Source: Bifidobacterium primatium (GTDB lineage Bacteria; Actinomycetota; Actinomycetes; Actinomycetales; Bifidobacteriaceae). Taken from it: DNA of 64,000 bases. The notes beneath the pieces are model-generated. The model did not search any database. It worked only from the letters and a program-made list of their open reading frames with translations, and was not told where the DNA came from. Position numbers and translations under genes: made by a program. This document shows positions 1-64,000 of this stretch, in pieces (the stretch's first letter is position 1; each line of letters begins with the position of its first letter). Location of the stretch: positions 13,353-77,352 of the forward strand of contig NZ_PEBI01000002.1 of assembly GCF_002802875.1 (NCBI RefSeq), given 5' to 3'.

Positions 1-138
1 CCCCCCCCCCCTATCACGCATTCGATACTAGCGAAAACCACGGGTTTGTCGTCCAATCATGACGGTGCCGCCGTATTGGGTGACAGTCCGTTCGCGGCCC
101 TGCCGACAGATGTGAACCGCGGCGCACTGGCCGCGTGA
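1..138 (+). CDS. Possible C-terminal end of an upstream gene (partial)
   Basis: A frame is open from the first base to a TGA at 136-138 and would encode about 45 residues ending ...DVNRGALAA. The first four codons lie in a run of 11 C (Pro codons). The codons after about position 45 look coding (GCC, CTG, CCG, GGC), but ATA and CTA near the start are rare for this genome. No domain can be recognised from so short a tail. It could be the end of a real upstream gene or a chance open frame. Confidence 0.25.
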   Translation, partial: PPPPITHSILAKTTGLSSNHDGAAVLGDSPFAALPTDVNRGALAA

Positions 139-264
139 CATCCAGCTTGCATCCAGCAAGCTTCCAAGAATCTCCACCGGGGTTGAAAGCCGGTCTTTCG
201 CTACATCGAAGGCCCCCTTATGGCAAGGGCGGTTTCATGGAATCATCCGAACGAAAGGATGATC

Positions 265-1881
265 ATGAAAGCGCAAAGACCGGCACATCTCCGTGCGCCG
301 GAGACCATGGGCTCCGGGGCGCACCCGCAGCGCATAGTCGCGACCAAAAAACTCGTGGCCATCGTCGCCGCGGTATCGCTCGCCGGAGGATTCGCCGCCG
401 GAACGGGTGGCGTACTCGCGGCACGACACTTCGGATACGGCGTCGGATCCTCCGCCATGGGCGCGCCTCCGGGCGCAGGCGGCGCGAACACCATGAGCTA
501 CGACTACACCGGCTCATATTCCGCCACGCTCACCGCCGACGGCAAGACCGCCACGGCAAACGGCAAGACGCTGACCGCAACCAAGACCGACCGGAACGTG
601 GCATTGGCGCAGAACGGCGGCACGCTCACCCTCACCGACGCCACATTGAACAAGTCCGGTGACGGCACGAACGACGACAACGACAACTTCTACGGCACGA
701 ACTCCATCGTGCTCACGGTCGGTGAGAAATCCAAATCCATCATCAGCGGCAGCAATCTGACCGCCACAAGCTCCGGTTCGAACGGCGTCTTCGCAACCGA
801 CTCCGGCACGGCTCTCGTCAACGACACCACCATCACCACATCGGCCGACAACTCCCGCGGCCTCGACGCCACCTACGGCGGCACGATTGTGGCGAGCAGC
901 ATCACGGCCACCACGTCGGGCGACCACAGCGCGACCGTGGCCACCGACCGCGGTGGCGGGAGCGTATCCGTCACCGACTCGACCCTGAAAACCTCCGGCT
1001 CCGGCTCGCCATTGCTCTACTCCACCGGAGACGTGCAGGCGAGCGGTGTGAAAGGCGTGGCGACCGGCAGCCAGATCGCCGGCATGGAAGGCCTCAACAC
1101 CATACTCATCAACGACTCCACGCTCGAAAGCACCATCACGTCGAAAACCGCCTCCGATCCCGTGGCGAACGGCGTGATCATCTACCAAAGCACATCGGGC
1201 GACGCCGAAGCCAGCACCGGCGAACACGCCACGTTCCAGGCCAAGGACTCCACGCTGAAATCGGCCATCGAATCCGGATCGATGTTCTACTTCACCAACA
1301 CCACGGCCGACGTGGTGCTCAGCAACACCACGCTGGACTTCGACTCCTCCAAGGCGGCGCTCATCACCGCCGCCGGCAACGACTCGAACAACTGGGGACA
1401 GGCCGGCTCCAACGGCGCCACGGTGAACTTCACCGGCCGTGGGCAGAAGCTCTCCGGCGACGTGAAAGCCGACACCATCTCCACTGTGAACCTGTACCTG
1501 CTGGACGGATCCTCGTGGAGCGGTTCGGCGACGATAACGAAGAACTCGGCCGCCTCCGATTCGAGCACCAGCGATGCGCCGATAACGGTGAACGTGGACG
1601 GCACCTCCACTTGGACGGTGACCAAGAACACTACGATATCCGCGCTCAACGTGGCCTCCGGCGGGCGCGTGGTCGATTCCGACGGCAACACCGCGACCAT
1701 CGTGGCCGGCGGCAAGACCGTGGTGCAGGGCAGCGGCAGCGTGACCGTGACGGTGACCGGCAGCTACTCCACCACCGTGAAAGCCGGCTCCGACACCGAA
1801 CTCGCGGGCGATGACGACCTCATCGACCGCAGCGCATTCGACAAGCAGTTCGGCACCTCGACCACATGGAGCATGGGGTGA
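265..1881 (+). CDS. Surface-anchored beta-helix protein, carbohydrate-binding/adhesin-like
   Basis: The product has about 538 residues. A short basic N-terminus is followed by one hydrophobic segment (about residues 28-50, VAIVAAVSLAGGFAAGTGGV), either a signal anchor or a signal peptide. The rest is rich in Thr, Ser, Asn and Gly with short repeats (TLTATKT, LTLTDATL, SVTDSTLKTSG, ILINDSTLES) spaced as in a right-handed parallel beta-helix. Such proteins are usually annotated as carbohydrate-binding or adhesin-like. There is no LPXTG motif. The ATG at 265 is chosen because AAAGG at 254-258 sits 6 nt before it; an ATG at 259 is also in frame. The next gene has a similar membrane segment, so the pair may act together at the cell surface. 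The beta-helix reading comes from the repeat pattern only; no ligand is known. Confidence 0.7.
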   Translation: MKAQRPAHLRAPETMGSGAHPQRIVATKKLVAIVAAVSLAGGFAAGTGGVLAARHFGYGVGSSAMGAPPGAGGANTMSYDYTGSYSATLTADGKTATANGKTLTATKTDRNVALAQNGGTLTLTDATLNKSGDGTNDDNDNFYGTNSIVLTVGEKSKSIISGSNLTATSSGSNGVFATDSGTALVNDTTITTSADNSRGLDATYGGTIVASSITATTSGDHSATVATDRGGGSVSVTDSTLKTSGSGSPLLYSTGDVQASGVKGVATGSQIAGMEGLNTILINDSTLESTITSKTASDPVANGVIIYQSTSGDAEASTGEHATFQAKDSTLKSAIESGSMFYFTNTTADVVLSNTTLDFDSSKAALITAAGNDSNNWGQAGSNGATVNFTGRGQKLSGDVKADTISTVNLYLLDGSSWSGSATITKNSAASDSSTSDAPITVNVDGTSTWTVTKNTTISALNVASGGRVVDSDGNTATIVAGGKTVVQGSGSVTVTVTGSYSTTVKAGSDTELAGDDDLIDRSAFDKQFGTSTTWSMG

Positions 1882-2039
1882 TATGAGGTGCTGGGCGCAG
1901 ACGTTCCGAGGAACTGGTTCGGTGGATGCAGGTCGGTGCGCGAATCGCTCGATAGGGCGACGACTTGATAATCAACGGCAACCAGTGGCACGCAATTGCA
2001 ATCAGCAACAATCAGCAACCTTGTGAAAGGACAATCATC

Positions 2040-3053
2040 ATGACTACGCAGACACTCAACTCCAGCCTCTTCGGCACCGCAACGGTCGGATGCGCCGAGC
2101 GCACCAAGTTCGTGCCCACCAATTACGGCACCGTGGCCACCAAGGGCAAGACGCTTTCGCTGAAGCACATCATGGCGTCGGTGTCGCACGGCTTCGGGGC
2201 GATTGGCGGCGATCGACGTGCGGCCGAAACCAGTGCCGCGACGTCGAATACTCGGGCGTCGGGCGCTCGGTCGGTCAACGTCCGTTCTGCGCGAAGTATC
2301 AGTAGTTCGTCGGATTCTAGCGGCGTTGGAAGCGGACGGTCCGCAGGAATCATGCTGCAGGAGGGCTACGGTTTCTCCGGTGGCAGCGGTTCCGGCTCTG
2401 ACGGCGGCTACGGTGCCGGCGGCTCGGGTTCCGGTGGTCTCGGCTCGACTGGTGGGAACGGCGGCTCCGGCTTTGGCGGCGGCAGCGGTTCGGGACCGCT
2501 TCCTTCGTACCCCGGCTCGAATGGCGGCAACGCGAACAATGGCAGTGGCGGTAACGGCAGCGGCGCTCGCGACCCACGTGGTAATGGTCATCGCAATGGC
2601 GTGAACGGTCCTGCCGGTGGCAAGGGTGCGGTCGGTGCTCGCAAGGGTCTCGGCGGCAAGACGTGGGCGCTGATCGTCGCCGTGGCATTGGTATGCGGTC
2701 TTGCGGGCGGTGCCGGCGGTGCGTTTGCGATGACGAAGATCGCTGGTGGGGCCAGCAGCCAGCAGATGCAGCAGGGGCCGGGCGGCCAGAACAGCGGTAA
2801 TGGCAACGGCAGTAACAATGGCGGAGGCATGGGCCAGCCGCCGAGCGGTGGCCAGGGCGGTCCTGGAGGACAGGGCGATTCCTCGAACGGCAGCGGTTCC
2901 TCCGGCTCTGACTCGAGCGGTTCCGGGTCGTCGGGCAACTCCGGCAATTCGAGCGGCTCGGGCTCGTCGAGCAGTGATTCCGGCTCGACCAGCGGCAGCT
3001 CGTCCTACAATCTCTCCGACAATACGGTCGGTGATGGTTCGATTACTGCCTGA
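2040..3053 (+). CDS. Gly/Ser-rich single-pass membrane protein, possibly a truncated beta-helix surface protein
   Basis: The product has about 337 residues. A 100-residue N-terminus has no recognisable domain. It is followed by a Gly/Ser/Asn-rich stretch, a single transmembrane segment (WALIVAVALVCGLAGGAGG, about residues 210-230), and an outer Gly/Ser/Gln-rich linker that stops abruptly at YNLSDNTVGDGSITA. The membrane segment resembles that of the preceding protein, where a beta-helix domain follows. Here the helix is absent, so the gene may have lost its C-terminal domain to a premature stop or deletion. The start is supported by GAAAGGA 9 nt upstream. It could also be a genuine short linker protein. 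No enzymatic motif is visible. Confidence 0.55.
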   Translation: MTTQTLNSSLFGTATVGCAERTKFVPTNYGTVATKGKTLSLKHIMASVSHGFGAIGGDRRAAETSAATSNTRASGARSVNVRSARSISSSSDSSGVGSGRSAGIMLQEGYGFSGGSGSGSDGGYGAGGSGSGGLGSTGGNGGSGFGGGSGSGPLPSYPGSNGGNANNGSGGNGSGARDPRGNGHRNGVNGPAGGKGAVGARKGLGGKTWALIVAVALVCGLAGGAGGAFAMTKIAGGASSQQMQQGPGGQNSGNGNGSNNGGGMGQPPSGGQGGPGGQGDSSNGSGSSGSDSSGSGSSGNSGNSSGSGSSSSDSGSTSGSSSYNLSDNTVGDGSITA

Positions 3054-3167
3054 TCGGTGCCGCGGTTATGGGCTGACCGATAGCATGTTCGCCGAATCAG
3101 CGGGCGTCGATGACGAATGCCGCTGACTGGGCGACTGCCTTTGTGGCATGGAACGCAATGGATATCA

Positions 3168-3474
3168 TTTCTGACGTTCCGTGCCACACGACTATGTCAT
3201 GGAGCGTCAGAAAGGTCATGCTGTGTGCTCCGCGCCACGAATTCGTGCCATGGAGCACGAGAATCCGTCTTTATGCCATTCCGTGGCAGCGTCTTCGGCG
3301 GATGGCGGAACGTCGCTTTCCATAATCGTTGAAATATCAACGTATGTAATCGCGTCCTGCCGTATGAATGACGATAGATCTGGCAGGGAAATATCCATTG
3401 CGGAAAATTTGCGTTCTCTGCCGCAAAAACGTGGCAGAGAACGCACTATCGGTGGATAAGAACATTCCCTGCCA
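3168..3474. repeat. Gene-free stretch with a cluster of inverted repeats
   Basis: The 460 bases between 3054 and 3519 hold no credible gene but contain at least four inverted repeats. They are a 9-bp stem (3168-3176 with 3205-3213); a 34-bp imperfect palindrome centred on CACGAATTCGTG (3225-3258); a perfect 12-bp stem GCGTTCTCTGCC/GGCAGAGAACGC (3411-3422 with 3433-3444); and an outer 10-bp stem TGGCAGGGAA/TTCCCTGCCA (3381-3390 with 3465-3474) enclosing it. The nested pair could serve as a transcription barrier between the convergent neighbours, though neither arm is followed by a T run. Confidence 0.6.
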
Positions 3475-3519
3475 ATGCTTTCAGTTCGTGGGATCGGTCC
3501 GCGGGCTCACGACTGGTAT

Positions 3520-4041
3520 TCAGTCGGTAAATGCGTCGGCGTACGCCTTGGCGGCGGCGTCCAGCTCCTCTTCGGTGATCGCCGACGTGTTCTGCACGAG
3601 AATCGGCTCGCGCCACGTAAGGTCCACGCGGAACGCGGTCAGCTCGAACGGGCTGAGCAGCTCCTTCATCGTGTGCTTGTATTCGCCGTCGGTCTGGTAG
3701 CGTGACGCCGGCGAGCCGGTCGTGACCACGAGCTGCAGGGTCTTGCCGTCGAGTGCGGTGCCGCCGGCGTACGCCCAGCCCGGCGTAAGCACGGTGTCCT
3801 TCCACTGCTGCAGCAGGCCCGGCGCGCTGTACCAGTAGAACGGGAACTCCAGTACCAGATGGTCGACCGACTCCACGAACGCCTGCTCGGCCGCCTTGTC
3901 AACCTTGAAATCGGGGTAGAGGGCGTATTCGTCGCGCACGGTGACGTTGCTGAGATGACGGCTTTTCAGCTCGTCGATCAGTCGGCGGTTGACTTTCGAT
4001 GCGGCATAGTTCGGATGAAACAGCAGGATTCCGGTGGACAT
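3520..4041 (-). CDS. NAD(P)H-dependent flavin oxidoreductase (MdaB/YwrO/KefF-type flavodoxin fold)
   Basis: The 173-residue product matches the family of NAD(P)H:quinone oxidoreductases (KefF, YwrO, YheR). These are cytoplasmic flavoproteins that reduce quinones by two electrons. The N-terminus ILLFHPNYAASKVNRRL is the flavin-phosphate-binding strand and loop; LEFPFYWYSAPGLLQQWKD (about residues 69-87) is the family's FPxYWxxxPxxLKxWxD signature; VVTTGSPASRY follows. Length is normal for the family. The start at 4041 is the first Met before the flavodoxin strand; an open frame continues upstream through the tRNA genes but cannot be coding there. The gene stands alone, convergent with the preceding gene and divergent from the tRNA operon. 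The physiological substrate is not predictable. Confidence 0.88.
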   Translation of the reverse strand: MSTGILLFHPNYAASKVNRRLIDELKSRHLSNVTVRDEYALYPDFKVDKAAEQAFVESVDHLVLEFPFYWYSAPGLLQQWKDTVLTPGWAYAGGTALDGKTLQLVVTTGSPASRYQTDGEYKHTMKELLSPFELTAFRVDLTWREPILVQNTSAITEEELDAAAKAYADAFTD

Positions 4042-4293
4042 GGATTTCGTTCCCTTCCATAGATTTGGTGGATGACCGGTTCCAGTGTATTGCCGGTGCA
4101 TTGCGGTTTCCGCGAGATGTCCGTGACATGTTTGCGTGTATTGACCGCGTGTCTGGGACGGAACCATGGTTGTCCGTTCGGAAGGCATCCATGATGCGTC
4201 TGCGGTGTGCTCGTGGCCTATTTGCGACACGCCCGGATTTTTATTGCAAATCCCAATGATTCCAATGCTTTTCGAGTTTTTATGATGTTTCGG

Positions 4294-4322
4294 TTGGACA
4301 AACCAAAATATCTGTGTATAGT
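4294..4322 (+). promoter_or_regulatory. Promoter of the tRNA-Gly/Val/Val/Ala operon
   Basis: TTGGAC (4294-4299) and TATAGT (4317-4322) are separated by exactly 17 bp, a good sigma-70-type promoter. The first tRNA base lies 25 nt beyond the -10 box, and the region is AT-richer than its surroundings. Confidence 0.7.
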
Positions 4323-4347
4323 AGTTACTCGTTGCTTCAAGCGACAT

Positions 4348-4420
4348 GCGGACATAGCTTAGTTGGTAAAGCGCGACCTTGCCAAGGTCGAGACCGCGGG
4401 TTCGAGTCCCGTTGTCCGCT
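4348..4420 (+). tRNA. tRNA-Gly (GCC)
   Basis: A complete 73-nt cloverleaf. The acceptor stem GCGGACA pairs with TGTCCGC, the anticodon stem-loop is CGACC-TTGCCAA-GGTCG with anticodon GCC, and the T loop is GGGTTCGAGTCCC. The CCA end is not encoded. It is the first gene of a four-tRNA operon. Confidence 0.95.
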
Positions 4421-4429
4421 CGCAGACCC

Positions 4430-4501
4430 GGGCGGTTGGCGCAGAGGTAGCGCACTTCCCTGACACGGAAGGGGTCACAAGTTCGAATCTTGTATCGCCC
4501 A
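4430..4501 (+). tRNA. tRNA-Val (GAC)
   Basis: A 72-nt cloverleaf with acceptor GGGCGGT/ATCGCCC, anticodon stem-loop CTTCC-CTGACAC-GGAAG (anticodon GAC) and T arm ACAAGTTCGAATCTTGT. It begins 9 nt after tRNA-Gly and shares its transcript. Confidence 0.95.
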
Positions 4502-4547
4502 CTGAGCCGATTCGTTCGGTGAAACCGATAGTGATATCGGGAGCGTC

Positions 4548-4620
4548 GGGTGATTGGCGCAGCGGCTAGCGCACTTCCTTCACACGGAAGGGGTCGCAGG
4601 TTCGATTCCTGCATCACCCA
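4548..4620 (+). tRNA. tRNA-Val (CAC)
   Basis: A 73-nt cloverleaf with acceptor GGGTGAT/ATCACCC and anticodon stem-loop CTTCC-TTCACAC-GGAAG (anticodon CAC). It is closely similar to the preceding tRNA-Val(GAC), suggesting tandem duplication followed by anticodon change. Confidence 0.95.
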
Positions 4621-4662
4621 CGATGTGTGCAGGTCTTGCATCTGCCGCAGATAAGTAAATAC

Positions 4663-4735
4663 GGGGCTATGGCGCAGCTGGTAGCGCATCTCCATGGCAT
4701 GGAGGGGGTCGGGGGTTCGAATCCCCCTAGCTCCA
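4663..4735 (+). tRNA. tRNA-Ala (GGC)
   Basis: A 73-nt cloverleaf with acceptor GGGGCTA/TAGCTCC, anticodon loop ATGGCAT (anticodon GGC) and a strong T arm GGGGGTTCGAATCCCCC. It is the last tRNA of the operon, followed directly by an intrinsic terminator. Confidence 0.95.
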
Positions 4736-4744
4736 CGGATACAG

Positions 4745-4776
4745 TCCTCCGAAGCTTCGGCTTCGGAGGATTTTTT
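4745..4776 (+). terminator. Rho-independent terminator of the tRNA operon
   Basis: The stem TCCTCCGAAG (4745-4754) pairs perfectly with CTTCGGAGGA (4761-4770) around the loop CTTCGG, followed by six T. Confidence 0.92.
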
Positions 4777-4853
4777 GTTTACTGATTGGCTGGGCTCGCA
4801 AATCCAGTCGGACGGGTTTCTCGAGCTGTGTGGTGTACGGGGCGCGCGGGGTA

Positions 4854-5018
4854 TTTGGGATTCACTCGTTTGGCGGGGACTGAAAAGAGTGAACGAGAAT
4901 GATTCTCAAGAGAACGGAAATTCTTTGGTATGTGGCCGATCGCCATGTTCGGTAATGAGAAAAAAGACGAGCGTTTGGGATTCACTCTTTGGCGCCGTTG
5001 CGAAAGAATAAATCCCAA
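4854..5018. repeat. Short direct repeats in the gene-free stretch before the permease gene
   Basis: The 357 bases between the tRNA terminator and the permease stop contain no convincing gene. TTTGGGATTCACTC followed by TTTGGCG occurs twice, beginning at 4854 and at 4974, exactly 120 bp apart. The second copy also pairs with an inverted copy of its start (TTGGGATT 4975-4982, AATCCCAA 5011-5018). Nothing else is recognised here. Confidence 0.5.
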
Positions 5019-5133
5019 GATGCCCGATGCCCCTGCAGTGCTTGCAGCTGATTCGGTGATGCCTGCGACCGGTTTTGCAATGCCTGCGGCCGGTCTTATG
5101 GCACTCGGGCCGGTCTTGTGCCGTACGCGGCTT

Positions 5134-6618
5134 CTACGGTAGCTGCACCGGCTGCTTGGGATGGGCCTTGCGCCACCACTGCTGCACGAAATAGGCGCCG
5201 TAGCAAAGCACGATGAACACCAGCTCGGCCCCGAGCGCGAACCGCTGCTCCTTGTCGAAGAAGACCAGCAGGAACGAGGCGGTGCACAGGATGAACGCGC
5301 CCCACGAGGTCCACGGATGGCCGGGAGTCGCATACTTGAGCTCGCCGACCGTGTGGCCGGAGGCGATCCAGCGCTTGCGGAACACGATCTGGCAGTATGC
5401 GATCGCAATCCACACCACCACGGCGGAAAGGCCGGAAAGCGCCACGAGCACCAGATACACGGTCGACGCCGCCACCACCGACGACAGCAGCGCCAGCAAA
5501 CCGCCGGCCATGGCCGCGCACAGGGCCAGCATCGGCACTCCGCGGCGGTTCGTCTTGGCGAACCAGCGGGGAATCATGCCCTCGTTGCCCATCGACCACA
5601 CCATGCGCGTGGAGGCGTACAGGCCGGAGTTGGAGGCGGAGAGCACGGCCGTGAGCACCACGAAGTTCATGATGTCGGCCGCGTAGGGGATGCCCACCGA
5701 ATTGAGCACAAGCACGAACGGGCTTTCGCCCACGCCTGCCTGACGCCATGGGATCAGCGCGCTCATCACTACGATCGAGCCGATGAAGAACAGGACCAGA
5801 CGCCACAGCGTGGTGTGGATGGCCTTCGGCACCGCCACCTCCGGATTGCGGGTCTCGCCCGCCGTCACGCCGATGAGCTCGGTGCCGGAGAATGCGAAGT
5901 TCACGGTCAGAATCGTGGCGAACACGGGCATGAAGCCGTTGGGGAAGATGCCGTCCTTGAACAGGTTGTCGAACATCGGCGCATGCGTGTACCCCTTCAT
6001 CGGGATGACGCCGAAGATCGTAAGCGCGCCGATCAGAATGAACGCGCAGATCGCGAACACCTTGATGGAGGCGAACCAGAACTCCGCTTCGGCGAAGAAC
6101 CGCACGGAGAGGGCGTTCAGCGTGAAGATCAGCACGATGCACGCCGCCGACCATATCCATGTGGGCGTATGCGGGAACCATCGCTGCATCAGCAGGCCCG
6201 CGGCCGTGAACTCCGAGCCGAGCGCCACCGTCCACGTAAGCCAGTATTGGATGGCGATGACGAATCCCGTGCCGGGGCCGATGAACTTCTCCGCATACAC
6301 ATGGAACGATCCCGTCACCGGCATCGCCACCGAAAGCTCGCCCAGCGTGAGCATGACCAGGTACACGATCACCGCGCCGATCGCGTAGGCGAGGATCGTG
6401 CCGATGGGTCCGGCCTGCTGGATCGTATAGCCGGAGCTCAGAAACAGGCCGGTGCCGATGACGCCGCCCAGCGAGATCATCTGCAGATGCCGCGCCTCCA
6501 TGCCGCGTTTGAGATTCGTATGCAATGCGTGCTTTTGATGCGTACCCGGCTGCTCCCCGCCGTTCTCGTCGGCCGGGGAGCCGGTGCGCGCTGCCGTTTC
6601 GGTATCGGACTGGCTCAT
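5134..6618 (-). CDS. Amino-acid permease of the APC superfamily, LysP-like (probable lysine:H+ symporter)
   Basis: The 494-residue integral membrane protein has about 12 hydrophobic segments. It carries the AAT-family N-terminal signature [21 protein letters not shown] (about residues 43-63), the [15 protein letters not shown] segment, and the [18 protein letters not shown] segment, all closely matching E. coli LysP. Lysine is therefore the best substrate guess, with other cationic amino acids possible. The start at 6618 is supported by GAAGAGAG just upstream on the coding strand; an open frame continues further but has no better start. The N-terminal 35 residues are a hydrophilic Thr/Glu/Gly-rich tail. 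The gene is single, with no regulator next to it and no lysine riboswitch in the 120-base leader. Confidence 0.85.
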
Positions 6619-6725
6619 GATGCTCTCTTCAAATGCTGTAAAGTTCCGTTTTCCATTCGTTCGGCTGCCGGTAAGACAGCCCCGAACAGTATACGTTTCC
6701 AAGCCTACGAGCGTGCGTGGCAGTG

Positions 6726-6754
6726 CTGACTTGGCGCGCGTATGAGGCTAGAGT
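6726..6754 (+). promoter_or_regulatory. Candidate promoter of the DUF2510 gene
   Basis: TAGAGT (6749-6754) is a plausible -10 box, with CTGACT 17 bp upstream. The same TAGAGTGG string lies upstream of the CAAX protease gene (13662) and the Nudix gene (28017), which supports its use as a promoter element. Confidence 0.45.
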
Positions 6755-6825
6755 GGAAGGGGTTCGGTATTCGCATCGATTATCGAGAAGCAGAGTTTAG
6801 AGAAACGCGAGAAATGGAGCACAAG

Positions 6826-7758
6826 ATGCCTTCGCCGCAGGCAGGATGGTATCCCGATCCGTCGGGTGACCCGACGCAGATTCGTTGGTGGGATGGCACG
6901 CAGTGGACGCAGAACGTGATGCCGGCGCAGCATGCGGCCGCACCGGCTGCGCAGTCGGCGTCCGAGTCGACGCCGGTCGTTTCGTCCGAGGCGGCCGCGC
7001 AGTCGGATGTCGCTCAGGCGGGTGTTGCTCAGGCGGCTGCTGAACAGCCGGTCGTCGAGCAGCCGGTCGTCGAGCCGTTGTCGCAGAACGACGCGGCCGG
7101 TCAGTCGGAGGCGCCTGCAGTGCCGCTTCCGACGTATGATGCCGCGTCGACTTCGCAGCCGGAATCTTCCGCAGCGCCGGAATCCGCCGATTACCAGTCC
7201 GGATACCAGGGCTACCAGACGCCTGAATATCAGGCCGCGAATGTTCCGGGCACGAACGGTCAGGTTGCGAATGGCGGCTACCAGTCGCCCGAATACCAGG
7301 CCGGCCAGCAGTCCGGCTATCAGGGCTACCAGCAGGTGGAGCAGACGCCTGGTCAGCAGCCGGTGTATGGCGGTGCCGCAGGATATCAACAGGGCGCCTA
7401 CCAGCAGCCGGGATACCCGCAGGCTCAGCAGAACGGCTACCAGCAGCCGTATCAGACGGGTTACCAGCAGCAGGGCTATCAGCAGCAGTATGGCGCCACC
7501 GCTGCGAACGGCGCGATCTATCCGATGACCGATTCCGACCGTACGCTGCGCATGGTCGCGTTCATCCTGAACATCATCAGCATCGCGGCGACGTTCTGGC
7601 TGATCATCCCGATGGCATGGATGATTCCGATGACGATTCGCAGCTGGGGCATCTACAAGGGCACGAAGCCGAACACGATGGCGTTCGGCATCTGCACGCT
7701 GCTGTTCTGCAGCCTGATCGGTGGCATTCTGCTGCTGGTCTCGACCAAGAACGAGTGA
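6826..7758 (+). CDS. DUF2510 membrane protein with a long Gln/Tyr-rich linker
   Basis: The 310-residue protein opens with a DUF2510 motif (GWYPDPSGDPTQIRWWDGTQWT, residues 6-27), a short Trp-rich module common in actinobacterial envelope proteins. A roughly 200-residue low-complexity linker follows, first Ala/Glu/Val-rich (VAQAGVAQ, VVEQPVVEQP), then rich in YQ, GYQ and QQ repeats. Two transmembrane segments near the C-terminus (FILNIISIAATFWLIIPMAWMIP and FGICTLLFCSLIGGILLLV) flank a short loop. The ATG at 6826 is chosen because GGAG lies 6 nt upstream; an ATG at 6814 is also in frame. The function is unknown. The layout (soluble module, disordered linker, membrane pair) recurs in the DUF805 protein at 43839 and partly in the CAAX protease at 13706. 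Confidence 0.8.
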   Translation: MPSPQAGWYPDPSGDPTQIRWWDGTQWTQNVMPAQHAAAPAAQSASESTPVVSSEAAAQSDVAQAGVAQAAAEQPVVEQPVVEPLSQNDAAGQSEAPAVPLPTYDAASTSQPESSAAPESADYQSGYQGYQTPEYQAANVPGTNGQVANGGYQSPEYQAGQQSGYQGYQQVEQTPGQQPVYGGAAGYQQGAYQQPGYPQAQQNGYQQPYQTGYQQQGYQQQYGATAANGAIYPMTDSDRTLRMVAFILNIISIAATFWLIIPMAWMIPMTIRSWGIYKGTKPNTMAFGICTLLFCSLIGGILLLVSTKNE

Positions 7759-7776
7759 CGCCAGACTTCGTGTAAT

Positions 7777-7800
7777 GCCGGACGTCGCCTGACATCCGGC
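7777..7800. repeat. Hairpin downstream of the DUF2510 gene
   Basis: GCCGGACGTC (7777-7786) pairs with GACATCCGGC (7791-7800) with one mismatch and a 4-nt loop. No T run follows, so a terminator role is uncertain. Confidence 0.45.
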
Positions 7801-7856
7801 CGGCATTCCCGAATATACGGGCATATACGGGCGCAAGCCGCCGAAACCGGCAATGT

Positions 7857-7904
7857 GCGGTGCTTTATGGTCGTTTTCCGCCGGAAAAACGACCATTCGG
7901 CACC
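7857..7904. repeat. Palindromic element, copy 1 (ATGGTCGTTTT family)
   Basis: The left arm ATGGTCGTTTTCCG (7867-7880) pairs with CCGGAAAAACGACCAT (7881-7896) with one bulged base. The outer GGTGC/GCACC (7859-7863 with 7900-7904) extends the stem. The core ATGGTCGTTTT...AAAAACGACCAT and the outer GGCACCAT recur in the element at 9641-9700, so this is a dispersed repeat family and not a gene-specific terminator. The rest of the 270-base gap holds nothing recognisable. Confidence 0.75.
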
Positions 7905-8029
7905 ATACATTGCCGATGACGGGGGTTTGCGCCCGTATTGTTGCGCGATTCGGTCATGACCGCGGCATTGGCAATGGCGCGGACTAGGATATCCACGGCG
8001 AAAAAGGAGCGTGACGATAGGAGAGCGGC

Positions 8030-9613
8030 ATGACGGAGGCGAACGCGGAAAAGGGGCCGGCGGAAGAAGAACCGTCTAACAAGGCCACGCCGAACAAGAC
8101 CACGACGACCGATTGGCGACGCATCGGATGGCTCGCGGCGGCGACGCTCGTGCTCGGCGCGATCATCGGCGTGGGCGCGGGACTCCTCACGCTGCTGCTG
8201 TACGGCGTGGAACACGTGATGCTCGGCTATATCGAGGGGCCGTCGGTTCCCGGCCCGTTCGCCGTGCCGTGGATTCGACGGGCGATTTCGGTGACGGCCG
8301 GCCTGGTCATCGCCGCCGTCATCTGGTATCTGCTGCGCACCAGGACCACGAAGGTGCCGTCGGTGAAGAAGGCCGTCGCCGGCGAACGGATGCCATGGTG
8401 GCAGACCGTCGTGCACGTGGTGTTGCAGATCTTCATCGTCGGATCGGGCGCGTCCATCGGCCGCGAGGTCGCGCCGCGCGAACTCGGCGCCATGCTCGCG
8501 CAACGGTTCTGCGACGTCTTCCATCTCGAACGCGCGGACCGGCGCATGATCGTCGCCGTGGCGGCGGGCGCCGGACTCGGCGGCGTCTACGACGCACCGC
8601 TGGCCGGCATGTTCTTCGCCGCGGAGATCCTGCTCGCCAGCATCTCCATCGAAACCATCGCGTTCGGATTGGGCATGTCCGCCGTGGCGGCCTACGTGGC
8701 CTCGCTGATTAAAGGTCATCATGCGTTCTACGACATCACGGCCATGCAGCCGGGGGAGACGCCGAGCCTGATGTTGTTCGCACTGCTGTGTGGCGCGGCG
8801 TGCGGCGTGGCCGGCGCGTTGTTCCGTCGCGGCTCGTCGTGGGCGGAATCGCATAAACCGGCCGGAGACGGCGCTCGCGGGCTGCTGTGGCAGATGCCGT
8901 TGGCTGGCGTATTGACCGGCGTGGTCGCCATCGCCGTGCCGCAGGTGATGGGCAATGGTCGTGCCGCCGCGCAGTTGGGGTTCAGCACGTTCGTCGGCGC
9001 TTCCGGCGTGGAGTCGTCGTCGGGTGCCGTGCAGTCGGCTGCGTCGGCGGCCGCCTCGCCGTGGACGCAGCTGGCCGACGGCAATGATGCGCTCGGCGGG
9101 TGGCTGCGCGGGTTTGGATTCGGCGGCACTGCAAGCACGGGCGTGGGCGGCTCAGGTGCCGCAGCGTCGGCCGGTGCCGGTGGTTCCGGTGCAGCCGCCG
9201 CGCACACCGTGTCCAGCCTTGATATGCAGCATCTCGGCCTCATGCTCGCCATCCTGGCCGTCACGTTCGCCGCGAAGGCCGTCGTCACGTTGCTGACCAT
9301 CCGTTCAGGCGCGTCCGGCGGCGTACTGCAGCCCGGCATCGCCCTCGGCGCCACGCTCGGCGCGATGCTCGGCCTCGTGTGGACGCTCGCGTTCCCCGCC
9401 GACTCGGTCACGGCATGCGCGCTCATCGGCGCCGCCGCACTGCTCGCCGCCTCGCAGCAGGCCCCGCTCATGGCCGTGTGCCTCGTCATGGAACTCACCG
9501 AAGCGCCGATCACGTTCTTCGTGCCGGTCGGCATGGCCGTCGCTGCGTCCGCCTTCGTCTCCAGCTGGCTGCTTGGCCGCACGGCCCGCAAGCCGGTCGC
9601 CGTCGCCGTCTGA
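8030..9613 (+). CDS. ClC-family chloride channel / Cl-:H+ antiporter
   Basis: The product has 527 residues with about ten membrane helices. The ClC filter motif GSGASIGREVAPRELGAM (about residues 142-159) matches the family GxGxxxGREGP element with Ala for Gly. AAGAGLGGVYDAPLAGMFFAAEIL and the late SGASGGVLQPGIALGATLGAML segment are also typical. An Ala/Gly/Ser-rich loop of about 60 residues (around residues 310-390) interrupts the middle and is unusual. No CBS domains follow. In bacteria such proteins exchange chloride for protons and help in acid resistance, which would suit an acid-producing organism. The start is supported by GGAGAG 4 nt before the ATG. The gene is monocistronic between two copies of a palindromic repeat. 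Confidence 0.88.
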   Translation: MTEANAEKGPAEEEPSNKATPNKTTTTDWRRIGWLAAATLVLGAIIGVGAGLLTLLLYGVEHVMLGYIEGPSVPGPFAVPWIRRAISVTAGLVIAAVIWYLLRTRTTKVPSVKKAVAGERMPWWQTVVHVVLQIFIVGSGASIGREVAPRELGAMLAQRFCDVFHLERADRRMIVAVAAGAGLGGVYDAPLAGMFFAAEILLASISIETIAFGLGMSAVAAYVASLIKGHHAFYDITAMQPGETPSLMLFALLCGAACGVAGALFRRGSSWAESHKPAGDGARGLLWQMPLAGVLTGVVAIAVPQVMGNGRAAAQLGFSTFVGASGVESSSGAVQSAASAAASPWTQLADGNDALGGWLRGFGFGGTASTGVGGSGAAASAGAGGSGAAAAHTVSSLDMQHLGLMLAILAVTFAAKAVVTLLTIRSGASGGVLQPGIALGATLGAMLGLVWTLAFPADSVTACALIGAAALLAASQQAPLMAVCLVMELTEAPITFFVPVGMAVAASAFVSSWLLGRTARKPVAVAV

Positions 9614-9707
9614 TTCCCGTACGAAACACCCGAACCTTCTGATTCATGGTGCCAAATGGTCGTTTTCGCCGCGAAAAACGACCATTTGGCACCATGAATC
9701 ACGGGAA
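9614..9707. repeat. Palindromic element, copy 2 (near-perfect ~60-bp palindrome)
   Basis: The sequence from 9641 to 9700 is almost a perfect palindrome: GATTCATGGTGCCAAATGGT...ACCATTTGGCACCATGAATC around a centre of CGTTTTCGCCGCGAAAAACG. An outer TTCCCGT (9614-9620) pairs with ACGGGAA (9701-9707). It shares its core with the element at 7857-7904, so the two flank the ClC gene. No T run follows on either strand. Confidence 0.8.
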
Positions 9708-9879
9708 AACGTTGGAATCGCAACGATGCAACCAGTGGTTGCGTGGCGGTTGCGGAGGATTTTCGGTTGCGATTCGCCCATGCAACCGCAAGATGGTGGC
9801 GGGTCGCGGTGCCGTGATGCGATAGTGAAGTCATCGTCCGGACATGACATGATGGAACCGCTACAGAAGGGGTACGACG

Positions 9880-11073
9880 ATGACTTTCCGCACCAATCTG
9901 CAATATTTGCGCTCGCGACGCAACATGACGCAGGAGCAGCTGGCCATGCTGCTCGGCGTCTCGCGGCAGGCGATCTCAAAATGGGAATCCGAGAAGGCGT
10001 ATCCCGAAATGGACAAGCTGCTCGCCATCTGCGACCTGTTCGGATGCACGCTCGACGACCTTGTGCTCGGTGACGTAAGCCGGCCGGGGACTGTTGCCGG
10101 TGGCGGTGCCGACGGTGCCGGTGCGGCCGGTGGCGGCGACGGTGCTGGCGCCGGTGTGGCCGGTGGTTCTGACAGTGCCAGTGGTGACGACGCCGTGGCC
10201 GAGACGCAGGGCGGAACGGACCGGCGGGCGGCAGGCGACGGGACGGAGGCCGCCGAGAAGTCCGTGGCGTCGCGAGGCTCGCGGACTATGGCGCGGCCGG
10301 AAGCCTCGGCACCGGCGGCGGGCGGTATATCCGATGCGTCTCCCGTACCTACAACGCTGCCGAAGGATCTGACCGGCTACGACGACCATCGCCGTCGTTT
10401 CGCGCTGCTGCTCGCCTCCGGCGTCGCCGCGATTATCGCGGGCGTCGCCGTCGCGAACCTGTTCGATTCCGAACATTCCATGCTTGGCGCCTCCCCGCTC
10501 AACGATTTCCTCACGTTCGCATGCATCTGCATGGGCGTGGTCGTCGGGCTGGCGCTGCTGATTCCGGCCGTCGCGTCGCATACCGCCTTCAAACGGCGTC
10601 ATCCGTACGTCGAGGATTTCTATACCGAGGATGATTACGGTCGTGAGTCGCGTCTGCTGGCCGTCGGCGTGGTGGCGGGCGTCGCGGCGATTCTCGTGGG
10701 CATCGCGGTCGCCGTGTATGCGGGTGACGTGATGGGCGTCGACGCCGGATGGCCGAACATGATCATGCTGCTGCTCGACGCCGCGGCCGTATTCGGCTTC
10801 GTCTACTGCGGAATCCGTCGGTCCATGCTGAATATCGCCGGCTATAACCGGGACGTCGAGACCGAACGTCGCAAACGTGACGGCACCCTGCCGTTTTCGG
10901 CAAGGCTTTCCGGGGCCGTGTCCGGCATCATCATGCTCGTCGCCACGATCGTCGGGCTGGGACTGCTGTTCTTCGGCGTCGACGACTTCTGGATTCCGTG
11001 GCCGGTCGGCGGACTGCTGTGCGCGGTCGCCGGCATCGTCATCAGCCTGCTCAAGGACCGACTTGACCGCTGA
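9880..11073 (+). CDS. Membrane-associated XRE-family regulator (N-terminal HTH, C-terminal multi-pass domain)
   Basis: The 397-residue protein starts with a clear HTH_3/XRE domain (residues 5-62; LRSRRNMTQEQLAMLLGVSRQAISKWESEKAYPEMDKLLAICDLF shows both helices of the HTH). A low-complexity linker of about 90 residues rich in Gly, Ala and Asp follows, then a C-terminal half with five or six hydrophobic segments (for example FALLLASGVAAIIAGVAVANL and LLAVGVVAGVAAILVGIAVAVYA). This arrangement is known from Firmicutes and Actinobacteria as HTH plus membrane domain regulators, probably sensing envelope state. AAGGGG lies 8-9 nt before the start. It is convergent with the fic gene, 17 nt away. The targets are unknown. 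Confidence 0.82.
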   Translation: MTFRTNLQYLRSRRNMTQEQLAMLLGVSRQAISKWESEKAYPEMDKLLAICDLFGCTLDDLVLGDVSRPGTVAGGGADGAGAAGGGDGAGAGVAGGSDSASGDDAVAETQGGTDRRAAGDGTEAAEKSVASRGSRTMARPEASAPAAGGISDASPVPTTLPKDLTGYDDHRRRFALLLASGVAAIIAGVAVANLFDSEHSMLGASPLNDFLTFACICMGVVVGLALLIPAVASHTAFKRRHPYVEDFYTEDDYGRESRLLAVGVVAGVAAILVGIAVAVYAGDVMGVDAGWPNMIMLLLDAAAVFGFVYCGIRRSMLNIAGYNRDVETERRKRDGTLPFSARLSGAVSGIIMLVATIVGLGLLFFGVDDFWIPWPVGGLLCAVAGIVISLLKDRLDR

Positions 11074-11090
11074 TTCGCACCGTACGGCCG

Positions 11091-11837
11091 CTAATCGGTC
11101 ATGCGTCGGTAGATGTTCCGCTTGAGCTCCTCCTCGGTTTCCGATCGGGTGAGTGGGCGATAGATGTTCGGAACGGTGGTGTATCCGGCATCCTGCAGGT
11201 GAGCGGTGATGTTTTTCGTTGATCGTGACTCGTACTCATCAGGAGTGCATACGATTTTTGAGAACATGACGACCAGTGACGATTCATTGGCCGAATCGCG
11301 GGCGATTTGCGATGCTTTGTCGTTTTCCTGTTTGGAGACTGCGCTCCAGTCAAGACGCCATCCCGCGTCGTGGGCTATGAGATCCCAGAACATGCGTTGG
11401 GTGCGGCCGTTGCCTTCGCGGAATGGGTGAAGGATGTTGAAGTTATCGTAGTTTGCGCTGAGCCGGTTGATGAAGGTTGCGCGATCCATGTGCCGCAGCA
11501 GGTGATCTTCCCTGAGTACTTGTTCGGAATACCGAACACCCATGTCGAACACTGCGAGCGGCTGGAAGACCTGCCCGTCCCCCTTGGCGATGTCCACCGT
11601 TCTGATCTGTCCCGCCCAATCATAGACGTCCTGGAACAACTGGTGATGAATCCATTGCAGCTGTTCGAGTGTTCCCGATGCCTTTGGAGGATTCGCGCGC
11701 AGCTCCAATGCCCTGACGGATACGAGGTCGTTTTCGGCTGCTTCGAGGTCTTCCACGGTTTTGGCGCCTACTAGATTGCGCAGAACGCCGGTCCCGGGAA
11801 TCAGATACGGATCAATGGCATCGGGTAGCTCGATCAT
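11091..11837 (-). CDS. Fic-domain AMP-transferase toxin (VbhT-like)
   Basis: The 248-residue protein carries the complete Fic motif HPFREGNGRT (His137 to Thr146), which binds ATP and transfers AMP to a hydroxyl of a target protein. The preceding helices include QWIHHQLFQDVYDWAGQIR (residues 61-79) and a beta-flap around KGDGQVFQP, as in class I Fic toxins such as VbhT. There is no N-terminal inhibitory helix, as expected when the antitoxin is separate. The start codon overlaps the antitoxin stop by 4 nt (ATGA), so translation is coupled. Known class I toxins AMPylate DNA gyrase and topoisomerase IV; that target is an inference here. About 100 residues follow the motif and look helical, without a second recognisable domain. 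Confidence 0.9.
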   Translation of the reverse strand: MIELPDAIDPYLIPGTGVLRNLVGAKTVEDLEAAENDLVSVRALELRANPPKASGTLEQLQWIHHQLFQDVYDWAGQIRTVDIAKGDGQVFQPLAVFDMGVRYSEQVLREDHLLRHMDRATFINRLSANYDNFNILHPFREGNGRTQRMFWDLIAHDAGWRLDWSAVSKQENDKASQIARDSANESSLVVMFSKIVCTPDEYESRSTKNITAHLQDAGYTTVPNIYRPLTRSETEEELKRNIYRRMTD

Positions 11838-12013
11838 ACGGTTTCCAGCCCATAGCGACGGCGCGTGCGATTAAGCAACTCACGCACGTCGATTTTCTCC
11901 TCGACGTAGTCGCGTGCGTCGGCAAGGAACGCCGGCGTGACGTCGCCGCCCTCCATATGCGCGGAATGGATGACCTCGGCCACGCCGATTGCGCGCGATT
12001 CCCGCTCTGTCAT
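11834..12013 (-). CDS. VbhA-like antitoxin of the Fic toxin
   Basis: A 59-residue protein just upstream of fic. It contains SAHMEGG (residues 18-24), which fits the class I Fic inhibitory motif (S/T)xxxE(G/N): the Glu is expected to reach into the Fic active site and block productive ATP binding. The surrounding helix VAEVIHSAHMEG and the following DVTPAFLADARDYVEEKIDVRELLNRTRRRYGL match the VbhA/antitoxin fold in length and pattern. The start at 12013 is supported by a strong AAGGAGG four bases upstream. The stop overlaps the toxin start by 4 nt. The annotation of toxin and antitoxin as a pair is secure; conditions of activation are unknown. Confidence 0.88.
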   Translation of the reverse strand: MTERESRAIGVAEVIHSAHMEGGDVTPAFLADARDYVEEKIDVRELLNRTRRRYGLETV

Positions 12014-12066
12014 ACGGCCTCCTTCGGTAGGGACAATCATACCTAGGTTGTCACTTGGATAGAGGC

Positions 12067-13497
12067 CTATGCCGTTTTCGTCGGGTCCTTTTGGAGGGTG
12101 AGGAAGACGAGGGCGACGACCAAGAGGATGGCGATCGAGAGGACGCCGAGGCTGGCGTTGCCGGTGAGTGTGGTCGTCGTGGCGACGAGGAACGTGCCGA
12201 GGATGGAGGCCGTCTTGCCGAAGATGTCGTACAGGCCGTAGTACTCGTTGGCGTGGTCCTTGGGGATGATCTTGCCGTAGTAGGAGCGGGAGAGCGCCTG
12301 GATACCGCCCTGGAACATGCCGACGAGAATCGCGAGGATCCAGAACTCCACGGCCGTCTTGAGGAAGAACGTGGCGAAGAACACGATGCCCATGTACGCC
12401 ACGACGGCGGCCATGATCATCGGCTTGCAGCCGAAGCGGCCGGCGAGACGACCGTAAAGAATCGCGCAGGGGAACGCGACGAACTGCGTGACCAGCAGCG
12501 CCACCACCAGCTGCGTGGAATCGATGCCAAGCTGCGTGCCATACGACGTGCTCATCGAGATCACCGTGTTCACGGCGTCGATATAGAAGAAGAACGCGAC
12601 CATGAACATCCACAGCGGCTTGTTGCGCACAAGCTTGCGCAAGGTGCCGGCAAGCTCGGTGAACGTGCCGCGCACCGCCTCGCGCGTATGCTCGCGGGTG
12701 GCGCGGTAATGCACCTGACGGTAGCTGGTGAGAAGCGGGATCGTGAACGCCGCCCACCAGACGGCCGTGATGACGAAGCTCGCGCGCGTGCATGCCACCG
12801 TGGACCAGCCGGCCAGGGCCGGGCCGCCGAAGATCAGCGCGATGCAGGCGATGAACGGAATCGTGGAACCGACATAGCCCCAGCCGTAGCCGTGCGAGGA
12901 TACCTTGTCCATGCGCTCGTTCGACGTGGTGTCGATGAGCATGGAATCGTAGAACGTGAGCGAGCCGTTGAGGCCGATGGTGGCGAGCACATAGACGATG
13001 AGGAACGGCAGCCAGGTGAGCGGCAGAGCGAGGGCCGCGCACATGACCGCGCCGGTGCCGAAGAAGCCGAGGAAGAACTTGATTTTCATGCCCTGCACGT
13101 CGGCGATGGAGCCGAGCAGCGGCATGAGCAGGGCGATGACCAGCGAGGCGATGGTCTGCGCGTAGCCCCATGCGGAGACGATGTTGCCGTCGGCCGGCAT
13201 CAGCGACTTCGCGTAGATGGGGATGACCGCGGTGGAGAGTAGCACGAATGCGGAGTTGCCGACGTCGTAGACGATCCACTTCTTCTCGCGGGATGAAAGA
13301 CGGCCGCGCGGGGGAGTCGGGAATTTGCCGCGTGCCAAGGCTTCCGGAGCATCCTGCCCCTTGATGGCGCCGGCATGGTTCGCGGTGTCGGCGGTTGTGC
13401 CGGTGGCGCCGGTGGCGGGGGAATCCGCGGCGTCGCCGGTAGTGGTGACGCTGGCAGGGGTGTCGTTCGCGGCATCGGCTCCGAAGTGGTCGGTCAT
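12067..13497 (-). CDS. MFS transporter of the UMF1/Atg22-like family
   Basis: A 476-residue, 12-helix transporter. VYDVGNSAFVLLSTAVIPIY (about residues 66-85) is the family signature (YDWANSAF-type), followed by GYAQTIASLVIALLMPLLGSIADVQG and the ALSRSYYGKIIPKDHANEYYGLYDIFGK segment typical of Atg22-like exporters. In yeast Atg22 exports amino acids from the vacuole; bacterial members have unknown substrates. The first 45 residues are an Ala/Thr-rich tail. GAGGAG 6 nt before the ATG at 13497 favours this start over an in-frame ATG at 13527. Upstream and divergent lies the CAAX protease gene. Confidence 0.85.
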   Translation of the reverse strand: MTDHFGADAANDTPASVTTTGDAADSPATGATGTTADTANHAGAIKGQDAPEALARGKFPTPPRGRLSSREKKWIVYDVGNSAFVLLSTAVIPIYAKSLMPADGNIVSAWGYAQTIASLVIALLMPLLGSIADVQGMKIKFFLGFFGTGAVMCAALALPLTWLPFLIVYVLATIGLNGSLTFYDSMLIDTTSNERMDKVSSHGYGWGYVGSTIPFIACIALIFGGPALAGWSTVACTRASFVITAVWWAAFTIPLLTSYRQVHYRATREHTREAVRGTFTELAGTLRKLVRNKPLWMFMVAFFFYIDAVNTVISMSTSYGTQLGIDSTQLVVALLVTQFVAFPCAILYGRLAGRFGCKPMIMAAVVAYMGIVFFATFFLKTAVEFWILAILVGMFQGGIQALSRSYYGKIIPKDHANEYYGLYDIFGKTASILGTFLVATTTTLTGNASLGVLSIAILLVVALVFLTLQKDPTKTA

Positions 13498-13705
13498 AAT
13501 ACTCCTCGCATCGAATTCAGCTTTCATGGTAACGGTGGATTCTTCGCGACGGCACCCCTGAATATGAACGCATGATGAATTGCCGGACGCTCTTATGGTT
13601 TTCTGCGTATTGGCGGCTGGGACGGGGCGAGGCAAAACGGCGTCGGACGTCGCCCGGCTGCTAGAGTGGCAGCAGACGATGCGGTTCACCCGGAAAGGGG
13701 CGGCG

Positions 13706-15418
13706 ATGAGCGAGCATACCGGCGATGCCGGCGACGAACGGCCTGACGAGGGGCGTGGAGATTCATATTCCGAAAAGAGACCACGTCATGGGGCTGCCGG
13801 CGGAGCGCCCTTGGCTGAACATGAATTTGCTGCCAGTGCCAGAGCCCATGACGGTCGAACCGGCGTCGGCCGGCATGCGGCCCCTGCAGCCGTTCCCGTT
13901 GCCCCTCCTCAGTCGTCATCCCGGTCATACGCCCCGTCGATGCCTTCGCAAGGCTATCCGGCTCCGCCGCAATCGACGGTGTTTCCGCAGCCGACGGTTC
14001 CGCAATCGATAGCACCTCCGCAGCCGGCGGTGTCCCAGCAGGCGGTGTCGCCTCCGCAGCCGACGGCGGCATATGCGGCATATACGCAGTCAGGCGCATA
14101 TCCGCAGCGGTCTGAAACGAATCCGTACACCGTGTACCCCGTCCATCCGGCGACCATGTCGGCCGGCGGTCCCGCGACGGGCTTTCCTGCCGATGTACAT
14201 CAGCATTCCGCCTATCCGTCTCCCGCCGCGGCGTATCCGGCATCCCCGTATTCCGTCGCGACCTATCCTGCTGCGGCGTATCCGACCGTTCCATATCCGG
14301 CGGCCCCATACCCTGTCGCCACATATCCTGCCGGCCCATACCCAGTGGCCGTTGCGCCGGCGAAGCCCGTCCGCTTCTTCCCGGCGGTCAATCTTCGCGA
14401 TGCCCGCAAGGCGTTCAACCGCGTCGGGTGGGCGCTGTTCGCATTCCTTATCGCCACCGGCGTCGCCGCCAGAATCATCGGCATCATCGCCAGGCAGATA
14501 AGCCCCGGCATCACCGACAGCTCCGGTTCGGCGGCCAGCCTGCTGCTGGCGTCCCTCGCCCAATACGGCGTGGGCGTGCCGCTCTGCCTGCTGCTCTTCC
14601 GTCTTGCACCCCAATACCCGCCGCAGCCCAGGCCCGACGAGCCCGACGCCCGTCCCGGCATCAAACGATGGCTGATGCTGTTCCTTATGGGCTTCCCCAT
14701 CATGTACGGCGGAAGCATCATCGGCCAGCTGGTCTCGAACCTGCTGTCGATGGGCAAATACTCCAACGTGCTCGACGACCTTTCCGGCGATGCCGGCGGC
14801 ACGACGGGGGCGGTCGACTTCGCCGTGCAATCCCTCGTGGTCGTCATCCTCGCACCATGCTTCGAAGAGCTGATATTCCGCAAGATGCTCATCGACCGGT
14901 TGCGCATATACGGCGAGAAAATCGCGATATTCACATCGGCCCTGCTGTTCTGCCTCATGCATACGAACACGTATCAGACGTTCTACACGTTCGGATGGGG
15001 CCTGATCTGGGCCTACATCTACACGCGAACCGGCCGGCTCCGCTATAACATCGCCCTGCATTCATCCGCGAATCTCGTCGGCGGCGTCATCGGACCGCTG
15101 ATATTGATGAATCTGGACACATCGGCGCTCGACAACGTGGATTGGAACGACTCGCAGGCCGCAGTCGAGGCGCTCGCCCGATCGGCGCCGGCGCTCGCGG
15201 TCATCGGCGTGTACCTCCTCGCCATAATCGGCCTGGCCATCACCGGCCTGGTGCTGCTCATCGCCAAGCGCAAGGAGTTCTTCATCAAGCAGTCGGAACT
15301 GGAACTCGCACCGCGCAACCGCGTACGTGTGATGCTCGGCAATCCCGGTATGATCGTGTTCGTGACATTGACCGTTCTGGCAACGTTCGGCGCGCCCGTC
15401 ATCGCCGCGTTCTCGTGA
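13706..15418 (+). CDS. CPBP-family (CAAX/bacteriocin-processing) intramembrane metalloprotease with Pro/Tyr-rich N-terminus
   Basis: The product has 570 residues. Its C-terminal half is an Abi/CPBP domain with eight or so membrane segments and the three catalytic motifs: FEELIFRK (EExxxR), LLFCLMHTN (FxxxH) and NIALHSSANLVGG (HxxxN). Members act as intramembrane endopeptidases or as immunity and envelope-maturation factors. The N-terminal 220 residues are low complexity: first Pro/Gln/Ser-rich, then tandem YPAA/YPVATYP/YPTVPYPAAPYP units (about residues 165-215), probably a cytoplasmic disordered tail. The start follows AAAGGGG by 5 nt, and a TAGAGT -10 box lies at 13662. It has no peptide-toxin gene beside it, so a bacteriocin role is not suggested. 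Confidence 0.85.
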   Translation: MSEHTGDAGDERPDEGRGDSYSEKRPRHGAAGGAPLAEHEFAASARAHDGRTGVGRHAAPAAVPVAPPQSSSRSYAPSMPSQGYPAPPQSTVFPQPTVPQSIAPPQPAVSQQAVSPPQPTAAYAAYTQSGAYPQRSETNPYTVYPVHPATMSAGGPATGFPADVHQHSAYPSPAAAYPASPYSVATYPAAAYPTVPYPAAPYPVATYPAGPYPVAVAPAKPVRFFPAVNLRDARKAFNRVGWALFAFLIATGVAARIIGIIARQISPGITDSSGSAASLLLASLAQYGVGVPLCLLLFRLAPQYPPQPRPDEPDARPGIKRWLMLFLMGFPIMYGGSIIGQLVSNLLSMGKYSNVLDDLSGDAGGTTGAVDFAVQSLVVVILAPCFEELIFRKMLIDRLRIYGEKIAIFTSALLFCLMHTNTYQTFYTFGWGLIWAYIYTRTGRLRYNIALHSSANLVGGVIGPLILMNLDTSALDNVDWNDSQAAVEALARSAPALAVIGVYLLAIIGLAITGLVLLIAKRKEFFIKQSELELAPRNRVRVMLGNPGMIVFVTLTVLATFGAPVIAAFS

Positions 15419-15455
15419 CGGTAGCGTAAAAAACTCGATATAATACCCGCTTTAT

Positions 15456-15484
15456 TTGCAATATCGCGCATTTCACGCTAATAT
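15456..15484 (+). promoter_or_regulatory. rpmB promoter
   Basis: TTGCAA (15456-15461) and TAATAT (15479-15484) are spaced by exactly 17 bp. A second candidate -10, TATAAT (15439-15444), with GTGACG 18 bp upstream, overlaps the end of the preceding gene, so two promoters are possible. Confidence 0.65.
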
Positions 15485-15567
15485 CGTGAAGTTGTGTGTT
15501 CAGGCCGGGGCCTTCCCGACGGGGACACGGGAAAGACTTGAACAAACAGTAAGTTAGAGGAGTCATC

Positions 15568-15759
15568 ATGGCAGCTCGTTGTGCAGTCTGCGGCAAGGGC
15601 CCGCAGGTCGGCTACACCGTTTCTCACTCGCATATCCGTAACAAGCGTCGCTTCCTGCCGAACCTGCAGTCGGTTCACACCCGCGTCGATGGCGAGAACG
15701 TTCGCCTGCGCGTGTGCACCTCCTGCATCAAGGCCGGCAAGGTCCAGCGCGTCGCCTGA
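15568..15759 (+). CDS. rpmB: 50S ribosomal protein L28
   Basis: A 63-residue basic protein with the L28 pattern: [30 protein letters not shown] at the N-terminus and [13 protein letters not shown] at the C-terminus. Cys5, Cys8, Cys50 and Cys53 form the zinc ribbon of the C+ form. Many actinobacteria also carry a C- paralogue used under zinc limitation, not seen in this window. TTAGAGGAG lies 6-7 nt before the ATG. The gene is monocistronic, with its own promoter and terminator. Confidence 0.97.
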
Positions 15760-15800
15760 TTGGTTCGCGCAAGTGCAGCGGTAGAGCCGCGTAAACGTAG

Positions 15801-15833
15801 AATCCCGTGAGTTCCGACTCGCGGGATTTTTTT
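15801..15833 (+). terminator. Rho-independent terminator of rpmB
   Basis: AATCCCGTGAG (15801-15811) pairs with CTCGCGGGATT (15818-15828), with one G-T pair and a 6-nt loop, followed by a run of seven T. Confidence 0.92.
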
Positions 15834-15897
15834 GCATTGCAGGAGTCTGCGGGTTCCTGAAGTCCGACGGTCCACGCGGGCGGTCACAATGGGGCGT

Positions 15898-18387
15898 ATG
15901 ACCATTGCCCTTGATACCGCCATCTCGTCGCTGATGGCGAACAAACGACGTATCGGAGCGTTGAAATCCCTGGGCATGACCACGGTCGGCGAGGCACTGA
16001 CCTATTATCCGTTCCGCGTGACCGACCCCGTGCCCGTCAAGCCGATTCGCAGCGTGACGGTCGGCGTGAAGGTGGCGTTCGCGGCCACCGTGCGGCAGAT
16101 GCGCGTCGTGCCGATGAACGCGCGGCGTGGATTCCGCGTGGAGGCCACGCTTGACGACGCCGACTTCGTGGGCGGCGATGGTTTCGGCGGAGGGATGCCG
16201 AACACGACGCCCGGTGTGGCGCGACTGGTGTTCTTCTCGCGCAACAAGGGCTACACGGACTGGATGGGCATGCGTCTGCGTGCCGGCAACGTCGTCGTGA
16301 TCGCCGGAGAGCCGACGGTGTTCAACAACAATCTGCAATTCACGCATCCCGACGTCATCGTCGTACGCGACGTAGGCGGCCGTCCGCCGGAAATCGATTC
16401 CGTGGACGAAGCGCTTGCCAAGGTGTCGCGGCCACAGCCGGTGTATCATGCGAGCTCACGCATCTCGACCGATCATATCCACGAATCGATTCTTGGATTC
16501 CTGCGGATGATGGCCGCCGAAAGAGCTGAAAATGTCGAAAGTGCCGGCGAGGTTGGGAACGACGGCGGTGTTGGGAACGGCGGAAGCGACAAGACCGGTG
16601 CCGACGTCGGCGCTTCAGGCATCACCGGTCTTGAGGCCGAGCCGACGCCGCTCGATGCGTCGTCGCTCATCCATGCGATTCCCGACATCCTGCCCGAAAC
16701 CGTGCGTCGGCAGAACCGTCTGATGCACAGGGCCGAGGCATTTCTGGCCATCCATCGCCCCGAATCGGTCAGGCAGTTCCATGACGGCATTCGCACCATG
16801 CGCTTCGAAGAGGCGTTCGTCGCGCAGACCGCGCTGCTCGAGGCACGACAGCACGCCGCCACATTTGATGCGTTCCCGTGCCCCTCGCCCGAGAACGCCG
16901 ACGATTCGTTCAAGGAACGGTTCATCGCATCCCTGCCGTTCTCGCTGACGGCCGGCCAGCAGACGGTGATCGACGACATCGCCGCCGACATGGCCAAGAC
17001 GTCACCGATGCAGCGACTGCTGCAAGGCGAGGTCGGCTCCGGCAAGACCGTCGTGGCGCTCGCGGCCATGCTGCAGGCCATCGACGCCGGCCATCAGGCC
17101 GTGCTCGTCGCGCCCACGCAGGTGCTGGCCGAGCAGCATTACGAAACCATCGGGCGGATGACCGCCAAGCAGGGCATCGATGTGCTGCTGCTGACCGGCG
17201 GCATGAAGCTGGCCGTCCGTCGTCGCGTGCTCGCCAAGGCCGCGAGCGGCGAACCATGCATCGTGGTGGCCACGCACGCCGCGTTCTCCAAGACGTTCCA
17301 GGCGCCGAATCTGGCGCTCGCGGTGATCGACGAACAGCATCGGTTCGGTGTGGAGCAGCGCGAGACGCTGCGTCGCAAATCCGAGCATGCGCCGCATCTT
17401 CTGGTCATGACGGCCACGCCGATTCCACGTACCGCCGCCATGACATGGTTCGGCGACCTCGACATTTCATGGCTGACGGAGCTGCCGGGCGGTCGCAAGC
17501 CGATTCGCACGATCGTGGTGCCCGAGGCGGACGGCCGTACGATGGCGCGCATGTTCGCGCATATCCGAACGCGCGTGGATGCGGGGGAGCGGGCGTACAT
17601 CGTCTGCCCGCGCATCGACGAGCATCCGGAGGACGACGGTGAGGCGGCTCCGGCGTCGAAAGCGGCGTCGAAATCGAAGCGGTCGAAGGCGGCGAACCGT
17701 GCCGAGGAATACGGCCCGATAATCGACGATCCGTTCGACGATGGCGGCGACGCGGAAGGCACGGCTCCCAAACCGCCGTTGCACTCCGTGGAGGAGATCG
17801 TGGCCCGACTGGCCGCATTGCCGCAGTTCCAAGGCATCGAGCTGGCCACGCTGACCGGTCGCGACGACGACGAGACCAAGCGCCAGGTGATGGACGATTT
17901 CTCATCCGGACGAACGCCGGTATTGGTGGCGACCACGGTGATCGAGGTCGGCGTGGATGTGCCGCAGGCCAGTTGCATCGTGATTTTCGACGCCGATCGT
18001 TTCGGGCTTTCGCAGCTGCATCAGCTGCGCGGACGTGTGGGGCGAGGCGGCACGAACAGCTGGGCGTTCCTGGTTTCACGGGCCGAGCCGGATTCGCTGG
18101 CCGCGCAGCGCCTGGAGGTCATCCGCACATCCACCGACGGCGCTGACATCGCGCAGGCCGACATCGAGCTGCGCGGCGCCGGCGACGTATTGGGCGACGC
18201 GCAGTCCGGCGGCCGGTCGTCGCTGAAACTGCTGCGCGTGGTCAAGGACGCCGATATGATCGCCGAGGCGCGCGGACAGGCGCAGGCATTGCTCGACGCC
18301 GATCCCGACCTGCGCGGCGAGGTCGAACTGGCCGGCGCCGTGCTCGACTTCACGCGCGGCAACGAGCAGTTCATCACCAGTACGTGA
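15898..18387 (+). CDS. recG: ATP-dependent DNA helicase RecG
   Basis: The 829-residue helicase remodels stalled forks and Holliday junctions. An N-terminal wedge (OB) domain is followed by the two RecA-like domains. Walker A is GEVGSGKT (377-384), motif II is DEQH (478-481) and motif III is TATPIPRT; VIEVGVDVPQAS and QLRGRVGRGG are the C-terminal motifs. It is longer than E. coli RecG (693 residues) because of a Gly/Glu/Asp-rich insert around residues 205-240 and a charged Ala/Lys/Asp insert of about 45 residues (around 575-625). CACAAT lies exactly 7 nt before the ATG and there is no Shine-Dalgarno, so the mRNA is probably leaderless. The rsmD gene follows, so the two may be co-transcribed or separately initiated. 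Confidence 0.96.
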   Translation: MTIALDTAISSLMANKRRIGALKSLGMTTVGEALTYYPFRVTDPVPVKPIRSVTVGVKVAFAATVRQMRVVPMNARRGFRVEATLDDADFVGGDGFGGGMPNTTPGVARLVFFSRNKGYTDWMGMRLRAGNVVVIAGEPTVFNNNLQFTHPDVIVVRDVGGRPPEIDSVDEALAKVSRPQPVYHASSRISTDHIHESILGFLRMMAAERAENVESAGEVGNDGGVGNGGSDKTGADVGASGITGLEAEPTPLDASSLIHAIPDILPETVRRQNRLMHRAEAFLAIHRPESVRQFHDGIRTMRFEEAFVAQTALLEARQHAATFDAFPCPSPENADDSFKERFIASLPFSLTAGQQTVIDDIAADMAKTSPMQRLLQGEVGSGKTVVALAAMLQAIDAGHQAVLVAPTQVLAEQHYETIGRMTAKQGIDVLLLTGGMKLAVRRRVLAKAASGEPCIVVATHAAFSKTFQAPNLALAVIDEQHRFGVEQRETLRRKSEHAPHLLVMTATPIPRTAAMTWFGDLDISWLTELPGGRKPIRTIVVPEADGRTMARMFAHIRTRVDAGERAYIVCPRIDEHPEDDGEAAPASKAASKSKRSKAANRAEEYGPIIDDPFDDGGDAEGTAPKPPLHSVEEIVARLAALPQFQGIELATLTGRDDDETKRQVMDDFSSGRTPVLVATTVIEVGVDVPQASCIVIFDADRFGLSQLHQLRGRVGRGGTNSWAFLVSRAEPDSLAAQRLEVIRTSTDGADIAQADIELRGAGDVLGDAQSGGRSSLKLLRVVKDADMIAEARGQAQALLDADPDLRGEVELAGAVLDFTRGNEQFITST

Positions 18388-18452
18388 CCGTGCGACGTGT
18401 GGGCCGGCGCCTTCGTCGCGTGGCTGCTCGGCTCGCGTGCATAATGGAATCT

Positions 18453-19043
18453 ATGCGTATTATTGCGGGACGATTCAAGGGTTTTGAGATCACGACGCCG
18501 AAAAGCGGCACACGGCCGACGACCGACCGTACGAAGGAGGCCATCTTCTCCCATCTGATGGCCATCAATATTCTTCCCGACGCGCGCGTGCTCGACCTGT
18601 TCGCCGGTACGGGCGCGCTCGGCATCGAGGCGCTGTCCCGCGGGGCGAAGTCGCTGGTGGCGGTGGAGGCCGCCGGCCCGGCCGCCTCGATGCTGGGCAA
18701 ATCGTTCGCCCGGCTGAAGAAGTCGAAGGCGTGGGAGCCCGATATGGGTGCCCGTGTGGTCAGGACGAAGGCCGAGAAATACGTTGGCATGCAGGGGGAA
18801 GGCGTGCGCGGCGAATCGTTCGATTTGATTTTCATCGACCCGCCGTATGCCTTCGAGACCAACGATTGCAATGCCTTGATGCAAATGTTGGTGAGTGGCA
18901 AGATCGTCGACTCACGCGGCGTCATCATGCTGGAGCGGTCGGCACGCTCCGACGAGCCAACCGCTCCCGAGGGGTGGGAGATCACCCAGTCGCGCAAATA
19001 CGGCGAAACCGCCGTGTTCTACTTCGAACGCTGCTTGGAGTAG
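18453..19043 (+). CDS. rsmD: 16S rRNA (guanine(966)-N(2))-methyltransferase
   Basis: A 196-residue SAM-dependent methyltransferase that modifies G966 of 16S rRNA in the small subunit. MRIIAGRFKGF at the N-terminus, RPTTDRTKEAIFSHL, the SAM loop DLFAGTGALGIEALSRGA and the catalytic DPPY (129-132) are all standard. Length is typical. The ATG at 18453 is exactly 7 nt after CATAAT (18440-18445), and no Shine-Dalgarno is present, suggesting a leaderless transcript. An in-frame ATG at 18444 is less likely because it falls inside that -10 box. It is convergent with trmD, three bases away, and no terminator separates them. Confidence 0.95.
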   Translation: MRIIAGRFKGFEITTPKSGTRPTTDRTKEAIFSHLMAINILPDARVLDLFAGTGALGIEALSRGAKSLVAVEAAGPAASMLGKSFARLKKSKAWEPDMGARVVRTKAEKYVGMQGEGVRGESFDLIFIDPPYAFETNDCNALMQMLVSGKIVDSRGVIMLERSARSDEPTAPEGWEITQSRKYGETAVFYFERCLE

Positions 19044-19046
19044 GCG

Positions 19047-20204
19047 TCAGAAATACCGCACGGGCAGATGCTCCGGCGGCAGACGGCGCGGATGATGTCC
19101 GGAGACCTCCCAGCCGAGCAGCATCAGCGTCTTGCGGTCGGCCTTGCTCAGGGCCTTGCAGTCCAGCTGTTCGATGAGGTCCGGACGGATGCGCGACGTA
19201 CGTTCCAGCGCCTCGTCGCGGCGGAACCGGTCGACCCTGCCGTGGTCGCCGCTGGTCAGGACGTCGGAGACGGCGATGCCGCGCCATGCTGTCGGGCGCG
19301 TGAACTGGCGGTGTTCCAGCAGCGGATCGCCCGTGTAGGATTCCTCCACGATGGATTCGGGATTGCCCATGAATCCCGGAATCAGGCGGACGATGGCCTC
19401 GATCATGGCCGAAACCGCCACCTCGCCGCCGTTGAGCACATAGTCGCCGATGGAGTATTCGCGCACTTCGACGCCCTGCCTGGCGTAATACTCCGGCACG
19501 CGCGCGTCGATGCCCTCATATCGGCCGCAGCCGAAGATCAGTCGCCTGGCGTGGGAGAGGTCCGTGGCATCGGCCTGCGTGAACAGCGGCGCCGACGGGT
19601 TCGGGAAGATGAGAATCGGCTTGGCCTGCATATCAGGGTCGTTGGGGTCGTTCGCGCTGGCGGCGTCGGACGTGTCGATGGAGGATCCGGTGGCCGCCGG
19701 ATGGTCGATGGGCACGTTGTAGCCGGGGGCTTCGTCGAACAGCGAATCCAATGCGGCGACAAGTTCGTCGGGGTCCTTCGCCTCGCCGAGCAGATGCTGG
19801 GCGGCGTCGCGTTTTTCGGAGGCCGCGGCGTCGGCGCGTTCCTCGGAGGTCGTTGCGTCGGGAACGGGCGTGCCGGCGGGTGTGGCGGCCTCGGTCGGCG
19901 CATTGCCGGGCCTGGGCACCAGATGGAAGTCGCGTGAGAGGATTGGCTCGCCTTCGGCGCTGAAATCGACGGGCTTGAGACCCGTCAGATCGTCAAGGCA
20001 TTCGGCCCAGATCTCCGGCTTCATCACCATGCCGGCGCCGCCGCCGACCGGGGTGTCGTCCACGGAATGATGCACGTCATGCGTCCAGTCGCGCAGATTC
20101 CGCGCGGTGACGGTCAATAATCCGCGTTGTTGGGCCTTGCCCAATAGGCTGAGTTTCAATACGTCGAAGTATTCGGGGAATACGGAAACGATGTCGATAT
20201 GCAT
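19047..20204 (-). CDS. trmD: tRNA (guanine(37)-N1)-methyltransferase
   Basis: The 385-residue enzyme methylates G37 of tRNAs reading CNN codons to prevent +1 frameshifting. MHIDIVSVFPEYFD, DDTPVGGGAGMVMKPE, the knot region LIFGCGRYEGIDARV and EYSIGDYVLNGGEVAVSAMIEAIVRLIPG are diagnostic. It is much longer than usual (about 250) because of an Ala/Asp/Glu-rich insertion of roughly 110 residues (about 90-200) just before the trefoil-knot strand. On the coding strand TACGCT lies exactly 7 nt before the ATG, with no Shine-Dalgarno: a leaderless start. In many bacteria trmD follows rimM directly; here about 6 kb of other genes lies between them. Confidence 0.96.
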   Translation of the reverse strand: MHIDIVSVFPEYFDVLKLSLLGKAQQRGLLTVTARNLRDWTHDVHHSVDDTPVGGGAGMVMKPEIWAECLDDLTGLKPVDFSAEGEPILSRDFHLVPRPGNAPTEAATPAGTPVPDATTSEERADAAASEKRDAAQHLLGEAKDPDELVAALDSLFDEAPGYNVPIDHPAATGSSIDTSDAASANDPNDPDMQAKPILIFPNPSAPLFTQADATDLSHARRLIFGCGRYEGIDARVPEYYARQGVEVREYSIGDYVLNGGEVAVSAMIEAIVRLIPGFMGNPESIVEESYTGDPLLEHRQFTRPTAWRGIAVSDVLTSGDHGRVDRFRRDEALERTSRIRPDLIEQLDCKALSKADRKTLMLLGWEVSGHHPRRLPPEHLPVRYF

Positions 20205-20237
20205 AGGTTCCAGCGTATCGCATACGCGGTTCGCGAG

Positions 20238-20301
20238 TTCACGAATCGATAGATACCGGTGATGTGAGCGCTAAATTTCCGCCTATCTCGCGATTCGTGA
20301 A
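20238..20301 (-). repeat. 64-bp inverted-repeat-ended element, copy 1 (trmD side of the cassette)
   Basis: The element starts TTCACGAATCG and ends CGATTCGTGAA, an 11-bp perfect terminal inverted repeat. Its reverse complement aligns without gaps to 26113-26176 over all 64 positions with 11 mismatches (83% identity); similarity ends exactly at the terminal repeats. The two copies are therefore inverted relative to each other and bound the gene cassette between trmD and rimM. No target-site duplication is visible. Confidence 0.85.
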
Positions 20302-20312
20302 TGGAGGCACCT

Positions 20313-20410
20313 CACAAATCATCGGAACCACCGCACAAATCGTCGGGTTTTCGGGTTTGCAGACGGCGGGAACCGATATATAGTTACTTCCGTAAACAGC
20401 TTTTAAAAGT
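20313..20410 (+). promoter_or_regulatory. Regulatory region of the dehydrogenase gene
   Basis: Two direct repeats CACAAATCRTCGG begin at 20313 and 20334, 21 bp apart (two helical turns), which is typical of operator pairs. Further on, AGCTTTTAAAAGTT contains the palindrome CTTTTAAAAG (20400-20409); related TTTTAAAAAG repeats stand before the ROK regulator gene. Both are candidates for binding by the cassette's own regulators. This belongs to a 323-base gene-free stretch that also contains the 64-bp element. Confidence 0.4.
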
Positions 20411-20527
20411 TAATAACAAAAGTTGAAACCGTTGGAAACACAAGGATTCGGCGGGTGATACCGGCGTTAACGGCTGATGAAAGCGCAAATGATGAACCAT
20501 CACAAACCATCCGACAAAGGAGTTGCA

Positions 20528-21589
20528 ATGGAAGGAATGATGAAGGGAGCCTACCTCCCCGGCAACAGCACGGTCGACCTGCGAGAGATCCCGATTCCCC
20601 ACCCCGGGTATGGCCAGGTGCTCGTCAAGATGAAGGCCTCCACCATCTGCGGCAGCGACATCCGCGCCATTTATCGTGAGCACACCGGCAAGGGCCCCGA
20701 AGGCTACCAGAACAAGGTCGCCGGCCATGAGCCCTGCGGCCAGGTCGTCGAGGAAGGCCCCGGCGTGCAGAAGTTCAAGACCGGCTCCCGCGTCATCGTC
20801 TACCACATCCACGGCTGCGGACTGTGCCACGACTGCCGCATGGGCTACCAGATCTCCTGCTCCTCCGAGCAGCGCGCCGCATACGGCTGGCAGCGCGACG
20901 GCGGCATGGAGGAATACGTGGTCTGCGACGAGCGCGACCTCGTGGCCCTGCCCGACGAACTCACCTACACCGACGGCGCCCAGGTGGCCTGCGGCTTCGG
21001 CACCGCCTACGAGGCCATCGAGAAGATCGGCGTCTCCGGCAACCACGCCCTGCTCGTCACCGGCCTCGGCCCGGTCGGCCTCGCCACCCTCATGCTGTGC
21101 AAGAGCCTCGGCGCCAAGCAGCTCATCGGCGTGGAATCCAACCCGTACCGCATCGAGCTCGCCAAGAAGCTCGGCCTCGCCGACGTGGTGCTCACGCCGA
21201 GCGAGAACAACGTGCAGGAAGTGCTCGACCTCACCGGCGGCCACGGCGTCGAACGCGCCATCGACACCTCGGGCGCCGACGCGGCCCGCGCCACCGCCGT
21301 GCGCGCCACCCGCGCATGGGGACGCATCGCCTTCGTCGGCGAAGGCGGCACCGTGCACTTCAACCCGAGCCCCGACATGCTCCACGGCCAGAAGACCATC
21401 TACGGCAGCTGGGTGACCAGCGTGGCCCGCATGGAGACCCTCGTGGAGAACCTCGTCGCCTGGGGCATCCACCCCGAGGACCTCGTCACCGACCGATTCT
21501 CCATCGACGACGCGTCCAAGGCCTACGAGCTCATGGCCAGCGGCAAGTGCGGCAAGGTCGCGGTCTGCTTCGACGAGGAGCTCAAGTAA
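20528..21589 (+). CDS. Zinc-binding medium-chain dehydrogenase (sorbitol/threonine dehydrogenase-like)
   Basis: The 353-residue MDR-family oxidoreductase has the catalytic zinc ligands Cys41 (TICGSD) and His67-Glu68 (AGHEPCG). A structural zinc loop CGLCHDC...C has Cys97, Cys100, Cys103 and Cys111. The Rossmann motif TGLGPVGLATL precedes VESNPYRIELAKKLG; an acidic Glu at the end of the second strand suggests NAD rather than NADP. It probably oxidises a polyol or a secondary hydroxyl of a sugar derivative. The ATG at 20528 has AAAGGAG 5 nt upstream and is preferred to in-frame ATGs at 20477 and later. It is the first gene of the cassette, followed by the DUF4867 and GPH genes on the same strand. 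Its third positions are strongly G/C, suggesting high expression. Confidence 0.85.
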   Translation: MEGMMKGAYLPGNSTVDLREIPIPHPGYGQVLVKMKASTICGSDIRAIYREHTGKGPEGYQNKVAGHEPCGQVVEEGPGVQKFKTGSRVIVYHIHGCGLCHDCRMGYQISCSSEQRAAYGWQRDGGMEEYVVCDERDLVALPDELTYTDGAQVACGFGTAYEAIEKIGVSGNHALLVTGLGPVGLATLMLCKSLGAKQLIGVESNPYRIELAKKLGLADVVLTPSENNVQEVLDLTGGHGVERAIDTSGADAARATAVRATRAWGRIAFVGEGGTVHFNPSPDMLHGQKTIYGSWVTSVARMETLVENLVAWGIHPEDLVTDRFSIDDASKAYELMASGKCGKVAVCFDEELK

Positions 21590-21679
21590 CTGTCGGCTGT
21601 TGCCAGCCGTCCCTTCCATGAGGAGGCGGAGAGCAATCTTCGCCTCCTTTTCCCGTATGACCTGTTTGCCCTTCATAAT

Positions 21680-21732
21680 GGCTCCCCTCAAGGTTGAGGG
21701 GAGCTGACCGCCATGAGGCGGTCTGAGGGGAG
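21680..21732 (+). repeat. Intergenic double-hairpin repeat (GGCTCCCCTC family), copy A
   Basis: GGCTCCCCTCAA-GG-TTGAGGGGAGCTG forms the first hairpin and ACCGCC-ATGA-GGCGGT the second, ending TGAGGGGAG. The same architecture occurs at 54100, 54173, 55983, 58046, 58129 and 58207. Here it separates the dehydrogenase from the DUF4867 gene. Confidence 0.8.
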
Positions 21733-21760
21733 TTCGAATCCGCTGTCGAGAAAGACCACC

Positions 21761-22435
21761 ATGATTCTCCATAACGTATTGACCGAGCCCGAGGCATTCG
21801 CGCCGTACGGGCGCGTACTGCCCTCCGACTACGACTTCACGTCCGTCATCGACGTGCTGAACAACAACACCGACGCCCCCGAAGACGGCGTCGTGTATGT
21901 GCCGAGCCTTGACAAGCTCGAAGGCCTGCCGGTCTTCGCAGACCTGCGCGACCGCATCTTCGGTGGCCTGACCATCCAGGCCGGCTACTGTAACGGCACC
22001 AACACCACGCTCAACGCCCTCGAATGCCACCGCGGCATCGAAGTGCTCGTCGCCGCCGACGACATCGTGCTCATGCTCGGCAAGAAGCAGAACATCGTCA
22101 TGAACGACGGCGACTACAGCCTCGACACCGGCACCATCGAAGCGTTCCTCGTACCCGCAGGCACCGCCGTCCTCTACTACGAGACGACCATGCACTACGC
22201 GCCCGCCACCACCAAGGGCACGTTCCGCACAGCCATCGTGCTCGTCGACGGCACCAACACCGACAAACCCATCATCCGCCCCGGCAACGAGGAGGACCGC
22301 ATCCTCTGGGCGCGCAACAAGTGGCTGCTCGCACACCCCGACTCGCCCGAAGCCGCCGAAGGCGCCTACGTCGGCCTCGTCGGCAGGAACCTCGACCTCA
22401 ACGAGGATCTCGTCTACCCCGACGCCCAGTGGTGA
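21761..22435 (+). CDS. DUF4867 family protein, cupin-like, probable sugar-cassette enzyme of unknown reaction
   Basis: The 224-residue protein resembles DUF4867 (cupin-like) proteins, which are found beside sugar transporters and dehydrogenases. Visible features are FGGLTIQAGYCNGTNTTLNALECHRGIEVLVAADDIVLMLGK, with a Cys/His/Glu cluster that could bind a metal, and YETTMHYAP. It ends in LVGRNLDLNEDL. These are consistent with a small-molecule isomerase or lyase, but the reaction is not established. No strong Shine-Dalgarno stands before 21761; the start is the first Met and is positioned as expected for the family. It lies between the dehydrogenase and a GPH symporter and probably processes the imported substrate. 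Confidence 0.7.
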   Translation: MILHNVLTEPEAFAPYGRVLPSDYDFTSVIDVLNNNTDAPEDGVVYVPSLDKLEGLPVFADLRDRIFGGLTIQAGYCNGTNTTLNALECHRGIEVLVAADDIVLMLGKKQNIVMNDGDYSLDTGTIEAFLVPAGTAVLYYETTMHYAPATTKGTFRTAIVLVDGTNTDKPIIRPGNEEDRILWARNKWLLAHPDSPEAAEGAYVGLVGRNLDLNEDLVYPDAQW

Positions 22436-22601
22436 CGACGGCCGTCCGACGGGCGACCTTCAGATGACGGACCGCTGGCGAGGCCCCATGCCTCCGCCGG
22501 CGCACACTTACGGCCACAGGCGACGCAGCCCATGGCCCCCGGCCCGCATTCAACGACGAAACCGCGAGGCCCCGCAACATCGTCCGACCCAACGAGGAAT
22601 C

Positions 22602-24044
22602 ATGACTTCAACAACACCCACGGCACCGCAATCCGCAGCATCAACCCCGGCCGCAAAACCGCGGAACACCCGCAACTTCGTGTTCTATCTGCTTGGCCTC
22701 ATCGGCCACGACGTCTTCTACTTCGGCTTCTCCCTCTATCTCATCAAATTCATCACCGGCCCGCTGTTCGACAGCGGCGACAAGGCCTACGACGACCGCA
22801 TGGTCGCCCTCATCTCCGGCATCATCATCGTGGTGCGCATCATCGAACTCGTACTCGACCCGTTCCTCGGCACCCTCATCGACAACACCAAGACGCCCAT
22901 CGGCAAATTCAAGCCGTGGATCATCTTCGGCGGCGTCGTCGGCTCCGGCAGCTTCGTCATGCTGTTCACCTCGTTCGGCGGCGCGAACATCGACAATCCC
23001 ATGCTGTACGTGGTGCTGTTCACCGTGTTCTTCCTCGTCATGGACTGCTCGTATTCGCTGTACGACATCTCCATGTGGTCGATGATTCCCGCCCTCTCCG
23101 ACACCGCCGAAGGCCGCAGCATGGCCACGTCGGTCGGTCGTCTCGGCGCCGGCCTCGGCCAGATGATCGTCACCGCCATGGTCATCCCCTCCGTGCTGCT
23201 CGGCGAGGGCATGTTCGGCAGCGAACACAACGGCTGGCTGTTCTTCTCCGTGCTCGTGTTCCTGTTCGTCATCTCGTCGGTACTGCTCACCACGTTCGGC
23301 ATCAAGGAGGTCGACTCCCCGCTGCGCGTGACCGGCGAGAAGACGAAGTTCAAAGACGTGTTCCGCATCGTGTTCTCCAACGACCAGCTCGCCTGGCTCT
23401 CGCTCTCCAGCCTGTGCTACTACTTCGCGCTGGCGCTCACCGCCGCGCTCATGACCTACTACTTCCAGTACATCTACGGCGACGCCGCCAGCTATTCGAT
23501 GATCTTCGGCCCGGCCACGCTCTCCGCCATCGTGTCCATCGCGTTCTATCCGTCGCTGCTCAAGCGATTCGAACGCAAGCCGATACTGTTCGCCGCCATG
23601 GGCGTGATGCTGCTGTCGTTCGTCGTGTTCTTCATGGCGCCGGCGAGCATGGGCGTCGTCATCGTGGCATCCGTGCTGTTCCTGTTCCCGCAGCCCATCA
23701 TCTGGGCGTCGCTCACGCTCGCGCTCACCGACACCATCGAATACGGGCAGTGGAAGACCGGCAAGCGGCATGAAAGCCTCACGCTCGCGCTGCGACCCAT
23801 GCTCGACAAGTTCTCCGGCGCATTGTCCAACGGCATCGTGGGCCTGGTGGCCATCGCCTGCGGCATGACCGGCTCGGCCACGTTCGCCGACATCGCCTCC
23901 GGCGGAAGACTGCTGTTCAAGGCGGTGATGTGCGGGGTGCCGGTGGCATTGGTGCTGCTCAGCATGCTGATCTACCAGCTGAAGTTCAAGATCACCGTGA
24001 AGTATCACGAGGAGATTGTACGCAAGCTCACCGAAGCGGCGTAA
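22602..24044 (+). CDS. GPH-family sugar:cation symporter (MFS, LacS/MelB-type)
   Basis: A 480-residue, 12-helix transporter of the glycoside-pentoside-hexuronide family. FVFYLLGLIGHDVFYFGFSLYL (about residues 26-47) opens helix 1. LVLDPFLGTLIDNTKTPIGKFKPWI (about 85-109) is the GPH signature after helix 2 with its conserved Asp residues, and SYSLYDISMWSMIPALSDTAEGRS is also typical. The late motif ALTDTIEYGQWKTGKRHESLTLA is the family marker between helices 10 and 11. It would bring in a sugar or glycoside by cation symport for the dehydrogenase and DUF4867 protein encoded upstream. CGAGGAA lies 4 nt before the ATG at 22602. The C-terminus lacks a PTS IIA domain, unlike LacS. Confidence 0.9.
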   Translation: MTSTTPTAPQSAASTPAAKPRNTRNFVFYLLGLIGHDVFYFGFSLYLIKFITGPLFDSGDKAYDDRMVALISGIIIVVRIIELVLDPFLGTLIDNTKTPIGKFKPWIIFGGVVGSGSFVMLFTSFGGANIDNPMLYVVLFTVFFLVMDCSYSLYDISMWSMIPALSDTAEGRSMATSVGRLGAGLGQMIVTAMVIPSVLLGEGMFGSEHNGWLFFSVLVFLFVISSVLLTTFGIKEVDSPLRVTGEKTKFKDVFRIVFSNDQLAWLSLSSLCYYFALALTAALMTYYFQYIYGDAASYSMIFGPATLSAIVSIAFYPSLLKRFERKPILFAAMGVMLLSFVVFFMAPASMGVVIVASVLFLFPQPIIWASLTLALTDTIEYGQWKTGKRHESLTLALRPMLDKFSGALSNGIVGLVAIACGMTGSATFADIASGGRLLFKAVMCGVPVALVLLSMLIYQLKFKITVKYHEEIVRKLTEAA

Positions 24045-24094
24045 CGGGTGTGGCCGAGTCGACGGTTTGGCGACTTTGCCTCCAAGCGCAGTGC

Positions 24095-24133
24095 GGGCGG
24101 CTTCCCTCGGAATCGGGAGAAGCCGCCCTTTTT
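24095..24133 (+). terminator. Rho-independent terminator after the symporter gene
   Basis: GGGCGGCTTCCC (24095-24106) pairs with GGG-AGAAGCCGCCC (24115-24128), with a small bulge and an 8-nt loop, followed by five T. It ends the three-gene cassette transcript; the facing araC-type gene ends 90 bases later. Confidence 0.85.
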
Positions 24134-24223
24134 ATCGATTCCTGTGCCGATTCCTTTGCCGATTGGGAGGAATCGCGGCCGGCATTGTCGATGGATGGCT
24201 TGCCGGCTCTTTCGCCGGCGTGA

Positions 24224-24682
24224 TTATGGGCGTTGTCCTCGCCTCCACTGTGCCGGCGTGGTGTTGTGCGCGGCGCGGAAGCGTCGGGTGAACACGTCGG
24301 CGCTCGCATATCCGCAGCGCCTGGCGACCCGGGCGATGCTCATATTCGATTCGGTCAGCATGGTCGTGGCCCGTTCGATGCGCCTGGCGTCGATGTACGC
24401 CTTCGCGGTCATGCCGACGCAGGCGTGGAACGTGCGGGAAAGGTAGCTGCGATTGACGTTCACCGCGCGGGCCACCGACGCCACGTCGATGGGAGTGCAG
24501 ATGTTCCGGTCGATGTACGCCAATGCGTGACGCACGAGTTCGTCGCCGGGCGACATGTAGGAAGCGGCGTGGTCGTCTCGCTCGCGCTTGCCGAAGTCGA
24601 TATCGGCTCCGATCGCGATATCGTCGCCGGCTTCCTTGCCGAGTGCCGCTTCGTTGCCGTATGCCGTTGTCATGTGCGTCAT
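24224..24682 (-). CDS. Short AraC-family transcriptional regulator (DNA-binding domain only)
   Basis: The 152-residue protein consists of a 45-residue N-terminal tail and the AraC HTH_18 domain. ALAYIDRNICTPIDVASVARAVNVNRSYLSRTFHACVGMTAKAYIDARRIERATTML is the first HTH, and MSIARVARRCGYASADVFTRRFRAAHNTTPAQWR the second, with the signature GYxsxxxFxRxFrxxxgxtPxxyR. The usual sensor domain is absent, so it resembles truncated or stand-alone AraC proteins such as SoxS/MarA. No good Shine-Dalgarno stands before the ATG at 24682; a second in-frame ATG is at 24673. It is divergent from the ROK gene, 199 bases away, and convergent with the symporter gene. Confidence 0.75.
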   Translation of the reverse strand: MTHMTTAYGNEAALGKEAGDDIAIGADIDFGKRERDDHAASYMSPGDELVRHALAYIDRNICTPIDVASVARAVNVNRSYLSRTFHACVGMTAKAYIDARRIERATTMLTESNMSIARVARRCGYASADVFTRRFRAAHNTTPAQWRRGQRP

Positions 24683-24760
24683 CGCGCATCACCGCCATTC
24701 GAATGTGGTTGGTACGGAAGGGAAATCGGCTGTATACAGCGATTTGCCTGACCGCCGCAT

Positions 24761-24797
24761 TTATTTTAAAATAACTTTAAAAAGTAGTTTTAAAAAG
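24761..24797 (+). promoter_or_regulatory. Operator candidates between the araC and ROK genes
   Basis: TTATTTTAAAATAA (24761-24774) is a perfect 14-bp palindrome similar to NagC/ROK-type operators. TTTAAAAAG occurs at 24776-24784 and again at 24789-24797. A -10 candidate TACAAT (24844-24849) lies downstream, before the ROK gene. The AT-rich block stands out in a GC-rich genome and shares TTTTAAAA with the region upstream of the dehydrogenase gene. Confidence 0.5.
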
Positions 24798-24881
24798 AGT
24801 ATCACGTATTGTCATACCGCGCGACCGGCGTTTTCCGGTCCCGTACAATGAAGTGGCAGTACCGACAAAGGAGCGTTTGGC

Positions 24882-26108
24882 ATGAACATGCAATCAACGG
24901 CGATGGCGACGTTGACCGAATCGACGTCGGAACGAGCGGCGTCGGGGAAGGCGACCACGAAGCTCGCCAAACGCCGGATGATTCTCGACTACATGTACAC
25001 CCATAAGAAGGGGTCGCGGCAGGACATCGCCGCCGCAGTGCCGTGCAGTCTGCCGATCATCGCGCAGAATCTCGCCGTTCTGGAGGACGAGGGCCTGATC
25101 CGCCGCACCGGCTTCCTGACGTCGACGGGCGGTCGCAAACCGCAGAACTACGCGTTCGTGCCGAAGGCCCGGGTGGGCATCGGTGTCTCGATATTCGCCG
25201 ACGGCATGGATATCTGCGCGGTCGATCTCGACGGACGTCGTCTGGATTCCTCGCATATCGACCTGACCTATGAAAACACCGATATGTTCTACGACAACGC
25301 CTGCACGGCGATTCTGCGATTCGTTACCGATGCGGTGGACCGCGAGAATGTCGATCCGCGCGGCATTCTCGGCATCGCATTCTCGGTGCAGGGTCGTGTC
25401 TCGCCGGATGGCGACCAGATCACGTTCGGGGGGATCCTCGGCAATACGGGGCTTTCCGTCCGGCCGTTCGCCGAACGCCTGGACTTCCCCTGCCAGTTCA
25501 TCCACGACGCCTATTCGGCGGCGACCGCGGAGGTGTGGTTCGACCCGAGCGTGGGGGACGCGTTCTGCCTGTATCTCAACGAACATGTAGGCAGCGCGGT
25601 GATCATGGACGGTCGTGTGCGGCAGGGAGCCGACCTGCGCACCGGGAACTGCGAGCATATGACGCTTATGCCCGGTGGGCGCGCCTGCTATTGCGGGCGT
25701 CGAGGCTGTGTGGACGCGTACTGCTCCCGTGCGGCGCTGCTGGGGGAGGGGCGCGCGACCGGTGGTGCTTCGAGCGTCGAGGAGTTCTTCCGTCGGCTGC
25801 ATGCGGGCGACGCATCGTGCGCGAAGTCGTTCGACGACTACATGGACGCGTTGGCGCAGGCGATCGCCAACATGAGGTCGGTATTAAGCGTGGACGTGAT
25901 TCTTGGCGGCGATATCGCTCGGTTCCTCACCGATGCCGAGCTTGTGGACCTTACACGGCGTGTACGGGGGCTCGATCCGTTCCCGACGAGCACCGTCCGT
26001 CTGCGCAGAAGCGTGGCGCAGACGGACGGCGTCGCCGGGCAAAGCACGCTGGGTGCCGCCCTGCATTACGTGCGCAGATTCGTCGACGAATCCACCGGCC
26101 GGGCATAA
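24882..26108 (+). CDS. ROK-family transcriptional regulator (NagC/XylR-type)
   Basis: The 408-residue protein has an N-terminal winged HTH (about residues 25-80: KRRMILDYMYTHKKGSRQDIAAAVPCSLPIIAQNLAVLEDEGLIRRTG) followed by a ROK sugar-kinase-like domain. The zinc motif CEHMTLMPGGRACYCGRRGCVDAYCS (around residues 255-280) has the GxxCxCGxxGCxx spacing. Such proteins repress sugar-use genes and release DNA on binding a sugar or its phosphate. AAAGGAG lies 10 nt before the ATG; an in-frame ATG at 24888 is an alternative. It lies downstream of the putative operator palindrome, so autoregulation and control of the dehydrogenase gene are likely. It ends 4 bases before the second 64-bp element. Confidence 0.9.
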   Translation: MNMQSTAMATLTESTSERAASGKATTKLAKRRMILDYMYTHKKGSRQDIAAAVPCSLPIIAQNLAVLEDEGLIRRTGFLTSTGGRKPQNYAFVPKARVGIGVSIFADGMDICAVDLDGRRLDSSHIDLTYENTDMFYDNACTAILRFVTDAVDRENVDPRGILGIAFSVQGRVSPDGDQITFGGILGNTGLSVRPFAERLDFPCQFIHDAYSAATAEVWFDPSVGDAFCLYLNEHVGSAVIMDGRVRQGADLRTGNCEHMTLMPGGRACYCGRRGCVDAYCSRAALLGEGRATGGASSVEEFFRRLHAGDASCAKSFDDYMDALAQAIANMRSVLSVDVILGGDIARFLTDAELVDLTRRVRGLDPFPTSTVRLRRSVAQTDGVAGQSTLGAALHYVRRFVDESTGRA

Positions 26109-26112
26109 TCGG

Positions 26113-26176
26113 TTCACGAATCGGCGGATACGCGGTGAATTAACGCTCACATCGCCCGTATCTACCGATTCGTGAA
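26113..26176 (+). repeat. 64-bp inverted-repeat-ended element, copy 2 (rimM side of the cassette)
   Basis: TTCACGAATCG and CGATTCGTGAA bound it as in copy 1 at 20238-20301, to which it is inverted and 83% identical over its full length. The conserved core is CGCTCACATC. It fills the gap between the ROK stop (26108) and the rimM stop (26180) almost exactly. Confidence 0.85.
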
Positions 26177-26179
26177 CAA

Positions 26180-26800
26180 TCACCGGTCCTGAAGGAGTCC
26201 GTTCGGGGGAGTGAGAACGAGATATCCCTCGTCGGGATCGACCTCGGGGACGATTTCCTCGACGAACGGGACCAGCGACTCCGCGCCGCTCGGCTCGGTG
26301 ATGGTGAGAAGCCACTGCGCGGGGGATTCCATCACGTCGGTGACCTTGCCGGCGACCACATACGCGGCATCGGAGCCATCGTTGTCGGAGCCATCGGCGT
26401 CCGAATCGGTGTTGCCGTCGGTGTCTTTATCCTCATAGATGCGCGCCTCGAGGCCGATGAGATCCTCGGCGTAGAAGCCGTCGTCCTCGTCGTCCCCGTC
26501 ATCGGAATACGTGGGCTCCACATAGAGCATCGTGCCGTTCAACGCCTCCGACGCATTGCGGTCGGCCACGCCTTTGAACAGCACGATCCAACGTTCTTTG
26601 AACTTTCGCGACCGTACGACCTCGAATTCGCGGCCGTCCTCGGTCAGCAGCACGGAGCCGGGCGCGAAGCGCTCCTCCGGCTCGTCGGTGAAGGCGCGAA
26701 CGTTGACCTCGCCCTTCAGTCCCTGGGCCCTACCAATACGACAGACCCTCAGCAGCGTGAGCTGCTGAGGGTCTGCACTATGCTTTTCTGCCATCGTCAT
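26180..26800 (-). CDS. rimM: Ribosome maturation factor RimM
   Basis: The 206-residue protein binds S19 and helps 30S head maturation. LLRVCRIGRAQGLKGEVNVRAFTDEPEERF is the N-terminal RimM domain, and the PRC-barrel part includes AEDLIGLEARIY and LVPFVEEIVPEVD. It is longer than usual because of an Asp-rich insertion (DKDTDGNTDSDADGSDNDGS, about residues 123-142), and a second acidic loop precedes it. On the coding strand TAAAGT lies exactly 7 nt before the ATG at 26800 without a Shine-Dalgarno, pointing to a leaderless transcript separate from rpsP-khpA. An in-frame ATG at 26794 is an alternative. Confidence 0.95.
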   Translation of the reverse strand: MTMAEKHSADPQQLTLLRVCRIGRAQGLKGEVNVRAFTDEPEERFAPGSVLLTEDGREFEVVRSRKFKERWIVLFKGVADRNASEALNGTMLYVEPTYSDDGDDEDDGFYAEDLIGLEARIYEDKDTDGNTDSDADGSDNDGSDAAYVVAGKVTDVMESPAQWLLTITEPSGAESLVPFVEEIVPEVDPDEGYLVLTPPNGLLQDR

Positions 26801-26874
26801 TGTCTTGACTTTAGTAGGTAATCAAGACGTGCCGATCGCGCCGAAACCTCGCGGGTGTTGCCCGAGCGGATGAT

Positions 26875-27105
26875 TCAGCGCACATCCATGATGTCGACGC
26901 GGACCTTGTGATCGGCCAGCGCCTGCACCACGGTGCGAATGGCGTTGGCGGTGCGTCCGCCACGGCCGATGACGCGACCGATGTCCTCCGGGTTCACCCG
27001 CACGCGAAGCAGTTCGCCGCGGTTGTTCTCGTGGGACTTCACGGAAACGTCGTCCGGGAAATCAACGATGTTCTTGATCAGGTGTTCGACGGCTTCAGCA
27101 AGCAT
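26875..27105 (-). CDS. khpA: KH-domain RNA-binding protein
   Basis: The 76-residue protein is essentially one KH domain with the GxxG loop in IGRVIGRGGRTANAIRTVV (about residues 42-60). KhpA-type proteins bind RNA, often with KhpB/EloR, and affect cell elongation and ribosome biogenesis. It starts 2 nt after the rpsP stop, so the two genes are translationally coupled, the usual order in Gram-positive bacteria. Confidence 0.9.
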   Translation of the reverse strand: MLAEAVEHLIKNIVDFPDDVSVKSHENNRGELLRVRVNPEDIGRVIGRGGRTANAIRTVVQALADHKVRVDIMDVR

Positions 27106-27107
27106 GA

Positions 27108-27575
27108 TTACTCAGCCTTCTCCTCGGAGGCCTCTTCGGCCGGGGCTTCGGCCTCAGCAGCCGCAGCGGCTTCTTCGGCTTCCTTCTCGGCCTTGGCCTT
27201 GGCTTCGGCTTCGGCCTTGGCGGCCTTGAGCTTCTGGGCCTCGTCGGCGGCGGCGGCCACGCGGGCTTCCGCATCCGGGCCTTCGGCGGCGACCTTCAGG
27301 GTGCCTTCGGCACCGGGCAGGCCCTTGAACTTCTGCCAGTCACCGGTGATGTTCAGCAGCTTGAAGACGGCCTCGGTCGGCTGGGCGCCGACACCGAGCC
27401 AGTACTGAGCGCGGTCAGACTTGATCTGGATGAGCGAGGGCTGCTTGTTGGGATCGTAGGTACCGATCTCCTCAATGGTCTTGCCGTTACGGGCCTTGCG
27501 GGAATCCATAACGACGACACGGTAGAAGGCGTAGTGCTTCTTGCCCAGGCGCTTCAGACGAATCTTGGTTGCCAA
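27108..27575 (-). CDS. rpsP: 30S ribosomal protein S16
   Basis: The 155-residue protein has the S16 core in residues 1-85: [42 protein letters not shown], then [19 protein letters not shown]. It has a long Ala/Glu/Lys-rich tail of about 70 residues, predicted to be a charged helix, which is usual in actinobacteria and absent in E. coli (82 residues). AAGGAGAG lies 6-7 nt before the ATG. Confidence 0.97.
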
Positions 27576-27992
27576 AACGGCTCTCCTTATGTATTAGGGG
27601 TGTGCATCTTCGGTTTCAACGTGGGGTGTTCAAACCGAGACCCACGTGTTCCTCATAGGCAATGGAGTTAGAGGGCGCCACTGCTTACGAATAACAACTA
27701 AATAGTATAACCACATTTTCCCGAGGAAAAGCCCGAAATCGGGATAATTTTGGGGATTTTCGTGGCGGCGACTTGGAAGGGGCGATTGTGATGCGGGGAT
27801 ATGGGCGGAACGTGAAGCGGCCGTTCGTTGATTCCGTCGCGGACCGGGATGATTGACCGGTGCGCTGCGGTGGGATTGGCGGCCGGTCGGAATTGTGGTG
27901 GACTCGGTGGGCGATCGGTGTGCGAGACCGGTGCCGGGACCTAGTGCGGTCGACCGGCTCAGGGGGCCTTGCCTCCGCCGCCTTCATCGGTT
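27576..27992. promoter_or_regulatory. Divergent intergenic region between rpsP and the Nudix gene
   Basis: This stretch holds no credible gene. For rpsP, TATACT (coding-strand -10 at 27708-27703) is the best promoter candidate, with a weak -35 (CTTTTC, 17 bp upstream), leaving a leader of about 120 nt. The part nearest the Nudix gene is GC-rich, with short frames that look non-coding. Confidence 0.35.
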
Positions 27993-28022
27993 TTGCGCGG
28001 TATGGGGGTACGGGGGTAGAGT
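27993..28022 (+). promoter_or_regulatory. Candidate promoter of the Nudix gene
   Basis: TTGCGC (27993-27998) and TAGAGT (28017-28022) are 18 bp apart. The TAGAGTGG string matches the -10 regions at 6749 and 13662. Confidence 0.5.
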
Positions 28023-28108
28023 GGCGCTCATATCGATGTCAAGACGGGTCTGAAGGTACAGGCCCGAATGCCGAACGCCCGACTAGGGTATCCGGAGGTG
28101 GCAAGGGA

Positions 28109-28822
28109 ATGAAGACTGACGACGACGGCGCCATGGTGAATGGGACGGACGCGTCAAATGCGGCGGACGCGGCGGACGACGTGGCTGCCATCAGGTCGGG
28201 ATTGGAGTCCGAGCTCGTCGTACATGACGAGAGGGTCGTGTTCCAGGGGGACGACGAATCGCAGTTCACGGTGATTCAGGCGGACGTGAGCGTCAAGGGC
28301 CGACCGCAGGATGTGAACGGCGACGGAGTCGTCGACGTGGCGGAGGGCGTGCGGACGCATCCGATACTCTTCGCGCAGGTGCGCGGCGGTCAGCCGAGCG
28401 CCGTATGCGTGGCCGTGCGTTCGGACGGCCGCCTGCTTCTGGCGCGGCACTGGCGCATCGCCACGGACTCGTTCGAATGGGAGTTCCCGCGCAGCATGGG
28501 CGAGCCCGGCGAGGTGGTGAGCCGCACCGCCGAACGCGAACTGGAGACCGAAGCTGGATTGGCGTCCTCGTCCCGTCGGCTGCTGCAGCTCATACATGCC
28601 GACACCTGCAAGATTCGCGGCTCGGTGGCCGTGGTCGAGGTGCGTGTGGATGACGCGCAGCTGGCCGAGGTCGAGCGGGCGCAGGCACGGCTCGGCGAGG
28701 ACGGCGACTCGCGTCTGGCGTGGATGGATGTCGACGAGATCGACGACATGATCGCGTCCGGCAGCATCATGGACGGCATCACCCTCGCCGCCTACACCAT
28801 CTGGAAGGCGCAGGCGGCGTAG
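28109..28822 (+). CDS. Nudix hydrolase-like protein (ADP-ribose pyrophosphatase type) with an EF-hand-like loop
   Basis: The 237-residue protein has a Nudix core (about residues 85-230). The box reads SMGEPGEVVSRTAERELETEAGL: compared with Gx5Ex7REUxEExGU the first Gly is Ser and the first Glu of the EE pair is Thr, so metal binding may be weakened. LHRDP-type sequences are absent, but LLARHWRIATDSFEWEFPRSMGE matches ADP-ribose pyrophosphatases. Residues around 70-82 read DVNGDGVVDVAEG, which fits a dockerin/EF-hand calcium loop (DxNxDGxxDxxE), unexpected in this family. The N-terminal 30 residues are an acidic Ala/Asp tail. GGAGGTGG lies about 10 nt before the ATG. The substrate is uncertain. 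Confidence 0.75.
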   Translation: MKTDDDGAMVNGTDASNAADAADDVAAIRSGLESELVVHDERVVFQGDDESQFTVIQADVSVKGRPQDVNGDGVVDVAEGVRTHPILFAQVRGGQPSAVCVAVRSDGRLLLARHWRIATDSFEWEFPRSMGEPGEVVSRTAERELETEAGLASSSRRLLQLIHADTCKIRGSVAVVEVRVDDAQLAEVERAQARLGEDGDSRLAWMDVDEIDDMIASGSIMDGITLAAYTIWKAQAA

Positions 28823-28839
28823 GTGGCGGAAGGCTGGGC

Positions 28840-29595
28840 TCAGCTTTCGCGATGGACCTTGGTGTAGGAGCCCTCGGCGCGCGGACGCACGACGATGTTG
28901 TCGACGTCCACCGTGTCGGGCTGATCGAGCGCCCAGCGCACGCATTCGGCGACATCCTCGGCCTTGAGCGGGTCCGGGACGCCGGCGTACACGGCGGCCG
29001 CCTTCGCGGCGTCGCCGTGGAAGCGCTTGATGGAGAACTCGTCGGTCTGCACCATGCCCGGCGCGATGTCGACCACGCGCACCGGCTCGCCGATCAGCTC
29101 AAGACGCAGCACGCGGGCCATGACCTTCTCCGCGAACTTCGAGGCGCAGTATCCGGCGCCGCCCTCATACGGCTCGATGCCCGCCGTCGAGGAGATCACC
29201 AGCACCGTGCCGGCCGACTCCTTGAGCGCCGGCAGCAGCTTCTGCGTGATGCGCAGCGTGCCGAGCACGTTCAGCTCGTACATCGCGCGCCAGTCGTCCA
29301 GATTCGCCGTGGCCACCGGGTCCTTGCCGATTGCCCCTCCGGCGCAGTTCACCAGCGCCTTGACCGGGCCGGCCGCCAGAATCGTCTCGACCGCGGCCGA
29401 CGTGGACTCCTCGTCGGTGATGTCGGCGACGACCGGCGTGCAGCCGGTCTCTTCGGCCAGCGCGGCCAGCTTCCCTTCGCGGCGGGCCAGCGCGAACACC
29501 GTCCAGCCCTCGGCGGTCAGCGTCCGTACCGTCGCGGCGCCGATGCCGCTGGACGCTCCCGTCACCACCGCCGTCCTCGTAACGTCGTTCGTCAT
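28840..29595 (-). CDS. Short-chain dehydrogenase/reductase (YdfG-like)
   Basis: A 251-residue classical SDR. The cofactor loop is TGASSGIG (residues 12-19), ALARR follows beta-2 (Arg residues suggest NADPH), NCAGG is the NNAG-type motif, Ser in VISSTAG is the catalytic Ser, and YCASK supplies Tyr and Lys. Length is standard. AAGGAGG lies 4 nt before the ATG at 29595. Family members such as YdfG reduce 3-hydroxy acids or aldehydes; no neighbour narrows the substrate. It is convergent with the Nudix gene, 17 bases away. Confidence 0.9.
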   Translation of the reverse strand: MTNDVTRTAVVTGASSGIGAATVRTLTAEGWTVFALARREGKLAALAEETGCTPVVADITDEESTSAAVETILAAGPVKALVNCAGGAIGKDPVATANLDDWRAMYELNVLGTLRITQKLLPALKESAGTVLVISSTAGIEPYEGGAGYCASKFAEKVMARVLRLELIGEPVRVVDIAPGMVQTDEFSIKRFHGDAAKAAAVYAGVPDPLKAEDVAECVRWALDQPDTVDVDNIVVRPRAEGSYTKVHRES

Positions 29596-29732
29596 GATTC
29601 CTCCTTGAAGCAATTGCGCGAATTACGGTTTTCATTGTAGAAGCGTCTTTTGCGCGAGCCCGCGCGAGTCCGCCGCCGGCCCATCGCCGTCATGCAGGCC
29701 GAAGGGGATGGGGGTCTTTCTACACCGAACCG

Positions 29733-29762
29733 CGTAGTTTTTCGTTTTTCTCAAAAACTACG
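29733..29762. repeat. Hairpin in the gap before the SLC13-type permease
   Basis: CGTAGTTTTT (29733-29742) pairs perfectly with AAAAACTACG (29753-29762) around a 10-nt loop CGTTTTTCTC. It could be a terminator read in either direction, since the stem base is AT-rich, or an operator. Nothing else was recognised in this 358-base gap. Confidence 0.6.
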
Positions 29763-29953
29763 TAGCGACGGCGTTTCCTGACGTAGTATAGGGAATGCGC
29801 CGTGCGGCGTCGCTGCACTGTCGGTTCCCCGACTGGACGTCGTACGGTTGCTTCAATTCCTGAATGCGTGACCATGTCGCCGGTGCCGTGACGGACCGCG
29901 GCCGGTCATGCGAGAACACCCATTCACCGTGGAATCGCCGGAGGAAAACCAGA

Positions 29954-31147
29954 GTGCAACGCTGGGTCATCAATGTGCTGAAACGAGAGACCGTACTGAT
30001 CGTGGCCGCCATCCTCGCCATCATCTCCTGCTTCATCGTTCCACCGGACGCCCAGTACGCCGGCTACATCCACGTCAACACCATCTCCCAGCTGGTGTGC
30101 CTCATGCTCGTGGTCTGCGGATTCCAGCGCATCGGCGTCTTCCGCATCATCGGCGCGAAACTCCTCGGCCGCGTACGCACCGCGCGCGGGCTCATCATCA
30201 CACTTGTGGCGCTGCCGTTCTTCAGCGGCATGTTCGTCACCAACGACGTGGCGCTCGTCACGTTCATCCCGTTCGCGCTCGCCGTGCTCATCATGGCCGG
30301 CATGGAGGACCGCATCTGCCTGGTCGCCACGCTTATGACGCTCGGCGCCAACCTCGGCAGCATGCTCACGCCCATCGGCAACGCGCACAACCTCTACCTC
30401 AAGGCCGTCTCCGGCATCGGCACGCCCGAGTTCCTGCTCATCATGGCGCCGTATTCCGTGCTCGCCGCCGTGATGCTCATCGCCATCATCTGGTTCGTAT
30501 TCGGCGATGCGAAGGTCTCGCAGTTCGAGAACCTCGGCGCCGAGGGCATCGAGCAGGGCGTGCTCGCGCCGAACCCCACGCAGCCGCAGCCCGACGAGAT
30601 CCGCATCACCGGCTACGGCGCGGGATATGGCGGATGGCGCACGGTCGTCTACTCGCTGCTGTTCGTCATCTGTCTGCTCGGCGTGGGCGGCGTGCTGCCG
30701 CTGTGGCTCATGGTGGCCATCGTCGTCGTGGCGTTCCTGTTCTGCGATCGCCGCGCCTTCAAGATCGTGGACTGGGGTCTGCCGCTCACGTTCTGCATGT
30801 TCTTCATCTTCATCGGCAACATGCGCCGCGTGCCGGCGTTCTACGAACTGGCGCAGTCGCTGGTCGGCGGCCATCCGCTCGAGCTGGGCGTCGCGTTCAG
30901 CCAGGTCATCAGCAACGTGCCGACCACGCTGCTGCTCTCCGGCTTCTCCGACGCGTGGCGCGAGCTCATCATCGGCACGAACCTCGGCGGCATGGGCACG
31001 CTCATCGCCTCCATGGCGTCGCTCATCTCGTACAAGGGCGTCGTGGCGAGGTATCCGGAGCATCGCGGCCGCTATCTCGGCGTCTACACCGGCATGAACG
31101 TGGTCTTCCTTATCGCGCTCGTCGGACTGGCGCTCGTCATCGAATAG
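29954..31147 (+). CDS. Anion permease of the ArsB/NhaD (SLC13-like) superfamily
   Basis: The 397-residue membrane protein has about ten hydrophobic segments. FFSGMFVTNDVALVTFIPFALAVLI and TLGANLGSMLTPIGNAHNLYL are the two re-entrant motifs of the ion-transporter superfamily, and SQVISNVPTTLLLSGFSD is the second inverted repeat. Candidate substrates are dicarboxylates, citrate or another oxyanion; arsenite is less likely without ars genes. The start is taken as GTG at 29954 because GGAGGA lies 8 nt upstream and the first helix follows at once; the ATG-initiated frame at 29864 adds an arginine-rich, unlikely N-terminus. It precedes sbcD by 29 bases. Confidence 0.82.
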   Translation: MQRWVINVLKRETVLIVAAILAIISCFIVPPDAQYAGYIHVNTISQLVCLMLVVCGFQRIGVFRIIGAKLLGRVRTARGLIITLVALPFFSGMFVTNDVALVTFIPFALAVLIMAGMEDRICLVATLMTLGANLGSMLTPIGNAHNLYLKAVSGIGTPEFLLIMAPYSVLAAVMLIAIIWFVFGDAKVSQFENLGAEGIEQGVLAPNPTQPQPDEIRITGYGAGYGGWRTVVYSLLFVICLLGVGGVLPLWLMVAIVVVAFLFCDRRAFKIVDWGLPLTFCMFFIFIGNMRRVPAFYELAQSLVGGHPLELGVAFSQVISNVPTTLLLSGFSDAWRELIIGTNLGGMGTLIASMASLISYKGVVARYPEHRGRYLGVYTGMNVVFLIALVGLALVIE

Positions 31148-31176
31148 TTTCCGTCCGCCCTCGTTATGCTGGGGGC

Positions 31177-32637
31177 ATGAGGATTCTGCATACTTCGGAC
31201 TGGCATATCGGACGGCGTTTCAAAGGCGTCGACCTCGCCGAATACCAGCGTCGCGCATTGAACTGGCTCATCGACGTCGTGCGACGCGAACACGTCGACG
31301 TGGTATGCGTTTCCGGCGACGTCTACGACTCGCCCATGCCGTCGGCCGCGTCGGTCGACATTCTGGACGACGCGCTGACGCGGCTGTCGTCCATCGTCGA
31401 CGACGCCGGCCGGCCGGCGGTCGACGTCATCGTGACGCCCGGCAACCACGATTCGGCGCGCAAACTCGGATTCGGCGCCCATATGATGCGAGACAACGTG
31501 CATCTGCGCTGCTCCATCGACGACATCGCGACGCCGGTGGTCGTCACGCGGCCGCGCACGGCGTCGCCGGCAGCGGCCGACGGCGCGCCGGGGGAGAACG
31601 GCGTAGGGGGGAGGCGGGGCTCGACGGCCGTCGAGACGCTCGCCGTGTACGCCGTGCCGTATCTCGATCCCGACATCGCGCGGCCGACGTTGCGCGCGAT
31701 GCTGACCGACGCGCATGCCGATGCCGCGTCGATTCTGCGGTCGCACGAAGGCGTGATGGGCGCCGCGATGTCGCTGATCCGCGCCGACATCGCGCGCCGA
31801 CGGGCGAGCAACCCGCGTATGAGGACCGTGATGATGGCCCACGCGTTCGTCTCCGGCGCGAATCCCAGCGATTCCGAACGCAGCATCGCCGTCGGCGGCG
31901 TGGACAGCGTGCCGGCCGCGATGTTCGCCGGCAGCGGGCTGGACTATCTGGCGCTCGGACATCTGCATCGCGCGCAGAAGGTGACGATTCCGCAGGACGG
32001 CCGAGGCGCCGGCGGTGCGGGCCGCACGCCGGTCGCCCGGTACTCCGGCTCGCTGCTGGCGTATTCGTTCTCGGAAGGATGCGTGCCGCCGCGCGAAGGC
32101 AACGGCAAAGGCGTGGTCATCGTCGATATGGACGACAATCATGCCGATGCCGCCGAGCCTTCGATACGTACGCTGGACGTGGAATCCGGCGAGCCTCCGC
32201 TCGTGCAGCTGCGTGGCACGCCGGACGAGCTGCTGGGGCCGCTCGCCGAACGGCATGCCCGCGACTGGGTGTCGGTCACCGTGGTCTGCGACGCCTATCC
32301 GCACGGCATGTATCAGAAGATCGACGCCGCATACGACCACGCGTTGGAGAAAAGGTTCGATATCCGGCGGCGTTCGCGGACGGACGGCGGCGACCGTGCG
32401 ATGGCGAACCTGCACGAGGCGCACAGCGAGATCGACGTGCTCAAAGACTTCGTGCGATACACGCTGCACCGCGACCCGACCGTCGATGAGACGGCGGTGC
32501 TGCGGCAGGCCGTCGAACGCACGCTCGGCGAAACTGACGACGGGCCGGTAAAGGATTCGGCGGAGAAGAGTTCGGCGGCGAAGGGTTCGGCGACGAAAAC
32601 CGCTGCGGGGAAGCCGGCGGGAAAGGGGCGTGACTGA
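31177..32637 (+). CDS. sbcD: DNA double-strand break nuclease SbcD
   Basis: The 486-residue Mre11-type nuclease works with SbcC to cut hairpins and process DNA ends. Metal-binding motifs are TSDWHIGR (residues 6-13), SGDVYD, TPGNHD and LALGHLHRAQ; MMAHAFVSGA supplies another His. Length exceeds E. coli SbcD (400) through an Ala/Gly-rich loop near residue 130 and a Lys/Ala/Ser-rich tail (about 25 residues). The start is 6 nt after TATGCT, and no clear Shine-Dalgarno other than GGGGG is present. The stop overlaps the sbcC start by one base (TGATG), so the genes are translationally coupled. Confidence 0.95.
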   Translation: MRILHTSDWHIGRRFKGVDLAEYQRRALNWLIDVVRREHVDVVCVSGDVYDSPMPSAASVDILDDALTRLSSIVDDAGRPAVDVIVTPGNHDSARKLGFGAHMMRDNVHLRCSIDDIATPVVVTRPRTASPAAADGAPGENGVGGRRGSTAVETLAVYAVPYLDPDIARPTLRAMLTDAHADAASILRSHEGVMGAAMSLIRADIARRRASNPRMRTVMMAHAFVSGANPSDSERSIAVGGVDSVPAAMFAGSGLDYLALGHLHRAQKVTIPQDGRGAGGAGRTPVARYSGSLLAYSFSEGCVPPREGNGKGVVIVDMDDNHADAAEPSIRTLDVESGEPPLVQLRGTPDELLGPLAERHARDWVSVTVVCDAYPHGMYQKIDAAYDHALEKRFDIRRRSRTDGGDRAMANLHEAHSEIDVLKDFVRYTLHRDPTVDETAVLRQAVERTLGETDDGPVKDSAEKSSAAKGSATKTAAGKPAGKGRD

Positions 32638-35600
32638 TGCGACTCATCGGCATGCGATTCATGGGCATCGGTCCGTATGAAGGCGAGTTTTCCATCGACT
32701 TCGTGGCGTTGAACCGCTCCCACATGTTCCTCATCGAAGGCGAGACCGGCTCCGGCAAGTCCACGATCCTCGACTGCATCAGCTTCGCGCTGTACGGCGG
32801 CGTCTCCGTGGACGACGCCAGCAAGGACCGTCTGCGCTCTCGGTTCCTCGATACGCAGCAGACGCCGTCGTTCGTGGACCTCATCTTCACGGTGAACGGA
32901 CGATACTACCGTGTGCGTCGCGAACCGGCCTATACGCGTCGCAAGAAGCGCGGCGAAGGCACCATAGCCGAGAACGCCACCGGCAAATTATGGGAGATCG
33001 ACGGCGGACTGGCCGACGTGATAGCCGCATCGAAGGACTCGATCGGCGACGCCGCGTCCGACGGTTCGGCGGCCGTGTATTTCGATTACGCCGAAGCGGA
33101 CGGCCACGCCAAGCCGCTGGCCTCGCAGGCGCGCGACACCAATATCGAGGTCGGAAGACTGCTGCATCTGACCCGCGACCAGTTCTCGAAGACCGTGATG
33201 CTCGCGCAGGGCCAGTTCTCCAGCTTCCTCAAATGTCGGCCGGAGGAACGCACGCAGCTCATCAAGAGCCTGTTCTCCGCCGGTGTATATGAGCGGATTC
33301 AAAAGACATTGGATACCATGCGAAAGCAGCATGCCGACATCGTCGACGGGCAGCGACGGGAGCTGCGCGCCGCAATCCATGAGATGCGCGACGTCGCCGA
33401 ACGCGTCGATGCGTTGGCCGGCGACGGCGAGGCGTCTGGCGGCGTCGGTGGTGCTGTGGCTGATGCCGGTGATGATGTGGCCGGCATAGCTAATGTCGAA
33501 GCCGATGCCGCCACATGGGGTCTTGGCGACGACGGTGACGTGGCCGAGCCGGCGCTTGAGCCGCAGGACATCGTCGCACGGCTCGACGAGCGTATGAACG
33601 AGACCGCGGCACGCGCGCGGAACGTGCTGCGTCGTTGCCGCCGCGACGTGGCCGAATCGGACGAACGATTGCGGCTGGCACAACGGGATCTGACCGTGCT
33701 CACGCAGACGGGCCAGGCCGTGGACGCCGAACGGCAGGCGGCTGCACGGCAGGACGAACTGGCCGGCCGGCGTCCGGCCATGGACGAGCGCCGTGCCGCG
33801 CTGGAACGCTCTCGCAAGGCGGAACCCGCCGTGCGCGCGGCCGACGACTGTGCCGGTCTCGAAGCCGACATCGCCCGGCAGAAGCGGGCGCTTGCCGACG
33901 TCCGCGATGATCTGGCGGGGCTTGAGCCCGCCGACGTTATGGTCAAAGCGCGGGAGCAGGCGCTGCTGCAGGCGGCCGGACGGCCGATGGCCGAGGCCGC
34001 GCTGCAATCGGCGCTGGCATTGCGTGAACAGCTCAACAAGCTCGCCGACGCACGGCGACGGGCCGAGAAGGCGCAAGGGAAGGCGATTCGCCTGCGCGAC
34101 GAGGCGGATGCGGCCGAGGCCGCCCTCGCCAGGCTCGACGACCCGGAAGGCATGGAAGAGCGCATCCGCGAACTGGTACGTCGCGAAGCGCTCCGGATGC
34201 AGCTCGACGACCGTCTGCGTGGAGCAGGCGAACGATTGGACCACGCCCGCAGACGCGACGCCGAACGGCGGCGTCTTGAAGGGCTTCGCGCAGCGGCACA
34301 GAAGGCCGAAACCGAGCGCGTGGAAGCCAGAGAAGCCCATGAGCAGGCGCAGCGGGCGTTCCTCGCCGCCAGTGCAGCCGCATTGGCCGATAGGCTCGTC
34401 GCCGGGCGGCCATGCCCGGTATGCGGCGGCACCGAACACCCCGCGCCCGCCGTGAGGCCAAAGGACGCGCCCGACGAGGACCGTCTCGCCGAACTCGCCG
34501 ACCGCTTGAACACCGCAGTGCAGCAGGCGGCCGACGCCGCGAACGCCGTGCGCTTGTGCGAGCAGCGCATCGACGCCGAGGACGACCAGGCCGAACAGCT
34601 CAGCGAAGCCGACGCCGAAGCGGCCATGCGGAAGCTGCAGGAGGAACGCGACGCCGCAGCACAGCTCACCGTGCAACGCAAACGGCTTGAAGAGCAGCTC
34701 GCCGAAATCCGCGCGAAGGTCGAAGACGCGAAACAGCGCAGACAGCAGGCCGAAGTGGCCGCCGTGGCCTCCGACAGCGCACAGGAACTGGCCGAATCCG
34801 CCGAATCCGCATGCCTCGACACCGAAACCGGCAAGCCATACACCGACGAAACCGCACGACAGCGGGAGGCACAGGCCCGTCAGGACATCGCCGCATGCGA
34901 GGCGCAGGCCGCCAAGGCGGAGGAGCTGGCCCACCGCATCGCACGGCGTGCAGAGCTCGAACAGCGTGCCGACCGCACCGAATCGGCACTCGCCGCGCTC
35001 GGCGAACAGCTTTCGAAAACCAGGTCGCAGCGTGACGACCTGCTCGCATCCGGAGGCTTCGCCACCGAAGCCGAGGCCCGCGCGGCCATGCTCGACCGGC
35101 CGGCCGCAGCACAGCTGCAGGCCATGCTCGACCATTACGCCGCCGACGTGGAGGTCGCCGCCGCCGAACTCGCGCGCGTTCGCCGCGAACTCGACGAACT
35201 GCGGCGCACGCCCACCTGCCGTGCGCTGATAACCGATGCTGATGCCGAGACCGGCGCCGAAACCAAGGACATCGCCGAACTGCTGCCGGCCGCGCTCGCC
35301 GCCGCCCAGGCACAGGCGACGGACGCCGAGCGGGCCCACGAATCGGCGATCCGCGCCGAAGAGCAGGCCGGCAATCTCGACGCCGAACGAGACCGCCGCG
35401 CCAAGACCCTCACCCGGGCCGTTCGCGTCTGGTCGGAATCATGCGCGCGTTTCGCTCCCATCAGGGACATGGCGTCGCTCGCCTCCGGCCGGTCGGACTC
35501 TCCCGCCGGCGACGGCCTCTCCCTCGTCACCTACGCCGTCACCGAACGCTTCCGCGACGTACTCGACCGCGCCAACGACATCCTCAAGGACATCCGCGGC

Positions 35601-36002
35601 GGCGTCTACGAACTGCGCCTCGGCACCCACGAAGGCCGCGCCGTCAAAACCGGCCTGCCCATCGAGGTGTTCGACCGTCGCAGCGATCTCGACACCGAGG
35701 CGTCCACGCTGTCGGGCGGCGAGACGTTCTTCGTCTCCCTCGCGTTGTCGCTGGCGCTCGCCGACATCATCCAGGCCGAAAACGGCGGCATATCCATGGA
35801 CACGCTGTTCATCGACGAAGGATTCGGTTCGCTCTCGGAGGATTATCTCGACGACGTGCTCGCCGTGCTGCGTTCCATGAGCCGACACCGCGATATCGGC
35901 GTCATATCGCACGTCGGACTGCTCAAGGACCAGATATCCGAACGCATCAGCGTCACGCGCATCACCGAGGATTCCTCGTCCAGACTCGCTGTCATCGTAT
36001 GA
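32637..36002 (+). CDS. sbcC: SbcC, ATPase of the SbcCD nuclease complex
   Basis: A 1121-residue SMC-like protein. Walker A EGETGSGKSTILD (about residues 34-46) opens the N-terminal ATPase half, two long Ala/Arg/Glu-rich coiled coils follow, and the zinc hook CPVC (593-596) sits between them. The ABC signature LSGGETFFVSLALSLALAD and Walker B FIDEGFGSL lie in the last 130 residues. Two low-complexity inserts, Gly/Ala/Asp-rich near residues 265-310, are within the first coiled coil. It acts in the cytoplasm with SbcD on hairpin and blocked DNA ends, relevant here because the window is rich in long palindromes that SbcCD would attack. Confidence 0.95.
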   Translation: MRLIGMRFMGIGPYEGEFSIDFVALNRSHMFLIEGETGSGKSTILDCISFALYGGVSVDDASKDRLRSRFLDTQQTPSFVDLIFTVNGRYYRVRREPAYTRRKKRGEGTIAENATGKLWEIDGGLADVIAASKDSIGDAASDGSAAVYFDYAEADGHAKPLASQARDTNIEVGRLLHLTRDQFSKTVMLAQGQFSSFLKCRPEERTQLIKSLFSAGVYERIQKTLDTMRKQHADIVDGQRRELRAAIHEMRDVAERVDALAGDGEASGGVGGAVADAGDDVAGIANVEADAATWGLGDDGDVAEPALEPQDIVARLDERMNETAARARNVLRRCRRDVAESDERLRLAQRDLTVLTQTGQAVDAERQAAARQDELAGRRPAMDERRAALERSRKAEPAVRAADDCAGLEADIARQKRALADVRDDLAGLEPADVMVKAREQALLQAAGRPMAEAALQSALALREQLNKLADARRRAEKAQGKAIRLRDEADAAEAALARLDDPEGMEERIRELVRREALRMQLDDRLRGAGERLDHARRRDAERRRLEGLRAAAQKAETERVEAREAHEQAQRAFLAASAAALADRLVAGRPCPVCGGTEHPAPAVRPKDAPDEDRLAELADRLNTAVQQAADAANAVRLCEQRIDAEDDQAEQLSEADAEAAMRKLQEERDAAAQLTVQRKRLEEQLAEIRAKVEDAKQRRQQAEVAAVASDSAQELAESAESACLDTETGKPYTDETARQREAQARQDIAACEAQAAKAEELAHRIARRAELEQRADRTESALAALGEQLSKTRSQRDDLLASGGFATEAEARAAMLDRPAAAQLQAMLDHYAADVEVAAAELARVRRELDELRRTPTCRALITDADAETGAETKDIAELLPAALAAAQAQATDAERAHESAIRAEEQAGNLDAERDRRAKTLTRAVRVWSESCARFAPIRDMASLASGRSDSPAGDGLSLVTYAVTERFRDVLDRANDILKDIRGGVYELRLGTHEGRAVKTGLPIEVFDRRSDLDTEASTLSGGETFFVSLALSLALADIIQAENGGISMDTLFIDEGFGSLSEDYLDDVLAVLRSMSRHRDIGVISHVGLLKDQISERISVTRITEDSSSRLAVIV

Positions 36003-36049
36003 GACCTGCCGATTCGAGCGGTATTGTTGGGCACGGACGGGGTGAGACG

Positions 36050-37081
36050 ATGACGAAATCAACAAGACAATCGACCAAGTCGACGTCTGCGAAGGCGACG
36101 TCCGCGAAAGCGAAGTCACAATCGGCGAAGTCCACGAAAACGAAGTCTGTGAAATCGAAATCCACGCGGCCGAAGAGCAGCCGGCCGAAATCGACCGCGT
36201 CGTCGTGCCGGCCGCGGGGCGCGTTCACCCGATGGCTGCATCGCGGCGACAAACGCGTCCGATTCGTCAAGACGGTGATCGTGAGGTCCGTCTCGTCGGT
36301 CGCCGCACTGGCCATGCTGCTGGGCATGTGCCTCGTAGTCTACCGGCAGATGAGCATCACCGCCGCCAAGAACCGGCAGGCCGAATTCTCGCAGGACTAC
36401 GATTTCGATCCCGGCAACATCATCTCCGACGCGCAGTTCTTCGACTCCAAGGCCATGAGCACGTACGAGGTGCAGCAGTTCCTCGACAAACACGGCGCCA
36501 AATGCTCCGGCGACCTGTGCCTGAAGAACTACACGGTGGCCACGCTCGCCGAGCCTAAGGACGACCTGTGCGACGGCTACACCGGTGGCCAGAGGCAGTC
36601 CGCCGCGCAGATCATCGACGGGGCGGCGCGCAGCTGCGGCATCGCGCAGAAGGTGCTGCTCGTCATGCTCGAAAAGGAGCAGGGGCTGGTGAGCACCACG
36701 GAGCCGAGCGAGGCCCGATACCAGTCGGCGCTCGGACTCTCATGCCCCGACGACGGGCCCTGCGACCCGAAGCACGGCGGATTCTTCAACCAGGTGTACG
36801 GCGCGGCAAGACGGTTCAAGTACTATCAGGCCCACGCCGACCAGTACCGGTACCACGCCGGACGGCTCAACTACGTGCAGTACCATCCGAACGAAAGCTG
36901 CGGCGGCGCGGACGTATGGATAGAGAACGACGCGACCGCGCTGCTCTACATCTACACGCCGTACCAGCCCAACGTCTCCTCGCTCAAGGCGGGGCTGGGC
37001 GAGGGTGATTCGTGCGCGAGCTACGGCAACCGCAACTTCTCCATTCTCTACAACGCATGGTTCGGCGACCCGCGTAAATAA
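36050..37081 (+). CDS. Secreted/membrane-anchored hemagglutinin-type protein
   Basis: The 343-residue protein has a strongly basic Lys/Ser/Thr-rich cytoplasmic tail (residues 1-50, KSTKSTSAKATSAKAKSQSAK), one membrane segment (SVSSVAALAMLLGMCLVVYR, about 80-100) and an outer domain. The latter contains FDPGNIISDAQFFDSKAMSTYEVQQFLDK, a paired-Cys region (CSGDLCLKNY, DDLCDGY, SCGIAQ) and VLLVMLEKEQGLVSTTEPSEARYQSALGLSCPDDGPCDPKHGGFFNQVYGAARRFKYY. This outer domain is found in many actinobacterial surface proteins annotated as hemagglutinin. A lytic-transglycosylase-like role (Glu-containing LEKEQGL helix) is possible but unproven. GGTGAG precedes the ATG. It begins 48 bases after sbcC, probably by chance. 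Confidence 0.75.
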   Translation: MTKSTRQSTKSTSAKATSAKAKSQSAKSTKTKSVKSKSTRPKSSRPKSTASSCRPRGAFTRWLHRGDKRVRFVKTVIVRSVSSVAALAMLLGMCLVVYRQMSITAAKNRQAEFSQDYDFDPGNIISDAQFFDSKAMSTYEVQQFLDKHGAKCSGDLCLKNYTVATLAEPKDDLCDGYTGGQRQSAAQIIDGAARSCGIAQKVLLVMLEKEQGLVSTTEPSEARYQSALGLSCPDDGPCDPKHGGFFNQVYGAARRFKYYQAHADQYRYHAGRLNYVQYHPNESCGGADVWIENDATALLYIYTPYQPNVSSLKAGLGEGDSCASYGNRNFSILYNAWFGDPRK

Positions 37082-37111
37082 AGTCCATGGCTGTGCGTAG
37101 CTTTAGAGAGT

Positions 37112-37126
37112 TGCCCATTTTGGGCA
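37112..37126. promoter_or_regulatory. Short hairpin in the rpsF leader
   Basis: TGCCCA (37112-37117), loop TTT, TGGGCA (37121-37126). A second small stem, CATGG-AACGT-CCATG (37146-37160), follows. Leader structures bound by S6:S18 control rpsF operons in several bacteria; whether these hairpins do so here is not shown. Confidence 0.35.
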
Positions 37127-37186
37127 CGCGCTTACACACTCCTGTCATGGAACGTCCATGGCCTTTAAGTCCGAAGGAGGTGGGTG

Positions 37187-37483
37187 ATGTCTGCGCACAA
37201 GTACGAACTGATGCTCATTGCCGATCCCGAACTGGATGAGCGAGCACTGAAGAAGCTCGTCGACCAGTTCCTCAAGGTTGTCACCGATGAAAAGGGTTCC
37301 GTCGAGAACATCGACATCTGGGGCCGCCGCAAGCTGGCCTACGAGATCGCCGGCAAGAACGAGGGCAACTACGCCGTCGTCAACTACACCGCTGAGCCTG
37401 CTACCAGCGACGAGCTCGATCGTCTGCTGAACCTCAACGAGTCCATCATCCGTACGAAGATTCTTCGTAAGGACGCCAAGTGA
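37187..37483 (+). CDS. rpsF: 30S ribosomal protein S6
   Basis: A 98-residue protein with the S6 fold: [27 protein letters not shown], then [61 protein letters not shown] (37176-37180) favours the ATG at 37187; a GTG at 37184 is in frame. It is first in the rpsF-ssb-rpsR-rplI operon. Confidence 0.97.
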
Positions 37484-37571
37484 TCACTCGGGCCTGAGCC
37501 CGAACGAATCGCTGTCTTACCAAACTTTATTGATTCCCGATGATCCCGGGAATGTACGGAAGGCATGAATC

Positions 37572-38234
37572 ATGGCAGGAGATACCGTCATCACAGTGGT
37601 GGGCAACCTCACGGCTGACCCCGAACTGCGTCAGATTCCCAGCGGTGCCACGGTGGTCAACTTCACCATCGCATCCACCCCGCGTACCTACAACAGGCAG
37701 TCGGGGCAGTGGGAGGACGGCGACGCGCTGTTCCTGCGTTGCTCGGCATGGGATTCGCAGTACAACCCCATGGCCTCCAACATTCAGGCCTCGCTGTCGA
37801 AGGGCATGCGCGTGATCGCGCAGGGTCGTCTGACGCAGCGTTCGTACACCGCCCAGGACGGCACGAACCGGACCGTAGTGGAGCTTCGCGTCGACGAGAT
37901 CGGCCCCGCGTTGAGCCGCAACACCGCACAGGTGACGCGCAACAACAACGGTGGCAACGGCGGATACCAGGGCGGCAACGCCTCCCGTGGTGGATTCGCC
38001 GGAGCCCAGCGTAATGCCGCGCCCGCCGCAGGTGGATACCAGGGCGGCAACGGCGGTTACCAGGGTGGCTATCAGGGAGGATACTCGGGTGGCGCTTCCG
38101 CCCCCGCCGCTTCCCAGCCGGCCCAGCAGCCCGCCGCGGATCCGTGGGGTTCGCCCGACGCCGGTTCGAGCTCGTTCGGTTCGTTCGGCTCCACCGACGA
38201 TTTCGGTGGCGGCAGCGACGAGCCGGAGTTCTGA
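37572..38234 (+). CDS. ssb: Single-stranded DNA-binding protein
   Basis: A 220-residue SSB. The OB fold occupies residues 1-110 ([34 protein letters not shown], then LRCSAWDSQ and [15 protein letters not shown]). A disordered tail rich in Gly, Asn, Gln and Tyr (GGYQGGN repeats) ends in an acidic tip DEPEF, which recruits repair proteins. AAGGCATGAATC is a weak ribosome site. Its placement between rpsF and rpsR is the usual order. Confidence 0.96.
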
Positions 38235-38321
38235 TCGCATCGTTTGCATCGTTCGCCCGTCCCGCATGAATCGGGAATCGGGATTCGAGACCATCAGTTT
38301 TTAGATTTTTAAGGAGTGCAT

Positions 38322-38570
38322 ATGTCACGCAAGAGGCCGCAGCCGCCGGTGAAGCCGTTCAAGAAGAAGCCGAACCCGCTGAAGGCTGCCAAGGTTACCG
38401 AGATTGACTACAAGGACGTCGCCCTGCTGCGCAAGTTCATTTCCGACCGCGGCAAGATCCGTTCCCGTCGCATCACCGGCGTCACCGTCCAGGAACAGCG
38501 CGAGCTCGCCAAGGCCATCAAGAACGCCCGCGAGATGGCTCTGCTGCCGTACGCCACTTCCGGCCGCTGA
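38322..38570 (+). CDS. rpsR: 30S ribosomal protein S18
   Basis: An 82-residue basic protein with [69 protein letters not shown], diagnostic for S18. It is cysteine-free, the C- form used when zinc is scarce or in organisms without zinc-dependent S18. AAGGAG lies 6 nt before the ATG at 38322; a GTG at 38316 is in frame but less likely. Confidence 0.96.
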
Positions 38571-38585
38571 TAGGAGGACTTGACA

Positions 38586-39041
38586 ATGGCTAAGGAAACG
38601 AAGGTTATTCTCACCACCACCGTTGGCAACCTGGGTCACTCCGGTGACGTCGTCGAGGTTCGCCCCGGCTACGCCCGCAACTACCTGATCCCGCAGGGCC
38701 TCGCGTTCGCCTGGAACCGTGGCGCCGCTGAGCAGATCGCCCAGATGCAGCGCGCCCGCCGCGCCGCCGCCCTCGCCACCCGCGAGGACGCCGTGGCCGC
38801 CAAGAACGCCATCGACGGCACCGTCGTCGAGATCGCCGCCAAGGTGTCCGAGTCCGGCAAGCTGTTCGGCGCCGTCTCCGCCGACGCCATCGCCAAGGCG
38901 CTTGGCGAGAAGGGCAACGCCGTCGAGGCCAAGTCCATCTCCGTGGAGACCATCAAGACCACCGGCGACTTCGCCGCCACGGTCCAGCTCCACCCGGAGA
39001 TCACCGCCAACTTCACCGTCAAGGTGGTTGCTGCCGAGTAA
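38586..39041 (+). CDS. rplI: 50S ribosomal protein L9
   Basis: The 151-residue protein begins [40 protein letters not shown], the L9 N-terminal domain. A helical linker and the C-terminal RNA-binding domain follow. TAGGAGG lies 6-7 nt before the ATG at 38586. It is last in the operon, followed by a strong terminator. Confidence 0.97.
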
Positions 39042-39073
39042 TTCGGTACGCGTATCAACCTGAGCTTAAGCCC

Positions 39074-39112
39074 AAAAGCCCCGTGATGGCCATGCCATCA
39101 CGGGGCTTTTTT
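39074..39112 (+). terminator. Rho-independent terminator of the rpsF operon
   Basis: AAAAGCCCCGTGATGGC (39074-39090) pairs perfectly over 17 bp with GCCATCACGGGGCTTTT (39094-39110) around a 3-nt loop, with a T run on the plus strand. Confidence 0.95.
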
Positions 39113-39130
39113 CGTTGCCTTCGGAGGCCT

Positions 39131-39289
39131 TTAGAAGTTGCGGCCGCTCCAACCCCCGGCGCCGTTTGGCGGGAAGCCGGGATAAGGCTTCCCGTAGGCG
39201 ACGCGAGCCGCGATGTTCGAGCGGCGAGGCCGAGGGGCTTGCCTATGCAAAGGGAGTCTCCCTTAGAAGTTTCGCCCGCTCCAACCCCA
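39131..39289. repeat. 27-bp direct repeat bracketing a small element at the 3' end of the MIF-like gene
   Basis: TTAGAAGTT...CCGCTCCAACCCC at 39131-39157 matches 39263-39289, the last codons of the MIF-like gene, at 24 of 27 positions. Read on the coding strand both copies end in the same peptide GWSGRNF and a TAA stop; two of the three differences are silent Arg and Gly codon changes. The 105 bases between them carry the hairpin element described next. Confidence 0.7.
39170..39230 (+). repeat. Hairpin-plus-tail element (CCCGTAGGCGA family), copy 1
   Basis: GGGAAGCC (39171-39178) pairs with GGCTTCCC (39186-39193), followed by GTAGGCGACGCGAGCCGCG and TCGAGCGGCGAGG. The tail is nearly identical to that at 56091-56148, while the hairpin arms differ in sequence but not in form, the pattern expected of a conserved RNA or mobile hairpin. 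Confidence 0.65.
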
Positions 39290-39610
39290 GTTCGTCGTGG
39301 CGGTCTCGCGGATGTACACGCGGTTCGACGGGATGCCCAGCACCGAGTCGAGCGCGTCGCAGATGCTGCGCGTCAGCTGCTCCCAGTTCTCGCGCGGCAC
39401 GGAGTCGCCGAACACGTTCACCTCCACGTAGGCGGCCGGCTTGGCGTCGTCGCCGCCGAAGTAGATCGGCATGTTGTCTTCGAACGGGCACATCAGCCAG
39501 CCCTCCGACTTGCCGGGGACGGCGGTGATGGCCTGTCCGTACAGCGACTTGAGCTCCTCGCGCTGGGCCTTGCTGATGGTCGTGCTGGCGTGCGTATGAA
39601 TGACGGGCAT
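39263..39610 (-). CDS. MIF-like tautomerase superfamily protein
   Basis: The 115-residue protein starts MPVIHTHAS with Pro2, the catalytic base of tautomerases. It shows the MIF pattern (KSEGWLMCPFEDNMPIYFGGDDAKPAAYVEVNVFGDSVPRENWEQLTRSICDALDSVLGIPSNRVYIRE) including the family's W/FGGxxxPaA region, and ends NWGWSGRNF, which resembles the C-terminal NWGWN(G)STF of MIF. Bacterial MIF homologues are uncommon; phenylpyruvate tautomerase activity and immune-modulating potential are inferences. AAAGGAG lies 5 nt before the ATG at 39610. Its last codons are duplicated 132 bp downstream. Confidence 0.85.
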   Translation of the reverse strand: MPVIHTHASTTISKAQREELKSLYGQAITAVPGKSEGWLMCPFEDNMPIYFGGDDAKPAAYVEVNVFGDSVPRENWEQLTRSICDALDSVLGIPSNRVYIRETATTNWGWSGRNF

Positions 39611-39790
39611 GATGTCTCCTTTACCGGTTGCCGATGTGTATCGCCGGCCGACGGAACGGCCGGTCGCCAATCTCCAGCGTAGTCGTCGGCCATCGATACG
39701 ACGGTTACGCCGCCGTGACTTTCGTAAAGATGATGGGCGGGTTTACGCCAGCCACTTCGGCCCATGGGCCTGCGGGGTTTAATGGGGCGA

Positions 39791-40345
39791 GTGAGAAAAC
39801 TCTTTGCGCAGCTGATGAAGTTCGGCATGGTGGGCGGCATCGCGTTCGTCATCGACTACGGTCTGATGAACCTGCTGCTGCTGACGCACATGCACAATAT
39901 TCTGGCCACGTCCATCTCGTTCTTCGTGTCGCTGGTCTTCAACTATCTGGCGAGCATGAAGTTCGTGTTCAAGCACCGTCCCGACATGGCGCGATGGATG
40001 GAGATCACCATCTTCTTCGTCTCCTCGTTCATCGGATGGATCATGAACGAGGTGATCGTGTGGATCAGCACGTCGTGGATGCCGCATGACTCCATGTACA
40101 CGATGCACACGCAGTACATTCTGTGGACCAACATCGGCAAGCTCGTCGCCACCGTGGTGGTGATGGTGTGGAACTTCGTGATCCGCAAGTGGCTGCTCGA
40201 CGACACGCACACCAACGCGATGAACCGTCTGCGCCGCGGCGACGCGAAGCTTTCCGAGGAGGAGCTGGCCGCGAAGCGCGAGCGCAGTGTGGCGCATCGT
40301 CTGGGCATGTGGTCCATCGAGCACGCGCCGTTCGGCTGGAAGTAG
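39791..40345 (+). CDS. GtrA-family membrane protein
   Basis: The 184-residue product has four membrane helices. QLMKFGMVGGIAFVIDYGLMNLLLL and FFVSLVFNYLASMKFVFKHR are the GtrA signature (FxxVGxxxxxxDxxxxxxL, NYxxxxxxvF), and ATVVVMVWNFVIRKWLL closes the domain. GtrA proteins move lipid-linked sugars or assist glycosylation of wall polymers. The GTG at 39791 is preferred because TTTAAT lies exactly 7 nt upstream (leaderless pattern); an ATG at 39782 would overlap the -10 box. The C-terminal 35 residues are charged. No glycosyltransferase is adjacent. Confidence 0.85.
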   Translation: MRKLFAQLMKFGMVGGIAFVIDYGLMNLLLLTHMHNILATSISFFVSLVFNYLASMKFVFKHRPDMARWMEITIFFVSSFIGWIMNEVIVWISTSWMPHDSMYTMHTQYILWTNIGKLVATVVVMVWNFVIRKWLLDDTHTNAMNRLRRGDAKLSEEELAAKRERSVAHRLGMWSIEHAPFGWK

Positions 40346-40354
40346 GAGAGGACG

Positions 40355-41713
40355 CTACACGCGCACTTCGGAGAGAATCGGCGTCTCGGTGCTTGACCTG
40401 ATCTGCCTGAAGCCCACGAACGCGATGACGAGCGAGGCCAATGCCAGCACCGTCACCGTCATGAAGCCGCCGTGCGAGCCGTAGCGGTCGATGAACTGGC
40501 CGGCCACCGCCGAACCGAACGAGGCGCCAATGGAGTTCATCGCGCCCATCCACGCCACGCCCTCGGTGAATCGCGAGGGCGGCACGAGATGCAGCATGAT
40601 CTGGTTGCCGTTGATCCACGTGGGTGCCTGGCAGACACCGCATAGCAGGTAGATGATCATGATGACCCACAGGTGGTTGGCTAGCACGAAGCAGCTGATG
40701 CCGATGTTCACCACCGCCAGGCAGAAGTAGAAGCGCTTCCACAGCGGAATCACCCAGTTCTTCGCGCCATAGACCAGCGCTCCGCACAGTGAGCTGAACG
40801 AGAAGCAGGCGAACACGAAGCCCGTGAACTGCGCCATGTCCTGTTCCTTGGCGAACGCGATGATGGAGATGGCGGTGGCGCTCTGGAACGCGCCGAGTCC
40901 GAACCAGGTGACGCACACGGCCAGGAGGCCCGGACCCCAGATGGAGTCCTTGGCGTTCTCCGCGTCGCCGCCCTGCACCGCCGCGGCCTTGGCGGCCTCG
41001 CGCTCTCGGTATTCCTTGCGCGTCAGTCCGGCGGCGCGGGCCAGCTGCGTCTGCGACGGCGGTTCGGTGGTCAGTTCGGTGAGGAACATCAGCGCGCCCA
41101 CCACCACGCACATGCCGGTGAACGAGAACGCAAGAACGCCCGAGATCACCGCCAGAATCGACGACAGCGGGTTGCCGATGACCCACATGCATTCGTCGAA
41201 CACGCCGGAGAGCGAGAGCGCCCGGTTGATCTTCTCGCTGTCGCCCTTGAGTTGGTTGGTCCAGCGGGCGCGGCTCATCGCACCCCATGGCGGGATGCAC
41301 GCGAGGAACGGCACGATGCAGTAGAGGATCCATGCCGGTACCCGATGCGTGATGCATGTGACCAGCGCGATGGCCGAGACGATCCAGATGATGATGGTCG
41401 GAATCGACACCTGCCTCTGGCCGAATTTGTCGACGAGCCTGCCGAGCAGCGGCGTGAGGATCGCCAGCGCGATGGCCTGCACTGCGGTGAGCGCGCCGGC
41501 CAGACCGTAGCTGCCGTAGTATGTCTGCACGGAGATGGTGATGGTCATGCCGACCATGGGGAACGGCATGCAGGCGATCACCGAGCCGATGGCGTAGCGC
41601 GCGGTGTGCGGCAGCCGGAGAAGCTCCGCATAGCCGCCGAATACACGATGGTTCACGTCCTTGAACGCCTGGATGAACGACGTCTTCGACGACGTCGGCT
41701 TCGATGATGACAT
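40355..41713 (-). CDS. MFS transporter
   Basis: A 452-residue, 12-helix MFS protein. PLLGRLVDKFGQRQV is the loop 2-3 motif, and PPWGAMSRARWTNQLKG and AWMGAMNSIGASFGSAVAGQFIDRYGSHGGF are typical of the second half of drug- or metabolite-exporting families. A charged central loop follows helix 6. GGAGGAG about 8 nt before the ATG at 41713 fixes the start. A perfect TetR-type palindrome lies upstream (41854-41871), suggesting it is induced by its substrate. Substrate unknown. Confidence 0.85.
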   Translation of the reverse strand: MSSSKPTSSKTSFIQAFKDVNHRVFGGYAELLRLPHTARYAIGSVIACMPFPMVGMTITISVQTYYGSYGLAGALTAVQAIALAILTPLLGRLVDKFGQRQVSIPTIIIWIVSAIALVTCITHRVPAWILYCIVPFLACIPPWGAMSRARWTNQLKGDSEKINRALSLSGVFDECMWVIGNPLSSILAVISGVLAFSFTGMCVVVGALMFLTELTTEPPSQTQLARAAGLTRKEYREREAAKAAAVQGGDAENAKDSIWGPGLLAVCVTWFGLGAFQSATAISIIAFAKEQDMAQFTGFVFACFSFSSLCGALVYGAKNWVIPLWKRFYFCLAVVNIGISCFVLANHLWVIMIIYLLCGVCQAPTWINGNQIMLHLVPPSRFTEGVAWMGAMNSIGASFGSAVAGQFIDRYGSHGGFMTVTVLALASLVIAFVGFRQIRSSTETPILSEVRV

Positions 41714-41853
41714 GTGGTTCTCCTCCTTTATGACTGCTCGTGACGACGTGATGCGCATGGACCTGCGTCGCGCCATGCCTGCCGTCGTCCGTGACGTATG
41801 GGTTCGGGTTGGGATTGTCGGGATTGCAGCCGGTCGTCTGTCGACCGACCATC

Positions 41854-41871
41854 ACCAACCGTTCGGTTGGT
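41854..41871. promoter_or_regulatory. TetR-type operator candidate
   Basis: ACCAACCG-TT-CGGTTGGT is an 18-bp perfect palindrome, the form bound by many TetR-family repressors. It lies between the divergent MFS and phosphatase genes, 140 bases from the MFS start. No TetR gene is in the neighbourhood. The rest of this 340-base gap has a candidate -10 (TACACT, 42005-42010) for the phosphatase gene. Confidence 0.6.
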
Positions 41872-42055
41872 GCAGGTGACGGGGATAGTCTATAGCAGCA
41901 CGGAGCCCGACACGCGGCATGGCCGCGCATTGCCAAGGGTTTCCGCAGACGGTTCGTCGCCGGCCCCACCGACCGGCGCGGGGGTCGCACGCGTCGGCAT
42001 CGACTACACTGGAACGCAGCAAACGAGACGTCCCAACGAAGGAGCCTACGCGACG

Positions 42056-42715
42056 ATGCCCGCAACCACCATCCATCTGGTCCGTCACGGCGAGGTCTAC
42101 AATCCCGATCACGTGCTGTACGAGCGGCTGCCGAACTTCCATCTTTCCGACCGCGGCGTACGCATGGCCCAGGCCACGGCCCGTTACATCGCCGCTCACT
42201 CCGGCATCAACCAGGCGTCCGCCGTGTATTCCTCGCCGCTCGACCGCACCCGCGAGACCGCCGGCGAGATTCTCGCGGCCCTCAACTCCGTGCGCGCCGA
42301 ACGCGACGAGCCCACGCTGGAACTGCATACCGACGAACGTGTGATCGAAGCGGGCAACGAGTTCCGCGGCAAGCGCATCGGCCACGGCGACGGCGCCCTA
42401 TGGCGGCCGGAGAACCTGAAGCTCATCCGCAACCTCCACAAGCCGACGTGGGGCGAAAGCTACGCGCACATCGGCGCCCGCATGAGCGACTTCGTGTATG
42501 AGAAGGTCGACGAATACGCCGGCAGGCAGGTGATCGTCGTCAGCCACGAATCGCCGATCTGGTCGTTCCGTCATCTTATGGAGACCGGCCACGCCGAGCA
42601 TTGGATGTTCCTGCGCAAGACGGCGCTCGCCTCGGTGACATCGTTCACCTTCGACGCCGACACCCACGAGCTCATCGCCATCGCCTACGCCGATCCCGCC
42701 GCCAACGTGCGATAG
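42056..42715 (+). CDS. Histidine phosphatase family protein (phosphoglycerate mutase-like)
   Basis: The 219-residue enzyme has the RHG motif TIHLVRHGEVYNP (Arg10-His11-Gly12) and the second catalytic His in VIVVSHESPI; YSSPLDRTRETAGEI and Glu in ERVIEAGNEFRG complete the site. It is probably a broad phosphatase and not a glycolytic mutase. AAGGAG lies about 12 nt before the ATG, slightly far. Length is normal. It faces a divergent MFS gene. Confidence 0.88.
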   Translation: MPATTIHLVRHGEVYNPDHVLYERLPNFHLSDRGVRMAQATARYIAAHSGINQASAVYSSPLDRTRETAGEILAALNSVRAERDEPTLELHTDERVIEAGNEFRGKRIGHGDGALWRPENLKLIRNLHKPTWGESYAHIGARMSDFVYEKVDEYAGRQVIVVSHESPIWSFRHLMETGHAEHWMFLRKTALASVTSFTFDADTHELIAIAYADPAANVR

Positions 42716-42781
42716 GGGTTCGGGGCCGTTCGATATCGTCCGGCACCGCTTTATCGTCGGATAACCGCCTCATACCGCCCT

Positions 42782-42811
42782 CCGCTTTCGTGATGTTGGT
42801 CACGAAAGCGG
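42782..42811. repeat. Perfect hairpin after the phosphatase gene
   Basis: CCGCTTTCGTGA (42782-42793) pairs perfectly with TCACGAAAGCGG (42800-42811) around TGTTGG. No T run follows on the plus strand, so it may act as a weak terminator or an operator for the next gene, which starts 45 bases later. Confidence 0.6.
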
Positions 42812-42855
42812 TGAAAACGGGCGGTTTTCTCTTGCCATGAGCTCATACTGGGAGT

Positions 42856-43734
42856 ATGAGCAAGAACGCATGGATTTCGTCCGCCGACGCGCTGAAGCGT
42901 CTGCCGGCCGTCGTCGCCGCCGTCGACGCGAGCAAGGAACTGACCGATCTGTGGCCGTTGACCGACCACATGCACATCGACAACGACGTGAAGTACGCCG
43001 AATCCTTCCAGGTGCGCACCACGCGGCAGTTCGCGCTGGTGCTCACCGGCGAGGATGTGACCGTCCCCGACGCCGAATACGTGTACGAGGGCGCCGACGA
43101 GATTCCCGGCCGCCCGCAGAACATCGTCGATGCGCTGCTCGCCGCGAACGACGCCTACGACGAGACCGTCGATTTCTCCGATGATGGCGATGCCGGCCAT
43201 ATCGTCTCCTCCGCCGAACTGCTCGGCGATGTGTGGAACGAGCCGACCGCCGACGCCGTGCGCGAGGTCGTGGAAGCCGCCGAAGCAGCCGGCGCGGCGC
43301 TGGCGGCCGACGACGTCGCCGGGCGATACGCCCTTGGCGCCGCCGCCTTCGCCGACGTGCTGACCGAGGTCAGCGAGCATGCCGACGACGATGCCGCCGC
43401 GGTCAGGGCCGCGCTGCCGACGGTGCTGTACTTCAATGAATTCGACGAGCGTCTGGGCATTCCGCGTGTGTTCGTGACCGCCGACGAGCTCGAGGCGCTG
43501 CGTGCGATCGCCGTCGCCGGCCCGGCCGACGACGCCAACGCCGCCGCGTTCGTGGACAAGCTGCTGGAGATCTCCAAACCCGAGTGGACCAAGCACCATG
43601 ACGATGTGCTGTGGGATCCGGTCGAGGCCAAGAAGAAGGCCAAGGAGGAGGACGAGAAGCGCAGCAAGGCCGCACTCGCCGCCAAGTTCGCCCACATCAA
43701 GGACGACCCCAACAAGGAAGAGGTCGAGCTGTAG
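42856..43734 (+). CDS. Acidic protein of unknown function
   Basis: The 292-residue soluble acidic protein has no recognised domain. The N-terminal 70 residues (SSADALKRLPAVVAAVDASKELTDLWPLTDHMHIDNDVKYAESFQVRTTRQFALVLTGEDV) look folded, the middle is Ala/Glu/Asp-rich helical, and the C-terminus is a highly charged Lys/Glu helix (VEAKKKAKEEDEKRSKAALAAKFAHIK). CATACT lies 6 nt before the ATG without a convincing Shine-Dalgarno (GGGAG is too close), so the transcript may be leaderless. A Lys/Glu-rich C-terminus like that of ribosomal S16 may aid solubility. Function unknown. Confidence 0.75.
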   Translation: MSKNAWISSADALKRLPAVVAAVDASKELTDLWPLTDHMHIDNDVKYAESFQVRTTRQFALVLTGEDVTVPDAEYVYEGADEIPGRPQNIVDALLAANDAYDETVDFSDDGDAGHIVSSAELLGDVWNEPTADAVREVVEAAEAAGAALAADDVAGRYALGAAAFADVLTEVSEHADDDAAAVRAALPTVLYFNEFDERLGIPRVFVTADELEALRAIAVAGPADDANAAAFVDKLLEISKPEWTKHHDDVLWDPVEAKKKAKEEDEKRSKAALAAKFAHIKDDPNKEEVEL

Positions 43735-43769
43735 ACCGGCAAATCCGATAGCGAATAGAGCGAATAGAG

Positions 43770-43814
43770 AAGGGGCTGGCCGTCGATGGGAATCCCACCG
43801 ACGGCCAGCCCCTT
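43770..43814. terminator. Bidirectional terminator between convergent genes
   Basis: AAGGGGCTGGCCGTCG (43770-43785) pairs perfectly over 16 bp with CGACGGCCAGCCCCTT (43799-43814); the loop contains a further TGGGA/TCCCA stem. Confidence 0.9.
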
Positions 43815-43838
43815 CGTTGATTTGACTGGTCTGCGCGG

Positions 43839-45323
43839 CTACGCCTGCGGGCGGTCGTACTTGGCGCCCTCGGGATTGCTCTTGGCCGCCATCAGCACGA
43901 CCATGGCAATCGATCCGCCGATTACGACCAGCGCGCCGAAGACGATTAGCGCGATGCCGCCACCCAGGCCACCGGAGGAATTGCCGGCGGCGCTGAAGAC
44001 ACCGGTGAAGATGCCGGCGATCACCAGGATGAAGCCGAGGAATGCGATGCCGTATGGCAACAGGATGAGCCATCCGCTGCGGTTCGTGTCGTGCAGACGG
44101 CGCACGCCGACCGCGATGCCCGGCACCAGCGTGCCGAGACTCCAGACGGTTTCGAGCAGGGAGACGATGCCGCTTTCGCGCGTGGCGGCGGAGAGGATGC
44201 TGAACACCAGGCTCACCACCACGGTGGCGAGGATCCACCACCAGTATTCACCGCGGGAGGCGCGGCCGTTGAACGAGGCGTACTTCTTGAACACACGCAG
44301 GAACGCGTTCGGGAACGTGATGCCATACCACGGGGCCCACAGCGGGGGCTCGCCGTTGGCGTCCAGCGGAATGGCGCCGTTCGCGGTCGGGGCACCATAG
44401 GCATTGCCGTATGCGGGCTGCGGGGCCGGTGCGGTCGGAATGGAGCTGCCGTACTGCGGTGGCTGCTGGTTGTATCCGCTCTGGCCATAGCCGTTCTGCT
44501 GGCCGTAATCCGGCGTCTGCGGCGCACCATACGGCTGGCCGTATGCAGACTGCTGTGAAGAGGCGCCGTACTGCTGTCCGTATGCGGGAGCCTGCGGGGC
44601 GGCCTGTGCGGCATACGGATCCTGGCCGTACGCCGGTGCGGCGGACGGCTGCTGCGGTGGCTGTTGGCCGTACCCGTTCTGACCGCCCTGATACTGGTCG
44701 GACTGGTCATATCCGTTCTGGCTCTGGTACGGGGTCTGCTGCGCGTACTGGTTCGGCTGCGCCTGCTCGTAGGGCGTCTCGTATGCCGGCTGTCCCTGCC
44801 CATATGCCGGGGCGGCGTAGCCGTTCTGCTGGCCGTAGTCCGGCGTCTGCGGCGTGCCGTATGCGGGTGCCTCATATGCCGGGGCGCCCTGCGGGGCGGA
44901 CGTGACGCTTGGCGCGGACTCGGCGGCGGCCGGTTCGGACGGCTGGTTCACGGGAGTGGGCTCGGGAACGGCGGATTCGCCGAACGGCGTGGGAACGTGC
45001 TGGTCGTAGGCGGGCGCCGGAGAGGTCGGCTCCACCGGGGTCTGACCGTAGGCCGGGGCCTCGTACTGCGGCGCATCGTAGGAAGGGGCTTCATAGGAAG
45101 GCGCGGCGTTGTAGCTGCTGTAGTCGGGAGTCGTGCCGTACGCCGGCGTCGACTGACCGAACTGGCCGAGCTGCGTTTCGTCGTTCTGCTCGTTGCCCGG
45201 CGCCGCCCCCTGTGCCGTCGGCTGCTGCCCGTAGGCGTCTGTGGGGTTCTGCGAGGTGTTGAACGCAGCGTTGCCGTTGCCGCCATTGGGAACGTAACCC
45301 TGCGGGTTGCTCGGATCGGTCAT
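43839..45323 (-). CDS. DUF805 membrane protein with a 330-residue Gln/Tyr/Pro-rich N-terminus
   Basis: The 494-residue protein ends in a DUF805 domain: FKKYASFNGRASRGEYWWWILATVVVSLVFS, then GIAVGVRRLHDTNRSGWLILLPYGIAFLGFILVIAGIF and a last helix with VVIGGSIAMVVLMAAKS. The N-terminal two thirds is low complexity, built of APAYGQ, QNGYGQ and similar units; GTPQTPDYGQQNGY and GAPQTPDYGQQNGY are internal duplicates. DUF805 proteins are membrane proteins of unknown function, often with such tails. AAGGGAAA lies 6-7 nt before the ATG at 45323. It is divergent from the pilus adhesin. Confidence 0.85.
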   Translation of the reverse strand: MTDPSNPQGYVPNGGNGNAAFNTSQNPTDAYGQQPTAQGAAPGNEQNDETQLGQFGQSTPAYGTTPDYSSYNAAPSYEAPSYDAPQYEAPAYGQTPVEPTSPAPAYDQHVPTPFGESAVPEPTPVNQPSEPAAAESAPSVTSAPQGAPAYEAPAYGTPQTPDYGQQNGYAAPAYGQGQPAYETPYEQAQPNQYAQQTPYQSQNGYDQSDQYQGGQNGYGQQPPQQPSAAPAYGQDPYAAQAAPQAPAYGQQYGASSQQSAYGQPYGAPQTPDYGQQNGYGQSGYNQQPPQYGSSIPTAPAPQPAYGNAYGAPTANGAIPLDANGEPPLWAPWYGITFPNAFLRVFKKYASFNGRASRGEYWWWILATVVVSLVFSILSAATRESGIVSLLETVWSLGTLVPGIAVGVRRLHDTNRSGWLILLPYGIAFLGFILVIAGIFTGVFSAAGNSSGGLGGGIALIVFGALVVIGGSIAMVVLMAAKSNPEGAKYDRPQA

Positions 45324-45540
45324 GAATTTTCCCTTCTTTCTGCGCTTGCGACCGGATGACCGGCGGTTTTGCCGGTCTGATGGTCGGGCGCAACGGATAG
45401 ATCCGCTTTCATTCTCCCACGGGATGCGTAAAAAGACAGTCAACGATCATGTGTTGATGTAATCCGTCTGTGTCGATGTCGCGACGGTGCGGCGTCGCCT
45501 CGGGTACATGCCCCCGTCCGTGTCGCCACCGATTCCCCCG

Positions 45541-45589
45541 TTGACCTCGTGCCTTAATATAAGGGGGGCGTGTTGCGGTGATATATCAC
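45541..45589 (+). promoter_or_regulatory. Regulatory region upstream of the pilus locus
   Basis: The 400-base gap before the adhesin carries GTGATATATCAC (45578-45589), a perfect 12-bp palindrome. Just upstream lie CCTTAATATAAGG (45552-45564), a 13-bp near-palindrome, and a G6 run that could vary in length. The region is AT-richer than the genes. An intact -35/-10 pair is not obvious. Confidence 0.45.
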
Positions 45590-45728
45590 GAATGTTAGCG
45601 CTACTCAATACCGACAAAAATACCGATATTGTCGATATAACGCAGAAGATTAGGGGGATAGGTCTGATTGACGGGGTTATACGTCGAGGTATCGGATTTC
45701 GGGCCATATGACGAGAGAAAGGACGGAC

Positions 45729-47351
45729 ATGAGGCATCGTTACCGGTGTTTTATGCGTTATACGGCCGGTCTGTTTGGTGGCGGCGACCACGGCGGCCAT
45801 GCGGATGCGATGCCTCCACATACCCCTCTAAGCCATAACGTTCGTCATACCTCCGATAACGGGGGTAATGGCAATGCGCGTCATACGGCGCGCAAGGCCA
45901 TCGCGGCCACGCTCGCCGTCATCGTGCCGGCATTCATGATGGTCCCCGCATCGAATGCATCCACTGGTTCCAGCACCGTCACCGTGACGTCGGACGGCGT
46001 CGCCACGTCGGGCGCGTCCGTCATCGGTTCGGCGTCGACATATTCCGCAGCCGACGCCGCGTTCGACAACGCTATCGTCAGCGCCGCGGCCGATGGCACG
46101 GTGACGACGTCGCCGTCCACCGGTTCGTCGTCTTCCGAATCGGCGACGGACGGCAAGACCCCGCCCCCGTCCGAATCATCGAGAACCAATACGACGGATG
46201 GCAAGGCCGGTACGACGTCCAAGGACTCCGCAACGTCGCCTACGTCGAAGGATTCGACGTCGAACGATACGTCGTCGGCCACGTCCGGCGACGATGCCGA
46301 CACGAACAACGACAACGCCGTGACGACGAACGGCGGCGTATCCGGCAAGTCGGCCGATGCATCCGCCACGTCGAAGAACAAGGCGGCCGCGCCCAAGCGT
46401 GCGAAGGCCACGGCGACCGACGCCCTCGCAGGCCGTGACTTCGACGGCCAAGTCGTCAAGACCATCAACGGCAAGACGTACATCCTCATCGGCAACGAAC
46501 AGCAGCTGCGCGCCATCGGTACGGGGAAGGCCGTGACCCGTCCGGTATGGTCGATTACCCAGAAGTACGAGAAAACCGGCCTGCTGGGAGGCCATTGGGT
46601 GGATGTGGCCGACTCCAAGAAGGTAATCTATGCCGGCGATGCCGACCTCGACGCCACAGGCAAACTCGATCAGGGGAATAGTGCGAAAACCGATGAAATC
46701 GGCACGGCCGTAGAAGGACGTACCCGACTGCGTTATGTGACGGTGGATGACAACGGCAAGGAAGTGACTGCGAAAACCGGTCTGCTCGGTGCTGACAACC
46801 ATTCGGTTGTCAGCGGAATCACCTATTCCTCCGACGCGAACTACATCGTGTTCCGCAACATCGACGCCTCCTCCGACGCCGAAGCCGGCACGACATCCGG
46901 CGCCGCATGGACGCCGCTCATGTTCTCCGGCGTCATGCTCGGCGTGGCCGGAAGCGACAACGCCGCGGCCGGGTCGCTGTGGGGCGGCATCGGCACCGAC
47001 GGCGTCAGCACCAACGACACCGCCGCCCGACCGGTCGTCTCCAACGTGAAGGTGCATCAGACCGAAGCGCTCAACGTGAGCGAATACACCGGCATCGGAT
47101 TCTTCGGCACCATCTCCAACAAGCTCGACGAGAAGGACCCCCTCGGAAAGACCACTCCCGCCTATGTGAGCAACATCGAACTCAACGACGTGTCGGTGAG
47201 GAACGACACCACCGAAGTGCGTGTGGACCAGACGCTCATCAGCGCCGTCCTCAAAGGTCTCGGCGACATCGTGGGCGGCATTATCAGCGGACTGATCAGC
47301 GGCCTGACCGGAGGCAAGATCGATCTCAAGGGGCTCATCGAAACCTGCTGA
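45729..47351 (+). CDS. Giant pilus-tip/GLUG-repeat adhesin, N-terminal part before a frameshift
   Basis: The 540 residues include a long basic signal peptide (HTARKAIAATLAVIVPAFMMVPASNA), then a Thr/Ser/Asp-rich stretch (TSPTSKDSTSNDTSS...) and the start of the adhesin body (GRDFDGQVVKTINGKTYILIGNEQQLRAIG...). The frame ends ...GLIETC at a TGA (47349-47351). One extra A in GAAACC (47340-47345) would give ENLLTIRKADPSS and restore the frame, so this is the front of a gene that continues to 54043. GAAAGGA lies about 4 nt before the ATG at 45729, preferred over the ATG at 45708. It is first in the pilus locus and probably forms the tip or a surface adhesin. Confidence 0.85.
   Translation: MRHRYRCFMRYTAGLFGGGDHGGHADAMPPHTPLSHNVRHTSDNGGNGNARHTARKAIAATLAVIVPAFMMVPASNASTGSSTVTVTSDGVATSGASVIGSASTYSAADAAFDNAIVSAAADGTVTTSPSTGSSSSESATDGKTPPPSESSRTNTTDGKAGTTSKDSATSPTSKDSTSNDTSSATSGDDADTNNDNAVTTNGGVSGKSADASATSKNKAAAPKRAKATATDALAGRDFDGQVVKTINGKTYILIGNEQQLRAIGTGKAVTRPVWSITQKYEKTGLLGGHWVDVADSKKVIYAGDADLDATGKLDQGNSAKTDEIGTAVEGRTRLRYVTVDDNGKEVTAKTGLLGADNHSVVSGITYSSDANYIVFRNIDASSDAEAGTTSGAAWTPLMFSGVMLGVAGSDNAAAGSLWGGIGTDGVSTNDTAARPVVSNVKVHQTEALNVSEYTGIGFFGTISNKLDEKDPLGKTTPAYVSNIELNDVSVRNDTTEVRVDQTLISAVLKGLGDIVGGIISGLISGLTGGKIDLKGLIETC
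47340..47345 (+). other. Single-base frameshift in the adhesin gene
   Basis: Frame 3 is used up to ATC-GAA-ACC-TGC-TGA and frame 2 is used after it. Changing GAAACC to GAAAACC gives an uninterrupted reading with a natural protein sequence across the join. Possible causes are a sequencing error, a natural mutation, or slipped-strand variation at the short A run; no canonical slippery heptamer is present. Confidence 0.75.
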
Positions 47352-50300
47352 CCATTCGCAAGGCCGACCCGTCGTCGCTGGCCACGGGCTCATTCGCCGG
47401 CCGCGCCATCGGTTCCGTGACCATCGACAAATGCCAGAGCACCAACGTGACGGTCTCCAACGTGGCCGCCACGACCGGCGGCTTCGTCGGCCATGCGCAA
47501 GGCGAGACCTGGTATGTCACCGAAGGGCTCGGCCGGGTCGTGGAACTGCTGGCGAACATCCTCAACGCCATTCCTGGCATCGGCATCGGCGACCTCATCA
47601 CCCTGCTGCTCGACGGCAACATCATCAACGCGGGGGATCTGGTCCCCGGCGGATACAACAACCCGACCATCAGCAACAGCTCCGTCAAGGACTTCACAGC
47701 CGACACCGTCATCGGCGCGGCAGACAAGGACTATGCCGGCGGCTTCGTCGGCTCGCAGATCGGCACCATCATCACCAACTCCAGCGTGACCAGCGCCAAC
47801 GCCTACACCGTCAAGGGCGGCGCCTACGTCGGCGGCTTCTCCGGCCTCATGCGCAACGACGTGATGAAGGGCGCGCTCAGCGAGGTCGGCGTCGAGCTCA
47901 TCCGCCTCTCCCAGCCGCAAAGCACCGCCGTCGACTCGTCGGTCAACGCCGACGCGACCGTGCAGGCCGGCACGTATGCGGGCGGCTTCGCCGGCGCCAT
48001 GGCCAACAGCTACGCCATTAACGACACGCTCGCCGGCACCATCACGGTCAAGGCCAGCGGCATCAAGGACGACAAAGGCACCAAGGCGCTCGCCGGCGGA
48101 TTCACCGGCGTGGCCGCCGTGGGCTGGGTGTCCGACCTCGGCGCGGGGGAGTCGAAGAACTCCGACCTGCTCACCGGCGTGAACAACCTGCTCGGCGAAC
48201 TGCTCACCAAGGACCCGGCCACGGCGCAGAACCTGCTCACGCTCGTGGGCATCGAGGAATCGGCGCTGCTCGGCATCCGCACCAGCGGATCCATCACCGT
48301 GGAATCAGGCAACGACTATGCCGGCGGACTCATCGGCCGTGGCGACGGCACCATGATTGCCGCATCCGATACCACGCACGTGAACAAGCTTTCGTTCTGG
48401 AAGCACACGAAGCTTGATGTGCCGACCGCGCGTACGAACAGCGTCGACGGACTGAAGTCGGTCAGCACCACCGGCTCGTACGCGGGCGGCATCGCCGGCA
48501 AGCTCAGCACCGCCTCCATCACCGGACTCATCAACCAGACCGCCGGCGTCGGCGAATACCTGCCGTTCGAGGTCAGCTCCACCACCGTCTCCGGCGTGAG
48601 CGACGGCTTCGCCGTAAGCGCCAAGGGCGAGTACGCGGGCGGCGGCATCGGCTTTGCCATGGGCGGCAACATCGGCAAGGCCACCACGGCCTACGGCGAC
48701 GCGGGCGTCCCGGATTCCGCGGCCGTGGCCGTGACCAACGTGAAATCCGTGACCGCGACCAACCGTGCCGGCGGCTTCATCGGCGTCTCCGGCCCCGGCG
48801 ACCTGCTCAGCGCCGGCGGCATCGACCTGCTCGGCCTCGGCCTCATCAAGCTCGAAGGACTGCTGACGATGGTGGCCGGCGTCAAGATCGTCGCCAACGA
48901 CGTCACCGTCTCCGGCATTCCGTCCGGCATGAGCGTTGCGGCCACCGGCAAGCATGCCGACGGCGAATCCACGCAGTACATGGCCGGCGGCTTCGTCGGC
49001 CAGTCCAACAGCACGCAGGCCACCGACGCACACGTGACCAACCTCGCCTCCGTGACCGCGGACGGCACCACCGGCAACGCCGGTGGCTTCGTCGGCGTCT
49101 CCGTGACCGGCGGCCTCGCCGACGTGCTGCCCAAGGACGACGATGGCGCGCTCAAGGACATCCTCAGCCTTGGCGGCAAGAAAGGCCTCATCACCGCCAT
49201 CGGCTACATGGTGCCGAAGTACACCAACGCCGACGTCGCCTTCGTCAACGGCGGCAGCGTGACCGGCAACATGGCGGGCGGTTTCGCCGGCGACCTGCAA
49301 AGCGGCAAGATCGACGACTCCAAAGCCTCCGGCGGCAGCGGCTGGGCCATCACCAACATCGACACCGTCAACGGCGGCGCCTACGCGGGCGGCTTCGCCG
49401 GCCGCGCACGATCCGGCGCGCTCGCGGCCTCCGACGGCGGCATCAGCATCCTCGGCGGACTGGATAATCTCCAGCTGAATCTGGAAGTGGAGGACCTCGT
49501 CAGCGTGGCCGGCGCCTACGTGCCGGTGATTGCCGGCGCGGGTGTGCATTCCGACGACACCACCGTCGAGAAGACCAGCGGCCGCAAGACCTCCGACCCC
49601 AATAATCCGGGACTCAAGGTGACGGCCGACAAAATCGCGGACACCGACTCGCAGTCCGGCTCGGCCGGCGGCTATATCGGCTACGGCTCCGGCGTGCAGG
49701 TCTCCGACTCCGACGTGACGCAGCTGCGCCACACCACTGTCAAGGAGCCGAACGCGCTCGAAGGCACCGACGGCAGCCCCTACTTCGATGCGGCGAAGAG
49801 TACGTACGCGGTGACGGCCAAGCGGTTTGCCGGCGGCTACATCGGCCGCATGGATATCGGTTCCGCGGCATCCGTGGGCGGCGGCCTCAAGATTTTCGGC
49901 AACGCGCTCAAGCTCGCCAACATCACCGACGTCCTGTCGGTGGTGGTCTCCACCATCGAACACTCCGACGTGACCGGCGCGGCCGCGGGCTACGCCGTCA
50001 TCGCCAGCGACACCAGCGATGCGAAGAACGCCATCGGCGAGGCCGGCGGTTTCGCGGGCAGCGTCAAGGGCGGCCACATCCAGGACTCCAACGCGCACAG
50101 CTTCTCGCACATCATCGGCCAGGTGACGGCCGGCGGCTACGCGGGCGGCATCGCCCCCGGCGACGTGGCCAGCGTGCTCAATGACAGCAGTCTGTTCGGC
50201 GGGCTCATCAAGACCAATGGCACGCTCGCCTCGCTGCTGCAGGATTTCGTACCCACCGTGCGCAACTCGTCCACCGACGCCGTGCCCTGCGGCGGCGTGG

Positions 50301-53300
50301 TCCGCGCGCAGGCGGCCTCCGACCCCAGCACGCTGCGCGGCGTGGCCGGCGGCTACGTGGGCGACAACGAAGGCGGCCACATCTGGGGCAACAACAACGC
50401 CTCATGGAAGAGCGAGAACGACGGCGAACACCATTACACGGGCGCCCAGCGCACGGCGTTCGCGGCGCGTATCCGCTCCGTCTACGGCGCGGAGATGGCC
50501 GGCGGCTACACCGGCTTCATGCACGCGGCCAGCACCGCCAAAACCGGCAGCCTCAGCCTGATCTTCGGCCTCGTTTCGGTCGATAACCTGCTCGGCGCAC
50601 TGCAGGTGAGCTACCCGACCGAGGAGAACACGCAGGTCACCGGACCGCTGCGCAACCTCGACTACGCCACTTGGCAGGCCTGGGCCAAGGCCGTCGGCTC
50701 CCGCGGCGGCTACGGCAAGGAATTCGCCGAACTCCTGAAGAACGCCAATACCATCACCGATCAGGAGACGCTCAACAAGGCCATCGACACCTATATCTAC
50801 GGCACCAACGTGGTGGCGGGCCGCTCCTCGTACGCCTCCGGCGCGAACACGTCCGACGGCGGCATCGCCGGCGGCCACGTGGGCCTCATGCGCGCCGGCA
50901 CCATCACCAACGGCCAGACGCAGGACACCAAGCAGGTCAAGGCCATGCGCGCGGCCGGCGGCTTCGCGGGCAGCATGGAATCCGGCGGCGCCGTCGAACT
51001 CGGCAGCGTCAACGTGCTCGGCATCATCAAGGCGAACCTCGGCAAGCTCGTCAGCGCGCTCGACGTGTTCGTGCCCGTCGTCAAGACGTCGTCCGTAGCC
51101 GGCTACCGTCGCGGCATGACCGTCACGGCCACCGGCACCGACCTGACGCATATGAACGGCTTCGCCGGCGGCTACGTCGGCTACGCCTCCGGCGCGCAGA
51201 TCTGGGGCGACAAGACCTTCGACGTCAACACCGACCCCAACGCCAACGACCGCTGGACCCTCACCGCCACGCACCCCGGCGCCAAGGCCACCGGCGCCCA
51301 CGTGACCAACCTGCGTCGCGTCTCCGGCACCAACACTGTCGGCGGCTACGCGGGTCTCATCACTGCGGCCGGCATGGCCGAAGCCAACACCAACGCCACC
51401 GACGGCATCCTGCAGAAGCTGCTCGATACGCTGATCTCCACGCCGAGCAGTCTCGTCTCCGTGCTCGACGCCACGGTCTCCACCGTGCGTGGCGCCTCCG
51501 TGGCATCCGTCAAGGACGGCGGCAGCGGCGAGGCTTGGGGCTTCACCGTCGACGGCTCCTACAAGAGCGGCGGCACCACCAAGTACGCCCGTGCGGCGGG
51601 CGGCTTCGCCGGATCGATGAAGGCCGTCGTGGCCGGCACCGAAACCGGCGGCACCTCCGCACTCGACACACTCACCGTGGACGGACTGCGCGGCGTCGAC
51701 GGCGGCCAGTACGCCGGCGGATTCTTCGGCCAGGCCGACACCACGTCCGTGGCGTCCGTGGCCGGCACCGACGGCACGGCAGGCTCCACCGACCAGAGCA
51801 CCGATATCCTGCTCGGCCTCATCAAGGCCGGCAACATCAGCGCGCTCGACGCCTTCCGCACGTTCATCCACCATGCGAACGTGAACGGCGTGGCCGACGG
51901 CATCCAGATCCGCGCCCACGACGCCAGCAAGCAGGGCATCCTCGACTCCAAGCGGTTCACCGGCGCGGCCGGCGGCTTCGGCGGCGGCCTCATCAACGGC
52001 ACCGTCGACTACGGCAAGGTCACCAACCTCAACAGCGTCAAGGGCGTCAACTATGCGGGCGGCTTCGTCGGACACCTCGGCAAGGCCGGCACCGTGGACG
52101 TCGACAACGCCAGCGTCTCCAAGCTGCTCGGCGCATCCGTCGGCGTGCTCGACATCTGGGGCTCCCACGCCGAACACTCGTCCGTCGCGGGCATCGCCGC
52201 CGGCTTCACCGTCGACGCATCCCACGCGGGAGACCGGCAATACACCAACACCAAGGGCACCGACTCGGCCACCGGCCGCGAGGTCGTCGGCGGATTCGCC
52301 GGCTACGCCGACCTCGCCCGCATCGCCGACTCCACGGTGACGAACCTCAAGAAGACGTCCAGCGCCGAAATCGCCGGCGGCTTCGTCGGCGAGACCACGC
52401 ACGCGTACCTCGTCGACCTCGACGCCAGCTCGCCGCTCATCGATTTGGTGCTTCAAATCGTCAACCTGCTGGTCAAGGCGCTGTATTTCAACAAGATCGA
52501 CGTCATTGACCTGGGTTCATGGTTCCCGCAGCTTGGTGGCAAGGACAGCCTCTTCAACCTCAAGGTGCTTTCCAAGGGCGACGTACTGTACGTGAACCTC
52601 TTCGGATTCAAGATCGGCGTAAGCCTTTCCAAGAAGAGCACCGAAAACCAGCAGCAGACCGACGTGGCCATCATCACCATCGGCGACTCCGTCATCAAAC
52701 TGCCGTGCAACGAGGATGGCATCATCCAGGACGAGAACACGCGCGAGAACCTGAAGGTGCAGCTCATCAAGGGCAACCGCACCAAGGCCGTAGACTCCTC
52801 CGTCACCGGCATCGCGCCGGCCGGATACGACGTGTTCGGCGGCGGCGCCACGCAGACGACCGACGGCCAGGCGAATCTTTCGACCGGTTATGCGGGCGGC
52901 TTCGCCGGCCTCAACGCCGAAGGCGTCCTGCAGAACGACCACATGACCTACGCCGACACCATCCGCGGCACCACGAAACTCGTCGACCCGTTCGGCAACA
53001 CCACGCTCGCATCCAACTACAACTTCAACAGTATGAAGAAGATCGTGGGACCGGACGATGACGGCCGATACAACACGTATAGCGTGTATCGCACGGCCGA
53101 CGGCAAGGCCGGCGCGGCGAACGTCGACGTGAACGGCAAGGCGACGAAGATCTCCGACAAGACGACCGACGACGCGACCAAACTCGACCGTTGGGACGTG
53201 GACTACTACAAGGTCGTCAACGCGTACGACGCCGCCACGGCGGGCAGTGACGCGGCCGGCGATGCGAAGACCGATTGGGTGGGCATCAAGGACGCGACCG

Positions 53301-54043
53301 TTACGACGGGCGATGCCTCGTCAAAGTCGCTCGGTGCCTACGTTTCCGCATCCAAGGCCGTGCTCATGCTCGACGCCGCCGCGTCCGACAACACCGGCGG
53401 ATACACGCCCGAGCCGGACGACGGCCAGGACCCGTGCGGTGAGAACGGCTGCAAGACCACCGAACTGACTCTGCAGAAGGTATGGAAGAACGGTGCGTTG
53501 GAGAAGCCCGAATCCATCGAACTGGAGATTCGCGCCTACTACACGGACGCCGACGGCAAGCGCGTGGAAGCCAAGACCATCGACTGCTACGAAGCCGACT
53601 GCTCCACCAGCGAGGTTGAGATGCCGCTGCACGAGACCATGGATTCGAGCGACGGGTCGCTGTGGAGCGACACGTGGCGCAAGACCATCTCGAAGAAGCT
53701 GCCGGTCGCGTTCGTGGACGGCAAGGACGCGAACGGCGACGACATCGTGCGGTACTACACGTACACCGTCACCGAGGTCGGCATGACGTTCGCCGACGGG
53801 TCGAGCAGGAAACCGGCCGAAGCCGGGTATGCGGTGGACGTGCAGTACGACACCAAGGAGAACGTGGCGACCATTACCAACTCCTCGCCGCTGCCCAACA
53901 CCGGCGGCGAAGGCGTGATGTGGCTGCTGCTCCTCGGCGTGCTGCTCGTCGCCGCCGGCAGCGCCTGGTACCTGCGCAACAGGTACGTCGCGGGCGGTGT
54001 GGGAGCCGGAGGCGGCAGAAAGCGAGGCGCCCATGCCGCGTAA
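47342..54043 (+). CDS. Giant GLUG-repeat adhesin, C-terminal part with LPNTG sorting signal
   Basis: About 2,230 residues continue the adhesin. The body is built of repeats of some 60-110 residues, each with an AGGFVG/AGGYVG/AGGYIG unit (GLUG-type) followed by a Val/Thr-rich strand region; more than 25 such units can be seen. A Gly/Asp segment precedes a Cys-rich point (DDGQDPCGENGCKTTELTLQKVWKN), then a CNA_B-like domain (IELEIRAYYTDADGKRVEAKTIDCYEADC) and the sorting signal LPNTGG (53891-53908), a membrane helix and a basic tail. It would be anchored by the class C or housekeeping sortase. Without the frameshift the whole protein would have about 2,770 residues. It starts in the middle of the gene and lacks its own ribosome site, so it is likely silent in this sequence. 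Confidence 0.85.
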   Translation, partial: NLLTIRKADPSSLATGSFAGRAIGSVTIDKCQSTNVTVSNVAATTGGFVGHAQGETWYVTEGLGRVVELLANILNAIPGIGIGDLITLLLDGNIINAGDLVPGGYNNPTISNSSVKDFTADTVIGAADKDYAGGFVGSQIGTIITNSSVTSANAYTVKGGAYVGGFSGLMRNDVMKGALSEVGVELIRLSQPQSTAVDSSVNADATVQAGTYAGGFAGAMANSYAINDTLAGTITVKASGIKDDKGTKALAGGFTGVAAVGWVSDLGAGESKNSDLLTGVNNLLGELLTKDPATAQNLLTLVGIEESALLGIRTSGSITVESGNDYAGGLIGRGDGTMIAASDTTHVNKLSFWKHTKLDVPTARTNSVDGLKSVSTTGSYAGGIAGKLSTASITGLINQTAGVGEYLPFEVSSTTVSGVSDGFAVSAKGEYAGGGIGFAMGGNIGKATTAYGDAGVPDSAAVAVTNVKSVTATNRAGGFIGVSGPGDLLSAGGIDLLGLGLIKLEGLLTMVAGVKIVANDVTVSGIPSGMSVAATGKHADGESTQYMAGGFVGQSNSTQATDAHVTNLASVTADGTTGNAGGFVGVSVTGGLADVLPKDDDGALKDILSLGGKKGLITAIGYMVPKYTNADVAFVNGGSVTGNMAGGFAGDLQSGKIDDSKASGGSGWAITNIDTVNGGAYAGGFAGRARSGALAASDGGISILGGLDNLQLNLEVEDLVSVAGAYVPVIAGAGVHSDDTTVEKTSGRKTSDPNNPGLKVTADKIADTDSQSGSAGGYIGYGSGVQVSDSDVTQLRHTTVKEPNALEGTDGSPYFDAAKSTYAVTAKRFAGGYIGRMDIGSAASVGGGLKIFGNALKLANITDVLSVVVSTIEHSDVTGAAAGYAVIASDTSDAKNAIGEAGGFAGSVKGGHIQDSNAHSFSHIIGQVTAGGYAGGIAPGDVASVLNDSSLFGGLIKTNGTLASLLQDFVPTVRNSSTDAVPCGGVVRAQAASDPSTLRGVAGGYVGDNEGGHIWGNNNASWKSENDGEHHYTGAQRTAFAARIRSVYGAEMAGGYTGFMHAASTAKTGSLSLIFGLVSVDNLLGALQVSYPTEENTQVTGPLRNLDYATWQAWAKAVGSRGGYGKEFAELLKNANTITDQETLNKAIDTYIYGTNVVAGRSSYASGANTSDGGIAGGHVGLMRAGTITNGQTQDTKQVKAMRAAGGFAGSMESGGAVELGSVNVLGIIKANLGKLVSALDVFVPVVKTSSVAGYRRGMTVTATGTDLTHMNGFAGGYVGYASGAQIWGDKTFDVNTDPNANDRWTLTATHPGAKATGAHVTNLRRVSGTNTVGGYAGLITAAGMAEANTNATDGILQKLLDTLISTPSSLVSVLDATVSTVRGASVASVKDGGSGEAWGFTVDGSYKSGGTTKYARAAGGFAGSMKAVVAGTETGGTSALDTLTVDGLRGVDGGQYAGGFFGQADTTSVASVAGTDGTAGSTDQSTDILLGLIKAGNISALDAFRTFIHHANVNGVADGIQIRAHDASKQGILDSKRFTGAAGGFGGGLINGTVDYGKVTNLNSVKGVNYAGGFVGHLGKAGTVDVDNASVSKLLGASVGVLDIWGSHAEHSSVAGIAAGFTVDASHAGDRQYTNTKGTDSATGREVVGGFAGYADLARIADSTVTNLKKTSSAEIAGGFVGETTHAYLVDLDASSPLIDLVLQIVNLLVKALYFNKIDVIDLGSWFPQLGGKDSLFNLKVLSKGDVLYVNLFGFKIGVSLSKKSTENQQQTDVAIITIGDSVIKLPCNEDGIIQDENTRENLKVQLIKGNRTKAVDSSVTGIAPAGYDVFGGGATQTTDGQANLSTGYAGGFAGLNAEGVLQNDHMTYADTIRGTTKLVDPFGNTTLASNYNFNSMKKIVGPDDDGRYNTYSVYRTADGKAGAANVDVNGKATKISDKTTDDATKLDRWDVDYYKVVNAYDAATAGSDAAGDAKTDWVGIKDATVTTGDASSKSLGAYVSASKAVLMLDAAASDNTGGYTPEPDDGQDPCGENGCKTTELTLQKVWKNGALEKPESIELEIRAYYTDADGKRVEAKTIDCYEADCSTSEVEMPLHETMDSSDGSLWSDTWRKTISKKLPVAFVDGKDANGDDIVRYYTYTVTEVGMTFADGSSRKPAEAGYAVDVQYDTKENVATITNSSPLPNTGGEGVMWLLLLGVLLVAAGSAWYLRNRYVAGGVGAGGGRKRGAHAA

Positions 54044-54096
54044 CCGAAGCGGAATCGGCCTCCGACCGTTGCGATGTTGACCGTAGCCGTGCGGGT

Positions 54097-54195
54097 TCAA
54101 CTCCCCTCAGTCAGCTTCGCTGACAGCTCCCCTCAATCATGAGGGGAGCCAAAGCCGAGAGGTGTGTGACTTAGCTCCCCCTGGAGATCAGGGGG
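54097..54195 (+). repeat. 99-bp direct repeat flanking fimA, left copy
   Basis: Identical at 97 of 99 positions to 55980-56078; the copies are 1,883 bp apart and contain the whole fimA gene between them. Each contains one GGCTCCCCTC-type hairpin repeat in reverse orientation, the shared spacer AAAGCCGAGAGGTGTGTGAC, and the start of a second hairpin repeat. Confidence 0.9.
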
Positions 54196-54224
54196 AGCTG
54201 GCCGCCGAAGGCGGACTGAGGGGG
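54173..54224 (+). repeat. Double-hairpin repeat (GGCTCCCCTC family), copy upstream of fimA
   Basis: AGCTCCCCCTGGAGATCAGGGGGAGCTGGCCGCC-GAAG-GGCGGACTGAGGGGG has the same two hairpins as the copy at 21680. A reverse-orientation copy lies at 54100-54150. Confidence 0.8.
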
Positions 54225-54329
54225 TTCGATTCGGTGACGTAAGTCGGATTCGACACCTCCACAGCCCCCACCCCTCAATAACAAGATTTCCCCCTGTCCA
54301 ATATGTCCATCAAGAAGAAAGGAACAGTG

Positions 54330-55958
54330 ATGAACTCACTGATGAAGAAGGCCATCGCCACCGTCGCGGCCGCTGCCACGGCGCTCGGCCTGGCCGCCGC
54401 AACCGGTGCAGCCGCCAACGCGGCCGGCGAGAAAGCCACCCTGACGGTGAGCACCGCCGACGCCAAGTTCGCCGGAAAGACCGTGAATGCCTACAAGATG
54501 TTCGACGCTAGCGTGACCGGCAGCGGCTCCAGCAAGGTCGTGACCTACAAGCTGGACACCCGCTGGAAGACGTTCTTCACCACCACCACCACCACGGAAG
54601 GCACGAGTGGCGCGACGGACTGCTCCGACAACGACGCCCTCGACCAGTGCGCTTCCGACTACGTGAAGGGCCTGAAGGATACCGCTCTCGACACCTTCGC
54701 TCAGAAGGCCTCCAACTGGGCGCAGAAGAACGGCATCGCGGCTGTGGCTTCGGCTCCCAAGATTTCCGAAACCGCCACTGACAGCAAGTACACCGCCAAG
54801 TTCACCGGGCTGGATTACGGCTACTACGTGGTCGCCGTGCCGGGCGCTTCCGTCGTCAACGCGAACGGCAAGTACGCCTCGCTCGTCTCCGTGCATGAAG
54901 CGGAAGCGGAGCAGACCATCAAAGGCGAACTGCCCACCGTCACCAAGAAGGTGGACGGCGACAAGGACGCCACCGACGCGAAGGTCGGCCAGCAGCTCAC
55001 CTTCACGCTGAAATCCACCATCCCCGACATGAGCGCCTACGACTCCTACACCTTCGACTTCAACGATACGCTGTCCGAAGGCCTCACCTTCGATGCCATC
55101 GACTCCGTGAAGGTCGAAGGCGTCGATGCGGCTCTGGTCGAGAACACCGACTACACCGTCACCAAGCCGACCGCGGACAATGGCAACAAGCTCACCGTGT
55201 CCATGACCAACTTCAAGACCAAGCAGCAGGCCAACGCCGGCAAGGCCATCACCGTCACCTACAAGGCCACGCTGAACAAGTACGCCGTCGTCGCCGGCGA
55301 AGGCAACACCAACTCCGCTTCCGTCTACTACACCACCAACCCGGAGAACACCGAGTTCGGTGACTCCCAGCCGAGCACCGTGCGCACGTACACCTACGGC
55401 TTCACCATCGATAAGTACACCGGCACGTACGGTGACAATGCCAAGCGTCTGGACGGCGCCAAGTTCCAGCTGCAGGACGCCAAGGGCACCGAAATCCAGG
55501 TCGTGCAGGAGTCGGCAGGCAGCGACACCGCCGCCGCCGTCTACCGTGTGGCAACGACCGGCGAAACCGCCGCCACCGAAATCGCCACCCCGAAGAGCGG
55601 TAAGCTCACCTTCAAGGGTCTCGCCAACGGCAACTACCTGCTCGAAGAGACCGACGCCCCGACGGACTACAACAAGCTCGCCAACAAGATCGGCATCAAG
55701 ATCGAAGGCGACAACGGCGAGGGCAATCCTGCCAAGGCCACCGTCGCCGTGACGTACGACAACAACGCCGGTAATGACGGCTACACTGAATCGGCCGAGA
55801 CGGATGCCGAAGGCCAGAAGACCATCATCCCGGTGAAGAACGAGTCCGGCGTGACGCTGCCCGGCACCGGTGGCATGGGTACCGTCGCGTTCACCGTGGT
55901 CGGCGTGCTCATCGTCGCCTTCGGTGTCGCCTGGGCCCTCCGCCGCAAGCGCGCCTGA
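54330..55958 (+). CDS. fimA: FimA-type major shaft pilin (sortase substrate)
   Basis: The 542-residue protein has a signal peptide (residues 1-31, ATVAAAATALGLAAATGAAANA), Ig-like pilin domains with VTKKVDGDKDATDAKVGQQLTFTLKSTIP, and a SpaA/FimA C-terminal domain (FTIDKYTGTYGDNAKRLDGAKFQLQDAKG). The E box YLLEETDAP contains Glu439, the residue expected for an isopeptide bond, and the sorting signal LPGTGG is at 510-515 with a membrane helix and basic tail. It would be polymerised through a Lys, possibly in the TVTKKVD segment, by the adjacent class C sortase. AAAGGAAC precedes the ATG. The gene stands between two 99-bp direct repeats. Confidence 0.92.
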   Translation: MNSLMKKAIATVAAAATALGLAAATGAAANAAGEKATLTVSTADAKFAGKTVNAYKMFDASVTGSGSSKVVTYKLDTRWKTFFTTTTTTEGTSGATDCSDNDALDQCASDYVKGLKDTALDTFAQKASNWAQKNGIAAVASAPKISETATDSKYTAKFTGLDYGYYVVAVPGASVVNANGKYASLVSVHEAEAEQTIKGELPTVTKKVDGDKDATDAKVGQQLTFTLKSTIPDMSAYDSYTFDFNDTLSEGLTFDAIDSVKVEGVDAALVENTDYTVTKPTADNGNKLTVSMTNFKTKQQANAGKAITVTYKATLNKYAVVAGEGNTNSASVYYTTNPENTEFGDSQPSTVRTYTYGFTIDKYTGTYGDNAKRLDGAKFQLQDAKGTEIQVVQESAGSDTAAAVYRVATTGETAATEIATPKSGKLTFKGLANGNYLLEETDAPTDYNKLANKIGIKIEGDNGEGNPAKATVAVTYDNNAGNDGYTESAETDAEGQKTIIPVKNESGVTLPGTGGMGTVAFTVVGVLIVAFGVAWALRRKRA

Positions 55959-55979
55959 CGGGTGCGTAAGCGCGGGTAA

Positions 55980-56078
55980 TCAACTCCCCTCAGTCAGCTT
56001 CGCTGATAGCTCCCCTCAATCATGAGGGGAGCCAAAGCCGAGAGGTGTGTGACTTGGCTCCCCCTGGAGATCAGGGGG
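55980..56078 (+). repeat. 99-bp direct repeat flanking fimA, right copy
   Basis: Matches 54097-54195 with two differences (C/T and A/G). Immediately after its end the sequence diverges: here it runs into a second hairpin element, while the left copy completes its double hairpin. Confidence 0.9.
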
Positions 56079-56090
56079 CTGAGCCGTTAA

Positions 56091-56148
56091 GCGGGCAGTC
56101 CAGTGGACTGCCCGTAGGCGATGCGAGCGCGATTCATCGAGCGCGAGG
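56091..56148 (+). repeat. Hairpin-plus-tail element (CCCGTAGGCGA family), copy 2
   Basis: GGGCAGTCC (56093-56101) pairs with GGACTGCCC (56105-56113), then CGTAGGCGATGCGAGCGCG...TCGAGCGCGAGG. It has the same structure as the element at 39170-39230; the arms are different but complementary in both. Confidence 0.65.
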
Positions 56149-56216
56149 AATGCACCTCCGCACCCGCCACCTCTCCTCACCACTCACCACCCAATCCACC
56201 TCAAGAAACCCCGACC

Positions 56217-57221
56217 ATGAAGAAACTGCGTGACATACTGCCGGTGCTGGTCATCATCGGAGGACTGCTCGTCCTGTTCTATCCGACGATCAGCAACATG
56301 CTCATCATGCGCAACGCCAGCCGCGCCGTAGGCAGCTACGACGCCGCCGTCAACGCCATGAGCGACGAACAGTATGCCAAAGTGCTGCAGGCCGCACGCG
56401 ACTACAACACCCACCTCGCGCAGCAGGCCTCGGGCGGGGCGACGAACGCGCTCGCCGGCGCGGTCAACACGGCCGCATCCGACAAGCAATACCAATCCAT
56501 ACTCAACATCGACGGCCACGGCATGATGGGCTATATCACCGTGCCACGCCTCCACGAGACCCTGCCCATCTACCACGGCACCGCGGAAAAAGTGCTGCAG
56601 GTCGGCATCGGCCATCTCGAAGGCACATCGTTCCCGGTCGGCGGGGCAGCGACGCATACGGCCGTGTCCGGCCATCGCGGACTGCCCAGCGCCAAACTGT
56701 TCACCGACCTCGACCAGATGAAGAAGGGCGACCTGTTCTTCTTCCGCATCCTCAAAGAAACCTACGCGTACAAGGTGGACGGCATCAGCACGGTGCTCCC
56801 CACCGACACCACGTCACTGGGCATCACGGCCGGCAAGGACCAGGCCACGCTCATCACGTGCACGCCCTACGGCGTCAACACCCACAGACTGCTCGTGCAC
56901 GCGCACCGCGTGCCCTACACGCCCGACATGGAATCGCAGGCGGCGAACCAGTTCGGGCTGCACATCCCGCCCCAGTACCTCATCCCGCTCATCGGACTGA
57001 CGGTGCTGCTCATCGGCGGCGGGGTGGCGCATCAACTTCGTAAACGCCGTCGCGCCGCGGGAGCGGGCGGCGGGCCGGGAGACGGTGCCGGGCTGCCCGG
57101 AGCCGTTGGCAGCGGCAGCGCCGATGCCGTGCACGGCGACGAATATCATACGGAACATACCAACGGACATGACGCCAAACGTGGCGGAAGGAGACCGAAG
57201 CATGGAACCCATCGTGCATAA
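56217..57221 (+). CDS. Class C pilus-assembly sortase
   Basis: The 334-residue membrane sortase has an N-terminal helix (LPVLVIIGGLLVLFYPTI) and a C-terminal helix (YLIPLIGLTVLLIGGGV). The catalytic triad is His153 (AVSGHRG), Cys215 (TLITCTPYG) and Arg224 (NTHRLLV). The TLITCTPYG and both-ends anchoring are class C features. It links FimA subunits by isopeptide bonds and could attach the tip adhesin. A Gly/Ala/His-rich cytoplasmic tail of about 65 residues follows and is longer than usual. No strong Shine-Dalgarno precedes the ATG at 56217. It overlaps the next gene by 20 bp. Confidence 0.93.
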   Translation: MKKLRDILPVLVIIGGLLVLFYPTISNMLIMRNASRAVGSYDAAVNAMSDEQYAKVLQAARDYNTHLAQQASGGATNALAGAVNTAASDKQYQSILNIDGHGMMGYITVPRLHETLPIYHGTAEKVLQVGIGHLEGTSFPVGGAATHTAVSGHRGLPSAKLFTDLDQMKKGDLFFFRILKETYAYKVDGISTVLPTDTTSLGITAGKDQATLITCTPYGVNTHRLLVHAHRVPYTPDMESQAANQFGLHIPPQYLIPLIGLTVLLIGGGVAHQLRKRRRAAGAGGGPGDGAGLPGAVGSGSADAVHGDEYHTEHTNGHDAKRGGRRPKHGTHRA

Positions 57222-58029
57222 CGTAATCACGAGGTCCGACGGCGGCCTCTTTCATCGCGGGTTCGGGCGTCTGCCGCGCGGCATCGTCGCCGTGTGCGGG
57301 GCAGTCGTCGGCATGGTCATGCTGCTGGCGGTGGCGCTCGCGCCATTCGGGGCGACCGCGAACGCCACCACGACCACCAGCGGCATGTCCCTCACCATAT
57401 CCGCCAAGGTGGGCGACGGCGACTCGGCCCGTCCGCTGGCCGGCGACACCTACTCCGTGGCCTATGTGGCCAAGATGAAACTCAACGCCGACGGCACCGC
57501 CATCGCCGGTTTCAAGACGAACACCCGGTTCGAGGCCGTTGACCATGACTGGGGCAAGCTCACCTCCTCGCAATACAGCGCCGCCGCCAAGGAGGTCGCC
57601 GCCTACGCCGACAAACACGACGGCTACAACCGTACCGACATGCGCACCGACGCCAACGGCAAGGTCACGATTCCCAGCCTTGACTACGGCCTCTATCTCG
57701 TCAAGCGCGTGGGCGTGGCTGATGCGAACAAGGCGTATAAGTGCGATCCGTTCTTCGTGACGATCCCCGAAACGAACGGCAGCACGAACACCGACGACTG
57801 GGACTACCGGGTGACGGCCTCGCCCAAGTTCGAGCAGATTTCCGTGCCCGGGCCGACGCCGTCCAGCCCGACTCCCGCACCGACGCCTACCGCGCCCGGC
57901 GGTTCCTCCATCGCCAAGACCGGTGCCGCCGTCATGCGGTACGTGGAGGCGGTCGTCATCCTCGGCGCCGTGGCCTTCGCCATCATGTTCATCCGCACCC
58001 AGCTCCGCCTCCGCCGCGAAGAACGGTAA
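57202..58029 (+). CDS. Accessory pilin-like protein with an atypical IAKTG sorting signal
   Basis: The 275-residue protein has a long signal peptide (residues 28-52, AVVGMVMLLAVALAPFGATANA) and a pilin-type domain (TISAKVGDGDSARPLAGDTYSVAYVAKM... with LDYGLYLVKRVGVADANKAYKCDPFFVTIP, like FimA/Spy0128 N-domains). A Pro/Thr/Ser linker (PGPTPSSPTPAPTPTAPGG) leads to IAKTG (57910-57924) where LPXTG is expected, a membrane helix and RRE-rich tail. The changed motif may be read by the class C sortase or may leave it a simple membrane protein. GGAAGGAG precedes the ATG. It overlaps the sortase end and is probably co-translated. Confidence 0.85.
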   Translation: MEPIVHNVITRSDGGLFHRGFGRLPRGIVAVCGAVVGMVMLLAVALAPFGATANATTTTSGMSLTISAKVGDGDSARPLAGDTYSVAYVAKMKLNADGTAIAGFKTNTRFEAVDHDWGKLTSSQYSAAAKEVAAYADKHDGYNRTDMRTDANGKVTIPSLDYGLYLVKRVGVADANKAYKCDPFFVTIPETNGSTNTDDWDYRVTASPKFEQISVPGPTPSSPTPAPTPTAPGGSSIAKTGAAVMRYVEAVVILGAVAFAIMFIRTQLRLRREER

Positions 58030-58045
58030 GGGCTGTCATTCCACT

Positions 58046-58309
58046 GGCTCCCCTCCTAACGGAGGGGAGCTGTCGGACAAAGTCCGACTGAGGGGATTCC
58101 CGCTTGGGTGTGCGCTCTGCATCTCTCTGGCTCCCCTCCCGACGGAGGGGAGCTGTCCGCCGTAGGCGGGCTGAGGGGAGCGCTGCTGAGAATCCGGCTT
58201 CGCTCAACTCCCCTCAGTCAGCTTCGCTGACAGCTCCCCTCAATCTTGAGGGGAGCCAAGAAAAAGACGACCTCAGTAGTTGCGCTGACAGCTCCCGCCG
58301 GCGGGAGCC
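58046..58309. repeat. Cluster of GGCTCCCCTC-type hairpin repeats after the pilus locus
   Basis: Four copies occur in a row: 58046-58095 (plus), 58129-58180 (plus), 58207-58257 (reverse) and a shortened relative at 58271-58309. Each has a CCCCTC/GAGGGG hairpin and a second variable hairpin. No gene is present in the 323 bases before the ABC permease. Confidence 0.85.
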
Positions 58310-58352
58310 AAGAAAAGACGCGCTTATTCCTGCGCGCGTTGTTTATGGGCGC

Positions 58353-59138
58353 TTATTCCTGCGCGTCGGGATCCTCGTCCTCCGAAGCGGGGCCGAGGAG
58401 CAACAGTTCACTCACGTTGACGACGATCAGCAGCACGGCCGTCAACGCCACGATCACGAACGTGGCCGAGAAGATCAGCGGCGTGCGGAACGAGTTGTAT
58501 GCGGCCTGCAGCCAGATGCCCAGGCCCTTGCGTGCGCCCAGGTACTCCGCAGTCGCGGCCGTGGCGAAAATATACGCGGCCGAAATACGAATGCCGCCAT
58601 AGATCTGCCTCGCGGCCACGCGCAGCTTCACATGCCACAGCGTCCACAACTTCGTGGCCCCGCAGGTGAGCGCCACGTCGGAATAGAACTGCGGCACGGC
58701 CTCAAGACCACGAATCGTCTGCACGGCGATGGGGAACAGGCCGAACACGGCCACGATAGCGATCTTGCCGGAGATTTCAAAACCGAACCAGATGATGAAC
58801 AACGGTGCGATGGTGATGAGCGGCATCGTCTGCGCGGCCGCAAGCAGCGGGAACAGCGCGGCGTTGAGCACGCGCGAGCAGTAGAACACGATGCCGATGA
58901 TGATGCCGCACAGCACAGCGAGCGCGAATCCCACGAATCCTTCGTATGCGGTGACGAGCGTAGCCGGCCAGAGCGTGGGCCACGTGTCGATGGTCGCGTC
59001 CACGATCTCGCTCGGCGACGAGATCATCGTGGGGGAGACGTTCCCCACGCGGCACCATATCTCCCATGCCGCCACCAATATGACCACCGCGATGACGGTG
59101 GGAACGTAATGCCTGAGTTTCTGCAGTGCTTCTGCCAT
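58353..59138 (-). CDS. ABC transporter permease (SsuC/ThiX-type)
   Basis: The 261-residue membrane protein has six or so helices and the EAA-type loop [56 protein letters not shown]. It resembles permeases of nitrate/sulfonate/taurine or thiamin-precursor (ThiX) importers. No ATPase or binding-protein gene is adjacent in the window. AAGGTGA lies 3 nt before the ATG at 59138; an upstream in-frame ATG adds an unlikely Arg-rich piece. Confidence 0.85.
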
Positions 59139-59332
59139 AGTCACCTTGCCTCCTCGCGCGCATGCGCAGCCATGGCGGCCGGTCGCGGTGAGCAGTAAGG
59201 TGAGGAGCCTGCGCGCGGAACGGCCGAGGGTCGAAAACCGAAATACAATCCAAAACTTCCAACCACACAGTATAAGAGGTGCGCGGAACGCCATCCGCGG
59301 GGCACTTCCCGGCGCTCTTCACCGGCAAATCC

Positions 59333-59460
59333 CGAGTTGTGAGGCTTTGCTTTCGCCAAGTGGGGTAATCGCGGGAAAGGCCGGCCTCGGAAACGTTGCA
59401 ATTCCGCGGTTGTGTGTTTTGCCGCCGAGGGTCTTCGCCGAACCAAAGCCACACAACTCG
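59333..59460. repeat. Long-range imperfect inverted repeat upstream of gltX
   Basis: CGAGTTGTGAGGCTTTG at 59333 and the reverse complement of CAAAGCCACACAACTCG ending at 59460 differ at one of 17 positions and are about 90 bases apart. GGTTGTGTG at 59408 is a third related copy. This is a candidate RNA structure or operator array in the divergent 390-base gap. Confidence 0.5.
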
Positions 59461-59526
59461 CATTTTCGGCTTCCCGAAGCCCGAAAACCCTTCGCGCCGT
59501 CCCGTTGGCGCGGCACAATAGAGCGT

Positions 59527-61053
59527 ATGACTGAAGAGCATTCTGAAAACACCAAACCCGAACTGCCCGAGAACGTGCGCGTGCGCTTCTGCCCGTCCCC
59601 GACCGGCACCCCGCACGTGGGCATGGTCCGCACCGCCCTGTTCAACTGGGCCGAGGCCCGTCACACGCACGGCACCTTCGTGTTCCGCATCGAGGACACC
59701 GATGCCCAGCGTGATTCCGAGGAAAGCTACAACCAGATTCTCGACGCCCTGAAGTGGCTCGGCCTCGACTGGGACGAGGGCGTGGAGGTCGGCGGCCCCG
59801 ACGGCCCGTACCGTCAGTCCGAGCGAACCGACATCTACAAGGACGTCGCCGCCAAGCTGCTTGAGGCCGGCTACGCCTACGAGTCCTACTCCACCCCCGA
59901 GGAGATCGAGGCCCGCAACGTGGCCGCCGGCCGTCCGAAGGCCTTCGGCTACGACGGCTACGACCGCAACCTCACCGAGGAGCAGAAGGAGGCGTTCCGC
60001 GCCGAGGGCCGCAAGCCCGCGCTGCGTCTGCGCATGCCCGACGAGGACATCGCCTTCGACGACCTCATCCGCGGCCGCATCGAGTTCAAGGCCGGTTCCG
60101 TGCCGGACTACGTGATCGTGCGTCCGAACGGCGACCCGCTGTACACGCTCACCAATCCGGTGGACGACGCCATGATGCGCATCAACGTGGTGCTTCGCGG
60201 CGAGGACCTCCTGAGCTCCACCCCGCGTCAGATCGTGCTCTACCGCTACCTCATCGAGCTCGGCATCGCCAAGGAGATGCCGCTGTTCGGCCACATGCCG
60301 TACGTGATGGGCAAGGGCAAGAAGAAGCTCTCCAAGCGCGACCCCGAGTCCAACCTGTTCCTGCACCGCGACCACGGCTTCATCCGCGAGGGCCTGCTCA
60401 ACTACCTGGCTCTGCTGGGCTGGTCGATCAGCGCCGACCGCGACGTGTTCTCCATGGACGAGATGGTCGAGAAGTTCGACATCCGCAACGTGAAGGCCAA
60501 CCCGGCCCACTTCGACATCGACAAGGCCATCGCCCTGAACGCCGAGCACGTGCGCATGCTCGAGCCGCAGGACTTCCTCAACCGTTCCGTGCCGTACCTG
60601 CATCGCGACGGCGTGGTCTCCGCCGACAACTGGGACGCCCTCACCGACCGTGAGAAGAGCGTGCTCACTGCGGCCGCCCCGCTCGTGCAGTCCCGTGTGC
60701 GCCTGCTTGGCGAGGTCGCCGGCATGGTCGGCTCCCTGCTCTCCACCGAGGAGTACCTCGAGCCCGACGCCGACGCCCGCAAGCAGCTCAAGGATTCCGC
60801 CGCCGACGTGCTCGACAAGGCCGTCGCCGCGCTCGAATCCGTCGACGAGGCCGATTGGAAGACCGATAACCTCCACGAGACGCTGAACAAGGCGCTCATC
60901 GAGGACGGCGGCTACAAGCCGCGCCTGGCGTTCGGCCCGGTGCGCGTGGCCATGTCCGGCCGCCGCGTCTCCCCGCCGCTGTTCGAGTCCATGGAGATCG
61001 TGGGCAAGCCCGTCTCCATCGCCCGTCTGAAGAACCTGCGCGCCAACCTGTAA
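59527..61053 (+). CDS. gltX: Glutamyl-tRNA synthetase
   Basis: The 508-residue class I synthetase has [19 protein letters not shown] (HIGH motif), [29 protein letters not shown] and KLSKRD (KMSKS). A C-terminal anticodon-binding domain completes it. Lengths and order are normal. Bifidobacteria are reported to rely on GatCAB, so this enzyme may also charge tRNA-Gln with Glu; this is an inference. CACAAT lies exactly 7 nt before the ATG and there is no Shine-Dalgarno, so it is probably leaderless. The tRNA-Glu gene is 580 bases downstream. Confidence 0.96.
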
Positions 61054-61176
61054 TCGCTAATGGGGTTCGTGGCCGTTGCGGTTCCATGAGCCATACGGCC
61101 CGAACCTTACGTCATGAAAGCGGGTCGTCATCCTGTATGTGGATGGCGGCCCGCTTTGTCATATCCGAGGCTATCC

Positions 61177-61314
61177 GAGGTGGTTATAACGCACGCATCC
61201 GTTATAACCACCTCGCAGCGATGCCCAGCGGCGGTTATAACGCACGTGTGCGGGAAACCCGCCTCGTAGTGGCGTCTCGCGTAGGGTTTTGCGCACGGTT
61301 GCGTTATAACCCCC
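61177..61314. repeat. Paired GTTATAAC hairpins
   Basis: Four GTTATAAC boxes at 61183, 61201, 61234 and 61303 form two hairpins. The first is GAGGTGGTTATAAC (61177-61190) with GTTATAACCACCTC (61201-61214), a perfect 14-bp stem. The second pairs GGTTATAACGCA near 61232 with TGCGTTATAACC near 61301. This occupies the 580-base gap after gltX, which has no gene. Confidence 0.7.
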
Positions 61315-61376
61315 GCATGGAGCATCCGGTCGGCGCTGGTGCATGCGTACGTGCAACACGCCGTACGGGTCGGCTG

Positions 61377-61415
61377 TGCGGAGGTTTTTTATGCGAATAT
61401 GCGTAAAAACCACCG
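61377..61415. repeat. Hairpin after the GTTATAAC cluster
   Basis: GCGG-A-GGTTTTTTATGCG pairs with ATGCGTAAAAACC-A-CCGC, an imperfect stem around AAT with matched single-base bulges. A related GGCTCTAAAAACCTC follows. Confidence 0.5.
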
Positions 61416-61522
61416 CGCAAAGCCCCGAAAAGCACCGTGATGCACACAGGCTCTAAAAACCTCGTAAAACGTTGAAATTGCAGCGAAAAGCGGCAATAAC
61501 GCAAAGCGCGACACGCCGAGAG

Positions 61523-61551
61523 TTGCGCACTCTATGGGGTTCGCGTATATT
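61523..61551 (+). promoter_or_regulatory. Promoter of the tRNA-Glu/tRNA-Gln operon
   Basis: TTGCGC (61523-61528) and TATATT (61546-61551) are spaced by 17 bp, 83 bases before tRNA-Glu. Confidence 0.65.
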
Positions 61552-61634
61552 AATCACTCGTTGCGGTTCACACCGCAGCCCAGTCAAGGAAATGACTTCG
61601 GTTCCGAAGTCAGGAAGCTGACTGAATAACTCAA

Positions 61635-61707
61635 GCCCCCATCGTATAGCGGTCTAGTACTACGCCCTCTCACGGCGCCAACACCGGTTCAAATCCGGTT
61701 GGGGGTA
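61635..61707 (+). tRNA. tRNA-Glu (CTC)
   Basis: A 73-nt cloverleaf with acceptor GCCCCCA/TGGGGGT (final G-T pair), anticodon arm with loop centred on CTC, and T arm CCGGTTCAAATCCGG. Clustered with tRNA-Gln and near gltX. Confidence 0.92.
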
Positions 61708-61745
61708 CGACTACGGAGCAGTCGCAAGGCTGCTCCGCTGCCAAT

Positions 61746-61817
61746 TGGGGTATGGTGTAATTGGCAACACAGGTGATTCTGGTTCATCCATTCTTGGTTC
61801 GAGTCCAGGTACCCCAG
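61746..61817 (+). tRNA. tRNA-Gln (CTG)
   Basis: A 72-nt cloverleaf with acceptor TGGGGTA/TACCCCA, anticodon arm GGTGA-TTCTGGT-TCATC (anticodon CTG) and T arm CTTGGTTCGAGTCCAGG. The first base is T, typical of tRNA-Gln. Confidence 0.92.
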
Positions 61818-61824
61818 CGAATAG

Positions 61825-61857
61825 CCTCGCGAATCAAATGATTCGGCGAGGTTTTTT
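61825..61857 (+). terminator. Rho-independent terminator of the tRNA-Glu/Gln operon
   Basis: CCTCGCGAATCA (61825-61836) pairs with TGATTCGGCGAGG (61839-61851) with one bulged base, followed by six T. Confidence 0.88.
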
Positions 61858-62022
61858 GTTTTCTCGGGAAGGTTCCCATGTGGCCCGGTCATCACGGCGA
61901 TCGGCCGTGCCGCCGTGATGTGTCATAGGAGCGGGCCATGGGAGCGTATGCACAATGCGCGGCTCGGATACACGGCCATGAATACAGTTGATTCTCAGGG
62001 TAGGTGAAGTAGGGTTATGGGT

Positions 62023-63396
62023 ATGAGTGAACGAATTCACCGAAGCGCGGCCAACGCCGGTCGTGCGCTGTCCCATGTGAGCGAACACACCCATCAGTTG
62101 CTTGACGCCGTAGAAGAGGAACGTCCCGTCTCCGTCTCCGCGAAGCTCGGACGGCTGCAATTCCATCATTCCGGCAAATTCCGTATTCTTCAGTTCAGCG
62201 ATATCCAGGACGGTCCGAAGATCTCCAAGGACACCATCAGTCTGATCGGCGCCGCCTGCGACGCCGCCCGTCCCGACATCGTGGTGTTCACCGGCGACCA
62301 GATCGCCGGATACGACTCCGCATACGCGCGCACGTCGCGCAAGCGTCGCTGGGACATGCCCAAGGGCGGCGTGAAGCCCGATAAGGGCGATTTCGACCAT
62401 ACGCGCGAACTCGTGCGCAAATCCATCCGGCAGTTCGTACAGCCGCTCGTCGACCGCAATGTGCCGTTCGCCGTCACGTTCGGCAATCACGATTTCCAAT
62501 GCGGACTGGATAACGCCGAACTCAACGACATCTATCGCGAATTCCCCGGCTGCCTGAATCCCCCGATGGCGGCCGCCGAACAGCCGGGAGCCGCGCAGTC
62601 GGCCGCGTACTCCGGTCTCGCCGACCAGCAGGTGTACGCATGCGAGCCCGGCACGTTCGCGCTGCCCGTCTCCGATGTGGACCATACGCGCAACGTCATC
62701 GGCCTCGTGATGGTGGATTCCGGCGACTATGCGAAATCCGGCGGCTACGATACGCCGAGCCAGCGTGCGCTCGATTTTCTCGACGCCATGCCGACCGCAT
62801 TGGGCGCGAAGTCCATCGTGTTCCAGCACATTCCGATCCCGCAGTTCTACGACGTGCTGAAGCCGGTCTCGTCGTCCACCGCGTATGCGATTCAGGGATA
62901 CCGCAGCTTCGACGCCGCATGCTACGTTCTCGACGAATCGAAGACATTGCCGGGCAGTTATCTGGGGGAGGGCGTGAGCTGCCCCGACATCGACTGCGGC
63001 GAATTCCAGATCATGAAGGACACCGACGGCTATTTCGGCCTGTTCGCCGGCCACGACCACCGCAACGGATTCGTCGGCACGACCGAGGGCATCATGCTCG
63101 GCGCGACGCCCACCTGTGGATTCGGCTCGTATGGTCCGGTGCCCGACAAGCGCGCGGCACGACTGTTCGAGTTCGACATCCGTCATCCGTACGAGCCGCG
63201 CACGCAGCTGCTGGAGTTCGGGCAGATCGTGGGCAAGCCCACGACGCGCAAGGCGTACACGTTCGCGATGAGCCATGTGCCTACGAATCCGGGTGACGCG
63301 TGGAACCTGCTGCGCAAGCCGGGACTGGTGTCGACGCTGGCCGCCGGATTCGCCGCCGCCATCGCGTCGCTCGGCTTCACCGGCAAGCGCCGGTAG
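62023..63396 (+). CDS. Calcineurin-like metallophosphoesterase
   Basis: The 457-residue protein has a metallophosphoesterase domain: FSDIQDG (Asp60; Gln62 replaces the usual His of DxH), VVFTGDQIAG, VTFGNHDFQ, IVFQHIPIP and LFAGHDHRNGF. The metal ligands are otherwise complete. A 50-residue N-terminal extension and a C-terminal hydrophobic helix (VSTLAAGFAAAIASLGF) may tether it to the membrane. The start at 62023 is favoured because TAGGGT lies exactly 7 nt upstream (leaderless pattern); ATG at 62017 is also in frame. The substrate is not predictable. It is followed by a terminator and a convergent IclR gene. Confidence 0.88.
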   Translation: MSERIHRSAANAGRALSHVSEHTHQLLDAVEEERPVSVSAKLGRLQFHHSGKFRILQFSDIQDGPKISKDTISLIGAACDAARPDIVVFTGDQIAGYDSAYARTSRKRRWDMPKGGVKPDKGDFDHTRELVRKSIRQFVQPLVDRNVPFAVTFGNHDFQCGLDNAELNDIYREFPGCLNPPMAAAEQPGAAQSAAYSGLADQQVYACEPGTFALPVSDVDHTRNVIGLVMVDSGDYAKSGGYDTPSQRALDFLDAMPTALGAKSIVFQHIPIPQFYDVLKPVSSSTAYAIQGYRSFDAACYVLDESKTLPGSYLGEGVSCPDIDCGEFQIMKDTDGYFGLFAGHDHRNGFVGTTEGIMLGATPTCGFGSYGPVPDKRAARLFEFDIRHPYEPRTQLLEFGQIVGKPTTRKAYTFAMSHVPTNPGDAWNLLRKPGLVSTLAAGFAAAIASLGFTGKRR

Positions 63397-63416
63397 ATAA
63401 TGGATATCCGGATATG

Positions 63417-63446
63417 ACAAAGGCTCCCCGCAGGGAGCCTTTGTCG
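63417..63446. terminator. Bidirectional terminator between convergent genes
   Basis: ACAAAGGCTCCC (63417-63428) pairs perfectly with GGGAGCCTTTGT (63433-63444) around CGCA. The stem base is AT-rich but the T run is only three. Confidence 0.8.
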
Positions 63447-63467
63447 TTCAAACAGGCCATTCGACCA

Positions 63468-64000
63468 TTACATGCCCGAGACCGCGTGGGCGCGGATCAG
63501 GGCGTCGGAAAGATACTTGCCGGCGGCCATGACCAGCGGCGCGAAATGCTGGCCGGGCGTCGTGCCCATACGGTTCGTCGGGCCGGAGATGGAAATCGCC
63601 GCGATCACCTGACCGGAGGCGTTGCGAATCGGAGCGGAAACCGAGGCAACGCCCGGTTCGCGTTCGTTCACCGACTCCGCCCAGCCGCGCTTGCGTACGG
63701 TCGTCAGCTTCGCCACGGTGAACTTGGCGCGTCGCAGTCCCTGATGCATACGCTCTGGATCCTCCCACGCCAGCAGAATCTGCGCGGCCGAACCGGCCTC
63801 CATCGACAGGATCGCACCCACGGGAATCGAATCACGCAGACCGCTCGAACGCTCCACGGCCGCGATGCACACGCGCTGGTCGCCCTGACGGCGGTAGATC
63901 TGCGCCGACTCGCCCGTACGGTCGAGCAGCGTCTGCAGAATCGGGCCGCATGCGGTGAGCAGACGGTCCTCGCCGGCCGCTGCCGCCAGTTCGGCGAAAC
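63468..64000 (-). CDS. IclR-family transcriptional regulator (partial, C-terminal part)
   Basis: The frame is open to the window edge and encodes the effector-binding domain of IclR proteins: QRVCIAAVERSSGLRDSIPVGAILSMEAGSAAQILLAW, then REPGVASVSAPIRNASGQVIAAISISGPTNRM. The N-terminal HTH lies outside the window. IclR regulators control carbon or amino-acid catabolism, often of the divergently oriented neighbour, not visible here. Confidence 0.88.
   Translation of the reverse strand, partial: FAELAAAAGEDRLLTACGPILQTLLDRTGESAQIYRRQGDQRVCIAAVERSSGLRDSIPVGAILSMEAGSAAQILLAWEDPERMHQGLRRAKFTVAKLTTVRKRGWAESVNEREPGVASVSAPIRNASGQVIAAISISGPTNRMGTTPGQHFAPLVMAAGKYLSDALIRAHAVSGM

Follow-up and report, generated by a model that had tools for sequence, protein, structure and literature searches.

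The REP/BIME sequences, which go together with RAYT, are short, dispersed, clade-specific extragenic palindromes that often lie just behind stop codons and are present in hundreds of copies per genome. MITEs are likewise short and non-coding; they carry terminal inverted repeats and are present or absent between relatives. The attC site of integrons is an imperfect palindrome with conserved ends and a variable centre that is located behind a stop codon and has core boxes of the form GTTRRRY, and the palindromic elements of Rickettsia are able to sit inside reading frames. A 64-bp palindromic repeat of Bifidobacterium primatium resembles each of these systems in part. Two of its copies, E1 and E2, bound five genes between trmD and rimM. 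This suspected mobile cassette makes it possible to test how repeats shape gene content: a species tree can put the states of the interval in order (cassette without the 64-bp repeat, cassette with two repeats, a single repeat with no cassette).

The window, meaning the whole stretch of 64,000 nucleotides that was analysed, has its longest inverted pair at 20237-20301 and 26113-26177 (83% complementary), corresponding to E1 and E2 (Table 1). The original prediction of two inverted copies of exactly 64 bp, 83% identical and ending in 11-bp terminal repeats, held in full: E1 and E2 agree at 53 of 64 positions when inverted and at 43 of 64 in direct orientation, and their 11-bp arms are perfect. 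The arms supply 22 of the 53 identities, the remaining positions agreeing at 31 of 42, and each element is itself an imperfect palindrome in which 22 of 32 mirrored positions pair. The arm pattern TTCACGAATCG N35-50 CGATTCGTGAA matches the window at these two places only, both times over 64 bp, and gave no match across 100 shuffles. Covariance model scores are 66.6 bits for E1 and 67.9 bits for E2, both copies being part of the training set of the model; a scan of the window with Rfam returned tRNAs only.

Table 1. Elements, cassette genes and neighbouring features, in window coordinates.
Feature	Position	Strand	Remarks
E1, 64-bp palindromic repeat	20238..20301	.	33 bp upstream of trmD start codon
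E2, inverted copy	26113..26176	.	in gap of convergent ROK (4 bp off) and rimM (3 bp off)
Zinc-dependent alcohol/sugar dehydrogenase (ADH_N/ADH_zinc_N)	20528..21589	+	ORF open from 20477; start assigned by analyst
DUF4867 protein	21761..22435	+	ORF open from 21713; PF16161, 2.1e-68; 9gyy; PMC11968277
GPH-family sugar:cation symporter	22602..24044	+	TIGR00792, 352.9 bits; ORF open from 22464; start assigned by analyst
AraC-type regulator	24224..24682	-	domain match
ROK-family regulator	24882..26108	+	domain match
trmD	19047..20204	-	domain match; cassette neighbour on E1 side
rimM	26180..26800	-	domain match; cassette neighbour on E2 side
TACGCT, leaderless-type -10 box of trmD	20212..20217	-	hexamer starts 13 nt ahead of start codon
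Site empty in window	15418..15425	.	one element in B. catulorum, tandem pair in B. pluvialisilvae

Domain matches bear out the five genes for sugar-type metabolism and its regulation that had been proposed between trmD and rimM, and a domain search found no transposase or integrase domain among the five proteins, as had also been claimed. The five genes resemble an accessory unit for the use of sugars, the loss of which would be expected to alter what the bacterium can feed on. TANNNT starting 12-20 nt before the trmD start codon is seen in 70 of 80 loci of relatives (background 3.5%), and the interval may tolerate gain and loss because trmD has, as the conserved -10 box suggests, a promoter of its own.

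The palindromic repeat to which E1 and E2 belong is dispersed and restricted to one clade. When the 64-bp sequence was sought in bifidobacterial genomes, a check put forward with the original prediction, the class was found in four of nine Bifidobacterium genomes (the window's own, G002, G004 and G005), from at least five copies in the window's genome to 16 in one relative; G008 has a single weak match to the 64-bp model (29 bits), which failed the arm test. In a subset of loci, arm pairs with a spacing of 22-160 bp have length 64 in 20 cases, against five for the next commonest length. In the alignment the ends TTCACGAATCG/CGATTCGTGAA are nearly invariant, and the centre varies yet stays self-complementary, with a covariation score of 0.258 against 0.133 when shuffled (reached in 0 of 500 shuffles) and 0.05-0.15 in slid registers. 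One sub-group has a GTGAGCGCT-like core in common. E1 agrees with three dispersed copies of its own sub-group at 51, 53 and 54 of 64 positions and with E2 at 53; it is thus no nearer to E2 than to dispersed copies, the pattern expected of separate landings. By eye, CTCACATC is common to the four trmD-locus elements where dispersed copies of the sub-group read CTCACAAC/CTCACAAT or similar, so E2 may instead have arisen from E1, or the two may have been homogenised. Within the open-access literature subset, no description of the repeat was among the matches listed, which is a statement about that subset and not about print at large.

The copies prefer the 3' ends of genes. Of 39 copies, 27 abut a stop codon on at least one edge and 10 do so on both; the corresponding values are 8.6% and 0.2% for random positions, and 15.4% and 0.4% for element-free intergenic windows. 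At L192/L209 the convergent genes are separated by little more than the element itself, and the window's genome seems, by eye, to have an ordinary terminator at that position. At L193 and L204, inspection of the flanks by eye indicates that an ordinary terminator seems to adjoin the element.

Across relatives, the distance from rimM to trmD exceeds 1.3 kb in 23 of the 65 Bifidobacteriaceae loci where it is measurable, making the interval a variable site. The five genes recur, with order, orientation and location unchanged, in B. callimiconis (L016) and B. vansinderenii (L050), where no 64-bp element accompanies them; both cassette ends in B. vansinderenii carry a different repeat, in inverted orientation. 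The original prediction had taken the same five genes at this locus in all relatives, without boundary elements, as evidence against it; this arrangement is found in two of the three relatives with the cassette at this site, and the third, B. saimiriisciurei, has the cassette at rimM-trmD with both elements. B. tissieri holds a match to the 3' end of the ROK gene (35-38 bp, 89-91%) when the L016 and L050 cassettes serve as queries, and no match to the window's own cassette. Together with the element-free cassette of two species, this short ROK match indicates that the cassette probably predates the elements. The cassette has diverged from its counterparts in B. callimiconis and B. vansinderenii to an extent comparable with core genes: identities are 86-87% for ADH, 90% for DUF4867, 83-85% for GPH, 67-68% for ROK and 49-58% for AraC, compared with 73-74% for recG, 75% for rsmD, 67-68% for trmD, 79-80% for rimM and 93% for rpsP between the same species. 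The comparison of the interval also yielded the empty sites that had been anticipated: in B. pluvialisilvae and B. catulorum a lone element occupies the rimM-trmD interval, and the cassette is missing. The rimM-side flank of this single element is the outer flank of E2, and its trmD-side flank is that of E1.

We favour, with fair confidence, an explanation in which gene-end palindromic repeats inserted on either side of a catabolic cassette that was already there, and deletion later used them as endpoints; they were probably not the means by which the cassette arrived. Judging from the relatives, the five-gene cassette would already have occupied the rimM-trmD interval when the repeats arrived, which may then have settled at its borders, E2 in the convergent gap of ROK and rimM and E1 immediately ahead of the trmD promoter. 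A common ancestor of B. pluvialisilvae and B. catulorum would have lost the segment from E2 to E1 and kept one element, plausibly through recombination between the arms that both palindromes share in direct orientation. The palindromes mark the place from which a sister lineage seems to have lost the cassette, and the family could provide a lineage-specific means of gene loss among bifidobacteria. The diagnostic positions at the trmD locus show no clean crossover (B. pluvialisilvae reads A..B..A and B. catulorum is mostly E1-like). Parsimony does not separate two histories of three events each at this locus, a single old gain followed by two losses or two gains and one loss; the tree was a FastTree of 63 loci, read without branch support values.

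At a second locus, G002 has the order C-[el]-X-[el]-B and G004 has C-[el]-B, where the G004 copy reads A A B B B at five diagnostic positions and is a cleanly chimeric element. Gene X, which two direct copies flank in G002, probably disappeared in the same manner, leaving the chimera; in B. saimiriisciurei the gene occupies the same place flanked by another repeat type, which favours loss in B. pluvialisilvae. Gene X has no Pfam match. Its family was considered as an enzyme acting in trans and rejected, with repeats nearby at only three (L229, L230 and L245) of 30 loci (32 matches, by motif positions). A third variable locus has 4-5 kb of cargo varying beside a single element that is not the breakpoint. 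A general role of the elements as hotspots of gain and loss was likewise set aside: the cases amount to two paired-element losses and one cargo-variable locus, and because indels above 350 bp occur at element-free borders too, no enrichment at elements is claimed.

The palindromes may instead be primarily RNA signals at 3' ends, such as bidirectional terminators or mRNA-end hairpins, that are spread or maintained by selection and flank the cassette as a by-product. We regard this as possible and hold it tentatively; it is partly compatible with the deletion-endpoint explanation. The gene-end placement, the compensatory pairing, the stable hairpins predicted for the three copies folded (-21.8, -33.7 and -55.0 kcal/mol) and the L192/L209 element, which takes up about the whole convergent gap where the window's genome has an apparent terminator, are all in its favour. 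However, only 1 of 40 copies scores as a hairpin-plus-U-tract terminator, L193 and L204 seem to have an ordinary terminator beside the element, the genes on either side of the lone copy in B. pluvialisilvae and B. catulorum, rimM and trmD, are co-oriented, and terminators need no fixed length. A terminator census found 4 at 30 element gene ends against 10 in 291 control frames; as many of these frames are probably not genes, the comparison carries no weight.

A wider reading, which we consider speculative and rather unlikely, places the 64-bp class in an undescribed bifidobacterial super-family of gene-end palindromes that are read as DNA and not as RNA, with fixed arms, a free self-complementary centre and, in each lineage, a length close to whole helical turns (42, 64 and 72-76 bp, besides arrays that repeat every 53 bp). 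A protein would bind them, and copies would gather at stop codons and act as endpoints when accessory genes are deleted or inverted. If this were true, single-copy sites could be scars of lost gene cassettes.

The original prediction took E2, cassette and E1 for a composite or MITE-ended unit moved by an enzyme in trans. Its repeat family, the empty site with a single element in two relatives, and the variable interval all stand, as do the sharp inverted ends, and cassette homology ends about 6 bp short of E1 when B. vansinderenii is compared and 11 bp short of E2 for B. callimiconis, so that the elements sit at homology borders just as the boundary of a unit would. What is not supported is that the elements brought the cassette, as two species have it at the same site without them; the elements also belong to a dispersed gene-end family around whose copies collinearity holds at most loci compared, and the exact 64-bp pattern is absent from viral contigs. 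No target-site duplication was found at two aligned sites with empty orthologues, nor by eye at two near-clean empty sites (L193 in G004; L215 in the window's genome and G005), although the flanks of empty sites have diverged and an old duplication could be lost. Movement as a unit is accordingly improbable. An integron-like process, in which a recombinase inserts a gene with its 64-bp palindrome at an existing palindrome and one-element sites are ancestral, is less probable still; conserved ends around a free palindromic centre, copies directly behind stop codons and the unit of gene X plus element with direct repeats all suit it, but the arms are TTCACGAATCG in place of an attC core, E1 and E2 are inverted and not direct, and gene X at the same place in B. 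saimiriisciurei with another repeat type favours loss. The integron integrase model exceeds its curated cut-off in none of the nine genomes, with sub-threshold matches in nine of nine and in 14 of 14 control genomes; other tyrosine recombinases are present in nine of nine. Carriage by phage was rejected, with no exact 64-bp arm pattern in viral contigs, among which near kin of the window are perhaps missing.

In its constant length, free yet pairing centre, stop-codon placement and lack of an enzyme among those sought, the repeat family fits none of the families tested. The 64-bp class is an extragenic palindrome at gene 3' ends, as are REP sequences, but its length is fixed, its centre is free and its copies number at least five to 16 per genome; Y1_Tnp, sought as a sign of RAYT, is found in none of the four genomes with the class and in one of nine overall (G003, which lacks it). 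The 11-bp arms are terminal inverted repeats in the manner of MITEs, whereas no target-site duplication was found at the two aligned sites and no internal parent sequence is held in common: mainly the arms are conserved, and the centre diverges with its palindromy kept. The hairpin of an intrinsic terminator is stable in the three folded copies, and a U-tract follows in 1 of 40. In contrast to attC, the class has no GTT core, its ends being TTCACGAATCG/CGATTCGTGAA. Finally, a 75-bp model match inside the trmD stretch of B. pullorum recalls the Rickettsia palindromic elements, from which the 64-bp class, compared by description only, differs in lying mostly at gene ends.

On the best reading, the boundary elements of the cassette are palindromes of a dispersed kind found at gene ends; they marked a set of genes already in place and probably helped to delete it in a sister lineage. 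The genome containing the window (2.70 Mb, 8 contigs) has its relatives in Bifidobacterium, the closest named one among the loci compared being B. saimiriisciurei. The inverted 64-bp pair E1 and E2, with their 11-bp ends (the arms), was borne out by a repeat search, an arm-pattern search and an alignment of the window, and the observation of boundary elements is sound. E1 lies 33 bp upstream of trmD, and E2 fills the convergent gap between ROK and rimM, whose stop codons are 4 bp and 3 bp away, respectively. The interval encodes a zinc dehydrogenase, a DUF4867 protein, a GPH symporter, and AraC and ROK regulators. The DUF4867 protein, found in 6 of 151 family genomes (four of the six in Bifidobacterium), has a relative of solved structure (9gyy); PMC11968277 puts forward a role in ketose ring isomerisation as a proposal only. 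The dehydrogenase-DUF4867 pair recurs in two distant Bifidobacteriaceae, in one of which its neighbour looks like an ABC sugar-binding protein. Gene content, these distant pairs and the proposed DUF4867 role make the cassette look like an accessory sugar-use unit.

The 64-bp sequence, sought across bifidobacterial genomes, was found beyond the window, in four of nine genomes of the genus. The exact arm pattern gave two copies in the window's own genome, six each in B. catulorum and B. pluvialisilvae and two in B. saimiriisciurei; a covariance model gave at least 5, at least 16, at least 13 (one of them 63 bp) and at least 6, respectively, and a lone weak match to the 64-bp model in B. vansinderenii (29 bits) fails the arm test. 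The genomes of B. catulorum, B. pluvialisilvae and B. saimiriisciurei were named by their exact sequence matches to the species' loci. The length is not merely a filter artefact: when every pair of arms separated by 22-160 bp was counted in the loci gathered by then, 64 bp dominated (64 bp twenty times, 42 bp five times, any other length at most three times). Twenty copies align without gaps, the arms near-invariant and the middle variable with its halves still pairing: pairing is kept in 81% of cells, and the covariation score is 0.258 compared to 0.133 ± 0.015 when shuffled (0 of 500). Under stricter filters and a cut-off of E ≤ 1e-5, matches were obtained in 9 of 151 family genomes. Six of the nine belong to this genus; the other three belong to a single further genus, where matches are 62, 74-75 and 46 bp long with arms alike only in part. 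B. callimiconis and B. vansinderenii have a sister type, 72-74 bp long, whose arms are TTCACAAATCGAAGATACC. As a post hoc remark, palindrome lengths across species of 42, 53 (a period), 64 and 72-76 bp come close to whole numbers of helical turns of DNA (4, 5, 6 and 7).

An element edge was scored as placed at a gene end if a frame of 100 codons or more stops between -8 and +12 bp from it; this holds for at least one edge in 27 of 39 distinct 64-bp copies and for both edges in 10. Random positions in the same loci gave 8.6% and 0.2%, and a fairer control, 10,515 overlapping windows of 64 bp that avoid both long frames and the elements, gave 15.4% and 0.4%. Ten of the 37 stop-placed edges directly touch the stop codon, and in 10 the stop is furnished by the element itself (TTCATGA or alike, offset -7). 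E2 has a gene end at each of its edges, whereas E1 belongs to the 12 copies not so placed. The sister type is without stop-codon preference (2 of 9), and the look of a hairpin-plus-U-tract terminator is seen in only 1 of 40 copies.

The flanking-protein tree, used as topology alone, reads ((window, B. saimiriisciurei), (B. pluvialisilvae, B. catulorum)), then (B. tissieri, (B. vansinderenii, B. callimiconis)), then B. simiarum. Comparison of the trmD-rimM interval, proposed originally as a way to find empty sites and different cargo, gave both: the order is rimM-E2-cassette-E1-trmD in the window and B. saimiriisciurei, a cassette-less rimM-single element-trmD in B. pluvialisilvae and B. catulorum, and B. 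simiarum has other cargo. The single element has the rimM-side flank of E2 and the trmD-side flank and orientation of E1. In B. vansinderenii and B. callimiconis the cassette is identical in place and orientation and the 64-bp element is absent. B. tissieri lacks the cassette; its locus has a 35-38 bp match (89-91%) to the ROK 3' end of the B. callimiconis and B. vansinderenii cassettes (L016, L050), and the window's own cassette as query found no match there. The cassette proteins diverge about as much as core genes do. From the element-free cassettes, the short ROK match and the core-like divergence, we infer that the cassette is old and the elements are later arrivals; by event count alone, two gains and one loss are as short as one gain and two losses. 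The original prediction of a mobile unit, or of repeats that mediated acquisition, stands in part: the elements are real dispersed repeats at the cassette's ends, but the cassette was probably present earlier. E1 resembles E2 (53/64 positions) no more than it resembles the dispersed copies of its sub-group (51-54/64), although the elements at rimM-trmD share CTCACATC, absent from those dispersed copies. In B. vansinderenii a different dispersed repeat, found within two mismatches in this species and B. callimiconis only among nine genomes, lies inverted at both cassette ends; cassette borders therefore gather whatever repeat kind a lineage carries.

A second locus has the order C-element-X-element-B, with direct copies, in B. 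catulorum (L199) and C-element-B in B. pluvialisilvae (L211), X being an accessory gene and B a membrane transport protein (PF03547). The flanks agree. The two B. catulorum copies differ at five positions, and there the B. pluvialisilvae copy has A A B B B, the pattern expected from one crossover. B. saimiriisciurei has gene X at this position too, so B. pluvialisilvae and the window's genome have probably lost it. Gene X is flanked on both sides by 53-bp arrays in B. saimiriisciurei (L290), and its B. catulorum homologue (65% identical) by 64-bp elements. Gene B (L289, L290, L211, L199) is inverted between the window's genome and B. saimiriisciurei on one side and B. catulorum and B. pluvialisilvae on the other, where two 64-bp copies bound it. 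Since the rimM-trmD copies are inverted, deletion there would have to use the arms common to E1 and E2 in direct orientation, in which the two agree at 43/64; the diagnostic positions at this locus are mixed.

At two aligned sites a copy is present or absent between genomes, and target duplication was not found. Seven further loci were compared in whichever of the window's genome, B. saimiriisciurei and B. pluvialisilvae had sequence available: in B. pluvialisilvae the counterpart of L193 is nearly clean (10 bp) and that of L204 has a recognisable 64-bp copy, the counterparts of L194 in the other two are of the 38-bp type, and the rest have other sequence, some with an apparent ordinary terminator. 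A third variable locus has 4-5 kb of cargo in the window's genome and B. pluvialisilvae, missing in B. catulorum and B. saimiriisciurei, and its breakpoint is not at the element. Over 500 bp, L207 (G005:C12, B. saimiriisciurei) and L217 (G004:C18, B. pluvialisilvae) have flanks that match each other at 100% and 99.6%, though the species differ elsewhere; as the former genome is listed with 9% contamination, that contig may be foreign. A related 38-bp palindrome, CACGAATCG-NN-GATA-N8-TATC-NN-CGATTCGTG, occurs in intergenic arrays that repeat every 53 bp, the 15-nt spacers not being conserved. In the 11 loci, picked for holding such repeats, 48 units have the length of 38 bp, and same-sense units are spaced by exactly 53 in 81 cases.

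Coordinates of the boundary elements and of other repeats observed
Feature	Location	Remark
E1	window 20238-20301	
E2	window 26113-26176	
Second dispersed hairpin repeat (GGCTCCCCTC..GAGGGGAGC)	window 21679-21712	within cassette, ADH/DUF4867 gap
Same	window 54119-54157, 56002-56040, 58045-58264	
Separate inverted repeat	window 7825-7938	53-bp arms, AAAACGACCAT core
Related to the preceding	window 9646-9693	
Hairpins resembling 7825-7938	near G000:C1:166680 and 349450	by eye
75-bp palindrome, B. pullorum	L027:10299-10373	different arms; inside trmD-encoding stretch
Gene X with 53-bp arrays (L290)	G005:C15:30700-35600	
38-bp palindrome arrays (L165-L175)	e.g. G000:C2:153357-153716, G004:C2:29229-29862, G005:C3:93303-93880	

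The interval was surveyed in the best 80 of 180 Bifidobacteriaceae loci, 65 of which have a measurable rimM-trmD gap: at most 260 bp in 33, 261-1,300 bp in 9 and more than 1.3 kb in 23 (of the other 15, 13 have no rimM match in the stretch examined and two have rimM on the other side). With up to two mismatches allowed per arm, 3 of the 80 loci have elements inside the interval. In 70 of the 80, the start codon of trmD is preceded by a TANNNT box that begins 12-20 nt ahead of it (background 3.5%), which suggests that trmD can be separated from its operon harmlessly; variable cargo would then be explicable without a special enzyme.
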